DNA from: Bryobacterales bacterium
Lineage (GTDB): Bacteria > Acidobacteriota > Terriglobia > Bryobacterales > Bryobacteraceae
Direction of reading: 5' to 3'
Length of the DNA: 55,303 bases
NCBI GenBank assembly: GCA_003166875.1
Contig: PMUN01000359.1
Coordinates: forward strand, 1,974 to 57,276
Position 1 is the first letter of the stretch; the number at the start of each line of letters is the position of its first letter. Shown one piece after another: positions 1 through 55,303 of this stretch. The notes beneath the pieces were generated by a model that was given only the letters and a program-made list of their open reading frames with translations, was not told the DNA's origin and made no database searches. Both the position numbers and the translations under genes were made by a program.

Positions 1-38
1 CTGCCGCCTGCCGCCTGCTTCCTGCGGCCTGTCCTACT
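1..38. repeat. Heptad-periodic array (CTGCCGC units) ending in a stop codon
   Basis: ctgccgc ctgccgc ctgcttc ctgcggc ctgtcct; TAG of the minus-strand serine hydrolase at 34-36. Confidence 0.75.
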
Positions 39-1395
39 GGATCTTCTTCGCCTTCTGATCCGCGCCGCCTTGATGCAGTATCAGACTCGTCACCGCCCCC
101 TTCTCATCCTTTGAGAACGTGATCTGCGCGTCCACCACCTTCAGAAAGAAATCCGCTTCCTTCTCCGCGAATATTTCGAATCTCGGTTGATCGGTAGCTT
201 GCGCAAACAGCCGAGCTTCCTCGCGCGTGATCTTGATCTTGAAAGTGGGCGCCAATTCGTATTCCCCCACGTAACTTTCCAGGATCTTCGGATCCAGCGC
301 AATCTCAACTCGTTCTTTGGGCGCTGAAAATTTGCCCAGCGGATATTGGCTTTCCAGAATGTGGTAACCCATGTCGTCGATGTCGAAAAAAGTGTTGCAG
401 AGAACCACCACGCCAGTTTTCTTGGCTGGAACGAAACCTGCGAAAGATCGATATCCGGCTGTCCCGCCGTTATGCCAGTAGATGTCCGTCCCGAATTTGT
501 GGAACACGTGCCAGGCCATGGCAATCTCGAGATCTGGCGTTCCGGTTTCCCGATGGACCGACCGCATGCGGCGCATGGCGGCCTTGAGCGGCGTATCGGT
601 CAGCTCCAGATTCGCCGCCAGGAACTTCAGCATGTCATTTGCGGTTGAGCGCAGCGCGCCCGCGCCCGCTAACGCATCCAGGTCCCAATTCTTCACCGGA
701 TTCAGTCCAGTATCATGACCGACGGCCAGCCGTTTTTTCTGCGAATCCGAAAGCGTAACCGAGCTGTTGGTCATACCCAGCGGCTCCAGTATCCGGCTTC
801 GGACCAGTTGCTCATAGCTCATGCCGGCCTTCAATGAAAGCGCATGTCCCAGCAGCCCAACTGCCAGGTTGGAATATTCGTATTTCTCGCCGATGTCCCG
901 CTGCAGCTTATAGCCGGACAGGAACGCGTACAACTTCGGCGGGTCGTAATCGGCGTACGGATTGGCCATATCCGCCGGCTTCATATTATTCGGCAGGCGT
1001 GGCAGACCCGAGATCTGCATGGAAAGATCCAGCAGCGTAATCTGGCGGCCATTGCGGCTCGGCACCGTCACCGAAGCTGGCAGGAACTTCGACACAGGAT
1101 CGTCCAGCTTCACTTCGCCCCGCTCCACCATGTCGGCCAGGATCAGCGACGTGAATACTTTGGTGATGGAACCGATTTCGAACACAGTGTCGCCATCGGG
1201 CTTCTCATCGCGATCTTTAGCTAGCTTGCCGTAGCCGATAACGGCGCGGCCCTTGTCGTCTATGGTCCCGACTACGATCCCGACGGCCTTTTTGCCGAGA
1301 TCGATGCGGTTCTCCAGAGTCGAGCGTATCTCGCTGGAATCCGCGCCCAGCAGCACGGGTACGATCATAACAATCGCTGCCAATGATTTCTTCAT
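34..1395 (-). CDS. Beta-lactamase/class C serine hydrolase family protein with signal peptide
   Basis: 453-aa ORF; signal peptide MKKSLAAIVMIVPVLLGA; SITKVFTSLI (SxxK), YEYSN (YxN) and HNGGTAG motifs. Confidence 0.9.
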   Translation of the reverse strand: MKKSLAAIVMIVPVLLGADSSEIRSTLENRIDLGKKAVGIVVGTIDDKGRAVIGYGKLAKDRDEKPDGDTVFEIGSITKVFTSLILADMVERGEVKLDDPVSKFLPASVTVPSRNGRQITLLDLSMQISGLPRLPNNMKPADMANPYADYDPPKLYAFLSGYKLQRDIGEKYEYSNLAVGLLGHALSLKAGMSYEQLVRSRILEPLGMTNSSVTLSDSQKKRLAVGHDTGLNPVKNWDLDALAGAGALRSTANDMLKFLAANLELTDTPLKAAMRRMRSVHRETGTPDLEIAMAWHVFHKFGTDIYWHNGGTAGYRSFAGFVPAKKTGVVVLCNTFFDIDDMGYHILESQYPLGKFSAPKERVEIALDPKILESYVGEYELAPTFKIKITREEARLFAQATDQPRFEIFAEKEADFFLKVVDAQITFSKDEKGAVTSLILHQGGADQKAKKIQ

Positions 1396-1985
1396 TTCGC
1401 CACTCCTTCTTCTCCAACTAAAACCGCCAGTTCCCGGCGCTTCCGTTCCAGGTAGCGGACGCCCGGCCCCTCATCCAACCACCACGCAAAAGCGCTCCCC
1501 GCCGTTATAACAATCACTACCAGTGCGAATTTAATATTCTTACCACCATTCACCCGATATGCGATGTCGTAAAGCAACAGGCCCAACCACATTGGAAGAA
1601 TAAACCAATACTTCACGCCCTTCGCCAGCCGGATCTGCGAATCGTAGCGTCCCACCAACGCTTGCCGGTACGCGCCCAAGGTCTGCTCCGGCACTGGCTT
1701 CCGCGAGATCCTGGCATAGCGCCGCACATAAAAGATAAACCAAACGCCGCAGGCCACCAGCCACACATCGGCCACGCGTTCCAAAGTGTTCCCCGCGCGC
1801 ACAGCGAACCAAGAATAAACAACTATGACGACCAACATCGCCACGATGTTCCGAAGGTCGCGGCGACGATTCATGCGGTCCAAATTGCGGCTTCTCCGCT
1901 GCAGCTCCTGCAACAACTCGCGCTGATTAATCGCCTCGCTGATATCCGACTGCCAAAGTTGCCGCAGTTCATCGGTCGGTGTCAT
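1392..1985 (-). CDS. Hypothetical membrane protein encoded with an ECF sigma factor
   Basis: 197-aa ORF with several hydrophobic segments; 4-nt overlaps with both neighbours on the same strand. Confidence 0.75.
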   Translation of the reverse strand: MTPTDELRQLWQSDISEAINQRELLQELQRRSRNLDRMNRRRDLRNIVAMLVVIVVYSWFAVRAGNTLERVADVWLVACGVWFIFYVRRYARISRKPVPEQTLGAYRQALVGRYDSQIRLAKGVKYWFILPMWLGLLLYDIAYRVNGGKNIKFALVVIVITAGSAFAWWLDEGPGVRYLERKRRELAVLVGEEGVAK

Positions 1986-2500
1986 TTTCTTACCTCCTGC
2001 TTACGGATCACATCGGTCAAACGATCGCGAATGCGGCTCAAGCGGCTGGCGATAGCGCTTTCAGAAAGTCCCGAGACTTCTTCAATCTCCTGGTAACTCA
2101 AACCTTCCAGGTGCAGCACAATAATTTGCTTGTCGACCGGCGCCAATTCCTGAATCGCGGCCAGCAGCGCCTCCCGCCGCTCCTCCACCACTAACACGTG
2201 GTCCGGATCACTCCATCGGCCCACTCGTTCCACCGAATCAGGCATGGGCAACTCTCGTGTGTCCCGCCTACGCCGTGATTCCAACGTTGATATCGCGATA
2301 TTGTGCGCAATCCGGTACAGCCACGTCCGCTCGCTAGAATCTCCCCGAAAGCGCGGCAGCGCCTGCCAAACCCCGAGTGCAATCTCCTGGAACAAATCCT
2401 CGCGCAGCCCCGGATCAGCTTCATAGGAATTCACGAGCCGCCGCAGCGCAGGCTGATATTGCTCGATAATCCCGAGGAACCTGGCTTGTTCCGATCGCAT
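1982..2500 (-). CDS. RNA polymerase sigma-70 factor, ECF subfamily
   Basis: DLFQEIALGVWQALPRFRGDSSERTWLYRIAHNIAI (region 2) and LSYQEIEEVSGLSESAIASRLSRIRDRL (region 4); likely start MRSEQ. Confidence 0.9.
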   Translation of the reverse strand: MRSEQARFLGIIEQYQPALRRLVNSYEADPGLREDLFQEIALGVWQALPRFRGDSSERTWLYRIAHNIAISTLESRRRRDTRELPMPDSVERVGRWSDPDHVLVVEERREALLAAIQELAPVDKQIIVLHLEGLSYQEIEEVSGLSESAIASRLSRIRDRLTDVIRKQEVRK

Positions 2501-2540
2501 TCTAAATAGATAGTCCCGCGAGCGGCGGAAACCTTGCAAA

Positions 2541-2590
2541 GTTTCTCGACTGCGCCCAACGAGAAACGAGAAACGAGAAACGGGTTTTTA
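2541..2590. repeat. Heptad tandem array (ACGAGAA x3+) with an inverted GTTTCTCG arm, next to a stop codon
   Basis: aacgagaaacgagaaacgagaaacggg; gtttctcg at 2541-2548 pairs with cgagaaac; TAA of the minus-strand gene at 2588-2590. Confidence 0.75.
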
Positions 2591-4234
2591 AAGCTTCTCC
2601 CCCAACAGCGCTTTGAGCCGATCGTATCCAGCCCGGCTCACCGGAAGCTGCGTGCCGTCCGACAACACCGCTACGCGGCTGTCCTTGGCGTATGGTTCTA
2701 TCTTCGCCACGCGCTCCAGGTTCACGATGGTGGAACGGTGAATGCGCACGAATCGCTCGGGATCGAGCGCAGATTCCAGGCTCGATATAGTCTGCTGCTT
2801 GAGGTAGTTTTTGCCCCGGCTGTGCAGTTCCACGTAATCGTCCTGTGCCTCGGCATAATCCAGCCGGTCCACCGGGATGATGTGCACCCGCGTTCCATCC
2901 TTAACCACGATGCGTTGCAGAAATTGCTGCGGAGGCCGGGCGGCCGCAGCCAGCTCCATCGCCGGAGGCAGCTTCTCGCCCAGCCGCTGGCGCGCGCGCT
3001 CCAGAGCTTTTTCGAATCGCTCCAGGCTGAATGGCTTCAGCAAATAATCCACTGCGTGCGCGTCGAAGGCCTTCATCGCATATTGATCGAATGCTGTCAC
3101 GAAAATCACGGCCACCTCGTTGCCGATCAATTGCAGCACCTCGAAGCCGTCCAGCTTCGGCATCTGCACATCCAAAAACACCAGGTCTGGTTTATGTTCG
3201 GAAATTGCCTTCACAGCTTCGAAACCATTACCGCATTCCGCGACAACATCAATGCCCGGACTTGATTCCACATACTCCCGCAGCAGCGACCGCGCCAGTT
3301 CCTCGTCATCCACGATCACCGCCGAGATTCGCCGCCGCGCGTCTTTCGAGGAACCATCCGCCACCGCCGCGCTCTTCTGCGATCCCGAATCGCGCTCCAG
3401 GTTCTTCAGGTCCACCATCAGCTCCCGCGCCGATTGGTACCGCCGCTCTCGATCCTTCTCCAGGCACTTCCGCACCGTTCGCTCCAGCTCTTCGGGAACT
3501 TCGTAATTGAAGCGAGCCATCGCATCCGGCTGCGCTTGCAGAATGCGCGCCATCGTTTCGGTAGAATTCGCGCCGCTGAACGGCAGCCGTCCGGTGGCCA
3601 TCTCGTACAGCACTACGCCCAGACTGAAAATATCGGAGCGATGGTCCACGTCCCGGCCCAGCACCTGTTCCGGACTCATGTATTCCACCGTCCCCACCAC
3701 CATCCCGGCGCTCGTCAACAATTGCGTGTCTTCCGAATTCCGCGTGGATTTCTCCCGCTTTGCCAGTCCGAAATCCAGAACTTTCACGTGCCCACGCGGC
3801 GTCAGCATTAGGTTGGCGGGTTTGATGTCGCGATGCACGATTCCCTTCTGGTGCGCATCGTCCAGCGCGTCAGCCACTTGAATGCCAATCGGGAGAATCT
3901 CCGAAATCTTCATCGGACCCTCGCGGATCAAATTCGTCAGTGGCACGCCCTCCACGTACTCCATCGCCAGAAACCACAGGTCGCCGTCCTGGCCGATTTC
4001 GTGGATGTAGGCGACGTTGGGATGTGTGAGCGCCGAGGCCAGCTTGGCTTCCTGCACGAAGCGATGCATACGGTCCGGGTCTGAGGCGACATCGGGCGGC
4101 AGAACTTTCAAAGCCACCCGACGGCCCAGCCGCGTGTCATCGGCCAGATAGACAGCGCCCATGCCGCCCTGCCCCAAGCGCGAGACCACGCGGTAGTGCC
4201 CAATCAGCGCACCAGGCGCCAACGAATCAGCCAT
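2588..4234 (-). CDS. Ser/Thr protein kinase fused to a receiver domain and a LytTR DNA-binding domain
   Basis: Kinase: [39 protein letters not shown]; receiver: [32 protein letters not shown]; Lyt[33 protein letters not shown]...[12 protein letters not shown]. Start chosen at MADSLAPG (4234), since the upstream ORF extension lies in a repeat. Confidence 0.92.
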
Positions 4235-4253
4235 GACCTCCTCTATGTTACCC

Positions 4254-4343
4254 GTGGGGCAGGTTGGCAACCTGCGCGCCGATTGACAATCGGCGCAACT
4301 CAGGCGGGTTACCAACCCGCCGCAGGATTCCATCCTGCCCCAC
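4254..4343. repeat. 90-bp multi-hairpin palindromic element enclosed by GTGGGGCAGG/CCTGCCCCAC
   Basis: 10-bp terminal inverted repeat enclosing CAGGTT-GGC-AACCTG, GCGCCGATT-GAC-AATCGGCGC, GGCGGGTT-ACC-AACCCGCC and GCAGGAT-TCC-ATCCTGC. Confidence 0.9.
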
Positions 4344-4349
4344 ACACAG

Positions 4350-5465
4350 TTACTTCCGGCCGCTTCGTCCCTCCAGCAAGGCGTCCAGGCGATTGAAGGA
4401 ACCCTCCCAAAACGCGCGTGGCCCGCAAGGCAAATCCACGGTCACCACGAATACGTTGCCGGTGACAACGGTATCGATCCGAGCCTGATTCTCGTACACT
4501 GCCCGCAATCGGTTACGAACATTCTGCAGCCCCAGCCCATGCCGCTGCGCCGCGGGAGCGTCCGGATCAAACTCATTCTGGATGGTCACCTGCAACCAGC
4601 CCTCCTCGCAATGCGCCTCCAGACGAATGGTTCCCCCCTCCACCAGGCCCGCGATTCCGTGCTTCACGGCGTTTTCCACCAGCGGCTGCAGAAACAGCGG
4701 CGGCACCGTGCAATCGTCGCAAGCGGAATCCGTTTTGAGTTCAATCCGCAGTCGCGAGCCAAACCGCACTTGCTCCACTGCCAGGTACGCCTGCGCCAAG
4801 GCCAACTCGTCGCCGAACGAAATGCTCTGCCTCTCGCCCAAGCTAAGCGTGTTGCGCAGGAAATCCGATAGCTTGATGCACATATCGCGTGCGCGAAGGC
4901 CGTCCACGGTGGCTAGCGCTGCGATGGAGTTCAGGCTGTTGAACAGAAAGTGCGGATTGATCTGCGCCTTCAGAGCTTTTATTTCCGCTTCCCGCGCCAG
5001 CGTCCTTGCTTCGTGTTCGCGCGTCTCGGACTCTTTGGAGGATTCCACCGAGAGCAGAACATAATGCAACGCCACCGAGAGCAGGTACAGCAGCACTCCG
5101 ATGCCAAAGACCAGCGGAAGCTGGGGGCTGAACCGTTCGTTGATCGTCGGATAATACCGGCTGAGCCCTAACCCCAGCACCTTCGCCAGCACAATCCAAA
5201 ACAGAGCGGCAACCACGGCCGCCGCCATATGGTTGCCCAGCAATTTCGGAAGCTGCGCCGGGCCCAGCGGCAGAAACCGGCACATATACCAAGGCGCCAG
5301 ACATACGAATGAGTAAAACAGCGCCAGCGGCAACGCCAGAATGCTCGCCTCCAGCCAACTCAACCTCCCGGTGATTGTTAGCAGGTAACCCAGCAGGCCG
5401 CCCAACGCAGCCCAAATGAGCAAATAGAGGGTAATCCTGCCTTTGGTGGCAAGCAGCGGATGCAT
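4350..5465 (-). CDS. LytS/YehU-type sensor histidine kinase
   Basis: N-terminal TM segments; [20 protein letters not shown] (His_kinase); [16 protein letters not shown] and [11 protein letters not shown] (HATPase). Confidence 0.92.
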
Positions 5466-5479
5466 AAAAACTGGCCTGG

Positions 5480-6232
5480 TTAATTATCTACCTTGGCTGC
5501 GCCGAACACCGCGGTACCCGTAATTATGAGTTGCGGTGTCTTTACGCCAGGATCGACACGTGGAGGCAGGGTCTTATCCTCGAACGCTCCGAAAATGCCG
5601 GCGCCTTTCATCTCCACGCGCCAGTTCTCCGGCACGCGAATGTCGACGCCGCCGAACAGTGCATTCACGTCGATTACCGCCTGATCGCCGGCGATACCCG
5701 CCTTGCGAAGATCGATTTTTACTTCACCGAATACCGCCGTCGCTTCGCAGCCTTTGAAGTCCTGCGAGTCGACCTTCCGCTTCACGCTGCTGAAGATGGC
5801 CCATGAGCCGAGCACCCCGTCGGTAGTGGTGGAAGCGGCGGTTGGCACGCCCTCCAGGGTCCTCCTCCGATCCATCGCGCGCAACAGCATAAAGACACCG
5901 AACCCAATCACCGCGAGCGGCCAAATAAGCTCCGAAACGTCGAAATCGAAGATGAGAATGTGAAGATTGTCGAGTAAGAAGGCCACGCCGATCAGCACCA
6001 TCAAGCCCCCCCACACCTGCCCGCCCGGGCGCCGGCTCTCCAAAACCTTCGAAATCCCAAAGCCAATCAGGATCACCGGCCAGAACCGCCATATGTCGTA
6101 TACCCGGACGATTCTGAGATTATCGAGGAGAATGACCAGCCCGATCGCGACGATCAGGGCGCCGATTACGATTCCGGAAAGCCCGGAGTGGCCCCGGAAG
6201 CCGCCACGGTTATCAAATCGCTGTCTGTCCAC
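5480..6232 (-). CDS. LiaF-like membrane protein (LiaI/LiaF-type TM region plus C-terminal cell-wall-active response domain)
   Basis: Repeated IGLVILLDNLRI...FWPVILIGFG / GVAFLLDNLHI...IWPLAVIGFGVFMLLR pattern; C-terminal VFGEVKIDLRKA...FGGVDIRVPENWRVEMKGAGIFGAFEDKT. GTG start proposed. Confidence 0.82.
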   Translation of the reverse strand: MDRQRFDNRGGFRGHSGLSGIVIGALIVAIGLVILLDNLRIVRVYDIWRFWPVILIGFGISKVLESRRPGGQVWGGLMVLIGVAFLLDNLHILIFDFDVSELIWPLAVIGFGVFMLLRAMDRRRTLEGVPTAASTTTDGVLGSWAIFSSVKRKVDSQDFKGCEATAVFGEVKIDLRKAGIAGDQAVIDVNALFGGVDIRVPENWRVEMKGAGIFGAFEDKTLPPRVDPGVKTPQLIITGTAVFGAAKVDN

Positions 6233-6308
6233 GATTCGATAGTAGCAGCCACCGCCACAAGCTTCGACCAAATATCGGTGAACGGCGGTCCGGGGCCGGT
6301 AAACGTAG

Positions 6309-6327
6309 GACAAGTCTCCGACTTGTC
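6309..6327. repeat. Short palindromic element GACAAGTC-TCC-GACTTGTC
   Basis: 8-bp perfect stem with 3-nt loop just downstream of the DUF429-PdxH ORF stop. Confidence 0.6.
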
Positions 6328-6332
6328 AGATC

Positions 6333-7724
6333 TTACGGCGCCAGCCGCTCCACGATCCACCGCCCGCTAGCCTTCCGCGAATATCGCAACCGGTCGTGTA
6401 GCCGATTCGCGCGCCCCTGCCAGAACTCAATCGTATCCGGCCGCAGCCGGTACCCTCCCCATCCCGGCGGCGCCGGAATGTCCTTTCCGGCGTAGCGTGA
6501 CTCCAGCTTTTCGATTCTCCGCTCCAAAACGTCGCGGCCGGGGATCACCGAACTCTGCCAGGATGCCCACGCGCTCAACTGCGCTCCACGCGGACGGGTG
6601 CGAAAGTATCGCTCGGTTTCCGCGTGCGAAGTCTTCCCCACGTCGCCCGTCACACGGACCTGGCGCTCCAGTTCCGGCCAGTAAAAGACCAGCGAAGCGC
6701 GAGGATTGGCAGCCAACTCGCGCGCCTTCAGGCTTCGATAATTGGTATAGAAAACGAAGCCGCGGGAATCGGCCTCTCTGACAATCACCATTCGCGCCGA
6801 AGGCTGCCCTTCAGACGAAACGGTGGCCAGCGCTACTGCACCCGGTTCCGCGATACCGGCCACGCTTGCCAGAGCATACCATTCTTCAAATTGTTTGATC
6901 GGATTGGCGTCGGCGCTAGGTTCGTCCAGTACAATAGTCTTGGCGCGTTGCCTGTGAGGAACAATAATGTACCCCAGCCTCGAGTTCCCGAGAACCTCGT
7001 TACGCTCGCGTCCCCAGTACCACCAATGCGCGGCGATATACGCGGCTAGCAGCGCATCCAGCTGATCTTCGACAGCCTTCAACGCGCGGCCCGCGTGCGG
7101 AATCTCGGGCAGCTCGGTTAGCTCGAGTTTTGGAACCAGCAGGGGAAGCCGCTCCAAGATCAGCGCGCGCAACCGGTTCAACTCGATTACACGATCCGCC
7201 AGTCTCCCTTTTTTGTATTTAACGATGCGGTCCAGCAGGAAAAGTTGAACCGATGCAGCGTGGGGATGGACTTCGATCTGGAACCGCCCGCTGCCCTTCG
7301 GCGCCCATTCATCGCCGTGGCCGAAACCCATTTTGCCCAGCGCTGAGGAAAACCCGGTTGTCCGCTTCCAAAACGTGCGCGCCCGGCTAGCCGGATAGGC
7401 ACCCGCGTGATACTTACCGTAAAGAGAATGCGCAAGACGGTCCGCGATCCGCATGCCTGACACATTCGGAATCACGATGGGCGCGTCGATGCCGATTCCA
7501 GTATCGGCTGTCGCCTCAGCCGTCACCCAACGCAGCACATCCCCCGGAAGCCTGAGGCGACCGAGTGCAGCAAGGTGCAGCGTTCCGCCGGCCCAATCAA
7601 GAGCCGCAACGCCGCTGGGCTGGTTCTCCCACCCGAAGTCAATCCCGAGGAAGCGCAGACACCTTATTCTAGACTGAGCCGCGACCGGAAGGAAGCGCCA
7701 CCACGACAGCGGCAGGTTTGCCAT
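6333..7724 (-). CDS. DUF429 (predicted RNase H-like) domain fused to a pyridoxamine 5'-phosphate oxidase domain
   Basis: N-term FLGIDFGWENQPSGVAALDW, GIGIDAPIV, IEVHPHAASVQLFLLDRIVKYKKGR; C-term EPGAVALATVSSEGQPSARMVIVRE, GFVFYTNYRSLKARELAANPRASLVFYWPELERQVRVTG, WGGYRLRPDTIEFWQGRANRLHDR. Start uncertain because the 5' end lies in a repeat. Confidence 0.82.
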   Translation of the reverse strand: MANLPLSWWRFLPVAAQSRIRCLRFLGIDFGWENQPSGVAALDWAGGTLHLAALGRLRLPGDVLRWVTAEATADTGIGIDAPIVIPNVSGMRIADRLAHSLYGKYHAGAYPASRARTFWKRTTGFSSALGKMGFGHGDEWAPKGSGRFQIEVHPHAASVQLFLLDRIVKYKKGRLADRVIELNRLRALILERLPLLVPKLELTELPEIPHAGRALKAVEDQLDALLAAYIAAHWWYWGRERNEVLGNSRLGYIIVPHRQRAKTIVLDEPSADANPIKQFEEWYALASVAGIAEPGAVALATVSSEGQPSARMVIVREADSRGFVFYTNYRSLKARELAANPRASLVFYWPELERQVRVTGDVGKTSHAETERYFRTRPRGAQLSAWASWQSSVIPGRDVLERRIEKLESRYAGKDIPAPPGWGGYRLRPDTIEFWQGRANRLHDRLRYSRKASGRWIVERLAP

Positions 7725-7765
7725 CCATCACGCTCCCTGCCGGTCGCGGCTCGGTTTCGTCTAGA
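7668..7765. repeat. Imperfect palindromic element, copy 1 (77-bp core 7676-7752 with TCTAGAC/GTCTAGA outer arms)
   Basis: GAGCCGCGACCGG...GGTCGCGGCTC; matches 16612-16688 in length and terminal sequence. Confidence 0.88.
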
Positions 7766-8318
7766 TTCTCGATGCCGGTCGATCGCTCATCGCATAGTCA
7801 GCAGCGGCTTCTCCCGCCGTGCCGATCTCTTCCGCCCCGGTCTGCTCCAGGATCGTCTTGCCGCGCTTCACCCACTCGGAGCTATCGCAGTGCACGGATA
7901 GCAGAATTCCCCCGGACTTCACGCGACCCTCGTAGCGCTTCGCTTCGTATTCCGGTATTCCCATCCCAATCAGCGCTCCAGCAACGCCGCCCACGGCTCC
8001 GCCCGCACCAGCTCCAGCCAACAGCCCCATGATAGGACCCGCTGCGATGAATGGTCCAAGCCCCGGAATCGCCAATGCACCGATACCCGCCAGCCATCCC
8101 AGTGCGCCTCCAATTACGGCTCCGGACGCCACGCCAGTCGTCGCACCCTCGGGAGCTTTGGTGTCCTTCTTGTGAACAAAATCCTTGGTGCCCACGTTCT
8201 CGGGCATCAGGACAGAAATATCCGTGCCGCGAAAGCCCGCGGCCCTCAACGCCTCCAAGCCACCGCCCAGTGCCACGGTGTCCCGGTAAATTCCATAAAC
8301 AGCTGTATTCTTACTCAT
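7761..8318 (-). CDS. Glycine-zipper/general-stress-like protein
   Basis: 185-aa ORF; N-terminal GIYRDTVALGGGLEALRAAGF, then Gly/Ala-rich hydrophobic region. Confidence 0.7.
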   Translation of the reverse strand: MSKNTAVYGIYRDTVALGGGLEALRAAGFRGTDISVLMPENVGTKDFVHKKDTKAPEGATTGVASGAVIGGALGWLAGIGALAIPGLGPFIAAGPIMGLLAGAGAGGAVGGVAGALIGMGIPEYEAKRYEGRVKSGGILLSVHCDSSEWVKRGKTILEQTGAEEIGTAGEAAADYAMSDRPASRI

Positions 8319-8342
8319 GATTTCATCTCCTGAAGTGATGGA

Positions 8343-8693
8343 CTATCTCGACCCGCTCCCCGTCACGGTCAGCTCGCTAGTCACCTTGCCCTGGCCCGCG
8401 ATCTCGGTCGCCTTGTCTTCGATGGACTTCTTCTCGTCATCGGATTTGACAGTCCCCCGCAGCGTCACCATGCCATCCCGGCTGATGATCTTAACGTTGT
8501 GGGCAGCGATAGACAACGACTTATCGGAGACCACGGATTTCCGAATCTTCTGGGTCAACTCGCGGTCGGCCTTATTCGATTTTTGCGAATCGGCTGTGAC
8601 CTGCCCCGGATCCTGCGCGGCCACAGTAAACCCACCCGCAGCCGCGAATAGTTGACAAGCTAAAGCTAATTTTGAAAAACGTTTGCGCTTCAT
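8343..8693 (-). CDS. BON domain (OsmY-like) secreted protein
   Basis: Signal peptide; LTQKIRKSVVSDKSLSIAAHNVKIISRDGMVTLRGTVKSDDEKKSIEDKA. Confidence 0.88.
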   Translation of the reverse strand: MKRKRFSKLALACQLFAAAGGFTVAAQDPGQVTADSQKSNKADRELTQKIRKSVVSDKSLSIAAHNVKIISRDGMVTLRGTVKSDDEKKSIEDKATEIAGQGKVTSELTVTGSGSR

Positions 8694-8820
8694 GCGGATG
8701 GACTATGCAAGAGCATGGCCACGTGCACAAAGCGCTGAATTTGTTCTTGGAGAGAGGACGCTAAAGGCCGCGAGGCAGGAATTATTTTCCCTGCCTAACG
8801 GTAAGTAACGGTGAGAGCCG

Positions 8821-8899
8821 GGAGGCAGGAAGCAGGCGGCAGGCTGCAGGCAAACCGAAATGCTCCGCTCTGCAGCCTGCCGCCTGCGTCCCGCCTCCC
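8821..8899. repeat. Heptad-periodic inverted repeat next to a stop codon
   Basis: gggaggcaggaagcaggcggcaggctgcaggc...ctgcagcctgccgcctgcgtcccgcctccc; both arms have period 7; TGA of the next gene at 8901-8903. Confidence 0.85.
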
Positions 8900-8900
8900 G

Positions 8901-9719
8901 TCACTTCGCTTTTCGAATATAAATATTCCCGTTGAAAGTAGTGAGTTGAATCTCCGGTCCGCCCCCATTGATTAACCCATATGTCGCCTTATCGAACTGC
9001 ACACGATACTTGCCGAGCTTACCGTGCCCGGAGCCGGAGTCCTCTACAATCGGCCTGCGCGACGACGCGTCCACCTTGATGTCGAAATCGCTATAGACCT
9101 CGCCATTGTCGCTCTTCAACTTCACCTTCGCCTTCAAGTCGGCCGGCATCGTGACGTCGATATCGCCATTGAGCGAGCTGAACGACATGGGCTTGTCCGC
9201 GGTCACCTTGTCCAGCGTCACCAGCACGCGGTCGTTCAAGGCATGCACGATGGCCGAACCCGAAATATGCGTGGCCGTAGCCTTTCCATTGGTCACGTCA
9301 ATCTCGACGTCTCCCACAATATGGTCCACCGAGATTTCGCCACCGTTCACGTCGTGCAGCTTCAAAGACGTGTCGAACGGCACTTGAATATTGATTTCGA
9401 CGTTCTCGTTGAGCGACCGCGTGCCCACCGTCACGACATTGTCGGATTCCTCCACCGAGAGGCCGCTGCCGCCAATATCGATCCGGTGCATCCCGTCCGA
9501 TCGCTCGGCAGGGCGCCTGTGCCTGCCGCCCTCGCCACGCGCTTCCACGATGGCTTCCTTGCCGTTATAGCCTTTCACCGTGATGCTGCCGTTCAACACC
9601 GACGCTTTCAGCATCTTCGGCCGCGATGGATCGCTGAAGGGAACGTTCACGCGATCCGGTGGTTCCTGCGAAAACGCCGCGCCGGCCGCGAATATAAAGA
9701 GAAGTGCTAGCTGTTTCAT
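8901..9719 (-). CDS. DUF4097-family secreted protein
   Basis: MKQLALLFIFAAGAAFSQ signal peptide; beta-helical repeats LNGSITVKGYNG, VNGGEISVDHIVGDVEIDVTNGKATATHISG, SLNGDIDVTMP. Confidence 0.85.
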   Translation of the reverse strand: MKQLALLFIFAAGAAFSQEPPDRVNVPFSDPSRPKMLKASVLNGSITVKGYNGKEAIVEARGEGGRHRRPAERSDGMHRIDIGGSGLSVEESDNVVTVGTRSLNENVEINIQVPFDTSLKLHDVNGGEISVDHIVGDVEIDVTNGKATATHISGSAIVHALNDRVLVTLDKVTADKPMSFSSLNGDIDVTMPADLKAKVKLKSDNGEVYSDFDIKVDASSRRPIVEDSGSGHGKLGKYRVQFDKATYGLINGGGPEIQLTTFNGNIYIRKAK

Positions 9720-9721
9720 AA

Positions 9722-10552
9722 TTACTTTCCTCGATTGATAATTCGTATACTTCCGTTGAGCGTGTCGTACTTCAGCTCGGGCCCGCCGTTGCCGATACGC
9801 ATTCCGTTGAAATCGTCGCTGTGATAGACGAACTTGCCGTCCCTCCGCTCGCCCGCTGCGACCATCCTCGGCAAAGCCGTGACATCGTAGTCCGTGAAGG
9901 CCTGCCCGTTGAATGTCTTCACCCTCACGTCGGCATTCAGGTTCCCGCGGAACGACGTCTCGATGCTTCCGTTCACCGTGCCAAACGAGCATGCGCTTGA
10001 AGGATTCCTCGCAAACAGCACCTTGATCGGGCCATTTACCGTGTGAACCCTTCCCGAGCCGGACACTTCCGTCATATCGATGCCGCGGTTCACATTGCTT
10101 ATGTCGAAATCGCCGGTGGTGTTTTCCACGCGCACATCTCCGTTGTTCACCGTGCCCAACCGCAGGATCGTCGCCACCGGAACCTTGATTTCGAAATCGA
10201 AGGTCACGCGATACCCGCGATGGCCGTGATCGCGCGTTCCCCATCGATTGTCCTCACAATGGCAGCGAAACGGCCCGTCCACGAATAGGATCACTGAATC
10301 GCCGGATCTCGAAACATCCAGCTTTACCTCTTGCTTCGCAGCTTCCAGCCGTTCGGACGACTCCGCATCAATAGTTTTCTCGGCCACCACCTGGATCTCG
10401 CTGCCGTTGTAGCCCGAGACGTGAATGTAGCCTTGCACGTTATCCACTTCCAGTCGCGACGCCGCGGGCAACGTCTGCCGGATTGTTTCCTTGGCTTGCT
10501 GATCGCCGTAGGCCAGCGTCAGCGCCGTCATCAGAATTAAGAGCGTTCTCAT
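9722..10552 (-). CDS. DUF4097-family secreted protein (paralogue of preceding)
   Basis: MRTLLILMTALTLAYG signal peptide; VNNGDVRVENTTGDFDISNVNRGIDMTEVSGSGRVHTVNGPIKV. Confidence 0.85.
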   Translation of the reverse strand: MRTLLILMTALTLAYGDQQAKETIRQTLPAASRLEVDNVQGYIHVSGYNGSEIQVVAEKTIDAESSERLEAAKQEVKLDVSRSGDSVILFVDGPFRCHCEDNRWGTRDHGHRGYRVTFDFEIKVPVATILRLGTVNNGDVRVENTTGDFDISNVNRGIDMTEVSGSGRVHTVNGPIKVLFARNPSSACSFGTVNGSIETSFRGNLNADVRVKTFNGQAFTDYDVTALPRMVAAGERRDGKFVYHSDDFNGMRIGNGGPELKYDTLNGSIRIINRGK

Positions 10553-11319
10553 TGCAGTTGCTTCAGCGCCCATTGCGCGCGCTGCCTCACGTCCGGATTC
10601 AAGGTCTGGACGGACAACAGAAATTGAATATCCGGGACAGCCGACTTCTCGTGCAGCTCCACAATCTGATCCAGAATCGCGATCTGCACCAGCGGCGAAT
10701 CCTGCTTGGCCAGCGCCTGCACCACGCCTTTTCTTCCCACTGGACTATCGCTGAAATTCCGCAGCGCATCCACCGCCGCCAGTCGCACGTTGACGCTGGG
10801 ATCGTGATTTACCGTGGTCAGCAGCGCGCCCAGCACCTGCGGATCGGACTGCTCCACATGATATGCAAAGTTCACGCCGCGCAAACGATCGCTGGCCGAT
10901 TGCTGCTGCAGCAGCGATAGAGCAACTAATTGACGCATGTTATAAACCTCCCCGCGCAGTTGCGAAACCTCCGTGCTATCGCGCCCGCGCACCAGATATC
11001 CGGTACCGATTCCAACCGCCAGAATCAAAACGGCGCAGGCCGCCTGAAACGCCGGATGACGCAGCCACCACAACGGTTGCCGACGCTGGGCCTCCTGTTG
11101 CCGCCAGGTGCGCAGCGCATCGTAAAAGCGCACGCGCATACCCATACTCGAATCTTCTTCCGGCAACGTTCCGAGCGTCCCCCACAGATCCTTCAGTTCC
11201 TCCGCTTCGGCGCGGCAGCGCTCGCAAGACCCCAGGTGAGTCCGAAACTCACCAGCCGAATCTTCGAGAGTGCCCCTCCAGTAATCCACGAATTGTGTTC
11301 TGGCTTGTTCGCAGTTCAT
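10549..11319 (-). CDS. Putative anti-sigma factor: zinc-finger (zf-HC2-like) + TM + HEAT repeats
   Basis: MNCEQARTQFVDYWRG...HLGSCERCRAEAEELK; TM AACAVLILAVGIGTGYLV; HEAT-like VNVRLAAVDALRNF / SPLVQIAILDQIVEL / NPDVRQRAQWALKQL. Confidence 0.82.
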   Translation of the reverse strand: MNCEQARTQFVDYWRGTLEDSAGEFRTHLGSCERCRAEAEELKDLWGTLGTLPEEDSSMGMRVRFYDALRTWRQQEAQRRQPLWWLRHPAFQAACAVLILAVGIGTGYLVRGRDSTEVSQLRGEVYNMRQLVALSLLQQQSASDRLRGVNFAYHVEQSDPQVLGALLTTVNHDPSVNVRLAAVDALRNFSDSPVGRKGVVQALAKQDSPLVQIAILDQIVELHEKSAVPDIQFLLSVQTLNPDVRQRAQWALKQLQ

Positions 11320-11804
11320 GATGCCTTTTCTCCTGCCAACTCGAAGTAGATCTGCCCCAGCGCACGCACCGCGCGATACACCCGCACCTTCACCGCCCCG
11401 ATGTCGCACCCGAGAATACCGGCGATCTCTTCGTACTTCAGATTCTGATAACGGCTCAGCACCAACAGCTCTCTTTTTTCGAGCGGCAAGCGCGCCATCG
11501 CTCGCTTCAGTAACGCCACTTCCTGCTTGCGCTTCAAATTCTCGTCCATCATATTGGTGCTCGCAAATTCTCTATCACCGATTTCCACTTCAAACTTCCG
11601 CTTCCCGATGGAATCCACATGCGCGTTGCGTGCAATCTGGTACATCCACGCTGTGAAGGATCGTTCCGGCTGGTAGCTCTTCCGGTATTTCAACATCCGG
11701 AAAAAAACGTCCTGCACCAGGTCCTCGCTCAGGTCGCGGTTCCCGTTTACGTGCACAAAGTAGTTGAACAGCGGCCGATGGTGCCGCTCGAACAGGACCG
11801 CCAA
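11316..11804 (-). CDS. RNA polymerase sigma factor, ECF subfamily (5' end probably frameshifted)
   Basis: LFERHHRPLFNYFVHVNGNRDLSEDLVQDVFFRMLKYRKSY...LPLEKRELLVLSRYQNLKYEEIAGILGCDIGAVKVRVYRAVRAL; the track start is TTG, see findings. Confidence 0.85.
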   Translation of the reverse strand: MAVLFERHHRPLFNYFVHVNGNRDLSEDLVQDVFFRMLKYRKSYQPERSFTAWMYQIARNAHVDSIGKRKFEVEIGDREFASTNMMDENLKRKQEVALLKRAMARLPLEKRELLVLSRYQNLKYEEIAGILGCDIGAVKVRVYRAVRALGQIYFELAGEKAS

Positions 11805-11929
11805 GCCCCCCAGGTCGCCATCCCGGACGGGCCTGCATCAGGCTACTGTCGCTTGCTTCGTACACAATAGGAATACCGGCAGCGTAACCAAAGGTTACAG
11901 AGTGGAGCAGGGCCATGCCCCACAGGCTT

Positions 11930-13942
11930 TCACCACACCCGGCAAGCCGGGGCGGCGACCATGGGCTGGCCAACCTTGCAAGCGTAGGCGCGCTGGAACT
12001 CCGGCATGTTCGATACTACGCCGTTTACCCGATTTCGGCCCGGGGAGTGAGGATCCACTTGAATTAGCATCCGCGATGTCTCCGGCCGCACATTCTGGCA
12101 CCAGATCTGTCCCCAACCCAGAAAGAACCGCTGCTCGGGGGTTAATCCATCCAGTTTTGGCCGCGGTTTGCCATTCAGCGCCTCCATCAGCGCCATGAAC
12201 GCCAGCCGGACCCCGCCATTATCGGCCGCATTCTCACCCAGGGTCAGCTTCCCGTTCAGATGAACGTCGTCTATCGGCGTGAACTTCGAGTACTCCTGAA
12301 CGAAGCACTCGGCCCGTTTATCGAACTCCTTGGCATCCTCCGGCGTCCACCAGTCCTTTAGATTGCCGTCCAGATCGAACTGGCGGCCTTGATCGTCGAA
12401 CCCGTGCGTCAGTTCATGTCCCACCACCGCCCCAATCGCGCCATAATTCACCGCATCATCCAGGCGCTTGTCATAAAACGGCGGCTGCAAGATGCCCGCT
12501 GGAAAATTAATGTTGTTTTCCGTCGGATTGTAATACGCATTCACAGTGGGCGGCGTCATTCCCCACTCCATGCGATCGGTGGGCGTGCCGATCTTGTTCA
12601 ACTGCCGATGGACTTCGAACTCAGTGGCGCGCTCGTCGTTGCCCACCGCATCTCCGCGCACTATCTTTACGCTGGAATAGTCGCGCCACTTGTCCGGATA
12701 GCCGATCTTATTGGTCACCGCACGCAACTTGATGAGCGCCTGCTCCTTGGTGGTCGGCGTCATCCAAGAAAGCGTCTGGATGTCGCCCTTCAGGGCCGTT
12801 TCAATCTCCTCCACCATCTTCAGCGTCCGAGCCTTTTGTTCGGCGCCGAATGCCACTTCCACGTATTTCTCGCCCAGTGCGAAGCCCAGATCGCTATCCA
12901 CGGCGCTTACGCAGCGCTTCCAGCGTGGCTCGATCTCCTTGGCGCCCGCCAGGATCTGTCTAAAGAAACGAAAATTCTCATCAACAAACGGCTTCGCCAG
13001 AAACGGAGCTTCAGCGTGCACCAGTTGCCAGCGCAGATAAGCCTTGATCTCATCTAGGCTAGTCTGCACGATCATGGATTCCACCGTCCGGAAAAAATTC
13101 GGCACTACGACGTTCAGGTCCGTAATCGGCGGAGTTCCCATCCCTTGGAAATACTTCGCCCAGTCGATCGCCGGGCTGAGCGATACCAATTCGTGTGCCG
13201 TCAGCTTGTGATAAGTCAGCTTGGGATCGCGCCGCGACGTCACATCGAGTGACCCCTTGGCCAAACCCGTCTCAAAGCGCATCACGGCTTGAGAGTCCGA
13301 AGCAGCCTGCTCACTGGGCTCCCCCAAAAGCTCCAGCATCTTCTGGACGTGCTCCACATATTGCTTGCGTAGCTCTACCGATTTGGCGTCGTCCTTGAAA
13401 TAGTAGTCGCGCTCCGGAAGGCCCAAACCGCCTTGATCGGCCTGCGCGATCTCGAGCATTGAGTCCTTGAAATCAGCGCCGGAAGAAAAGCTGAAGAGCG
13501 CATTGACGCCGATCAACTGCAGGGGGATGAGCACATTCACGATGCCGGACTTGGAGGAGATCGCATCGATGCGATCCAGCTCCGGTTTCAGAGGCGCCGC
13601 GCCCAGCTTGTCGATGGCCGTCTCGTCCATGCAGGAGGCGTAGAAATCCCCAATCTTCTGTTCCACCGGCGTGCGCCCAGCGGCGTCAGCCGAAGCTTTT
13701 TCCAGAATGCCGCGCAAGATGCCACGGTTGTTCTCGTCCAATTGTCCGAACGGGTCCCAGCTGGTCTGGTCGGGCGGGATCGGGTGATTGGCCACCCAGC
13801 CTCCGCATGCGTATTGATAGAAATCGACGCAGGGATTGGCCGACCGGTCCATATTGGAGATGCTGAACCCAGGCGTGTTCTGAGCAGCCGCGATGCCAGC
13901 CGTGAGCGAGAACAGAAGGATGAATCGACGTGGACAAATCAC
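11930..13942 (-). CDS. M13 (neprilysin-like) metallopeptidase
   Basis: VVGHELTHGFDDQGRQFD (HExxH), ENAADNGGVRLAF, NPTENNINFPAGILQPPFY. Confidence 0.95.
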   Translation of the reverse strand: MICPRRFILLFSLTAGIAAAQNTPGFSISNMDRSANPCVDFYQYACGGWVANHPIPPDQTSWDPFGQLDENNRGILRGILEKASADAAGRTPVEQKIGDFYASCMDETAIDKLGAAPLKPELDRIDAISSKSGIVNVLIPLQLIGVNALFSFSSGADFKDSMLEIAQADQGGLGLPERDYYFKDDAKSVELRKQYVEHVQKMLELLGEPSEQAASDSQAVMRFETGLAKGSLDVTSRRDPKLTYHKLTAHELVSLSPAIDWAKYFQGMGTPPITDLNVVVPNFFRTVESMIVQTSLDEIKAYLRWQLVHAEAPFLAKPFVDENFRFFRQILAGAKEIEPRWKRCVSAVDSDLGFALGEKYVEVAFGAEQKARTLKMVEEIETALKGDIQTLSWMTPTTKEQALIKLRAVTNKIGYPDKWRDYSSVKIVRGDAVGNDERATEFEVHRQLNKIGTPTDRMEWGMTPPTVNAYYNPTENNINFPAGILQPPFYDKRLDDAVNYGAIGAVVGHELTHGFDDQGRQFDLDGNLKDWWTPEDAKEFDKRAECFVQEYSKFTPIDDVHLNGKLTLGENAADNGGVRLAFMALMEALNGKPRPKLDGLTPEQRFFLGWGQIWCQNVRPETSRMLIQVDPHSPGRNRVNGVVSNMPEFQRAYACKVGQPMVAAPACRVW

Positions 13943-13956
13943 GTCTTAATTCTACA

Positions 13957-13984
13957 AGTGGGGCAGGCGCTTCCGCCTGCCAAC
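13957..13984. repeat. Single-hairpin element GTGGGGCAGGCG-CTTC-CGCCTGCC
   Basis: 8-bp perfect stem GGCAGGCG/CGCCTGCC; shares the GTGGGGCAGG head with 4254. Confidence 0.65.
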
Positions 13985-14003
13985 CGATCTTGTCACAAAT
14001 TTT

Positions 14004-16100
14004 CTACTTCTTCAACTTGTCCCGCTGCTCCTTCAACACCGCTTTCCGGCTCAGCTTGATCTTGTTGCCTTCGAGCGCCAGAACCTTCACCAAAATCTGG
14101 TCGCCTTCTTTCAACTCATCGCGCACGGCTTTAATCCGATTTTCCGAGATCTCGCTGATGTGCAGCAAACCATCGGTGCCGGGGAATATCTCGACAAACG
14201 CGCCGAACTCCACCAGCCGAACCACCTTGCCGAGATACGTCTTTCCAACCTCAGCGACCGCGGCGATATCAGTAACTCGCTGAATTGCGAGCTTCGCCGA
14301 TTCGCCATCGGCGGCGAAAATGTTGACCGTCCCGTCGTCCTCGACGTCGATCTTCACACCGGTTTCGTCCACGATGCTGCGGATCATCTTGCCGCCTGGC
14401 CCAATCAGATCGCGAATCTTGTCCGTAGGAATCTTGAGAGTGTAGATGCGAGGCGCGAACTGCGACATTTCCTTGCGCGGTTCTGAAATAGTCGCCACCA
14501 TCTTCTCCAAAATGGACAGCCGCGCTTTGCGCGCCTGCTCTAGCGCCTCCTGCATGATCTTGGTGGTGACGTTCGGAACCTTGATGTCCATCTGCAGGCC
14601 GGTGATGCCCTGCTTCGATCCGGCAACCTTGAAATCCATGTCGCCGTAATGATCCTCGGCGCCGGCGATATCGGTCAGCACGGCGTAATCCTTGCCCTCC
14701 ATCACCAGGCCCATGGCGATGCCGGCGATGGTTTCCGAGACCGGCACACCCGCGTCCATCAGCGCCAGCGACGCTCCGCATACCGTCGCCATTGAGCTGG
14801 AACCATTCGATTCCAAAATGTCGCTCACAACGCGCAGCGTGTACGGGAACTTCGCTTCTTCCGGAATCACGGCGGAAATCGATCGCTCAGCCAAAGCGCC
14901 GTGCCCAATCTCGCGCCGGCCCGGCCCACGCATGAATCCTACCTCACCCACGCTGAAGGGCGGGAAGTTGTAATGCAGCATGAACCGCTTCGCAGTCTCG
15001 GTCAGATCGAACATCTCGATGCGCTGCTGATCGTCCTTGGTGCCGAGGGTAACGGTGACCAGCGCCTGCGTCTCTCCGCGGGTGAACAGCGCCGAGCCGT
15101 GAGTGCGCGGCAAAACCCCGACTTCGCAATCGATATTGCGGATCTCGTCGAACGCGCGCCCGTCCGGACGCCTCCGGTGCTTCAGCATCTCATCGCGGAA
15201 GATGCGCTCCTTCAGCAAATCGAACAACGCGCCGGCTTCGGATTTTTGCTCTTCCGGGAATGTCTCCAACACCGCATGCTTAGCTTCGTGCACCTTGTGG
15301 TAGCTTTCGAGCTTGGGATACTTCTTGGTGTCCAGCGCATCCGTCAAATCGGCGCGAATCTGCTTCTCGATTTGGGCCAAGACTTCCTTGCTAATCACGG
15401 GAGCGGTATAGACGCGCTTGGTTTTGCCGGCCTTTTTCACCAGCTCACGAATGGCCGCCCCAACTTTCTTGCAGCACTCGTGGCCATATTCGATGGCTTC
15501 CAGCACTTCGGCTTCGGTAGCGTGCTGCGCGCCCGCCTCCACCATCACGATTCCTTCTTCGCTGCCCGCGACAATAATGCTGAGTTTGGCTTCGCGCGTT
15601 TGGTCGTAGCTGGGATTCGCCACCAGCTTTCCATTGATCGACCCCACCCGCACTCCGCCCAGAATATGGTGGAACGGGATGTCGGAAATAGCCAGCGCAG
15701 CGCCCGCGCCGATAATTGCTAGCGTGCTCGGATCGCGCTGCGGATCGGCCGACAGCACCATCGCGATAACTTGCGACTCGTTCGTGTAGCCCTCCGGAAA
15801 CAGCGGCCGAATGGGCCGGTCGATAAGCCGGCTAGTGAGGATTTCTTTCTCGGAGGGACGCCCCTCGCGCTTAATGAAGCCGCCCGGAAACTTGCCGGCG
15901 GCGTAAGTGTATTCACGGTAATCCACCGTGAGCGGAAAGAAGGCGGCGTTGGGCTTCGGCTCTTCGTTGGAGCAGGCGCTCACCAGCACCACGGTATCTC
16001 CCGAACGGACCACGACGGCCCCATTGGCCTGCTTCGCAATCTTTCCTGTCTCAATTGTGATCTTTTGACCATCCAGGTCAATTTCTACGGTATGTAACAT
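14004..16100 (-). CDS. pnp: Polyribonucleotide nucleotidyltransferase
   Basis: MLHTVEIDLDGQKITIETGKIAKQANGAVVVRSGDTVVL; GPGRREIGHGALAERS; KH (IGPGGKMIRSI) and S1 (VGKTYLGKVVRLVEFGAFVEI) domains. Confidence 0.97.
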   Translation of the reverse strand: MLHTVEIDLDGQKITIETGKIAKQANGAVVVRSGDTVVLVSACSNEEPKPNAAFFPLTVDYREYTYAAGKFPGGFIKREGRPSEKEILTSRLIDRPIRPLFPEGYTNESQVIAMVLSADPQRDPSTLAIIGAGAALAISDIPFHHILGGVRVGSINGKLVANPSYDQTREAKLSIIVAGSEEGIVMVEAGAQHATEAEVLEAIEYGHECCKKVGAAIRELVKKAGKTKRVYTAPVISKEVLAQIEKQIRADLTDALDTKKYPKLESYHKVHEAKHAVLETFPEEQKSEAGALFDLLKERIFRDEMLKHRRRPDGRAFDEIRNIDCEVGVLPRTHGSALFTRGETQALVTVTLGTKDDQQRIEMFDLTETAKRFMLHYNFPPFSVGEVGFMRGPGRREIGHGALAERSISAVIPEEAKFPYTLRVVSDILESNGSSSMATVCGASLALMDAGVPVSETIAGIAMGLVMEGKDYAVLTDIAGAEDHYGDMDFKVAGSKQGITGLQMDIKVPNVTTKIMQEALEQARKARLSILEKMVATISEPRKEMSQFAPRIYTLKIPTDKIRDLIGPGGKMIRSIVDETGVKIDVEDDGTVNIFAADGESAKLAIQRVTDIAAVAEVGKTYLGKVVRLVEFGAFVEIFPGTDGLLHISEISENRIKAVRDELKEGDQILVKVLALEGNKIKLSRKAVLKEQRDKLKK

Positions 16101-16224
16101 CAGTAATTTCCTTTTAATCGAGGCCGAGCTTTCTGCTCCGCCTGCCAAGGATTAAGAGGAGACTTTGGAGGGAACGAAATGTCGATGCACCGCCCACCGG
16201 GGCGGGTTACCTGAGCCCAGACAC

Positions 16225-16494
16225 CTAACGGCGGATGCCCAAACTTTGAATCAGGTTCTTGTACCTTTCCGGATTACGGCTCTTCAGGTATTTCAACAAG
16301 CGGCGCCGGCGTGCCACCATCGACAACAATCCCCGGCGGGAATGATGGTCTTTGCCATGCAACTTGAAATGATCCTGTAGCTGCAGAATGCGCTGGCTCA
16401 GGATGGCTACCTGGACTTCTGGCGAACCGGTGTCGGTCTTGTGAACTCTGTACGTTGCAACTACCTGTTGTTTCGAATCAGCCGCCAGTGCCAT
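16225..16494 (-). CDS. rpsO: 30S ribosomal protein S15
   Basis: [51 protein letters not shown]; adjacent to pnp. Confidence 0.97.
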
Positions 16495-16563
16495 TCTCGG
16501 AAAGATACTCCTCGTCTAAACTTAATCTCTTTTGTTCCTTAACAGGATAGCACAGGTTGGCGT

Positions 16564-16589
16564 CCACAATTGTCCGACGTGAATTGTGG
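16564..16589. promoter_or_regulatory. Stem-loop upstream of rpsO: CCACAATT-N10-AATTGTGG
   Basis: Perfect 8-bp inverted repeat; function unknown. Confidence 0.4.
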
Positions 16590-16611
16590 AGCTTTCTCGA
16601 TGGCCCTTTCC

Positions 16612-16688
16612 GAGCCGCGACCGGCAGGAAGCGCTACCAACACTGCACGGGTTTGCTATCTGTCCACGCTCCGTTCCCGTCGCGGCTC
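16612..16688. repeat. Imperfect palindromic element, copy 2 (77 bp)
   Basis: GAGCCGCGACCGGCAGGAAGCGCTACCA...GGTTTGC...CACGCTCC...GTCGCGGCTC; same length and ends as 7676-7752. Confidence 0.88.
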
Positions 16689-16746
16689 AGTTTTATATAT
16701 TCGTGCCGCACTCCCTCCCCTGTGGTAATGGACCTCAGTGGGGGAA

Positions 16747-16810
16747 TCCTTCTGCTTTCTGCATTCTGCATTCTGCTTTCTGCTGCCTGCCACCTGCCGC
16801 CTGGCTCCTA
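16747..16810. repeat. Heptad-periodic array (TTCTGCN to CCTGCCN) ending in a stop codon
   Basis: ttctgct ttctgca ttctgca ttctgct ttctgct gcctgcc acctgcc gcctggc tcctact: 9 units with CTG in constant phase; TAG of the minus-strand gene at 16808-16810. Confidence 0.85.
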
Positions 16811-18139
16811 CTGCTTAATCACTGTCCCATCCCTCCGCCGGATCTCCCCCCAGCCGCCGTTCAGCCGCTTCCGCTCGCTTTCCTCGAAGCTTCCGAAAGG
16901 ATACTTGGCCGCGGCCTTCTCATCTACCTCGATGCCCCAGCCTGCCGCGTCGTTAGGATACCAATAGCCGTTTTTCATCACCGGACAACCCTGGAAAACT
17001 TCCTGCGTGCGCTCGTGAAACGCCGAATATTCCTGGATCCCAAAATTGTGGCAGGCCACGTCCAGCGTGATGTTGCACATTGATCCGATCGGCGAAAGAT
17101 CGCCGGGACCATGCCATGCCGTCCGCACGTTGAACGCCTCGCCCAGGGCCGCAACCTTGCGCGCGGGCGTCAGCCCTCCCACCATGGACGGATGAATGCG
17201 GATGAAATCGATCAGCCGTTCGGAAATCAGCGGCGTCCATTCCAACGGATGCGTGAACAGCTCCCCCATCGCCAGTTGCGTGGCGCACTGCTTGCGAATC
17301 AGCCGGAAATAATCGATGTCTTCGGGCGCAAGCACATCCTCCAGGAAGAATAACCGGAACTTCTCCACATCCTTGGCGAATCGCACAGCTTGTATCGGAT
17401 GCAATCGCTCATGAACATCGTGCAGCAGCTCGATCTCCTCGCCCAGCTCCGTCCGGCTGGCTTCAAAAAGCTGCAATGCCCGCCGCATGTAGGCTGCCGG
17501 CTCAAACACCGGACCATCATGCAGCGCCGCAACGGCAGCGTTCCCACGGCTCGCGCCATATCCTGCCATTCCTGGAACGCCCACCTGCACGCGCACATGC
17601 CGGAAGCCCTGCTCGATAATTCGCCGCGCGTTCGCGATGGTCTCCGGAATCTCTGCGCCGGCAGCGTGCGTATAACAATCGGCCGCTTCGCGGCATTTCC
17701 CACCGAGCAACTCATACACCGGCATACCAGCTTGCCGCCCCTTGATGTCCCACAGCGCCATGTCGACGCCCGCGATGGCGTTGTTCAACACCGGGCCATT
17801 GCGCCAATAGGAGCTGTCGTAGCAGGCATGCCAGATATCGTCAATCCGATCGGTAGCTCGCCCCAGCAGAAACGGCTTCAAATATTTCTCAACCGCTGGA
17901 ACAACCAAATCCGCGCGCTGCGTAAACGTGGCGCATCCGTAGCCGTACAATCCATCTTGGTCCGTAGTAATCTTCACCACCACCAGCCGCAGTCCTTGCG
18001 GCGCAGTCGCGATAACGCTAATGTCTTTGATGCGAGGAACAGCCAACCCACGCGTAGCGCGCTCCACCTTAGCCTGCGCCGCCAATTCCCGCATTGCGAG
18101 AAAGCCGCCAGCCGCCTTCAGCAGATCGCGGCGCTTCAT
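16808..18139 (-). CDS. Mandelate racemase/enolase superfamily protein (RspA/mannonate dehydratase-like) with Tat-like leader
   Basis: MKRRDLLKAAGGFLAM leader; NAIAGVDMALWDIKGRQAGMPVYELLGGK; LFFLEDVLAPEDIDYF; WHGPGDLSPIG. Confidence 0.87.
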   Translation of the reverse strand: MKRRDLLKAAGGFLAMRELAAQAKVERATRGLAVPRIKDISVIATAPQGLRLVVVKITTDQDGLYGYGCATFTQRADLVVPAVEKYLKPFLLGRATDRIDDIWHACYDSSYWRNGPVLNNAIAGVDMALWDIKGRQAGMPVYELLGGKCREAADCYTHAAGAEIPETIANARRIIEQGFRHVRVQVGVPGMAGYGASRGNAAVAALHDGPVFEPAAYMRRALQLFEASRTELGEEIELLHDVHERLHPIQAVRFAKDVEKFRLFFLEDVLAPEDIDYFRLIRKQCATQLAMGELFTHPLEWTPLISERLIDFIRIHPSMVGGLTPARKVAALGEAFNVRTAWHGPGDLSPIGSMCNITLDVACHNFGIQEYSAFHERTQEVFQGCPVMKNGYWYPNDAAGWGIEVDEKAAAKYPFGSFEESERKRLNGGWGEIRRRDGTVIKQ

Positions 18140-18297
18140 CGTTTCGGCTCGTGCTCGCGATCGTCCACCATTCGTTTGACGCGGTCTAGTTCCGCCCGCA
18201 GCTTCCGCTCCCGCAAGGCGATCGAGATCACATAGATGATCACCACCAGCCAGGCGACCAGAAAACCGTAAAACATGAACGTGTAGTTTTGGTCCAT
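18136..18297 (-). CDS. ccmD: CcmD-like small heme-exporter protein (53 aa, not in ORF track)
   Basis: Own translation: MDQNYTFMFYGFLVAWLVVIIYVISIALRERKLRAELDRVKRMVDDREHEPKR*; single TM then basic tail; directly after ccmC; ATGA overlap with the next gene. Confidence 0.82.
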   Translation of the reverse strand: MDQNYTFMFYGFLVAWLVVIIYVISIALRERKLRAELDRVKRMVDDREHEPKR

Positions 18298-18307
18298 GAC
18301 AATCTCC

Positions 18308-18991
18308 TCAAAAAGCGTGCGCGTACCGCCGCATCGTATCGATCTCTCGCTGCATAGCTTCCTGACGCATCCGGATCAACACCAGCACCGTGGCCAGCAT
18401 TATGAGAGCGAGGAAGTTCCACCAGATGGGCGCTTCCATGCCAGGCGCCATTCCACCGCCGCTGCGAATGCTCAACACCGGGCCAGGATGCTGCGTCCGG
18501 AACCACTCGATCGACTTCCAGACGATCACAACATCCACGCACGCGAATATCGACAGTACCGCGCACAATCTGGCCCGTGTGGTCGGATCGTCAATCGCGC
18601 GCCGCAGCATCAGGTAGCCGACGTACAGCAGCCAGCAGATGAAGAACGACGTGAGCCGGTAGTCCCAGGTCCACCAGATGCCCCAGATGATGCGGCCCCA
18701 AATGCTGCCGGTAATCAAGGTAATTGTGGTGAATGCAAACGAGACCTCAGTAATGGAGGCCGCTACCGAATCGAAGCGCAAATCCTTCTTGATCAGATAC
18801 CCGACGCTACAGAACATCGCCAGGAAGAATCCCGCGAATGACGTGATTGCCGACGGCACATGGAAATAGATGATGCGGAAGATCGCGCCCTGATTCAGCT
18901 CGTCCGGCACCTTCAGAAACATGGTGTGCAGATTCCAGCTCAAGATCAGTCCCGACAGCACCGAAAGAGCCAAAATGATTTTCAGTCGCAT
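18308..18991 (-). CDS. ccmC: Heme exporter protein CcmC
   Basis: GAIFRIIYFHVPSAITSF, SIWGRIIWGIWWTWDYRLTSFFICWLLYVGYLMLR (WWD/tryptophan-rich motif). Confidence 0.95.
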   Translation of the reverse strand: MRLKIILALSVLSGLILSWNLHTMFLKVPDELNQGAIFRIIYFHVPSAITSFAGFFLAMFCSVGYLIKKDLRFDSVAASITEVSFAFTTITLITGSIWGRIIWGIWWTWDYRLTSFFICWLLYVGYLMLRRAIDDPTTRARLCAVLSIFACVDVVIVWKSIEWFRTQHPGPVLSIRSGGGMAPGMEAPIWWNFLALIMLATVLVLIRMRQEAMQREIDTMRRYAHAF

Positions 18992-18996
18992 AGTTT

Positions 18997-19677
18997 TTAC
19001 CCCACTAATACGATTTCAACTAGCGCTAACGACAAAGCCGTAAAGATTACATCAAACCCAGCCAACAGCTTGAACCAGATCTGATCGTCAGTTTCGAGCG
19101 GATCGCCGGCAATCAACACCGTGCTGAGCCGGATCGCGCCCAACAACGCGGGGATCAGCATGGGATAGACCAGCGTCGGCAACATCAACTCCCGCAGTCG
19201 CAGATTCACCGTCATGGCGCTGAACAGCGTCCCAATCACCGTGATTCCCCAGGTCCCGAGCAACATGACCAAGAACAGTAATCCCCACCGCGCGGGCCAG
19301 CGAGCATTATAGAAAATAATGAACACCGGGAAGCTGACGCATTCCACCACCATCAGCAGCAGATAGTTCGCCAGACATTTCCCAAAAAACAATTGCGCGC
19401 CGCTGGCCGGCGACGAGATCAGCGCATCCAGGCAATCGTTCACCAGCTCGCGCGCGAAGCTGCGATTGAGGATCAGTGTTCCGGCGAACGCATACACCAG
19501 CCACAGCAACCCTCCGGATATTTCCCGCACCTGGTCGGAACCCGGATCGAAGGCGAAGCTGAACAGCATCAGGATCACCAGCGCGAACGAGAGCGACGCG
19601 TTGACCGTTTCCTTGCTCCGAATCTCCGACCGCAGGTCCTTGCCCGCGATGGCCAGCGCCTGTTGGAGAAACGTCAT
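18997..19677 (-). CDS. ccmB: Heme exporter protein CcmB
   Basis: FLQQALAIAGKDLRSEIRSKETVNASLSFALVILMLFSFAFDP; DALISSPASGAQLFFGKCLANYLLLM. Confidence 0.93.
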   Translation of the reverse strand: MTFLQQALAIAGKDLRSEIRSKETVNASLSFALVILMLFSFAFDPGSDQVREISGGLLWLVYAFAGTLILNRSFARELVNDCLDALISSPASGAQLFFGKCLANYLLLMVVECVSFPVFIIFYNARWPARWGLLFLVMLLGTWGITVIGTLFSAMTVNLRLRELMLPTLVYPMLIPALLGAIRLSTVLIAGDPLETDDQIWFKLLAGFDVIFTALSLALVEIVLVG

Positions 19678-20372
19678 GCTTCTCCATAGTGACGATACAG
19701 CCAGCCCGGATCTTCCAACATCTCGCGCGAGCGCTCTCCGCGGAATGCCAATTTTCCTCGATTGATCAACGCCACATCGGTTGCCAGTTCCAGAGCCTCA
19801 CGCAGTTGGTGCGTGGACATGATGATAGTCCGGCCTTCCGCCAGCGCACCTTTCAGCAGCCCTTGCAGCACCGCGATAGCACGATCATCCAACGCCGTGA
19901 AAGGTTCGTCCAGCAGCAGAAGTGAGGGATTATGCAGGAACGCGCGAGCTACCGCCAGCCGCTGTCGCATCCCACGCGAGAATTCGCGCACCAGGCCGTC
20001 GCTAACGCGGTCCAACCCCGTGCGCTCCAACCATTCCATCGCGATCTGGCGCGGATTCTCCATCCCGTACAAGCGCGCGAACAGCCGCAGGTTCTCGAAC
20101 GCCGAAAGTTCTTCATAGACGCCGATGCCGTGGCCCAACACCCCAATCCGCGCCCGGGTCTTCTCCGCCCGCGCATCCCCGCCCAAAATCGTGATGCTGC
20201 CCTTAGCGGCCTTCGACAAACCGGCCAGCATCCGCAGCAGCGTAGTCTTCCCGGCCCCATTGCGCCCCAGCAGCGCGAGACAAGCCCCGCCCTCTACATT
20301 GAAGCTGATATCCTTGAGCGCCGGAAAGTCACCATAAAATTTCCAGACACCCTCAATCGCGACCGCGCTCAT
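19674..20372 (-). CDS. ccmA: Heme exporter ATP-binding protein CcmA
   Basis: LLGRNGAGKTTLLRMLAGLSK; LVREFSRGMRQRLAVARAFLHNPSLLLLDEPFTALDD. Confidence 0.93.
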   Translation of the reverse strand: MSAVAIEGVWKFYGDFPALKDISFNVEGGACLALLGRNGAGKTTLLRMLAGLSKAAKGSITILGGDARAEKTRARIGVLGHGIGVYEELSAFENLRLFARLYGMENPRQIAMEWLERTGLDRVSDGLVREFSRGMRQRLAVARAFLHNPSLLLLDEPFTALDDRAIAVLQGLLKGALAEGRTIIMSTHQLREALELATDVALINRGKLAFRGERSREMLEDPGWLYRHYGEA

Positions 20373-20381
20373 GCGAATTCT

Positions 20382-20455
20382 GGCCGCGAATGAACGCAAA
20401 TAAACGCAAATAACCTCGTGCCCGATTCGCGTTCATTCGCGTTCATTTGCGGCCT
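20382..20455. repeat. Inverted repeat built of GTTCATTCGC/GTTCATTTGC decamers
   Basis: ggccgcgaatgaacgcaaataaacgcaaataa...ttcgcgttcattcgcgttcatttgcggcc; overlaps the TAG stop (20454-20456). Confidence 0.9.
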
Positions 20456-21497
20456 ATCCTTTTTTCGGTGAACTGCGGTACAACGCCACCGACCCCGCTG
20501 CCAAGGTCGCGAACGCTATCCCCAGGATCAGGTACAGCCGATCGTAAATACGCGGCTTCACTTCCTGGATGGTTGGCGCACCGTTGTCTTCTTCCGATCC
20601 AGATCCCGATCCCAACGCTTCGGCGGCCGGCTGCAGCCCACCCGTGCCTTCCACCGTAACCTTGTATTCGTTCCCCTTGATGCGGTAGATACTGGCCTGC
20701 GTCTTCGGCTCCTGTCCGGCTAGTTCCAGGTTGTCGCCCTTTACGGTCACTCCGGTCGGAATCACCAAGTCTGATGCTCCCTCCGCGTGCAGGATCTTAC
20801 CCGAAAAGATCAGCGGATTCGCCACAGGAATCGTGTAGTTGAGATCGAAGCGCGTCTCTCCCGGCTTGATCGGATAGTCCACCTTGTAAATGTTCGCCTG
20901 GGCCGTCTTCTGAGCTGGCCGCTGGATCGGCATGCCACCGGGAGCGTTGATTGTAACGCTCACTTTCTCGTGCGCTTCAGGAGGCAGATAAAAACGGAAC
21001 GACCCATTGGCCGAGTCGTTGTAAGTAAGCTTCGGATCGCCCTGATACAGGATGCCCTCGCTCACCGCCATCTCGCTCGCCCCAGGTTGCAGCACAATAA
21101 AATGCTGGCTCACTTTCGCAGTGCCAGGCTTATTGGTGGATTGGAAAACATCCACTTCGACACCGTGCGTGGGCGTGCCGGGCATCATCACCTTGGTGTA
21201 CAAAACACCACTAAAAATCGCTTGAATGAGCGCGGGACCTTGCGTGTCCTTATTGAACCGGAACTTCCCCTCCGCATCGGTCTTAGCGCTGGCCAGCGTC
21301 TGCATCCCGCCCTGCCCAGGCTGCACGAGTTGCAAGATGGTCCCCACCGACGGCTGCCCAGTAGTGCGATTAATCACGGTCCCATCAACAGCCGCAAATG
21401 CCGAAACACAAAAGAGCCACGGATACACACGGATGCACACAGATTTCCGAAAACATCCGTGTCCATCCGTGTCCATCCGTGACCAATTTCTCTTCAT
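20454..21497 (-). CDS. Secreted/membrane-anchored protein with carboxypeptidase-regulatory-like domain, in the ccm cluster
   Basis: VDGTVINRTTGQPSVGTILQLVQPGQGG...KTDAEGKFRFN; C-terminal TM LYLILGIAFATLAAGSVALY; N-terminus derived from a repeat. Confidence 0.75.
   Translation of the reverse strand: MKRNWSRMDTDGHGCFRKSVCIRVYPWLFCVSAFAAVDGTVINRTTGQPSVGTILQLVQPGQGGMQTLASAKTDAEGKFRFNKDTQGPALIQAIFSGVLYTKVMMPGTPTHGVEVDVFQSTNKPGTAKVSQHFIVLQPGASEMAVSEGILYQGDPKLTYNDSANGSFRFYLPPEAHEKVSVTINAPGGMPIQRPAQKTAQANIYKVDYPIKPGETRFDLNYTIPVANPLIFSGKILHAEGASDLVIPTGVTVKGDNLELAGQEPKTQASIYRIKGNEYKVTVEGTGGLQPAAEALGSGSGSEEDNGAPTIQEVKPRIYDRLYLILGIAFATLAAGSVALYRSSPKKG
21416..21483. repeat. Decamer-periodic inverted repeat (ATCCGTGTCC units)
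   Basis: gccacggatacacacggatgcacacagatttccgaaaacatccgtgtccatccgtgtccatccgtgac; lies inside the N-terminal coding region of 20454..21497. Confidence 0.88.
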
Positions 21498-21904
21498 AAC
21501 GCCATCGCCTTCCCGCACTCCCCGCAAAATTTCAGCGGCTGCGCGAACGTAGCCCCGCAGTGCGGACATTTCTTGCCGCCAGGCTTGGGTTTAGCTACCG
21601 CAACGGCCGGCGCAGCAGCGGCCTTGGTCTTCACCGCGGGCCCGGTAGAATCAATCTCCGCCAACACCTTCGCCAGCTCCCGCTGCAGATCCAGCTTCGT
21701 TTTCTGATAGTCCGCGTCCGATAGCTTGCCCACCCGAAATTCGAATTGCAAATCGCGCAGGTTCTCGTATATCTGGGCCTTGCGCTGTTCCAAGTGCGCT
21801 GTGGGCGACGCTGCCGGCGCTTCCGGAATGTCCCGGCCTCGAACCAGTAAAGTGAAAACGATTGTTCCTGCAGTAAGAAGGATAGCGGCTACGAGGACCA
21901 TCAA
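21494..21904 (-). CDS. TM protein with C-terminal zinc ribbon
   Basis: N-terminal TM MVLVAAILLTAGTIVFTLLV; CPHCGATFAQPLKFCGECGKAM. Confidence 0.8.
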   Translation of the reverse strand: MMVLVAAILLTAGTIVFTLLVRGRDIPEAPAASPTAHLEQRKAQIYENLRDLQFEFRVGKLSDADYQKTKLDLQRELAKVLAEIDSTGPAVKTKAAAAPAVAVAKPKPGGKKCPHCGATFAQPLKFCGECGKAMAL

Positions 21905-22368
21905 TCGAGCTTTTCCACTTCTTTCTCGATTTGATCGTGATACCGGCTTAGCTCAGGGTCATCCATGGAAGCTGCCCCTGCAACCGCCCCTTTGCGGCTG
22001 TACCTGCGTATCACCCACACGACGAGAATCAGTCCGAGTATGGCAGCCGAGTACATGGAGAGTGAGCCCATCATACCGGGTGGATTTGCGACAACCTCTT
22101 TCCCTTGCTCCCGCGCGAACTGATCCAGTATCGCCTGGTCCGAGAATCCAGCCGATTGCAGCTTCAGAATCTTTTTCTTGTTGTCCCAGCAGGTTCGGCA
22201 AGGATAAGGTTCCATGCGGCATGCCATATTCATCTTGCACCCACATGGGCAGAGCAATTTCTCTGCCACTCGATTCACCGCCGGACTCTCCAACTCCTCG
22301 GCGCTCTGAGCGAAACTCGGCGCCACGAAAAGGGCGAAAACGAGAAAACTATTTCTCAACCGGCGCAT
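21901..22368 (-). CDS. ccmH: CcmH/NrfF-like cytochrome c biogenesis protein
   Basis: VAEKLLCPCGCKMNMACRMEPYPCRTCWDNKKKILKLQSAGFSDQAILDQFAREQGKEVVANPP plus TM. Confidence 0.85.
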   Translation of the reverse strand: MRRLRNSFLVFALFVAPSFAQSAEELESPAVNRVAEKLLCPCGCKMNMACRMEPYPCRTCWDNKKKILKLQSAGFSDQAILDQFAREQGKEVVANPPGMMGSLSMYSAAILGLILVVWVIRRYSRKGAVAGAASMDDPELSRYHDQIEKEVEKLD

Positions 22369-24364
22369 GTTTCTGCGTCACTCCGATCACTTGCGTCCGC
22401 GCGTAAGACAGCCGCACCTTGCTCGGGATCAAACATACCAGCGTTCCCATCGCCAGCACCCAGAACCCAATCCAGATCCAGGTGACCAATGGAAAGGTGT
22501 ACGCCTGAATTACCGCGCGCTGATTATCATTCGAAATCCCGGCGAAGTTCAGATACAAATCTTCGTTGAGGCGCCGCCGGATAGACACTTCTGAAGTCGG
22601 CTGCTGGCTGGATTTGTATAAACGCCGCTCCGGCTCCATGGTCCCGAGCGACTTCCCGCCTTCGGATGCCTCAACCACCAGCTTCTGCCAAACATAATTG
22701 TCGTTCTCGCCCTTCAACATATCGGCGATTCGCAGCGTGTAGTGCCCCAGTTGAAAACTGCCTCCGGGAGCTACTTCTTTAGTGACATTCTGGTTGAATG
22801 CCGCACCCGTGTACCCAATAAACATGAACACAATGCCCATGTGCACCACGTACCCGCCGTAGCGCCGCGTGTTGCGATGCGTCAGCTCAATCGTCGCCGG
22901 AATCAGTCCGATCCCGCTCTTGGCTTTGATCGCCGAAGCGCCTTTCCAGAATTCGGAAAAGATCGTCGCTGTAACGAACATGCACAGCCCGAACGAGACC
23001 AGAGCGAATGGATGCTCATAAACGCCTGCAATCGCCAACCCGACCATCACAACCAGCGCCGCAATGGACGGCCAGAAGAACGCGCGCCGCAAGCTTTCAA
23101 TCGAGCTCCTACGCCAAGCGATCAGCGGCCCAACCCCCGTCAGAAATAGCAGGCCCAATCCAATAGGAACATTGATGCGATTGAAAAACGGCGCGTCCAC
23201 GCTGATCTTCTCGCCCGTCACGGCTTCTGAAATCACAGGGAACAATGTGCCCCACAGCACCGCGAAGCAGCTCGCCAGCAGGATCAGGTTATTGAACATG
23301 AAGCTGGATTCGCGCGACACCACGCTCTCCAAATTCGCTTCGCTCTTCAGATAACTCAGCCGATCCAGAATCAGGTAAATGGTCGCCGCGATTCCGATCG
23401 CTAGAAACACTACGAAGTAGGTTCCAATCGGCGATTGCGCGAAGGCGTGCACCGAGCTCACTACACCGGACCGCGTCAAAAACGTCCCGAAGATGCAAAG
23501 GAAGAAGGTGGCTGAAATCAGCACCATGTTCCAGACCTTCATCATGCCCTTCTTTTCCTGCATCATCACCGAATGCAGAAACGCCGTCGCGGTGATCCAC
23601 GGCAGCAACGAGGCATTTTCAACCGGATCCCAGGCCCAGTATCCGCCCCAGCCCAACACCGCGTACGCCCAGCCCTGCCCCAACAAGATGCCCGTACTCT
23701 GGAACAGCCACGTCACAATGGTCCACCGCCGCGTGGTATGTATCCATGAATCGCCCGGCTGCTTGGTGATCAACGATCCCATCGCGAATGCGAACGGCAC
23801 CGTGAATCCCACGTATCCCAGATACAGCATCGGAGGATGAATCACCATCGTCCAGTACTGCAGCAACGGGTTCAGGCCCTTCCCCATTCCCTCCACGATG
23901 TTGCCGCGCCCAGCGATCAAAATCTGGAACGGGCTGAACACGAACGCAATCAGGATCAGGAAAAATGTCTCAGTGGCCATCAACACCGACGTGACCCACG
24001 GCATCATATCCCGGAACTTTCGCCGGTTCATGAAAACTACTATGGCCGAATAGGTCGCGAGCAGCCACGCCCACAACAGCAGCGATCCTTCCTGGCCCCC
24101 CCACCACGCCGTGAACTTGTAGATCTTCGACATGGATGCGTCCGTGTGCGCCGCGACGTAACCCATTCGGAAATCGCCTGTCAGGAGGGAGTATATAAGG
24201 ATGCCGGAAGCGATGGTCAGCAGAATCCAGGTGGAGTAGACGGACCGTTCCGCGCTTACCACCAGAAACGGTTTCTTCCGCAGCTTGCCGACCACGGAAC
24301 CAATTACTGCGTAGATGGCAAAGCAAAACGCGAGCAGTATCGCGAGAGCGCCTATGTTTTCCAT
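22349..24364 (-). CDS. ccmF: Cytochrome c heme lyase CcmF
   Basis: WGGQEGSLLLWAWLLATYSAIV; WAYAVLGWGGYWAWDPVENASLLPWITATAFLHSVMMQE; GTFLTRSGVVSSVHAFAQSP. Confidence 0.96.
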   Translation of the reverse strand: MENIGALAILLAFCFAIYAVIGSVVGKLRKKPFLVVSAERSVYSTWILLTIASGILIYSLLTGDFRMGYVAAHTDASMSKIYKFTAWWGGQEGSLLLWAWLLATYSAIVVFMNRRKFRDMMPWVTSVLMATETFFLILIAFVFSPFQILIAGRGNIVEGMGKGLNPLLQYWTMVIHPPMLYLGYVGFTVPFAFAMGSLITKQPGDSWIHTTRRWTIVTWLFQSTGILLGQGWAYAVLGWGGYWAWDPVENASLLPWITATAFLHSVMMQEKKGMMKVWNMVLISATFFLCIFGTFLTRSGVVSSVHAFAQSPIGTYFVVFLAIGIAATIYLILDRLSYLKSEANLESVVSRESSFMFNNLILLASCFAVLWGTLFPVISEAVTGEKISVDAPFFNRINVPIGLGLLFLTGVGPLIAWRRSSIESLRRAFFWPSIAALVVMVGLAIAGVYEHPFALVSFGLCMFVTATIFSEFWKGASAIKAKSGIGLIPATIELTHRNTRRYGGYVVHMGIVFMFIGYTGAAFNQNVTKEVAPGGSFQLGHYTLRIADMLKGENDNYVWQKLVVEASEGGKSLGTMEPERRLYKSSQQPTSEVSIRRRLNEDLYLNFAGISNDNQRAVIQAYTFPLVTWIWIGFWVLAMGTLVCLIPSKVRLSYARTQVIGVTQKHAPVEK

Positions 24365-24422
24365 GCGGGTTTAGTTCCTCTAGAATGCACGGCAGGCACC
24401 TCGCCTGCGATTTCACCGGATG

Positions 24423-24845
24423 CTATATTCCGGCCCGGTTCGCGTCCTTCTTCAGTTGCGGCTTGGCTTCGTATTTCGATGCGCACTTAGCCTGGATCTT
24501 GTTTGCTTGAAACACGCCGTCCGGCCCCAGCTTCCCGTCCGCCAAAGCCTGAGCGCCGTCCTTGAACGTGTCCGGCAACGGATCGATCCCGCTGTAAACC
24601 ACCTTCAGCGTCTTGGATTCCTGATGCATCACAAATGTCACTTCAGCGCCATTGCGAACAATCGATCCCGGCTGCACATCGCCACCTACGCGAAGCCGTT
24701 TTCCTTTGGCCTGATCGCCCATCTGACCGAGTTCCGCGATCGTCTTGTAGTAAGTCTTGCTGTCGCTGATGCCGCCCATCGCCAGCCATACCAGCACGCC
24801 CAGAATCACAGCCACCAAAGCGCCAAACTTCGCGTACGTGTTCAT
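24423..24845 (-). CDS. ccmE: Cytochrome c maturation heme chaperone CcmE, CxxxY variant
   Basis: N-terminal TM; RLRVGGDVQPGSIVRN...VVYSGIDPLPDTFKDGAQALADGKLGPDGVFQANKIQAKCASKYEAK; CASKY where canonical CcmE has HxxxY. Confidence 0.9.
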   Translation of the reverse strand: MNTYAKFGALVAVILGVLVWLAMGGISDSKTYYKTIAELGQMGDQAKGKRLRVGGDVQPGSIVRNGAEVTFVMHQESKTLKVVYSGIDPLPDTFKDGAQALADGKLGPDGVFQANKIQAKCASKYEAKPQLKKDANRAGI

Positions 24846-24943
24846 ATTTACTCCTAAAAACTCAGTATAACGCCGAGAAGCAATCGAGGGACCACGTATA
24901 ACCCTAGCAGAACAATATATCAGGACTTAGCAGTTGGGTCATC

Positions 24944-25435
24944 TCACCCAATGTGACATAGATTACACGCGATCTTCAGATCCTCAGGCGTCGCGCACTC
25001 CAACGTGTAAGTATGCCCGTCCATGCTCCAGGTAAACACCCTGGCACTGGACCCCGCGTGCCGCCCATCCACCCTAAGCCGTCCGTCACGACCACCCACG
25101 CTATAAGCGATCTCGACGGACCCCTTCGCGAAGTTCGCACCCATCAACTGGACCCCGGCGGGCCGCGCCCGCAACGGAACATCAATCCCCGCCTGAGCCT
25201 TCACCCAGCCCCGAATCTCCCCGGCATCAGCCGACCTAAATCCCCGATGCCCCACAAACAACCAAATTGCTAATAGAAGCACCGTGGCGCAGGCACTCAT
25301 GCCTGCCGCGGTCACACTCGTGTGAACGCTTTTCTTCCTAACTCGCGGATTCCGAACCCGCTCCCAAAGCTCCTCCGGCGCCGCAACCCGGTCCAACTGG
25401 TGCGCCAGCACCGGCTCAAACCATTCTCTATGCAT
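24944..25435 (-). CDS. Putative anti-sigma/membrane protein paired with an ECF sigma factor
   Basis: Next to the ECF sigma gene 25428..26000 with 8-nt overlap; one TM; contains an in-frame palindromic repeat. Confidence 0.65.
   Translation of the reverse strand: MHREWFEPVLAHQLDRVAAPEELWERVRNPRVRKKSVHTSVTAAGMSACATVLLLAIWLFVGHRGFRSADAGEIRGWVKAQAGIDVPLRARPAGVQLMGANFAKGSVEIAYSVGGRDGRLRVDGRHAGSSARVFTWSMDGHTYTLECATPEDLKIACNLCHIG
25284..25329. repeat. Tandem double-hairpin element A (46 bp), in frame in a CDS
   Basis: GTGGC-GCAGGCA-CTCA-TGCCTGC-CGCGG-TCACA-CTCG-TGTGA-ACGC. Confidence 0.88.
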
Positions 25436-26000
25436 TTCCCACCGCCCCTCGCAAATGCGACAACCGCCGCTCCAAAATCTTATGCGCCCGGTTCAGCCGC
25501 GACGCCACGGTCCCCGCTGAACATCCCAGAATCCGCGCAATCTCGTCATACGCCAATCCTTCCGTGTAGCGCAACACCACTACCATGCGTTGCTCAGGCG
25601 ATAACCGGGCGACAATCCGCTGGACGTTGTCCTCCACTTCAGCCCGCATCAATCGATGCAACACGGTTTCCGAGTGAGCGCTCACTGCTTCAATCAGCTC
25701 GCCCAGGCACGGCATCATCCGCCGCCCGCTACGCTGATAGTCCAGGCAAGTATTGACGACAATCCTGTACAGCCACGATTCGAACCCAGCCTCGGCACGA
25801 AATTCCCGAATGGCGCCCAGCACCTTCAGAAACGATTCCTGCGCAATGTCCATCGCCCGAGCCGGATCACCCGAATAGCGCAGCGCGATGGAATACACCC
25901 GATCCTTGTGCGCTTCAAACAGCACACGGAACGCGTCCGAGTCCCCGCGTTGGCAGGCCTCGATCACTTCCCGGTCGTTCGAATCCAGCACTATACCCAA
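25428..26000 (-). CDS. RNA polymerase sigma factor, ECF subfamily
   Basis: AMDIAQESFLKVLGAIREFRAEAGFESWLYRIVVNTCLDYQR; LSPEQRMVVVLRYTEGLAYDEIARILGCSAGTVASRLNRAHKIL. Confidence 0.93.
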   Translation of the reverse strand: MGIVLDSNDREVIEACQRGDSDAFRVLFEAHKDRVYSIALRYSGDPARAMDIAQESFLKVLGAIREFRAEAGFESWLYRIVVNTCLDYQRSGRRMMPCLGELIEAVSAHSETVLHRLMRAEVEDNVQRIVARLSPEQRMVVVLRYTEGLAYDEIARILGCSAGTVASRLNRAHKILERRLSHLRGAVGNA

Positions 26001-26096
26001 ACCACCACTCTAGACGACCGTGGCGTTCGGTTTCTTCCATGAATCTAGCCGAACCGCGAGCGTAAGCGACCGGTGCTTTTGACTTTTTACTGGCTC

Positions 26097-27330
26097 CTAA
26101 ATCGCGCGTTCCGCCGCCCGAACCCGCTCCAGCGACGACGCCAGGTGTTGCTCCAGCGCCTTCAACGACTCCGGAAGATTCGTCAAATCGCGATCGGCCG
26201 GAGGCGCAGCCGACAGCACCAGCCGCACTCCGCTGGCCCGCGTCCGGCATTCCCGCGCGCGCGTGGCCGCCGCCGGCGCTTCTTCGGTTTTGCCCTCATC
26301 CTCGCGCAGCCTGGACAACGTGTCGATAGCGTTGCACAGCTGTTCGGGATACGCATCCAAAATCTCAATTGCCTGCTGAATGTATTCTCAGCCCCGGCAA
26401 AGTCGCGCAACCTGCGCCGGCAGCCGGCCAAATTGTTGTATGTGTTCCCCACGCGCCAATGATTGCGGCCCAACATTTGGACGCGCAGTTCCAGCGTCTC
26501 CAGATAGTATTTCTCCGCTTCCTCATTGCGCCCCTGCTCCGCGCAGAGCACGCCCATGTTCAGCAGTACGGTTGAAAACTGCTCGGATTTATCGGCATCG
26601 TTCAGCTTGTGCAACCGCATCGCCTCCCGGTAACACCGCTCGGTATCCTCCAGCTTCTGCATCCGCTTATAACAAATGCCCAGGTTGATGTAAGGGCTAG
26701 CCAGTTCCAGCGCGTCAGGTCCCTTCTCCTTCGTCATCAGATCGATCGCTTTGCCGAACGCGGCCGCTGCATTTGCATGCACCCCGACCCGTAAGCATGC
26801 CATCCCAACCCGCTCCAGACGGCCCGCGGTAGCCAGCGGCGTCGCTTGGGCCCGATGACCCAGGCCCACCGCGCATGACCCGTTTCTAGCAGCAGCCAGC
26901 CCAACTGGTCAATAATGGTCAACTGCGTATGTGCTCCCTGCACTCCGCACATGCATGAGAACGCCCGCGCCGAAGCCTCCAGCGCTGCTTGGTTGTCGCC
27001 CGTCTTCCGCAGCGCCCCTGCGCGGATCACAAAAGCCAGCGCCGCGTCCACAGTCTGCAGAGCCTCCCGATAGTTGCCGGCATCCAGCGCGGTCCCCACG
27101 ATTGTGACCTGCTTCGCGAACCGCCGCTGCGCCCGCCATGTCATCCCAACATTGATCCCAAGCGCTCCCGCCAACCCCGCGAAAACTGCCCAACCCGCCG
27201 CCGGACCAAACTCGCGGCCCACTGTTCTGCTGATCCCAATGAATATCGCCAAGACCAGCCCCATCAAAGCGTATCCATTGCGAACGAGCGCGCGGATTTT
27301 GGCCACCGACCGGCGTGACATACCCGTCAA
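26097..27330 (-). pseudogene. Tetratricopeptide-repeat membrane protein split over three frames
   Basis: ORFs 26737..27330, 26183..26869 and 26097..26360 form one TPR protein (TM region; GRLERVGMACLRVGVHANAAAAFGKAIDLM...ALELASPYINLGICYKRMQKLEDTERCYREAM...YIQQAIEILDAYPEQLCNAIDTLSRL) with frame jumps near 26870 and 26390. Confidence 0.75.
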
Positions 27331-27358
27331 TCGACCAAAAGCATGTGGGGATTAGCCC

Positions 27359-27403
27359 GTAGCGCACGCTCTCAGCGTGCCGCGTTCACACTCATGGGAA
27401 CGC
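27359..27403. repeat. Tandem double-hairpin element B (45 bp), intergenic
   Basis: GTAGC-GCACGCT-CTC-AGCGTGC-CGC-GTTCACA-CTCA-TGGGAAC-GC; aligns with elements A and C. Confidence 0.88.
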
Positions 27404-27441
27404 CTTGATCATTTCCCCAACATGCTAAGCTCTCAATAATC

Positions 27442-28683
27442 ATGAGCCTCGATCCGAAACGAACCGTTCGAGAGCTAAAGGAACTCCGCGCTCTCACCGC
27501 CACTGAGGACGGCGCGCAACGCGTCGCCTGGACCGACACCTGGCTCACATCCCGCACCTGGTTTGAATCCAAACTCCACGGCCTGCCGGTGGAGCATCAC
27601 CTGGACGCCGCCGGCAATCGCTGGGTAACATTGCAAGGCGCTTCCGATCGCGCGCTGCTGCTCGGTAGCCATCTCGATTCCGTCCCGAACGGCGGCTGGT
27701 TGGATGGGAGCCTCGGAGTTCTCGCCGCGTTGGAAGTGCTGCGCCGCATCGCGGAAGAGTTCAAAGGCCGCCCGCCCATCACCATCCGCCTGGTGGATTT
27801 CGCCGATGAAGAAGGCGCGCGTTTCGGCCGCAGCCTGCTCGGATCCTCCGCCTTCGCCGGAACCCACTCCGTCGAAGCGGATCGCGTGCGCACCGACAAA
27901 GACGGCATCCGCATGGACCAGGCGCTCCTCCGCTGCGGCATCGAAATGGACAAATTCCCGGACGCCGCCCTCGAACAGAAGAATGCCGCGGCTTATCTCG
28001 AGCTCCACATCGAGCAAGGTCCCGTGCTCGAAAATCTGATGCTGCCGCTCGGCGTCGTGCTCGGAACTAAGGGTGTCGAGCGCCACGCCATCACATTCCA
28101 CGGCCAGGAGGCGCACTCCGGCTCAACCCCCATGAAATCCCGCCGCGATGCGCTAGCCGCCGCCGCCAAGCTGGCTCTCGAAATCCGTTCCATCGCAGGC
28201 CGGCATCCGGAAGCCGTCTGCACCATCGGAAGCGTCAAAACCTTCCCCGGAATCGTAACAGCCGTAGTCGGTCGCTGCGAGTGCACCCTAGACCAGCGCG
28301 ACCTGAGCGCCACAGTGTTGGCCCAAATGTATCGCGAGGCGCGCGAAGCAAGCGAACGCTTCGCCCGCGAAGAGAAGTGTTCGGTGGAATGGTCGCGCAT
28401 CTGGAACATTGAGCCGATCGAATTCCACCCCGAGCTTATCAAACGCTGCCGCGAAGCCATCGCCGAAACCGCCGGCGCAGCTCACCAACTTCCCTCCGGC
28501 CCCTTGCACGACGCCGCCGAAGTCTCCAGAGCCGGCATCCCCACAGTAATGATGTTCGTGCAATCCATCGGCGGCATCAGCCATAACAAAGTAGAAGACA
28601 CCTCCGAAGAACACCTGGAAATGGCAGTCCGAGCCTTCGATCGCCTAGCCAAGAAAACTATGGCCTGGATCCAAGCGAATTAA
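27442..28683 (+). CDS. M20-family Zn-dependent hydrolase (N-carbamoyl-amino-acid hydrolase/allantoate amidohydrolase type)
   Basis: LLLGSHLDSVPNGGWLDGSLGVLAALEVL; FADEEGARFGRSLLGSSAFAG; ELHIEQGPVLE; HDAAEVSRAGIPTVMMFVQSIGGISHNKVEDTSEE. Confidence 0.93.
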   Translation: MSLDPKRTVRELKELRALTATEDGAQRVAWTDTWLTSRTWFESKLHGLPVEHHLDAAGNRWVTLQGASDRALLLGSHLDSVPNGGWLDGSLGVLAALEVLRRIAEEFKGRPPITIRLVDFADEEGARFGRSLLGSSAFAGTHSVEADRVRTDKDGIRMDQALLRCGIEMDKFPDAALEQKNAAAYLELHIEQGPVLENLMLPLGVVLGTKGVERHAITFHGQEAHSGSTPMKSRRDALAAAAKLALEIRSIAGRHPEAVCTIGSVKTFPGIVTAVVGRCECTLDQRDLSATVLAQMYREAREASERFAREEKCSVEWSRIWNIEPIEFHPELIKRCREAIAETAGAAHQLPSGPLHDAAEVSRAGIPTVMMFVQSIGGISHNKVEDTSEEHLEMAVRAFDRLAKKTMAWIQAN

Positions 28684-28684
28684 A

Positions 28685-29302
28685 GTGCCAGTCGATAAAT
28701 TTCTGGGAGGCATCTCCCGATTCCAAAAGCATGTCTATCCCGAGCATCAGGAACTTTTTGAAAAGCTGGCGATGGGCCAGCGCCCGGACGCATTATTCAT
28801 AACCTGCGCCGATTCCCGCATAGACCCTTGCCTGATAACCCAAACCAAACCGGGCGAGCTTTTCATTTGCCGCGTGATTGGCAACGTTGTGCCGCCTTAC
28901 CCCGATGCAATCGGCGGTGTTTCAGCCACCATCGAGTACGCGGTGGGCGTGTTGCGCGTGCCGGAAGTAATCGTCTGCGGCCACACCGATTGCGGCGTCA
29001 TGAGAGGAGCACTCAATCCCGAGGCGCTGGAAGCTTACCCCAACGTGACCGCCTGGCTCCGCTACGCGAAAGTGGACCACCGCGAACCGGATCCGAGCGC
29101 CGAGTTTCTTCTTGCGCTAACCGAAGACAATGTGGTCGCACAACTGAAGAACCTGACCTCACATCCCACGGTTGCGGATCGGCTGCAACAAGGCGATCTG
29201 ACACTGCATGGCTGGGTCTATCACATCGGCCCCGGCACGGTAACGATTTATAACGAAGCCAGCCGAAAGTTCGAGACACCAGCGTCCGAACACCGCTCAT
29301 AA
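28685..29302 (+). CDS. Beta-class carbonic anhydrase
   Basis: ALFITCADSRIDPCLITQTKPGELFICRVIGNVVPP; ATIEYAVGVLRVPEVIVCGHTDCGVMRG. Confidence 0.95.
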   Translation: MPVDKFLGGISRFQKHVYPEHQELFEKLAMGQRPDALFITCADSRIDPCLITQTKPGELFICRVIGNVVPPYPDAIGGVSATIEYAVGVLRVPEVIVCGHTDCGVMRGALNPEALEAYPNVTAWLRYAKVDHREPDPSAEFLLALTEDNVVAQLKNLTSHPTVADRLQQGDLTLHGWVYHIGPGTVTIYNEASRKFETPASEHRS

Positions 29303-29365
29303 GAGAGGGGACAAGATTCAGCAAACCTAACAAAAAGGCTTTACGATAGAAAGGAGGACGAGAAC

Positions 29366-29605
29366 ATGACAACTCTCGATTGGTCTCAGTGCCCAGCCGT
29401 AGAGAGCATCCCCGGAAAGCGGAGTGGTGCATGGGTCTTTAAAGGAACCCGGACGCCGGTGTCCACTGTGTTCGATAACCTCCAGGACATGACCATCGAT
29501 GAACTGGTGGAAGAGTTCGGCGTGACACGGGAACAGGTTCAAGCTGTCCTCGATTTTGCCGCGCATAGCGCCGAAGTATCGATCACCTACGCTCCGCGTC
29601 TATAA
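29366..29605 (+). CDS. DUF433 antitoxin-like protein
   Basis: GAWVFKGTRTPVSTVFDNLQDMTIDELVEEFGVTREQVQAVLDFAAH; aggagg RBS upstream. Confidence 0.88.
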   Translation: MTTLDWSQCPAVESIPGKRSGAWVFKGTRTPVSTVFDNLQDMTIDELVEEFGVTREQVQAVLDFAAHSAEVSITYAPRL

Positions 29606-29607
29606 GA

Positions 29608-29940
29608 ATGCTCGTTCTGTTTGATAACGGAACGCCGCGCACGCTCGCGCGATATCTGATCGACCATCATACAGTGACAGAAGCCCGCGCACGGGGGTGG
29701 GACGAATTGGAAAACGGCGAACTTTTGACGGCCGCCGAAGCCGCAGGTTTTGAAGTGATCGTCACCACTGACCGCAATCTCCGCTATCAGCAAAATCTTG
29801 ACAACCGCAAGCTCGCGATTGTTGTGCTGGGCAGAGGTCGTTGGACGCTTATCAAATCCCACATCGCGAAGGTAGTTACCGCGGTGGACGCCGCGACGCC
29901 CGGCAGCTTCACCGAAGTCGAAATGCCAGAAGAGACCTAG
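29608..29940 (+). CDS. DUF5615 PIN-like toxin
   Basis: LVLFDNGTPRTLARYLIDHHTVTEARARGWDELENGELLTAAEAAGFEVIVTTDRNLRYQQNL; 2 nt after the DUF433 gene. Confidence 0.87.
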   Translation: MLVLFDNGTPRTLARYLIDHHTVTEARARGWDELENGELLTAAEAAGFEVIVTTDRNLRYQQNLDNRKLAIVVLGRGRWTLIKSHIAKVVTAVDAATPGSFTEVEMPEET

Positions 29941-30166
29941 TCAAGCGCAGCAATGGAGATAATGCCAGCAGATCCACCGTGCTTCATTGGATCGCTTGCC
30001 GAATGGTGGAGCGCTACCTCGATAGACTCTGCTACGCCCTCTCCGAGGATTTGCGTACTAGCCTCGAGCTGTTTGCGAATTTCTCGGAGTGGCGCCACGG
30101 TTAATGAGTAACCTCCCGGCGTCGCCCGGGACCAAGTCAATGCCATACTGGAACGCGCCCCTCAGC

Positions 30167-30562
30167 CTAGGGATCCGACTCCTGGTTAAGACGTGCTGAA
30201 TCTTCAGAAGCCCTTCTGTTTGACATTCGCGCCCGTGCGCGGAGAAAGTTTTTGACGAGACCCAGGGCCGCAGCCGCCGTCCGAGATGGGCAGGGAGGAT
30301 TTGTCCTTCGCAACACCCCCAGAAGCGTGTACAGAGCTGGTAACGCTCCCAGTTTTGCATCGGGAACGCCGGATGCGACTGCAGCAGCGCAAATGAGGAA
30401 TAAAAAGAACAAGAGAATAAGCCTTCCCCCCGCGCCGTTCAGCGCCGCTAAAACACGTTCCAGCCTCAAGAAAGCCTTGTCGAACGGTAGTGGCTCATGT
30501 TTTACCTTGCCGGCTCTACGGCACCCTTCCTTCGAGTAGGTGTAATTCGTTTTGCGTTTCAT
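30167..30562 (-). CDS. Hypothetical single-TM protein (weakly supported)
   Basis: 131-aa ORF starting MKRKTNYTYSKEGCRR with one hydrophobic segment LILLFFLFLICAAAVA. Confidence 0.3.
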   Translation of the reverse strand: MKRKTNYTYSKEGCRRAGKVKHEPLPFDKAFLRLERVLAALNGAGGRLILLFFLFLICAAAVASGVPDAKLGALPALYTLLGVLRRTNPPCPSRTAAAALGLVKNFLRARARMSNRRASEDSARLNQESDP

Positions 30563-30604
30563 ACCTGGTTAAATCGGCTGCTATCATTTCATAAAGCCCC
30601 AGAC

Positions 30605-31423
30605 ATGAGTCACCGAACGGGGACAACTGATATCGTCCGCATACGGCTTGACGCCGTTCACCGAGTGATCCGCGGCGAAAGCCCAGAACAGGTCATCGCA
30701 GAGTATGGCTTCGCGCGCAGCTGTATCTACGACTGGTTGAAGAGATATCGCCGTGGAGGGGACGGCGCGCTTCTGTCGCGTCAATCGCCCGGTCGGCCTC
30801 GGCTCCTACCGGATGATGAGTTGCTGGAAGCTCTCCTGAAGCCACCTCGAGGTCTGGGGGCGTGGTCGACGACGGACCTGATGCATCTAATTAAGAATCG
30901 ATTCGGAGTAGAACCAAGCGGGGTCACAGGATGGCGAATTCTGAGGCGGATGGGAATCGTGCCGGTCCGGCCTCGAACGCCCAAGAACATCAGCTGGTGG
31001 AAAGTGCGCCGTGGCAAAACATCCAGGCCCTTACTTTTCGTCGACGAACTGAAAATGAAAGCCGCAAACCCAATCGGGCCTGCCAAGGACTATGTGATCC
31101 TCGTCGCTTCCACCCCAAGAAATCAAATATTTTTCCAATTGTACTCAGAAATTCCGCCCGAGGAGACATTCAAGAACTTTATCTACAAGGTGGCGCCGCG
31201 TGACGACGTATCTACCACGTTGGTCTTGTCGGGCAGTTCGCCGAGATATCTCCAGGCGCTAGAAATCGCACTTGAGCGGTCGCGGGACGAGAACGCCAAT
31301 CTTCCCTTTGAGGCTACCTGTCGGGAGCAAGTGGTGGGAGAGCAACGAGACCAACTAAGTGGTAGAAAACGGTACAAACAACCTCTGGTAGTTTATCGAC
31401 TTGAGGGCTCCGGTGGTATGTGA
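30605..31423 (+). CDS. IS630-like transposase-derived protein with degenerate catalytic domain
   Basis: HTH half: RLDAVHRVIRGESPEQVIAEYGFARSCIYDWLKRYRRGGDGALLSRQSPGRP...GVTGWRILRRMGIVPVRP; DDE-like half LLFVDELKMK...YVILVASTPRNQIFFQLYSEIPPEETFKNFIY...TTLVLSGSSPRYLQALEIALE, S at the expected second acidic position. Confidence 0.7.
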   Translation: MSHRTGTTDIVRIRLDAVHRVIRGESPEQVIAEYGFARSCIYDWLKRYRRGGDGALLSRQSPGRPRLLPDDELLEALLKPPRGLGAWSTTDLMHLIKNRFGVEPSGVTGWRILRRMGIVPVRPRTPKNISWWKVRRGKTSRPLLFVDELKMKAANPIGPAKDYVILVASTPRNQIFFQLYSEIPPEETFKNFIYKVAPRDDVSTTLVLSGSSPRYLQALEIALERSRDENANLPFEATCREQVVGEQRDQLSGRKRYKQPLVVYRLEGSGGM

Positions 31424-31527
31424 TTTCAGAATCAAACCGGCCGCCGAATCAGCGGCAAGTTCCTGCCCAGGAGACGATGACCCAACTGGTTTGCCTCGAC
31501 TACGCCGCGGATGCCACCCGCTCCGCT

Positions 31528-31851
31528 TCAAATCGCAAACGCAGCGCGCACACGGGCCTTCACCGGATTCCAGTCCCGCTCACTCAGATGGCCAATTACA
31601 GTCAGCTCCGACCGGTGCATTGTAAGTACATAGGCCCTGAAATACGACTCGGTGCGAAGACCCGCTGATTGCCAGTCCACGAGAATGCAATCCGTCGATG
31701 TGCTCGGCTTCGGCGCCTTGGTCGTCAGAATGCCGACCAGAACATCAGAGCGTTCGGCAAGGTACACGCGGCTGGCAATCACAACTGCGGGGCGAACCTT
31801 GGTTTCCAGCGCACCGGCAAGCACGCCCACCACGACATCGCCCGGCTTCAA
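31528..31851 (-). CDS. PemK/MazF-family toxin
   Basis: MKPGDVVVGVLAGALETKVRPAVVIASRVYLAERSDVLVGILTTK...AYVLTMHRSELTVIGHLSERD. Confidence 0.82.
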   Translation of the reverse strand: MKPGDVVVGVLAGALETKVRPAVVIASRVYLAERSDVLVGILTTKAPKPSTSTDCILVDWQSAGLRTESYFRAYVLTMHRSELTVIGHLSERDWNPVKARVRAAFAI

Positions 31852-32072
31852 TTCGATTCCTCTGACTCCTCGGCTTCCAGCCGCGCCAGAGATGCGGCCC
31901 TGAAATCCTGCAAATCTTCATCGGTCCATGAATCGGACCAGTCGATAGCACCGCGCGATGAGAGTATGGCTAATCGTTCGGCCAAAGCTGACAGCTCAGC
32001 AGCCGTTTCCGGCGGAAGCCGGCGGAACACTTCCACTAGCGAGGCCTCTCGCGGGTCCAATTGCATTTCCAT
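31848..32072 (-). CDS. Putative antitoxin cognate to the MazF-like toxin
   Basis: 74-aa acidic ORF; 4-nt overlap with the toxin gene. Confidence 0.72.
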   Translation of the reverse strand: MEMQLDPREASLVEVFRRLPPETAAELSALAERLAILSSRGAIDWSDSWTDEDLQDFRAASLARLEAEESEESN

Positions 32073-32109
32073 ACCCTAGTAACCAGTATAGGACCCAGTC
32101 ACCCCACCC

Positions 32110-33594
32110 TCACCTCCGAATATTCTGCGGCGTCGCCCGTATCGCCCTCTCAAACGCCCACCCTCTTATATGATTGATCTGCTCCTTCATCGTCCGCGAT
32201 AATGGCACCAACTTCGCCGCAATCCCGATCAAATCGTGCTCCACCACTTCGCGATCCCCCAACTTTGCCTTGGTGATCGCCGATATCACGCACTGCTCAA
32301 TCTCCGCCCCCGTCCACCCCACCGTGAACTGCATCAGCTCCGGCAAATTGAACTGCGCCGGATCCACTCCCCGCCGGCTCAGATGAATCTTGAAGATTTC
32401 GAGCTGTTCTTGCTCCACCGGCAGATCCACGAAAAATACCTCGTCAAATCGTCCTTTGCGGATCATCTCCGCCGGCAGTAAATCAATCCGGTTGGCCGTC
32501 GCGGCCACAAACAATCCGCGCGCTTTCTCCTGCATCCACGTCAGAAAGAATGCGAAAATCCGGCCCTGTTCGCCGCCCGAATCGGTGGACGTGATACCCA
32601 TCTCGATTTCGTCGAACCAAAGCACCGCCGGCGCCATGTCTTCCAGCATCTTGCACGCCTGCACGAACACTGCCTCCGGTTTGCCGTGCCGCCCGGAGAA
32701 AATCTCGATCATGTCCACCCGGTACAGCGGAAGCTGGAAAAACGACGCGATGGCTTTCACGGTCAGACTCTTTCCGCAACCGGGGATGCCCATGAACAGC
32801 ACTCCCTTGGGCACAATCTCCATGCTCAGGTCATCGCGCAGCTCAAACAATTTCCGGCGTTCCAGCAGCCACGTCTTCAGCCCGTCCAACCCGCCCACTT
32901 CATCCAGCTTCGTTCCGCTGGCAATGTACTCCACGTAGCCGCTTCGATTCACCAGCAGCCGCTTCTCCTGCAGCACCGCCGGAATCGACTCCGGTCCCAG
33001 CCGCGGACTAACCGCCAGCGCCCGGCGCAACGCGTATTTCGCTTCGTCCAGCGTGAGCCCCTGCAACGCACGCGCCACCTGATACAGGATGTCCTCGCTC
33101 GCCTCGCCCGTCTCCTCGCGCAAAAAATCCGTCAGCTCCACCAGATCCGGCGGACGCAGCTCCACAAACAGGATGCTCCGCTCCACTTCCTCGGGAATGA
33201 ATCGCACCGCCGAGCTGATCACCACAAACTTGCGCTGATCAACGCAGGCATCGTGGACATCCCGCAGCCGCCGCCGGATCTCCGCGGATTCCCGCAGCGG
33301 CTCGTGAAAATCTTTCAGTTGGAAAATAGCCGCGCCTTGGTGCGCAATGATGAAGTCGAGCGCCCCTCGGGCATCCTCGGTCCCGGACTCGGCGGCTTGC
33401 CCGTCCAGCCGCATCCCCTCCGTCATGCTCCACGTCCATATGGGCTTGCCCGCAACCTCCCGCAACACCCTCCCCACTCGCTGCTCTTCCGAGGAACGGA
33501 TATAAGTGAGCGGCCGCCCCGATTCGAAAATCTCGCGCACCATCTTGGCCGCGCGACTCTCCCGGGAACTGACAGAAATTTCCATCGACGCCAT
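32110..33594 (-). CDS. AAA+ ATPase (Ycf46/FtsH-like)
   Basis: GVLFMGIPGCGKSLTVKAIASFFQLPLYRVDMIEIFSGRHGKPEA; PAVLWFDEIEMGI; LFVAATANRIDLLPAEMIRKGRFDEVFFVDLP. Confidence 0.92.
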   Translation of the reverse strand: MASMEISVSSRESRAAKMVREIFESGRPLTYIRSSEEQRVGRVLREVAGKPIWTWSMTEGMRLDGQAAESGTEDARGALDFIIAHQGAAIFQLKDFHEPLRESAEIRRRLRDVHDACVDQRKFVVISSAVRFIPEEVERSILFVELRPPDLVELTDFLREETGEASEDILYQVARALQGLTLDEAKYALRRALAVSPRLGPESIPAVLQEKRLLVNRSGYVEYIASGTKLDEVGGLDGLKTWLLERRKLFELRDDLSMEIVPKGVLFMGIPGCGKSLTVKAIASFFQLPLYRVDMIEIFSGRHGKPEAVFVQACKMLEDMAPAVLWFDEIEMGITSTDSGGEQGRIFAFFLTWMQEKARGLFVAATANRIDLLPAEMIRKGRFDEVFFVDLPVEQEQLEIFKIHLSRRGVDPAQFNLPELMQFTVGWTGAEIEQCVISAITKAKLGDREVVEHDLIGIAAKLVPLSRTMKEQINHIRGWAFERAIRATPQNIRR

Positions 33595-33957
33595 TCTATT
33601 ATCTATGACGGCCTCCGCCTCTCAATTAGTTTGACCTGAGGACCTGGTGACAAGCTTTTCGCAACTCCATCACCTTACCCACCCGCCACTTGCGACTCCT
33701 CTTCCCACCAACCACAACCTGCCCACCTTATCCTGATCCCGAAGTGAGCGTCATGCCAGCGAGCAATCACCATCCCGAACCCTAGCGCAGCGACTTCGAG
33801 TCTCCAATTCCTGACGCATCTTGAAATTTCGATACAAATCCGCCCCGCAACGCCCAAAAAACATCAACAATCACAGCCGTTTACGAACGACGCTCTGCCA
33901 AACACAAGAATCGCCCGATGCGTCAAGAGCGGCCCGGGCAGCACCGCGCGACGCGCG

Positions 33958-33988
33958 ACCAGCCCCTAGTCCCCAGCCCCCAGCCCCG
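33958..33988. repeat. Heptad-periodic C-rich array; G-quadruplex-capable on the minus strand
   Basis: accagcccctagtccccagcccccagccccgg; minus strand GGGGCTGGGGGCTGGGGACTAGGGG. Confidence 0.7.
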
Positions 33989-34032
33989 GTTTTTTGTAAG
34001 AACCACCCCCGCCTTCCGACTATCTACGCAGA

Positions 34033-34743
34033 ATGATCCAAACCCGCAACCTCAAAAAATCCTTTGGCGCGGTTCAGGCAGTCCGCGACCTCTCCTTTAG
34101 CGCTCCCGACGGTGCCATCACTGGCCTCTTGGGATCGAACGGCGCCGGCAAAACCACCACGCTCCGCATGATTTGCGGAGTGCTCCAACCCGACAACGGA
34201 TGGGTTCGAATTGACAAACCTGTCGGCGCGCTCCTCGATCACATAGGTCTCTACCCCCGCCTCACCGCGCGCGAAAACCTCGCCTACTTCGGTGAACTGC
34301 GCGGCATTCCGCCCATCCAGCTCGCGCAACGAATCGAGCAGGTGCTCTCCCAACTTGGCATGGACGCCATCGCCGATCGCCGCACCGCCGGCTTTTCCCA
34401 AGGTGAGCGTATGAAGACCGCGCTCGCAAGAGCCATCCTCCACTCGCCCCAAAATCTGCTACTCGATGAACCAACCAACGGTCTGGACGTTCCCAGCGTC
34501 CGCGCCCTCCGCGGGCTGCTCCGCCAAATGCGCGACTCAGGAATGTGCATCGTCCTCTCCAGCCACATTCTTGAAGAGGTGCGGATCCTGTGCGATAACG
34601 TGGCCATCGTCTCCGCCGGCCGCGTGGTCGCACAAGGTTCTCCCGAAGACTTGTGCAGCCAAACCGACAGCCAATCACTCGAAGACGCCTTCATAAAATT
34701 GACCACCAGCCAGGAGAATCTCGAATGCTTGTCCACGCTCTAA
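34033..34743 (+). CDS. ABC transporter ATP-binding protein (NatA-like)
   Basis: LLGSNGAGKTTTLRMICGVLQP; GFSQGERMKTALARAILHSPQNLLLDEPTNGLDV. Confidence 0.93.
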   Translation: MIQTRNLKKSFGAVQAVRDLSFSAPDGAITGLLGSNGAGKTTTLRMICGVLQPDNGWVRIDKPVGALLDHIGLYPRLTARENLAYFGELRGIPPIQLAQRIEQVLSQLGMDAIADRRTAGFSQGERMKTALARAILHSPQNLLLDEPTNGLDVPSVRALRGLLRQMRDSGMCIVLSSHILEEVRILCDNVAIVSAGRVVAQGSPEDLCSQTDSQSLEDAFIKLTTSQENLECLSTL

Positions 34744-35474
34744 TCGTTGCTCGAAAAGAAATCCGCGATCATCTGCGCGACACCCGCTCGCTGGTCTCCT
34801 CCATGTTTTATGCCTTGATGGGACCACTCGTGGTCGGCATGGTATCCATCGCAGTGCATGGCGAGAAAAGTTCCGCCGTCCTCGTCAGCATGATGTCCGT
34901 ATTCGCGCTGGTAGCCACTTTCGTGGGCGGAATGAACGTCGCCATGGACGCCATCGCCGGTGAGCGTGAGCGCCGATCGCTGCTCCCACTCCTGATGAAT
35001 CCGCTGCTCCGGCGCGATGTGATTATCGGAAAATGGCTGGCCATCAGCTTGTTCGCTGTTGCCGGCGTGATCATCAACCTCTCGGGATTCGCTGTAGTGG
35101 TCGCGTTCCCCTTCCATCTCCTGATCGCCGTAACCCTCGCCCTCATTCCTCTGGTCCTGTTCGCCGCAGCCGTCGAGCTGCTGATTTCCACCTGGTCACG
35201 CAATATAAAGGAAGCGCATACCTACCTCTCGCTAGTCATCTTCCTCCCCATGGTCATCGGCATGTTTCTGGTATTCTTTCCGCACATGGCTTCGACGTGG
35301 CTTTGGTTGCCAGTGGCCGGTCAGCAATTGCTGATCGATCTCCTCACCAAGGGCGCGCCAGTTTCGCTAGTTTCATCGCTGGCGCTAAGCCTTGTCACCG
35401 CAGCCTCCGCGGTGCTCATCTTACTGGCCGCCGCGAAACTCTTGCATCGAGATGAATTTGTCTACGGCAGCTAG
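34725..35474 (+). CDS. ABC transporter permease (NatB-like)
   Basis: MLVHALIVARKEIRDHLRDTRSLVSSMFYALMGP; multiple TM segments; overlaps the ATPase gene. Confidence 0.88.
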   Translation: MLVHALIVARKEIRDHLRDTRSLVSSMFYALMGPLVVGMVSIAVHGEKSSAVLVSMMSVFALVATFVGGMNVAMDAIAGERERRSLLPLLMNPLLRRDVIIGKWLAISLFAVAGVIINLSGFAVVVAFPFHLLIAVTLALIPLVLFAAAVELLISTWSRNIKEAHTYLSLVIFLPMVIGMFLVFFPHMASTWLWLPVAGQQLLIDLLTKGAPVSLVSSLALSLVTAASAVLILLAAAKLLHRDEFVYGS

Positions 35475-35994
35475 CTTCGAAGCAGCGGACGCCGAGCCCG
35501 TAGTCGAGCAGCAGCTCAATCGATTGCTAACCGAGAACGGCCCGGCGCTGCTGCGTCTGGCCGCCAGCTATACCAACACCACAAGCGATCGCGACGATCT
35601 GTTTCAGGACATTGCCATCGCGCTCTGGAAAGCCTTGCCCAGATTCAGAGGTGAAAGCTCCGAGCGGACATTTCTGTTCCGTGTCGCGCACAACCGCGCC
35701 ATCGATTACCTACGCCGTCACCGCGCACCAACCATCCCTATCGACCCCGATGCCCCATTGCGCGACTCGCGCCTCAATCCGGAAGCAGGCCTAGCTCAAG
35801 AACAACAAGGCGAGCGCCTCCGCCAGGCCATTCATCGCCTCCCACTCCCCTACCGGCAAGTCATCACACTGACGCTCGAAGAAATGTCGTATAGCGAGAT
35901 CGCAGCCATCTTGGGCGTCACAGAAACCAACGTCGGCGTACGCCTGAATCGAGCCCGCCAACTGCTGCGACAACTCCTGGAGAATCACAAATGA
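35452..35994 (+). CDS. RNA polymerase sigma factor, ECF subfamily
   Basis: DRDDLFQDIAIALWKALPRFRGESSERTFLFRVAHNRAIDYLRRH; LPLPYRQVITLTLEEMSYSEIAAILGVTETNVGVRLNRARQLL. Confidence 0.92.
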   Translation: MNLSTAASFEAADAEPVVEQQLNRLLTENGPALLRLAASYTNTTSDRDDLFQDIAIALWKALPRFRGESSERTFLFRVAHNRAIDYLRRHRAPTIPIDPDAPLRDSRLNPEAGLAQEQQGERLRQAIHRLPLPYRQVITLTLEEMSYSEIAAILGVTETNVGVRLNRARQLLRQLLENHK

Positions 35995-36554
35995 AACTGG
36001 ATGCTGAACTGGAACTCTGGCGCGAACAATGGCAATCCTCGCGAGAGGCCCCGGTATTAACCGGCCTTCGCAAACGGGTAGCGCGCGAATCGCTTTACAT
36101 GCGAATCATGTTGATGGCCGACGTCCTGGTGACCGTAGTCATCGGTGGCGCGACGCTCGCCTTGGCGATGCGGAATCCGCGCCCCGCAACCATAATCCTG
36201 GCCGCGACAACTTGGCTATTCATCACCGTCGCCTGGATCTTCGGACTATCGAATCGAAAAGACGCCTGGTCCCCGTCAGCCTCAACTACTTCAGCGTTTC
36301 TGGATCTCTCCATCCGCCGCTCGCGAGGCAATCTTCGCGCCATAACATTTGGAGCAATTCTCTACGCCGTCGAAATGACGTTTTGCCTCTCCTGGGTCTA
36401 CCACGAATCCGGCTTCTTATCCTCAACCCTGATAATCATCATCACGCTAATCACACTACTCTTCGCCGCAACTCTGATCTGGTACAGAAAACGGAAACTC
36501 ACCGACCTAACATATTTGAGCAACCTTCAGCGAGACCAGTCGGCAGCAGAATGA
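35991..36554 (+). CDS. Hypothetical membrane protein paired with the ECF sigma factor
   Basis: 187-aa ORF, 4-nt overlap with the sigma gene, TM segments; resembles the partner at 1392..1985 in size and layout. Confidence 0.75.
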   Translation: MKLDAELELWREQWQSSREAPVLTGLRKRVARESLYMRIMLMADVLVTVVIGGATLALAMRNPRPATIILAATTWLFITVAWIFGLSNRKDAWSPSASTTSAFLDLSIRRSRGNLRAITFGAILYAVEMTFCLSWVYHESGFLSSTLIIIITLITLLFAATLIWYRKRKLTDLTYLSNLQRDQSAAE

Positions 36555-36560
36555 CGTTGT

Positions 36561-36593
36561 TTTATTTGCGTTCATTCGCGTTCATTCGCGGCC
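36561..36593. repeat. GTTCATTCGC decamer repeat over the 3' end of tsaE
   Basis: tttatttgcgttcattcgcgttcattcgcggcc; same unit as 20382-20455; encodes the PRMNANERK* tail of TsaE. Confidence 0.85.
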
Positions 36594-37005
36594 AAATAAC
36601 AATCTCCCTCTCCCTATCACCGACCGACCGCAACGTGATCTCCACCCGCTCCTCAGGCATCAGCTCCGGAAACCGCTCGCCCCACTCCACCAACACCACT
36701 GCCTCGCGATCGAAGATTTCATCCAGTCCGATCGAGGCCACCTGCTCCGCTCGATCCAGCCGATACAGATCGACATGATAAACACGCGGACCATATTCAT
36801 GAATCAGCGTAAAAGTCGGGCTCGAAACCTCGTCCGGATGCGCGGCCCCCAGCCCCTTCACGATGCCCTTCGCCAAAGTAGTCTTGCCAGCCCCGAGATT
36901 ACCAATCAACAACACCGCAACTTTGGCCGGCAATTCCGCCGCCAGGCTTTCGCCCAGCGCAACGGTCTCCTCTTCAGATTGCGTTCGAATGGTCCGCGAC
37001 TTCAC
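36562..37005 (-). CDS. tsaE: tRNA threonylcarbamoyladenosine biosynthesis ATPase TsaE
   Basis: LLIGNLGAGKTTLAKGIVKGLGA; VSSPTFTLIHEYGPRVYHVDLYRLDR; VLVEWGERFPELMP; GTG start proposed. Confidence 0.93.
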   Translation of the reverse strand: MKSRTIRTQSEEETVALGESLAAELPAKVAVLLIGNLGAGKTTLAKGIVKGLGAAHPDEVSSPTFTLIHEYGPRVYHVDLYRLDRAEQVASIGLDEIFDREAVVLVEWGERFPELMPEERVEITLRSVGDREREIVIWPRMNANERK

Positions 37006-38494
37006 GCATGGCCTCAGGCAGGTACTCAAACAAATCCGTAGCAATCAGCGATTTTTCGCCAAGCTTGGCCGCGCCCAATTCGCCGCATCTTCCATGCAAA
37101 TAAACCGCCGCGAGAAGCGCTGTATCAATTTGATCGGGGAACTGCGCCACCAGTCCCGCGATCAGTCCAGTCAGTACGTCGCCCGTGCCTCCGGTCGCCA
37201 TCGCCGGCGAACCGGTGGGGTTGATCCAGACCCGGCCATCCGGCGCGGCCACTACGCTGCGGTTTCCTTTTAATACAAGGTACACGTCGCGTTCGGTTGC
37301 AAACGCTCGAGCAGTTCCGATTCGATCAGTCTGAATCTCCGCGATCGTGCGGCCGTTCAAGCGCGACATTTCGCCCGGGTGCGGCGTGAAAATCCGCGGC
37401 CATCGATATCGCGTCGGGTGGCCAGCCAATGCATTCAATCCGTCCGCATCTACCACCATCGGCAACGGCGCTTGCTCCACCATCCCTCGAACGAATTGCA
37501 CCGTCTGAGGATCTTGACCCAGGCCAGGCCCGATCGCAACCACGTTCTTGCGTTCCAGGATTCTTGCGCGCGCCGGTTCATCGAACGCCAGCAGTTCGGT
37601 CATAATCTCAGGAGCATGGGCTGCGATACTTCCGAGGGCCGCTTCGGTGGACGCAACGGTCACTAGTCCCGCCCCGGCGCGTAGGGCTCCAATTCCCGCC
37701 ATGGCTGCCGCACCGCTCTTCCCGCGCGATCCGCCAATCACCAGCGCGTGGCCATACAATCCTTTGTTCGAATCGCGCGCGCGCGGCCGGAACAAATGCG
37801 CGAACAGCCCGGGCCCCGATAGCGAAAGGTAAATGGCGGCGTCCTGCTCGTACAATTCTCTCGGACTCCCAATGGCCGCAACATGCAGTCGGCCCGATAA
37901 TTCGCAGGCCGGTGACAGCACATGGCACAACTTCGGCGCCGTGAACGTCACAGTATGGCTGGCGTGTACGGTTTCGCCCGGTGGAACTCCGGAGTCGCTG
38001 TCCAGGCCTGAGGGAAGATCCACCGATACTACATCCGCCAGCGGGAACCGGTCGTTGATGGCGCGGATCAGCTCCAGCGCCCGTCCCTTCGCGGCGCCGT
38101 GAATTCCGGTCCCGAGCAGCGCGTCCACAATCAGTGTCGCGGTCTCCATCTCGGGCGTAGGTTCAAAGCTCACCGGACACCCAACCGCTTCGAGCATCCG
38201 GTAGTTCGCAGCCGCGTCGCCTTCCATCTCGCCGGGATCGCCCGCCAGCACCACGTGCAGCGCCCGCGGGTGAAATCGCGTATAAAGCTGCCGCGCCACC
38301 ACCAATCCATCGCCGCCGTTATTGCCCTTGCCGCACATCACGATGATGCGCTGGTCGCGCAGAGGAGCATAGGCATGAGCCAGCACTTCCACCACGCGCT
38401 GGCCGGCATTCTCCATCAGAACCAGTCCAGGTACGCCCAGTTCGCTTGTGCGCCGATCCACTTCGCGCATCTCGGCCGCCGTCAGAACCTTCAC
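36974..38494 (-). CDS. nnr: Bifunctional NAD(P)H-hydrate epimerase/ADP-dependent dehydratase
   Basis: VLTAAEMREVDRRTSELGVPGLVLMENAGQRV; IIVMCGKGNNGGDGLVVARQL; VIGGSRGKSGAAAMAGIGALRAGAGLVT; ATGGTGDVLTGLIAGLVAQ; GTG start with SD GGAGGTG. Confidence 0.93.
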   Translation of the reverse strand: MKVLTAAEMREVDRRTSELGVPGLVLMENAGQRVVEVLAHAYAPLRDQRIIVMCGKGNNGGDGLVVARQLYTRFHPRALHVVLAGDPGEMEGDAAANYRMLEAVGCPVSFEPTPEMETATLIVDALLGTGIHGAAKGRALELIRAINDRFPLADVVSVDLPSGLDSDSGVPPGETVHASHTVTFTAPKLCHVLSPACELSGRLHVAAIGSPRELYEQDAAIYLSLSGPGLFAHLFRPRARDSNKGLYGHALVIGGSRGKSGAAAMAGIGALRAGAGLVTVASTEAALGSIAAHAPEIMTELLAFDEPARARILERKNVVAIGPGLGQDPQTVQFVRGMVEQAPLPMVVDADGLNALAGHPTRYRWPRIFTPHPGEMSRLNGRTIAEIQTDRIGTARAFATERDVYLVLKGNRSVVAAPDGRVWINPTGSPAMATGGTGDVLTGLIAGLVAQFPDQIDTALLAAVYLHGRCGELGAAKLGEKSLIATDLFEYLPEAMREVADHSNAI

Positions 38495-39501
38495 TTTTGC
38501 ACCTCCGTCAGCATCTGCTCCAGCCGGCGCAGATTGGCGGACTCGCCCATCGCGATCAAGAAGTCGCCGCCTTCGATCTCCGCTTCGGCCGGTGGATTGA
38601 ACAGCATGCGCCCATCCGTTTTGCGAATGGCCAGAACGATGACACCCAGATCCCTGCGGATTTGCATTTGCTGAAGTGTCTTGGAGGCGAATTCGCACGT
38701 AGCTGACACCCGCACTTGTTCGATGCCGACATCCAGGCCGATATCCTTGGTAGTGAAATCGATGAATTGAGAAACGTGTGGCTTCAGCATCACCTGCGCC
38801 ATGCGGTTGCCGGTCATATCGTAAGGCGCGAACACGTAATCCGCCCCGGCCAGCCGCATCTTCTTCTCGCTCTGCTCGGACGCGATGCGCGCCGAAACCA
38901 GCAGCGACGGCTTTAGAGCCTTCGCCGAAAGAATCACGAACAGATTGTCGGCGTCGCTTTGCAATGTAGCGATGAGACCCTTGGCGCGCAGCAATCCCGC
39001 TTCGCGTAGCGTAACGTCATCGGTGGCATCCGCAAGCACCGCCAGCATGCCTAGCTTCATGGCCCACTCCACCTTGTCCTCGCTCCGATCCACCACCAGA
39101 AACTTGGCGCTGGCCCGCTGCAGTTCCGTCGCAGCGCCCCGGCCCACGCGGCCGAAACCGCAGACGATGTAATGGTCTTTCAAATGATCGATCATTTTCT
39201 TGGTCCGCCGCTTTCCAAAATACTGGTTCAGCTCCAGCTCTATGATGGCCTGGGTCATGCCCCCCACGGCCAGCAGCATGATGGTAACGCCAAAGAAGAT
39301 TAGAAAAGAATTGAATACCCGGCCGGCATAGCTCAATGGATGCACTTCACCATATCCCACCGTACTGATGGTGATGAGCGTCATGTAGAATGCATCGAAC
39401 ACCGGGTAGTGTTCGATGAGGATGAAACCCAGCGTTCCGCCCAGTTGCGTCACCAGCAGAGCGCTGATAATGAAGATGAATCGTTTGCGGAAGCGCTCCA
39501 T
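38491..39501 (-). CDS. Potassium channel family protein (Kch-like, TrkA-N/TrkA-C)
   Basis: TLITISTVGYGEVHPLSYAGRVF selectivity filter; YIVCGFGRVGRGAATEL RCK domain. Confidence 0.93.
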   Translation of the reverse strand: MERFRKRFIFIISALLVTQLGGTLGFILIEHYPVFDAFYMTLITISTVGYGEVHPLSYAGRVFNSFLIFFGVTIMLLAVGGMTQAIIELELNQYFGKRRTKKMIDHLKDHYIVCGFGRVGRGAATELQRASAKFLVVDRSEDKVEWAMKLGMLAVLADATDDVTLREAGLLRAKGLIATLQSDADNLFVILSAKALKPSLLVSARIASEQSEKKMRLAGADYVFAPYDMTGNRMAQVMLKPHVSQFIDFTTKDIGLDVGIEQVRVSATCEFASKTLQQMQIRRDLGVIVLAIRKTDGRMLFNPPAEAEIEGGDFLIAMGESANLRRLEQMLTEVQK

Positions 39502-39647
39502 GCTTCCGTTATTTTAGTTCATTGCTCCGTGATTTCTCCGCCGTGGCAAGAACTTTTTTCGTCCCGCTGTGTTTCCAAAGTACGGGACCGGGTGCTCCCC
39601 GCCGCGTCGATCGACGGTCCCGAATCCAATAAAACAGGAGTGAACTA

Positions 39648-40157
39648 ATGTTCACGTTTACACAGAAGATGTGTGTCTTTACGACGGCCGCTGTTGGGCT
39701 ATTCGCACAATCTACTCCGGCCGTCCCCGCTCCGGAAACTCGGACGTCCGGCATGATCGGTATCGCGGATGGGCAAGTAGCCCGCGTGAATGTTCTCAAT
39801 CCGGGTGTCGCCGCGCCTGCCGCCGGAGTGGTTTGCACGGCCACTCTGAATTTCTGGGACGGCAAAGGTACCCTGCTCAAGACTGGTCCGGTCATTGTAC
39901 TTCCTGGACAAAGCCAGTATCTGGACCTGTTCGGCGATAAGGACCTTGCGCTGACCGGTCTTGACCGTCGCGAAATCCGGGCGACGATTACCATTCCCGC
40001 CGTGCCGCCGCCAGCAACCTCAACCACTACGCCGCCCGCGGCGTGCACCTTGATTGGAACATTAGAAATCTTAGACGAATCTACAAGTAAAACTCAGGTG
40101 GTGCTCGGGGTGGGGCACGTGGTACCGAGTCCATCCGTCACCACCACTAATCCGTAA
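39648..40157 (+). CDS. Hypothetical secreted protein
   Basis: 169-aa ORF with signal peptide; followed by a hairpin terminator. Confidence 0.7.
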   Translation: MFTFTQKMCVFTTAAVGLFAQSTPAVPAPETRTSGMIGIADGQVARVNVLNPGVAAPAAGVVCTATLNFWDGKGTLLKTGPVIVLPGQSQYLDLFGDKDLALTGLDRREIRATITIPAVPPPATSTTTPPAACTLIGTLEILDESTSKTQVVLGVGHVVPSPSVTTTNP

Positions 40158-40183
40158 CTCGAAGAGCCCACAGGCATTTATCA

Positions 40184-40222
40184 CCGGTCCGGCCAGTTTC
40201 CATCGGAGCCGGACCGGCTTTT
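40184..40222 (+). terminator. Rho-independent-like terminator
   Basis: CCGGTCCGGC-N14-GCCGGACCGG perfect 10-bp stem followed by cttttgg. Confidence 0.65.
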
Positions 40223-40307
40223 GGCAACTTTAGTACCGGAACCCATATACCCATTGATTCTATTGTTCACTCTACGGCGCGGGACCTAGACTGAGATCGA
40301 AGTCTGA

Positions 40308-41147
40308 ATGGGAGAAAAAATGAAATTCAATTTGATGTTTCTTACGCTGACGGTCACCGCGGCCGTCGCCTTTGCCGATCCCGCACCGATTACTAGTTCT
40401 AGTGATATTGGGCTGGCGCGGTCCCTGGTTCTCAGCGACACGCCTGCCGGGTCTTCCCAAATGGGTGTCGGCGGCGGCGAATTCGCCGGAACGGTCAACG
40501 GGTACAGCACGCTCTACTGGTGCGTCGACGATCAGGAGGAGTTTACCTTTGGTGACAGCGGCTACGGCAACGTGACTCTGCTCAGCAATGTCGCTGCCAA
40601 TTCGAGCTCCGTCAAGTACGGAAACGTCACCAATGGCGGAACGCCGGGTTGGACCAACACAACCGACACGTTCGACAGTGTCGCGCTTCCGGGCACTGCC
40701 ACTTCACGCTTTGAGATGGCGGCCTATCTCGTGTCGCAATACAACGGCTTTGTGGGGAACGAATCTGGAGCAGTTGTATCCAACACCGCGCAGGACTTGG
40801 CCATTCAGGAGGCTATCTGGTCTCTCACCAACAACAGCTCCCTCTCGGGCGGATTCTCCACCATCAGTGGAAATGATACCGTCAACACCACCGATCAGTA
40901 TTGGATCCACCAGGCTCTGCTGAATTACGCCTCAATAAACACCGCAGACTGGGCCGTGGTTTCGTGGACTACCGACAGCTTAGGAAACTTGAATTACCAA
41001 TCGGATAAGCAGACTTTCCTGGTTCAAGTCACCCCCACGCCGGAACCGCGCTTCTACGGAGTCCTGATATTGGCAATGGCCGGTCTCGGCTTCTTCGCCC
41101 GGCGCCGCCAGCTTGTGACGAAGCGGGTCAGCTCCCAAACAGCTTGA
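40308..41147 (+). CDS. PEP-CTERM sorting domain protein
   Basis: Signal peptide; C-terminus TPEPRFYGVLILAMAGLGFFARRRQ. Confidence 0.85.
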   Translation: MGEKMKFNLMFLTLTVTAAVAFADPAPITSSSDIGLARSLVLSDTPAGSSQMGVGGGEFAGTVNGYSTLYWCVDDQEEFTFGDSGYGNVTLLSNVAANSSSVKYGNVTNGGTPGWTNTTDTFDSVALPGTATSRFEMAAYLVSQYNGFVGNESGAVVSNTAQDLAIQEAIWSLTNNSSLSGGFSTISGNDTVNTTDQYWIHQALLNYASINTADWAVVSWTTDSLGNLNYQSDKQTFLVQVTPTPEPRFYGVLILAMAGLGFFARRRQLVTKRVSSQTA

Positions 41148-41781
41148 TCATTTTATCCCGCGAACTATCGATGTGTACCGCCATCGCCTGCTGTGCTTCC
41201 AGCGGGCGATGTGACTCAAGGGCCTCTAGAATGTCGGTATGTGGGATCCAACCTGGAACCGTCTGAGTACACAGCGTATCCAGACGCTGGACGTATCCTA
41301 GAGATAATCGCAGTTCGTCCACTACCCGCTGGTTGCCGGCCATCTGTGCCAACCGCAGATGAAATACCTGGTTCGCTGAGAGGATTTCCCGAAGCTCGGC
41401 CGCCGGATCGTTCTCAACCCGCACCAGATCCCGCAGTTCTTGAACCTGTTCGCGGCTGGCCGAACGCGCCACTTTCTCGGCGGCAAAACATTCCAGCAGC
41501 CGCCTGAATTCGTACAACTCCACGATGTCGCGAACGGAGATGGGCGCCACCAGATACCCTTTGCGCGGGATTCTGACCAACCAGTTGTCTTGGGCCAGCC
41601 TTCCACAGGCTTCCCGTACCGGCGTCCTGCTGGTGCGGCACTGCGCGGCCAAATCAACCTCGGACAAGAACTCACCGGGCCGCAAACGGGCAGCGACCAG
41701 CCATTCGCGGAGGGTGCGATAGACGCGTTCCAGCTCGCTTTCCCTCTCGGCCTTTTTTTTCCTTGCTATTGCTGCGGGCAT
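41128..41781 (-). CDS. GntR-family (FCD-type) transcriptional regulator
   Basis: VYRTLREWLVAARLRPGEFLSEVDLAAQCRTSRTPVREACGRLAQDNWL; FCD-like C-terminus; divergent from the downstream operon. Confidence 0.9.
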   Translation of the reverse strand: MPAAIARKKKAERESELERVYRTLREWLVAARLRPGEFLSEVDLAAQCRTSRTPVREACGRLAQDNWLVRIPRKGYLVAPISVRDIVELYEFRRLLECFAAEKVARSASREQVQELRDLVRVENDPAAELREILSANQVFHLRLAQMAGNQRVVDELRLSLGYVQRLDTLCTQTVPGWIPHTDILEALESHRPLEAQQAMAVHIDSSRDKMIKLFGS

Positions 41782-41806
41782 AGTGCTGATGGTCGGCTTG
41801 CACTGC

Positions 41807-41827
41807 CAGTATACAGCCTGTATACTG
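41807..41827. promoter_or_regulatory. Candidate GntR operator: CAGTATACAG-C-CTGTATACTG
   Basis: Perfect 10-bp inverted repeat with 1-nt spacer in the divergent intergenic region. Confidence 0.8.
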
Positions 41828-41852
41828 CTAGAATCCACGCAAAAACAATCTG

Positions 41853-42761
41853 ATGTGCGGAATCGTTGGCTATCTCGATAAAACGCGTAGTAATGCCGGC
41901 GCCCTGGGGCATACTGTGTTGGGCATGCTCAACGCACTCGGCTGCCGCGGTCCGGATTCCGCCGGGGTCGCATTGTACGGCGATACACGGGATGGGCAAC
42001 TGGTTGTGCGTGTGGCGCTTGCGAGCAGGAACGATTTCGACGCTTCTGCCGCTAAGATCCTCACGGCGGCCGGAAAGTTCGGCGTTGTCAGCGATTCCAG
42101 CATCACGGATTGTTACCTGCGCTTCCAAATCGGGGCAGAGGCATGCGTTCAGCCGTTGATCGATGCCGTAGAATCGGCCGAGCCAGGAACTGAAGTAGTT
42201 AGCTTGGGGCGGCATCTCGAAATCGTCAAGCAAGTGGGATCGCCGGAGAATCTCGAGGCCACCTATCATGTCTCCGGATTCCGAGGCACTCACGGCCTGG
42301 GCCACACACGGCTCTCCACGGAATCGCGCGTGGATCTGAGTCATTCGCAACCCTTCTGGGGGCATGGCTATCCCGACCTGGCCGTCGCTCACAATGGCCA
42401 TATCACCAACTATCATCAGCTTCGCCGCCGCTACGAGCAGCGCGGGATTCGTTTTTATACCGAGAACGATTCCGAGATTATCAGCATCTATCTGGCAGGC
42501 CAACTACGAAACGGACATACTCTTCAACAAGCCTTTGAAAGCATGCATCGGGACCTGGACGGTTCGTTTAGCTGCGTGGTAGCCACCGATTCCGAGATCG
42601 GATTCGTGAAAGATCAGTTCGCATTGAAGCCTCTGCTATTCACGGAAACCAGTGATTTCGTCGCCATCGCGACCGAAGAGGTTGCTATACGCAGCGCCGT
42701 GCCCGGCAACTACGCCGTGCGGGAAGCTCAGGCCAAGGAGTCGCGCATATGGCGGAAGTAA
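41853..42761 (+). CDS. mgsA: Class II glutamine amidotransferase subunit (GlxB/MgsA, N-methylglutamate synthase type)
   Basis: MCGIVGYLDKTRSNAGALGHTVLGMLNALGCRGPDSAGVA (Cys2 nucleophile); HGLGHTRLSTESRVDLSHSQPF; DLAVAHNGHITNYHQLR. Confidence 0.88.
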   Translation: MCGIVGYLDKTRSNAGALGHTVLGMLNALGCRGPDSAGVALYGDTRDGQLVVRVALASRNDFDASAAKILTAAGKFGVVSDSSITDCYLRFQIGAEACVQPLIDAVESAEPGTEVVSLGRHLEIVKQVGSPENLEATYHVSGFRGTHGLGHTRLSTESRVDLSHSQPFWGHGYPDLAVAHNGHITNYHQLRRRYEQRGIRFYTENDSEIISIYLAGQLRNGHTLQQAFESMHRDLDGSFSCVVATDSEIGFVKDQFALKPLLFTETSDFVAIATEEVAIRSAVPGNYAVREAQAKESRIWRK

Positions 42762-43459
42762 CTTGCGACGGGCGGAGCATCCGCGAAATCAACGTCGCCA
42801 TCAAATCTTACATTCGCGGCGGGGACAACGAGATCACAGTTACCAATCCCGGCGGACGGCATAATCTGGGCGTCGCCATTCTGGAACCTGCGCACGTAAC
42901 CATCCAAGGCAGCGCCGGATATTATTGCGGCGCTTTGGCCGACGGCTCCACGGTGGAAGTGACAGGAAGCGCTGGTTGGGGCCTGGCCGAATCCATGTTA
43001 AATGGAACGGCGATCGTGCATGGGAGCGCTGGAAATGGAGCGGGCGCGGCCATTCGAGGGGGCGCGGTGATCGTCTATGGCGATGCGGCGGCTCGCGCGG
43101 GCGTCTCCATGAAAGGTGGCCTGGTGTTGATCGGCGGAGACTGTGGCTACATGGCGGGTTTTATGGGGCAAAAGGGAGCGCTGATCGTTTGTGGCGACGC
43201 TGGAGATGCCTTCGCCGATTCAATGTACGCTACGGTCTGCTACGTGGGCGGAAAAATCGCCGGCCTGGGAAATGACACGGTGATCGAAGCATTGAGCTCG
43301 GCGGACGTGGAATTTCTGGATGCCACTTTGGAACGCTACCTGCCCTTCGAAATTCGCAAAACCAAACCTTCCGGAAAAAACTTCAAGAAGATTGTTTCCG
43401 GCCGCAGGCTGTGGAACTTCAACCAGCGCGACCGGAAAATCTGGCAGGAGGCTCTGTAG
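42749..43459 (+). CDS. mgsB: GXGXG-domain subunit (GlxC/MgsB)
   Basis: HNLGVAIL, GSAGYYCGALADGSTVEVTGSAGWGLAESMLNGTAIVHGSAGNGAGAAIRGGAVIVYGDAAARAGVSMKGG beta-helix. Confidence 0.88.
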   Translation: MAEVTCDGRSIREINVAIKSYIRGGDNEITVTNPGGRHNLGVAILEPAHVTIQGSAGYYCGALADGSTVEVTGSAGWGLAESMLNGTAIVHGSAGNGAGAAIRGGAVIVYGDAAARAGVSMKGGLVLIGGDCGYMAGFMGQKGALIVCGDAGDAFADSMYATVCYVGGKIAGLGNDTVIEALSSADVEFLDATLERYLPFEIRKTKPSGKNFKKIVSGRRLWNFNQRDRKIWQEAL

Positions 43460-43460
43460 A

Positions 43461-44762
43461 GTGCTCGAAACCAGCGGAACATTTCAACCCGGCGTCATCG
43501 AGGAAATACAACGGAAAGCAGCGACGGGCCTTTACGCGATTCGCGGCTATGGCACGTTGCGCGAGCGCCGGTGGGCCACCTTCGACGACCTGACGTTTTT
43601 GCCCTGCTCGCTGACTCGCATTCCGCTCGAAGGTTATCGCGAGAAGTGCTCCACAAAGACAGTTCTCGGGACGCGGCACGCAAAAAAGCCGATCGAACTC
43701 GACATCCCCATCATGATCACGGGCATGAGCTGGGGAGCGCTTTCGCTCAACGCGAAAACAGCGCTGGCAAAGGGAGCCGCCCTGGCTGGTTCATCCAACA
43801 CTACCGGCGACGGCGGGATGCTTCGCGCTGAGCGTGACGCGAGCAGGTGCCTGATCTATGAGGTTCTGCCCTCGCGTTACGGCATAAATATTCACGATAT
43901 GCGTGAAGCCGATGGTATCGAGTTGACCATCGGACAAGGCGCGAAGCCTGGAACAGGTGGCCTGCTGCTGGGCTCTAAGGTTTCCGATGTAATCGCCCAC
44001 CAGCGCGATTTGCCCATCGGCGTGGACCAGCGCAGTCCGGCGCGGCACCCGGATTTTCTCGGACCCGATGACATGGTGATCAAAGTGGAAGAACTTCGCG
44101 AAGCCACCGATGGCCAGGTACCGATATTCGTCAAAATGGGCGCAAGCCGCGTGTTCGACGATGTAAAACTCGCGGCAAAAGCCGGCGCCGATGTGATCGT
44201 GGTGGACGGCATGGAAGGCGGAACGGCCGCTTCACCGGCCATTCTGCAGGAACACACCGGCCTACCGACGCTCGCGGCGGTATGTGAAGCGCGCCGCGCG
44301 CTTGAGGATATTGGCGTCTACGGGGAAGTGCAGTTGATCATCGCGGGCGGGATACGCGACGGAGTGGATGCGGCGAAAGCAATGGCGCTGGGGGCGGACG
44401 CTATATATATCGGTACGGCCGCGCTCATTGCGCTGAACTGCAATCGCGCCATGTATGAGATTGACTATCACGCCATCGGAGCCGCGCCCTACCATTGCCA
44501 CCATTGCCACACGGGCCGCTGTCCAGTGGGAATTACTACACAGAACCCCGAGCTGATGCAGCGCCTGGACATCGACGAGGGGGCGGAGCGCGTTTTGAAC
44601 CTGCTGCGCGCGATGACGCTCGAAATTCAGATGCTGGCCCGCGCTTGCGGAAAAAGCGACGTTCATCACCTGGAACCGGAAGACATGGCGGCGCTCACCG
44701 CGGAAGCTTCCATGATCTGCGGCATCCCGCTGGCCGGTACCAGAAAGGTGTTCGGCAGCTGA
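43461..44762 (+). CDS. mgsC: FMN-binding glutamate synthase-family subunit (GlxD/MgsC)
   Basis: IMITGMSWGALSLNAKTALAKGAALAGSSNTTGDGGM; GQGAKPGTGGLL; DVIVVDGMEGGTAASP; IIAGGIRDGVDAAKAMALGADAIYIGTAALIAL; CHHCHTGRCPVGI; GTG start. Confidence 0.9.
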   Translation: MLETSGTFQPGVIEEIQRKAATGLYAIRGYGTLRERRWATFDDLTFLPCSLTRIPLEGYREKCSTKTVLGTRHAKKPIELDIPIMITGMSWGALSLNAKTALAKGAALAGSSNTTGDGGMLRAERDASRCLIYEVLPSRYGINIHDMREADGIELTIGQGAKPGTGGLLLGSKVSDVIAHQRDLPIGVDQRSPARHPDFLGPDDMVIKVEELREATDGQVPIFVKMGASRVFDDVKLAAKAGADVIVVDGMEGGTAASPAILQEHTGLPTLAAVCEARRALEDIGVYGEVQLIIAGGIRDGVDAAKAMALGADAIYIGTAALIALNCNRAMYEIDYHAIGAAPYHCHHCHTGRCPVGITTQNPELMQRLDIDEGAERVLNLLRAMTLEIQMLARACGKSDVHHLEPEDMAALTAEASMICGIPLAGTRKVFGS

Positions 44763-45014
44763 ATGTCGTTCTTGTTGGCGTGCCCGGAATGCGGAGAACG
44801 CAGCGCCTACGAGTTCCGCTTTGGAGGCGAGGTCAAATCACGCCCACAGCCCGGCGATAGCGAAGACGCGTGGTTCCAATACATCTACACGAAGACGAAC
44901 GAGGCCGGCGAGCAGGAGGAATGGTGGTTCCACCGCAACGGCTGCCGCAAATGGTTCCAAGCTCTGAGAGACACCCGAACCAACACTGTGATCGCCACCT
45001 GGTATCCGGAGTAA
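44763..45014 (+). CDS. soxD: Sarcosine oxidase delta-like subunit
   Basis: LLACPECGERSAYEFRFGGEV...EEWWFHRNGCRKWFQALRDTRTN. Confidence 0.9.
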   Translation: MSFLLACPECGERSAYEFRFGGEVKSRPQPGDSEDAWFQYIYTKTNEAGEQEEWWFHRNGCRKWFQALRDTRTNTVIATWYPE

Positions 45015-45020
45015 TCAACA

Positions 45021-47582
45021 GTGGATATCCGCTTTAACGGAAAAGCAATCCCCATCCAGGAAGGCGATACGGTAGCATCGGCGCTTTATCGCGCAGGTCA
45101 GCGGATTTTCACTCGCAGCTTCAAATATCACCGGCCTCGCGGGTTGCTGTGCTGCTCCGGCCACTGTCCGAATTGCCTGATGAACGTGGATGGAATTCCC
45201 AACGTCCGGACCTGCATTACCCCAGCGCGTGGGGGGATGGCGGTGAAACATCAGAACGCGCGGCCCTCTCTGGATTTCGATTATCTGGCCATTGCTCAAC
45301 AATTCGATTGGATGATGCCGGTTGGCTGGTACTACAAAAACTTCACCAATCCCCGCTTGTGGCATTTGGCTGAGTCGCAGATCCGCAAAGTGGCGGGATT
45401 GGGCGATCCTCCTCCGCCGGATGCTCCCGAGGCTGTATACGAACACGCCCACATGCAGGCCGGCGTGGCAGTGATCGGAGGAGGTGAAGCTGGATTGAAC
45501 GCCGCACGCGAGGCAGCTTCCCAAGGGGAACGCGTGGTGGTGGTGGATGATCAACCGCGTACTACGCTGGGCGACTCTAGCTACACTCTTCTTTCCCGTT
45601 CCTACTGCTTCGGACTGTACGAAGGAAATCTGCTCGGCGTACTGCAATCGGAGCCGCATTCGGGTGTCCGAGAGCGTCTGGTCCACATCCGCGCGAAACG
45701 GATCGTAGTTGCAACCGGCGCGTATGAGGCGCCGCTGACGTTCAAGAATAACGATCTGCCCGGCATCATGTTATCCACGGCTGTCTGGCGCTTGATCCAT
45801 CGGCACGGCATTCAGCCGGGAACCAGCGCCGTGATTATCTCGAATGAAACCGGGGATTCAGCCATTGCCGCGGAACTTCGCAATGTGGGGATTGCGGTGG
45901 TTGCGACGGTTCCTCCGAGTGACGTGCTGGAAGCTACCGGCAGCAAGCATGTCACTGGATTGCGTACCAGGCGCGGTAACTTCGCATGCGATTTAGTTGT
46001 AATGTGCGGGCATCGCATCCCGGACGCGGGATTGCTGTCACAAGCCGGCGCCAAATTGGAGTGGAGCGCTGAAGCGGGCGCTTTTGTACCAACTGAGCTT
46101 CCGCCCAACATCACAGCGGTGGGAGACGTAACGCACGCACTCGTGCGTGCCGCATCGACACTCGTGTCGATGCCCAACAAAAGAACATTCGTCTGCTTCT
46201 GCAACGACGTCACTAGCCAAGACATCTGCGACAGCATCGCGGAAGGCTTCGATCACATTGAGCTTCTGAAGCGCTACACGACAACCACCATGGGTCCATG
46301 CCAGGGGCGCATGTGCCAGCTCCAGGCTATCGGCATTTGCGCGCGAGAGACTGGCCGCGAGATTCAAGAAACCGGCGTAACTACATCCCGTCCTCCGAAT
46401 CCCGGTGTCACGTTGGGCGCACTCGGCGGCGCGCGCCACCATCCCATTCGCCGCACGCCCATGCACTACCAGCATGAGGAGTTGGGAGCGGTGTGGATGG
46501 ACATGGGCGATTGGAAACGTCCCCGCTATTACAAGAGCGCTCAGACGGAACGAGAATCCATCCTGCGGGAATATAACGCGGTGCGGCAGGCTGTGGGAGT
46601 AATCGACGTGAGCACGCTGGGCAAGTTGTCGCTCAAGGGTCGCGACACCGGGAAGTTACTGGATAAGGTTTACACCAACCGGTTTTCGGACTTGAAGCCG
46701 GGGCGGGTGCGATATGCGGTGTTGTGTGATGAAGCCGGGATCATTCTGGATGACGGCACTATTTCAAGAAAGGATGAAGATGACTTCTTCATTACCACCA
46801 CTACTGGGAATTTGGAATTCATGGAGCAGTGGCTGGAATGGTGGCTGGCAGGCGCGGGTTGGGACGTTCAGACGAGTAATTTGACGTCGGCATTGGCGGC
46901 CGTGAATCTTGCGGGCCCTAAGGCGCGGGATGTATTGAGCGCTCTTACTAACTGCGGTCTTTCCAACGCTGAATTCCCTTACATGGCCTGTCGCAACGCG
47001 GAAGTAGCGGGCGTTCCCGCGCTTTTGATGCGCATCGGATTTGTCGGCGAAACCGGGTGGGAAATTCATTACCCCGCGGAATCCGGCGAACATCTTTGGA
47101 GCGCTCTGATGGATGCGGGACGGCCTTTCGGGATTTGCCCGTTCGGCGTGGAAGCGCAGCGGCTGCTCCGCTTGGAGAAGCGCCACGTTATCGTTGGCGT
47201 CGACACCGACGCGCTCACCAGTCCATATGAAGCCGGCATGGCGTGGGTGGTGAAGCATGATAAGGACGATTTCATCGGAAAATTCGCTCTCGGCAAGTTG
47301 GCCAGCGCGCCGGCACAGCAGAGTCTGGTGGGATTCACGATGAACGCGAATGAAATTCCCGAGGATGGCGCCGCGATCCTGGTAAATGGCGCGCTGGCTG
47401 GACGCGTTACCAGTGCGCGGTATTCGCCCGCTGTCGAGAAAGCCATCGGACTCGCATGGGTTCCGGCCGGGGCTGCTGCGGAAGGAGCCCAGATCGAGAT
47501 ACGCGTGGCCGGCGCGCCCGTTCGAGCCACCGTCACGCAGCGCGTTTTCTATGATCCGGACGGCGCTCGACTGAGAATGTGA
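45021..47582 (+). CDS. soxA: Sarcosine oxidase/N-methylglutamate dehydrogenase alpha-like subunit
   Basis: FKYHRPRGLLCCSGHCPNCLMNVDG; VAVIGGGEAGLNAAREAA; FVCFCNDVTSQDICDSIAEGFDHIELLKRYTTTTMGPCQGRMCQ; C-terminal GcvT-like region. Confidence 0.92.
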   Translation: MDIRFNGKAIPIQEGDTVASALYRAGQRIFTRSFKYHRPRGLLCCSGHCPNCLMNVDGIPNVRTCITPARGGMAVKHQNARPSLDFDYLAIAQQFDWMMPVGWYYKNFTNPRLWHLAESQIRKVAGLGDPPPPDAPEAVYEHAHMQAGVAVIGGGEAGLNAAREAASQGERVVVVDDQPRTTLGDSSYTLLSRSYCFGLYEGNLLGVLQSEPHSGVRERLVHIRAKRIVVATGAYEAPLTFKNNDLPGIMLSTAVWRLIHRHGIQPGTSAVIISNETGDSAIAAELRNVGIAVVATVPPSDVLEATGSKHVTGLRTRRGNFACDLVVMCGHRIPDAGLLSQAGAKLEWSAEAGAFVPTELPPNITAVGDVTHALVRAASTLVSMPNKRTFVCFCNDVTSQDICDSIAEGFDHIELLKRYTTTTMGPCQGRMCQLQAIGICARETGREIQETGVTTSRPPNPGVTLGALGGARHHPIRRTPMHYQHEELGAVWMDMGDWKRPRYYKSAQTERESILREYNAVRQAVGVIDVSTLGKLSLKGRDTGKLLDKVYTNRFSDLKPGRVRYAVLCDEAGIILDDGTISRKDEDDFFITTTTGNLEFMEQWLEWWLAGAGWDVQTSNLTSALAAVNLAGPKARDVLSALTNCGLSNAEFPYMACRNAEVAGVPALLMRIGFVGETGWEIHYPAESGEHLWSALMDAGRPFGICPFGVEAQRLLRLEKRHVIVGVDTDALTSPYEAGMAWVVKHDKDDFIGKFALGKLASAPAQQSLVGFTMNANEIPEDGAAILVNGALAGRVTSARYSPAVEKAIGLAWVPAGAAAEGAQIEIRVAGAPVRATVTQRVFYDPDGARLRM
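46129..46174. repeat. Tandem double-hairpin element C (46 bp), in frame inside the SoxA-like CDS
   Basis: GTAAC-GCACGCA-CTCG-TGCGTGC-C-GCATCGACA-CTCG-TGTCGATGC; encodes VTHALVRAASTLVSM. Confidence 0.9.
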
Positions 47583-48007
47583 TGAAGCGATCGGCATTAC
47601 ATCGATGGCATGAGAAAGCCGGCGCGACGCTGGCCGAAGAAAACGGCTGGTATGTACCATTTCGTTATTCGAACGCAGAGCAGGAGGCTGGGGCGGTTCG
47701 CGGGAGTGTTGGCATCTGCGACCTGAGCCACATCCACGAACCGCTTTCTCCGTACGCGCGTTTCCTGATTGCGGGACCCAACACACGGGCTGTTTTGAGC
47801 AAACTTACCTCACTCAATCTTGACCTGACCACTGCATACGGCTCCGTGGCACACGTGCGAAGCCTGGTCACGCGCCACGAACTTGGTTTCCTAGTGATGG
47901 TTCCGCGCGACTATGCCGAATCGGTATGGGAATCTCTTCTCGACGCCGGCGAAGAATTCCACATCACAGTATTCGGCCTGGAAGCGTCGAGGAGGCTGGA
48001 AGCTTGA
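47579..48007 (+). CDS. soxG: Sarcosine oxidase gamma-like/GcvT-like subunit
   Basis: 142 aa; AVRGSVGICDLSHIHEPL; 4-nt overlap with both neighbours. Confidence 0.75.
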   Translation: MMKRSALHRWHEKAGATLAEENGWYVPFRYSNAEQEAGAVRGSVGICDLSHIHEPLSPYARFLIAGPNTRAVLSKLTSLNLDLTTAYGSVAHVRSLVTRHELGFLVMVPRDYAESVWESLLDAGEEFHITVFGLEASRRLEA

Positions 48008-49203
48008 CGGAGAGAATGTGGAGGCCGCGTTCACTCCAGTCATCCTATGACGTCGTCATCATCGGAGCTGGGATTCACGGGCTTGCCACTGCTTACTACC
48101 TTGGCAAGCGTCATGGAGTGAAGAAAATCGCGCTGCTCGACAAGGGCTATCTCGGCAGCGGCAACAGCGGCCGCAACACGGCTATCCTGCGATCCAACTA
48201 TCGCACTCCGGAAGGCATTCCCTTCTATGACGCATCGGTGAAGCTTTATGAACAAATGTCTCAAGAGCTGGGATGGAACGTCCTGTTCAGCCAGTGCGGA
48301 CATCTGACGCTGGCGCATACGGATTCCTCTCTCATCGGGCTGCGCGTGCGCGCGGAAAATAATCAGGTGCTCGGCGTGGACAGCAAGCTCATTTTCCCGG
48401 ATGAGATCAAGCGGATGGTGCCTGCGATCGACATCAGCAGCCGCGCGCGGTTCCCGATTATGGCGGCGCTCTATCACCCGCCGGGCGGCGTAATCCGTCA
48501 CGATGCAGTGGTGTGGGGCTATGCCCGCGCCTGCGATCGCATGGACATCGAGATTCATCCCTATACGGAAGTGACCGGCATTCGCGTGGAAAAAGGCCGC
48601 GCGCTCAGCGTCGCAACCACGCGCGGTAATGTCGCCGCTGGGGCGGTGCTCAACGTCACCGCGGGATGGGCGTCCACCATTTCAAAAATGGCCGGCGTTC
48701 CGCTGCCCATCGTGTCCCACCAATTACAAGCCTGCGTTACCGAACCTTTGAAGCCGTTTCTTGATAAAGTCATCGTCTCGGCGACACTGCACGTGTATGT
48801 CAACCAGACCGACAAAGGGGAACTGGTGCTGGGCGCGGAAATCGATCCTTACCAGAGCTACAGTATGCGTTCCACGCTTCCAACGCTCGAACAGATCGCT
48901 GGCCACACGCTGGACCTGTTTCCGCAACTGCACGGCCTTCGCATCCTGCGGCAGTGGGCTGGCGTATGCGATATGACGCCGGATTACGCCCCGATTATTG
49001 GACGCGCGGAAGAGGTGGAAAATTTCTACATGGACGTTGGCTGGGGCACGTACGGATTCAAGGCGGGGCCCATTGCCGGGAAGTGCACGGCGGAACTGAT
49101 CGCCACGGGCAAGACGCCGGGATTGATTCAAGCTTTTTCGCCCGGCCGTTTTCGCGCGGGCCGGTTGGTGGGAGAAAAGGCAGCCGCGGCAGTTTCTTCA
49201 TAA
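48004..49203 (+). CDS. soxB: Sarcosine oxidase/N-methylglutamate dehydrogenase beta-like FAD subunit
   Basis: YDVVIIGAGIHGLATAYYLGKRHGVKKIALLDKGYLGSGNSGRNTAILRSNYRTPEG; TTG start overlapping the previous stop, or ATG at 48016. Confidence 0.92.
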   Translation: MTERMWRPRSLQSSYDVVIIGAGIHGLATAYYLGKRHGVKKIALLDKGYLGSGNSGRNTAILRSNYRTPEGIPFYDASVKLYEQMSQELGWNVLFSQCGHLTLAHTDSSLIGLRVRAENNQVLGVDSKLIFPDEIKRMVPAIDISSRARFPIMAALYHPPGGVIRHDAVVWGYARACDRMDIEIHPYTEVTGIRVEKGRALSVATTRGNVAAGAVLNVTAGWASTISKMAGVPLPIVSHQLQACVTEPLKPFLDKVIVSATLHVYVNQTDKGELVLGAEIDPYQSYSMRSTLPTLEQIAGHTLDLFPQLHGLRILRQWAGVCDMTPDYAPIIGRAEEVENFYMDVGWGTYGFKAGPIAGKCTAELIATGKTPGLIQAFSPGRFRAGRLVGEKAAAAVSS

Positions 49204-49221
49204 CCCGAAAAGAGGACCATC

Positions 49222-50556
49222 ATGAAGATTGATGAAGTCAGAAGGCTGGTGCGAGACAAAGGAATCGAATATTTCTTCTGCTCGTTTGTGGAAATGAGCG
49301 GCGTGCCGAAGGCCAAGCTGGTTCCCGCAACCAACCTGGAAGAAATGGCGTCGGAAGGGGCGGGATTCGCGGGATTTGCGGCGGGCGACCTGGGTCAAGG
49401 GCCGCACGATCCTGACGTGGTCAGCATTCCCGACTTCGAATCGCTTGCGATTCTTCCATGGAGGAAGAATGTCGCTTGGGTGCCTGGCAATCTACACGTG
49501 GACGGAAAACCCTGGAGCTATTGCCCGCGCACGATTTTGACGCGGCAGATTGAGAAGGCGCGCCAGAAGGGTTACATCTTCAACGTCGGCGTTGAGCCGG
49601 AATTCATGTTGCTGAAGAAGAATGCAACGGGAGAATACGAGCCGTGGGATTCGTTGGACACTCTCGGAAAACCCTGCTATGACATGCGCGCGTTGTACCG
49701 CAACCTGGACATGATGACCACTCTGCTGGCCCACATGCAAGAACTCGGCTGGGGCCCGTATGCCAGCGATCACGAGGATGCCAACTGCCAGTTCGAAATC
49801 AATTGGTTGTACTCAGACGCCCTACGCACCGCCGACCGGCATACGTTTTTCAAGTGGATGGTGCGAACGGTGGCCGAAGCCAATGGCTTGTGGGCGACGT
49901 TCATGCCCAAACCTTTTTCTCATCTGACCGGCAATGGCGCACATTTCCACTTGAGCCTGGCCGACGCGGATACGAACAAGAATGTCTTTCTGGACTCCGC
50001 AGATCCGCTAGGGCTTTCCGAAATCGGCCGCTGGTTTATGGGCGGCGTGCTGCATCATGCCGAAGCGCTGACCGCCATCACGGCGCCGTTGGTGAATAGC
50101 TACAAACGGTTGATCCGCGGAGCTCCACGCTCAGGCGCGACGTGGGCGCCTGTCTACGTGACATATGGCCGCGCCAACCGAACGCAGATGATTCGGATTC
50201 CTGGTCCAGGCAGGATTGAGAATCGCACTGTGGATGGCGCGGCTAATCCTTATTTGGCATGCACGGTGCTGCTGGCGGCCGGTATGGATGGAATCGAAAA
50301 CAAAATCGATCCGGGTCCCATGAACCAAGACAATCTCCATGAGATGTCTGAATCCGAGTTGAAAAAGCGAAACATTCGCTTCCTGCCGACGACGCTGCGC
50401 GAAGCTCTGGACAAATTCGCCGGGGACACAGTGCTTCAGGAAGCGCTCGGCATCGACTACGCACAATACTACCGGCGCGTACGATCGGAAGAATGGCGCG
50501 CCTATCACCAAAGCGTGAGCGCCTGGGAAATCGAGAACTATCTGAAACTCTATTGA
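49222..50556 (+). CDS. glnT: Glutamine synthetase-family protein (GlnT / gamma-glutamylmethylamide synthetase type)
   Basis: VGVEPEFMLLKK; DANCQFEINWLYSDALRTADRHTFFKWMVRTVA; FMPKPFSHLTGNGAHFHLSL; GANRTQMIRIPGPGRIENRTVDGAANPYLA-type C-terminal region. Confidence 0.9.
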   Translation: MKIDEVRRLVRDKGIEYFFCSFVEMSGVPKAKLVPATNLEEMASEGAGFAGFAAGDLGQGPHDPDVVSIPDFESLAILPWRKNVAWVPGNLHVDGKPWSYCPRTILTRQIEKARQKGYIFNVGVEPEFMLLKKNATGEYEPWDSLDTLGKPCYDMRALYRNLDMMTTLLAHMQELGWGPYASDHEDANCQFEINWLYSDALRTADRHTFFKWMVRTVAEANGLWATFMPKPFSHLTGNGAHFHLSLADADTNKNVFLDSADPLGLSEIGRWFMGGVLHHAEALTAITAPLVNSYKRLIRGAPRSGATWAPVYVTYGRANRTQMIRIPGPGRIENRTVDGAANPYLACTVLLAAGMDGIENKIDPGPMNQDNLHEMSESELKKRNIRFLPTTLREALDKFAGDTVLQEALGIDYAQYYRRVRSEEWRAYHQSVSAWEIENYLKLY

Positions 50557-50575
50557 GGGACGTCACGGCGCCTGT

Positions 50576-52399
50576 TCAGCGGCCACGGAACAGCCACAGC
50601 TTGATCGGCTGATACAGCAAATAGATCACGCCTATGGCTAACCAGATGGTTGAGCTGACGGAGAACATTCGAGCGGTGGTTCTCACTTCGGGCGTGCGGT
50701 CTAACTGAAGCAGCGGGCCACTTTCATTCGCGGCGGTCCGGTCGTAGAGAAACAAGGGAGCCGCCGCAAAGAGCGCGAATACCGGGAACCAGACACCGGT
50801 GATGACGACATTCGCCTGCTTAATCTCCCCACGCATGAAGAAAGAAAGGGACTGGACCACCTCGGCAAGCGTCAACGCCGCAAGCGCGAAATGACGAATG
50901 GCGAGGGCGCGTCCGGCGGACCGCAAGCCGGTCATCAGATCGCGCGAGCGCTGAATGGCCGCCTTTCCCGATAGCTTCTCGACCACGCACACCACCGGCC
51001 AGAGGCAATCGCCGGTTACCCAGCCGGGTCCGTAGAACAACACCGATCGGGCCTGCGTTGCCACCAGAACCGGAATCATCCGAACCAGTTTCCAGAAGAC
51101 TCGGAACGCCAGGAACCTTCTGATGCGGACCTGTTCGTCCATTGCCATTAACGCCGCCGCGGCGCGCAGCAGGTTGTCGGAAAAAATGAAAAGACCCGCG
51201 GCCACGAGCGGGACCAGGACGATTCGCAGGGCGTCAACCCGCAGCAGTTTCCCGCTGAAAGCAACCAGCAGACCCGCTATTGCTAAAATCGTCGCGTAAA
51301 TGGGCATCACCAGGAGCGCATTAGCCCCGAGATGTTGCAGCAGAAATGCTTTGGATCTCCGCAGCGCGAGAAACTCGACGTCCAACGCGTTGTGGAACCG
51401 GCGCGTAAACGCGATCGCGGATGCCGGCCGATCCGCGGGATTTCGCGCCAGACCGGCGACAATGGCGTCCGATACGTCACGCGGAATCTTGCGGACGGCC
51501 GCGGGCGGAACGAGTATACCGTGCTGATGATATTCGAATAACTCGCTCGGCGTTCCGGTGAAGGGCAGTGCGCCACATACCAGTGAGTACGCCACGACGG
51601 CCAAGCTGTAGATGTCGGAGCGGAAATCCACTTCCTTTCCAAGCGCCTGCTCGGGCGACATATAGCCAGGAGTTCCGAGCAAGCTTCCTGGCATGGTTTG
51701 CGCGCCTGCGCTGCTGTCGAACGATCCAGAAGACGGATTCGAGGGAGTTCCTACGATAGCGATTGTCTCACGCTCTTGCGGCACGTCCATCGCCATCGTT
51801 TCGAATTCGCTACCCTTTGGGAAGTTGTCTGGAGGGGCCGCGGTGATCGGATCACTCGTCTCGGGCACTTCCGGGACGGACACAGCCCAATCACCCAGCA
51901 AATTCACCTTGGCTACTCCAAAGTCGAGCACTTTCGCCGTGTATCCGCCGCGGCCGTTTGGTTCCAGCCAGATGTTGTCGGGTTTCAGATCGCGATGGAC
52001 GATTCCGTGCCGATGTGCTTCCGCAAGGGCCAGTCCAATCTGATCCAGAAGGTCCGCGATCAACTGCAGCGCAATAGTCGGGTTGGCTTTCTGGAAATCC
52101 GAAAGGGTCTGCCCGTCGAGAAACTCCATCACCAGGTACGGCATGTCGCCGCCAGCGGCTTTTGCGATGCCGAAATCGGTGACGTTGACAATATTCGGAT
52201 GACGCAGGCGTCCACAGGCCTGCGCTTCGCGCTGGAAACGGGCCAGAAACTGCGGTTCCGCCGCCCACCTTGGAGCAATCACTTTGACGGCGACGACGCG
52301 AGTGGTTCCGAGATGCGTCGCCAAGTACACATTCCCCATTCCGCCTGCGCCCAGTTGTTTGTCGATTCGGTATTTGGCGTCGAGAATTTCACCGATCAT
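50576..52399 (-). CDS. Membrane-anchored Ser/Thr protein kinase
   Basis: KYRIDKQLGAGGMGNVYLATHLGTTRVVAVKVI; HRDLKPDNIWLEPN; LGTPGYMSPEQALG; C-terminal TM segments. Confidence 0.95.
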   Translation of the reverse strand: MIGEILDAKYRIDKQLGAGGMGNVYLATHLGTTRVVAVKVIAPRWAAEPQFLARFQREAQACGRLRHPNIVNVTDFGIAKAAGGDMPYLVMEFLDGQTLSDFQKANPTIALQLIADLLDQIGLALAEAHRHGIVHRDLKPDNIWLEPNGRGGYTAKVLDFGVAKVNLLGDWAVSVPEVPETSDPITAAPPDNFPKGSEFETMAMDVPQERETIAIVGTPSNPSSGSFDSSAGAQTMPGSLLGTPGYMSPEQALGKEVDFRSDIYSLAVVAYSLVCGALPFTGTPSELFEYHQHGILVPPAAVRKIPRDVSDAIVAGLARNPADRPASAIAFTRRFHNALDVEFLALRRSKAFLLQHLGANALLVMPIYATILAIAGLLVAFSGKLLRVDALRIVLVPLVAAGLFIFSDNLLRAAAALMAMDEQVRIRRFLAFRVFWKLVRMIPVLVATQARSVLFYGPGWVTGDCLWPVVCVVEKLSGKAAIQRSRDLMTGLRSAGRALAIRHFALAALTLAEVVQSLSFFMRGEIKQANVVITGVWFPVFALFAAAPLFLYDRTAANESGPLLQLDRTPEVRTTARMFSVSSTIWLAIGVIYLLYQPIKLWLFRGR

Positions 52400-52534
52400 C
52401 GAAGAGTCCAGCCGTCATCATAACAATCGCTAGATCGCCGCATAGGCAACTTCGGCGTGGGCCTGGGCGTGGATATGATCCGGAGAGACCGGCTTTGTCG
52501 ACCGCGAACGCTGCTTCTGCGCGAGTGGTTCGTT

Positions 52535-52579
52535 TGGTCGGGGCGGGGCGATTTGAACGCCCGACCCCCTGCGCCCAAG
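52535..52579 (-). other. tRNA-Pro 3' fragment (anticodon loop to CCA), candidate att site
   Basis: Minus strand CTTGGGC-GCAGG-GGGTC-GGGCG-TTCAAAT-CGCCC-CGCCCCG-A-CCA; no 5' half upstream. Confidence 0.8.
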
Positions 52580-52760
52580 GAAGCACAGTCCACTGCGATG
52601 GGAACCTATCAGGTGCCACAAAATGGGAGAAAAGCTCAATAGATACAGGGCTTGCGCGGGAGTTGCATAACGGTCATCGCGTGGGTTGCAGCGGGTTAGC
52701 AACCCTTGGTAACCGGTCTCGTTTGAAGTTCCGTGTGGACATTCGTGTGGACGGATCGGA

Positions 52761-53150
52761 TCAAGAGACTTCCCTTGCAGGTGCAGCTTCGCGAGCAGGC
52801 TCATCCGCCACCTTGCGACCTTCCAAAGATGCGACCGCGTCCCGTTTCGCTTCCATCCGAATGTGCGAGTAATGCTCCAACATCTGGCGGCTCACATGCC
52901 CTGCGATGGACATGAGGGTTTGGTCTGGCACACCGGCTTCGGCCAGCTTCGTGATGCAGTGATGCCTCAGGTCGTGGAAACGTAGCCCTTTGAGATTCGC
53001 CTTCCTCGTGAGATTTCTCCAAGCCGTCCGCCAAGTCTTCATGGGCTTCGTGAAGTCGAAACCGCTACCCTTTACAGGATCTGTTTTCCTAGTGTGCCGA
53101 AAAATTGCCGCCGGGAACAAGTAGTGAGTTGGATCAGCTGTACCGAGTTT
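52761..53150 (-). pseudogene. Tyrosine recombinase/phage integrase, C-terminal fragment
   Basis: FHDLRHHCITKLAEAGVPDQTLMSIAGHVSRQMLEHYSHIRMEAKRDAV (R..HxxR..H..Y region); N-terminal part absent. Confidence 0.85.
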
Positions 53151-53157
53151 CAGGAGG

Positions 53158-53604
53158 ATGGAAATGGACAGACGCAATTTTTTACTCTCCGGGACCGTCT
53201 TAGTGTCCGCCGTAACGGCTCGCGCACAAGATAAGAGCGCAAATCTGGAAGTTCAAGTGAGCTACACCGGCTCCGGCCCGGTAGACGAATCGCACAAAGT
53301 ATATGTCGTGCTTTGGGACAACCCGAATTTCGTAACGGAGGAGGCGGGTGCCCCACCAATCGACCTCAAAGGAGTCCCTTCGAAGTCGGCGTCCGTTCAA
53401 TTCGACGGCGTCCAAATGAACCCGGTGTATGTGAGCATGGTCTATGATCCAAGCGGAAAGTGGGACGCTCAAAGCCCACCGCCTGCGGGATCATCTCTTG
53501 GCTTCTATGCGAAAGAGCCTGGAAAGCCAGCGCCGATAAAGCTTGAGGCGGGTAACACCACAAAGATCTCCGCGACGTTCGACGATTCTGTCAAAATGAA
53601 GTAG
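53158..53604 (+). CDS. Hypothetical secreted protein
   Basis: 148 aa; MDRRNFLLSGTVLVSAVTARAQ leader; beta-rich body. Confidence 0.75.
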   Translation: MEMDRRNFLLSGTVLVSAVTARAQDKSANLEVQVSYTGSGPVDESHKVYVVLWDNPNFVTEEAGAPPIDLKGVPSKSASVQFDGVQMNPVYVSMVYDPSGKWDAQSPPPAGSSLGFYAKEPGKPAPIKLEAGNTTKISATFDDSVKMK

Positions 53605-53723
53605 AGAGGTTTTCAACAGGCCCTGAAGCGCTATGACCGGGCCAGGTCGAGTCCGTCGCGAACTGAAAAAACTGCGAAATACTTTCGTGACATCTGCATC
53701 TAACTACCCAGAGGGAAATTACG

Positions 53724-53945
53724 ATGGAGAAGCCACGGACCATCAAACTCTCGTTCCTCCGACAGGACGGAAGGCGGGACGGGACGGAATTGGAACACTG
53801 TACACTGAGCGAAGCGCGTGTCCTGGTTTGTCGTGCCCTCCGGAACGCTGACGGGGCCTACACCGAAGCGGACATCTGCATCGCGAGTGCGTACACCGAA
53901 ACGATTCCCCTAGCGGCGGCAGAGCTAGAGTTGGCGTCTGCCTAG
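53724..53945 (+). CDS. Hypothetical small protein
   Basis: 73-aa ORF MEKPRTIKLSFLRQDGRRDGTELEHCTLSEARVLVCRAL; gagggaaa upstream. Confidence 0.45.
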   Translation: MEKPRTIKLSFLRQDGRRDGTELEHCTLSEARVLVCRALRNADGAYTEADICIASAYTETIPLAAAELELASA

Positions 53946-54001
53946 AAGGTACCAATCGTCAATCTCAATCGGGGAGCCGCAAGGCATCTCGCCGCTCGCT
54001 T

Positions 54002-54253
54002 CTATGCCGATGCTGCTCCAAATCTCTCGGTCCTTCGGAGCTGTGTCGAAACTGCAACGGCCCGCTCTTCAAGGTCGCGAAGGAATATGAGCACGTGGAC
54101 TCCTTCGCAGGTTCCCTCGACCATTCCAACAGTATCCGGTGAAGAATCCATGCAAAGGACCACGGACTCCTTCGCGAGTTCCGTCAGCCGAGGGTGTCCT
54201 GTTTCGCCGGTGACGACCGTGATTGGTTCAGTTAGCCGGTAGGCTAGATCCAT
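54002..54253 (-). CDS. Hypothetical small protein
   Basis: ORF from MDLAYRLTEPITVVTGETGHPRLTELAKESVVLCMDSS. Confidence 0.35.
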   Translation of the reverse strand: MDLAYRLTEPITVVTGETGHPRLTELAKESVVLCMDSSPDTVGMVEGTCEGVHVLIFLRDLEERAVAVSTQLRRTERFGAASA

Positions 54254-54880
54254 CGACGACACTCTCTGCTTCGGCGATGTTATCACGGAGTTAGGAAAAA
54301 TACGAGATGGCCGTTTGGCCAATGGAACAAAAGACGAATACTGCCGCTGGATCGTGGCTGAGAGTTTCCGTCGCGGATATGGATGGTATCGAGTTTCTTT
54401 CACGTTGTCCTAACATGCAAAAAACTTGTACTTTGTCGGACGGTATGCTTGCCAGGCTTTGATCCCTACCGGCCAATCGTGGTGATTCTGGGAGTGTTCG
54501 GGTTTGGCTCTCAAGGTGCACAATCGCCACGCCCCGTATGCGCGAGTTCAACACCGCATGGTTAGCTTCCGAACACAATCGGCTGCACAACATCGAACTG
54601 TGGCCTGATAGCCCCCGCAAGCAAATTGCACTCAGTGCCGTCCAATCATCTCTGGATAGCCTTTCGCGTCACTCAGCAACCGAACAGGGAAAGTTCATCT
54701 GCTTCCTCTGTCAGAGGACAAGCGCGAATCTGAGGGCTATGGAGCCACGGAGGGGCATGTCGCACGCCACTAACTTTGCTGGCACGCTAGCGTTGAGACG
54801 TTAAGCAGAACAAAGGTTCCGTCGAGGCGGTCCGGGAGCTTGCCATCATACTCTTCGAGGTCTGGTCTCGGCAGCCGCGA

Positions 54881-55174
54881 TTATGCAGCGTTGGGTTTGA
54901 TCTGAAAGAGTTTGCCTCCGCCAACTATTTCCATGATCTTCACGCCGATGGAATACTTGCGTGGTCCGATCTTTTGACAGTAACGAACTTGGCCCACTAC
55001 GATCACGCGGTCCCACCTTATTTCTACCGACGCGCCGACCTTCACAACTCTGGAGACGGTCACGCGGAGACCCGATTTCGACGCGCTATCGATCTTGCCC
55101 GGAATCGGAGTCACAACGGAAACAACGACGGGCTGATCGGCTGCAAAACGCGGTTCGGTTCGACGATCCGACAT
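54881..55174 (-). CDS. PilZ-domain-like protein
   Basis: MSDRRTEPRFAADQPVVVSVVTP...DSASKSGLRVTVSRVVKVGASVEIRWDRVIVVGQVRYCQKIGPRKYSIGVKI. Confidence 0.78.
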   Translation of the reverse strand: MSDRRTEPRFAADQPVVVSVVTPIPGKIDSASKSGLRVTVSRVVKVGASVEIRWDRVIVVGQVRYCQKIGPRKYSIGVKIMEIVGGGKLFQIKPNAA

Positions 55175-55303
55175 CTATCTTCAAAATCGGCCATCGCGGA
55201 GCTTTCCTTTAAGAGACCGGACCTGGAGAGTCCGACGGTAAAACGCAAACCTCGGTTTGGTTAAGCTTGCACCATGCCCCTCACCCAAAAATCCATCACC
55301 GCC

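Follow-up and report, generated by a model that had tools for sequence, protein, structure and literature searches.

A REP element lies in frame within a SoxA/MgdC-like gene of the window (the whole stretch of 55,303 nucleotides that was analyzed) and supplies about 15 of the 16 residues of the linker that joins the FAD domain of the encoded protein to its A3 domain. A REP of a RAYT-linked family was very probably placed into this linker in the common ancestor of the host genome (G000) and its sister species (G002) and has been left there as a passive linker. The features concerned are listed below.

41853..50556, + strand: host operon (Pfam, NCBIfam)
45021..47582, + strand: host gene, SoxA/MgdC-like alpha subunit of 853 aa (Pfam)
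46127..46175, + strand: REP element, element C (CM R2, 72.1 bits, E 2.7e-18 for the window and 4e-16 genome-wide)
46133..46150, + strand: hairpin 1, GCACGCA-CTCG-TGCGTGC, exact match
46152..46173, + strand: hairpin 2, GCATCGACA-CTCG-TGTCGATGC, exact match
25283..25331, + strand: second REP copy in the window (CM), with an orthologous copy in G002
27358..27405, + strand: third REP copy in the window (CM), with an orthologous copy in G002

Element C is 49 nt long and, according to its sequence and the CM, consists of a CGTAAC tag (CGTRGC in the family consensus) followed by hairpin 1 and hairpin 2, both of which have perfect stems (7 and 9 bp, respectively) and CTCG loops. The original prediction had described one palindrome at 46129-46174; an in-frame palindromic element belonging to a repeat family is indeed present, but it comprises two tandem hairpins instead of a single palindrome, and the coordinates, although nearly right, deviate by 1 to 2 nt from those assigned by the CM. 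The window sequence from 46120 to 46178 is TGGGAGACGTAACGCACGCACTCGTGCGTGCCGCATCGACACTCGTGTCGATGCCCAAC. Within ORF 45021..47582, the codons across the element are GAC GTA ACG CAC GCA CTC GTG CGT GCC GCA TCG ACA CTC GTG TCG ATG CCC AAC AAA AGA, which translate in frame to D-VTHALVRAASTLVSM-PNKR. The element-encoded codons V to M (n = 15) correspond to positions 46128-46172, and the full ORF reads through the element as GDV-THALVRAASTLVSM-PNKR; as anticipated, the repeat is positioned exactly between the GDV motif and the FVCFC block. Chance does not account for either hairpin, and the RNA fold z score is -2.97. When hairpin 2 was searched for with up to three mismatches, 100 dinucleotide shuffles of the window gave 0 matches; these shuffles, together with the stem covariation described below, rule out a chance palindrome.

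The element belongs to a family dispersed throughout the host genome (8.0 Mb, 485 contigs). A BLAST search with the region located it at 42 places, the CM search gave at least 150 matches, and the hairpin 1 pattern with at most one mismatch matched 210 times; the sampled loci contained 192 unique copies. The genome-wide copy number is about 200, which exceeds the more than 100 copies per genome expected of a high-copy short palindrome of the REP/REPIN type. The family consensus consists of CGTRGC, hairpin 1 (GCACGCA-CTCN-TGCGTGC), a C, and hairpin 2, which has a variable stem and a CTCN loop. Across 27 aligned copies, 98.4% of all stem cells and 98.9% of those in helix 1 are paired, and 10 of the 16 stem pairs show changes on both sides, a level that none of 500 shuffles reached; for hairpin 2, compensatory double changes affect seven of the nine stem pairs across the family. 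The GTRGC tag, with invariant G2 and T3, is present in 25 of the 27 copies and provides the GTAG/GTGG motif expected 5' of a REP palindrome; in the SoxA copy, the tag reads GTAG in G002 and has drifted to GTAA in G000. Forty-nine closely spaced pairs occur among the 192 unique copies and are mostly inverted (+-), with a spacer of about 19 bp (16 to 24 bp), i.e., they form the inverted doublets characteristic of REPINs. Based on the stem covariation, the 5' GTRG tag, the inverted close pairs, and the presence of copies flanking RAYT genes, the family is a GTRG-tagged, double-hairpin, RAYT-linked REP/REPIN family. Three congeneric genomes (G000, G001, and G002) are rich in these repeats, G003 and G004 have fewer, copies are scattered in G024, G034, and G037, and most members of the taxonomic family and order have none.

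A sampled copy was called intragenic if the frame was open and a coding signal was present on both sides. By this definition the family is mainly extragenic, with only two clearly intragenic sites among the 192 unique copies in a screen that is blind to frame-breaking insertions; the two in-frame sites are located in the SoxA/MgdC-like gene and in locus L211. The coding screen recovered the SoxA copy with 900-nt flanks, whereas 240-nt flanks left it unranked. L225, L045, and L222 had a coding signal on one side only and were left out of the count. Two further observations concern individual copies. The N gaps of the host assembly are often situated inside hairpins (L051, L043, L030, L002, and L264), so REPs and REPINs are likely to be undercounted or damaged in this MAG. 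The G002 ortholog of the copy at 25283-25331 shows compensatory stem changes (GCAGGCA/TGCCTGC versus GCACGCG/CGCGTGC), a pattern suggesting that the hairpin is under selection or has undergone quasi-palindrome correction.

Six Y1_Tnp (PF01797) genes of the host genome score above the cut-off. In G002, three REPs that belong exactly to this family (69 to 74 bits) flank the RAYT gene L301. Its ortholog in the host genome, L051, is 96% identical and has kept the NHVH motif; its flanks contain pieces of family REPs broken by assembly N gaps, none of which was recovered intact. L301 and L051 thus represent a HUH/Y1 gene flanked by REPs of the same family as that found in the SoxA/MgdC-like gene. 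Two other RAYT genes of the host, L049 and L050, are flanked by REPs having the same architecture and different stems, and the Pfam Y1_Tnp assignment was confirmed for L051, L301, and L049. RAYT proteins recognize a GTAG-type guide and the single-stranded REP (PMC8266576). The Y motif of the host's own RAYT has D in place of N (YIERDPVKAGL versus YIERNPVKAGL), which makes current RAYT activity in G000 uncertain. As a separate observation, the RAYT reading frames L301:1345-1989 (-) and L049:1381-2085 (-) extend into their flanking REPs, so that each REP codes for the C-terminal end of the transposase next to it (CVHTSVNAARTSACAT is an example).

The host protein features the domains Fer2_4, an FAD domain, SO_alpha_A3 (starting at residue 387), GCV_T, and GCV_T_C (Pfam), and its nearest solved structures are 2gag_A (E 3.9e-112) and 1vrq_A. 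Since it scored 723 bits against TIGR01372 (soxA), below the cut-off of 1164, we refer to it as SoxA/MgdC-like and not as SoxA. The operon encodes a GATase, a GXGXG protein, a Glu_synthase-like protein, SoxD, the SoxA/MgdC-like subunit, a short SoxG-like protein (142 aa), a SoxB-like protein, and a type III glutamine synthetase, a gene set that resembles the N-methylglutamate (mgs/mgd/gma) pathway, the name being taken from gene content. The fact that the record consists of MAG sequence alone and that the protein is shorter than SoxA of other phyla might point to a decaying pseudogene with neutral insertions. We consider this hardly credible, as the ORF is full-length with 853 codons for amino acids and retains all domains, the protein shares 97% identity with that of G002 over residues 1-587, 46 of the 63 substitutions between the G000 and G002 genes are at third codon positions, and the operon neighbors are intact.

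The same element is found in G002 and in record L105 (Bryobacterales isolate palsa_89), with one difference in 49 nt (GTAGC versus GTAAC), while its flanks differ by about 5% between G000 and G002 (about 95% DNA identity). As the element is common to both genomes, its insertion most likely predates their split. The finding of the same residues in homologues devoid of a palindrome at the DNA level would have spoken against the original prediction; among 94 aligned homologues, none carried the REP residues, the DNA element of the sister species excepted. The element is thus in frame in a conserved gene and missing from the other homologues of that gene. In the tree, G000 and G002 are nested inside a Bryobacterales-Planctomycetota clade of REP-free relatives, whose linkers (from the V of GDV to KR) mostly comprise 15 to 19 aa and are poorly conserved; the REP version comprises 16 aa. 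From sequence comparison, replacement of the linker with an intact frame, as originally proposed, is therefore supported, and it brought no net lengthening. The proposed displacement of the canonical 'GDVAG...A..G..AG..AA' segment is not borne out. Sequences of other phyla (L109-L117 and further ones) contain this segment, but none of the REP-free relatives within the Bryobacterales-Planctomycetota clade has the canonical post-GDV helix; having been lost clade-wide already, it was not displaced by the REP. The site itself is therefore a fast-evolving interdomain linker with poor conservation and not a highly conserved enzyme region.

Alternatively, the linker residues might be ancestral, with the palindromes resulting from codon choice or chance and the likeness to the repeat being coincidental. 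The linkers of close relatives are loosely similar (VAGAWLARAMPLPP versus VAHALVRAASTLV), and the linker is A/L/P-rich. However, the 49-nt element matches about 200 mostly non-coding copies with 72 bits, shuffles gave 0 matches, and the REP peptide shows no residue-level likeness to the linkers of relatives beyond composition, 203 of 300 shuffled versions scoring as high. Ancestral residues are extremely improbable, and the dispersed non-coding family refutes this reading.

We propose that, before G000 and G002 diverged, a RAYT brought a REP or a REPIN into a tolerant interdomain linker of their ancestor. Because frame 1 runs through the element without a stop and specifies an A/L/V/T/S-rich peptide, the gene would have kept its frame. 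Subsequently, either a deletion of the old linker, and also of the second arm in the case of a REPIN, or a one-step template switch at GTAGC microhomology may have left a single REP as a linker of about the original length. Entry as a REPIN followed by loss of one arm and the old linker fits with the view that singlet REPs are immobile remnants of REPINs (PMC3116915) and with comEC, which still carries a full REPIN. One-step replacement, with the sequence of an ectopic REP copied over the old linker through gene conversion or a replication template switch at GTAGC, would need no transposase; it is possible, though less likely. GTAGC is present at the left junction at the same codons in the relatives L102 and L107 (GAA GTA GCC GGT), no net length was gained, and a single REP is present, not a REPIN; yet the 5-nt microhomology may be due to chance, as the V-[TA]-G to which GTA GCC contributes is common, no clear homology is seen at the right junction, and comEC exhibits a plain insertion of a whole REPIN compared with an empty site. 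As the nearest REP-free SoxA homologues are only about 65% identical, the data fit both insertion followed by deletion and one-step replacement.

The second intragenic site is as follows.

L211:310-2448, on contig C134 of the host genome: comEC with in-frame REPIN (TIGR00361, Pfam)

The gene was identified as comEC with a TIGR00361 score of 251 bits (cut-off, 190). A whole REPIN forms residues 378-415 of the protein, between the Competence (64-376) and Lactamase_B (451-531) domains defined by Pfam. The protein alignment shows no such insertion for G001, G003, G004, and most other relatives, and at the DNA level the comEC gene of G001 shows the empty site. The comEC gene of G002 (L311; compare L312-L314) contains an unrelated in-frame REPIN at the same linker, GTGGGGCGGACCCCCAGGTCCGC..., which resembles the repeats flanking the RAYT gene L047. 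In the simplest reading, REPINs entered the comEC linker twice.

AlphaFold was used to model the SoxA/MgdC-like protein (overall mean pLDDT, 85.8; pTM, 0.58). Residues 372-389 are predicted to be coil, with a mean pLDDT of 51 for residues 371-380 and the lowest confidence at residues 374-380. The surface loop for which a structural model had been suggested as a check is therefore represented in the model by a low-confidence coil. The peptide most likely acts as a passive, unstructured interdomain linker, and any role of the hairpins within the gene is putative at most. If the mRNA hairpins had instead been exapted, slowing ribosomes for co-translational folding or regulating the operon, they would be under selection, and the perfect hairpins at a domain boundary, the identity of the stems in G000 and G002 next to flanks differing by about 5%, and the occurrence of hairpins at the comEC domain boundary in two species are in line with this. 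Nevertheless, exaptation appears very unlikely: every other homologue has a hairpin-free linker, one substitution in 49 nt compared with about 2.4 expected is not significant, and linkers are simply the places in which insertions persist. A broader idea, based on comEC (one REPIN family for another) and soxA/mgdC (a REP for a linker), holds that REPINs are recurrent linker donors in Bryobacterales, swapped by length- and frame-preserving replacement, with hairpins possibly aiding co-translational folding; we regard it as improbable.

Apart from the REP family, the window contains other repeats. A dispersed inverted repeat unrelated to the REP is located at 8814-8905, 1-33, and 16759-16819 (GAGGCAGGAAGCAGGCGGCAGG and relatives), and two further families with inverted copies are found at 20381-20454 and 36562-36594 (TTTGCGTTCATTCGCGTTCATTCGCGGCC) and at 7673-7755 and 16610-16691 (GAGCCGCGACCGGCAGGAAGCG). 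At about 26260, inside a GC-rich region, the G002 sequence is longer than the window by about 105 bp.

The insertion represents a clean case in which selfish hairpin DNA has come to code for the linker of an enzyme, and for which the likely mobilizing transposase family has been identified, a sister species carries the same insertion, and relatives show the state without it. It extends in-frame REPs to Acidobacteriota, and the comEC locus allows asking whether REPs are re-targeted to domain linkers or merely tolerated there. In-frame REPs as a phenomenon are already known, and the SoxA/MgdC case is a clear new example; in the REP literature covered, we found no earlier description of the double-hairpin unit, the linker replacement, or the twice-hit comEC linker. 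About 600 REP-like structures have been reported for Solibacter usitatus (PMC6006769).

With GTAG-type REP/REPIN elements and their RAYTs (Bertels and Rainey 2011, PMC3116915; Di Nocera et al. 2013, PMC3733652; PMC8266576), the family shares the GT[AG]G 5' tag, hundreds of copies outside genes, inverted doublets with short spacers, and copies flanking Y1/HUH RAYT genes. It differs in its host, Bryobacterales (Acidobacteriota), and in its unit of two tandem hairpins with CTCN loops spanning 49 nt, whereas GTAG-type REPs usually have one palindrome of 20 to 40 bp. REPs and their dimers in frame within known genes were described by Di Nocera et al. (2013, PMC3733652), who had already proposed linkers and loops as REP-tolerant sites and reported that recB of X. 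campestris and that of X. oryzae carry different REPs at nearly the same site. This recB double hit parallels that of comEC; compared with those intragenic GTAG/CGTC REPs, the targets here are a SoxA/MgdC-like gene and comEC, and the SoxA REP replaces a whole linker with no net gain. According to PMC3733652, the RPEs of Rickettsia are also in-frame palindromic repeats in functional proteins (Ogata 2002; Claverie and Ogata 2003), and RPE-4 and RPE-6 are assigned there to CGTC elements without a dedicated transposase. The element described here shares with RPEs the in-frame palindrome within a functional protein; it has an identified RAYT, is intragenic at only two sampled sites, and, by description, is set apart by its host, its stems, and its GTRG tag. 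The host protein itself has the same domain order as the alpha subunit of heterotetrameric sarcosine oxidase (2GAG, 1VRQ) and MgdC, from which it differs in its length of 853 aa and in the short linker that replaces the canonical post-GDV helix.
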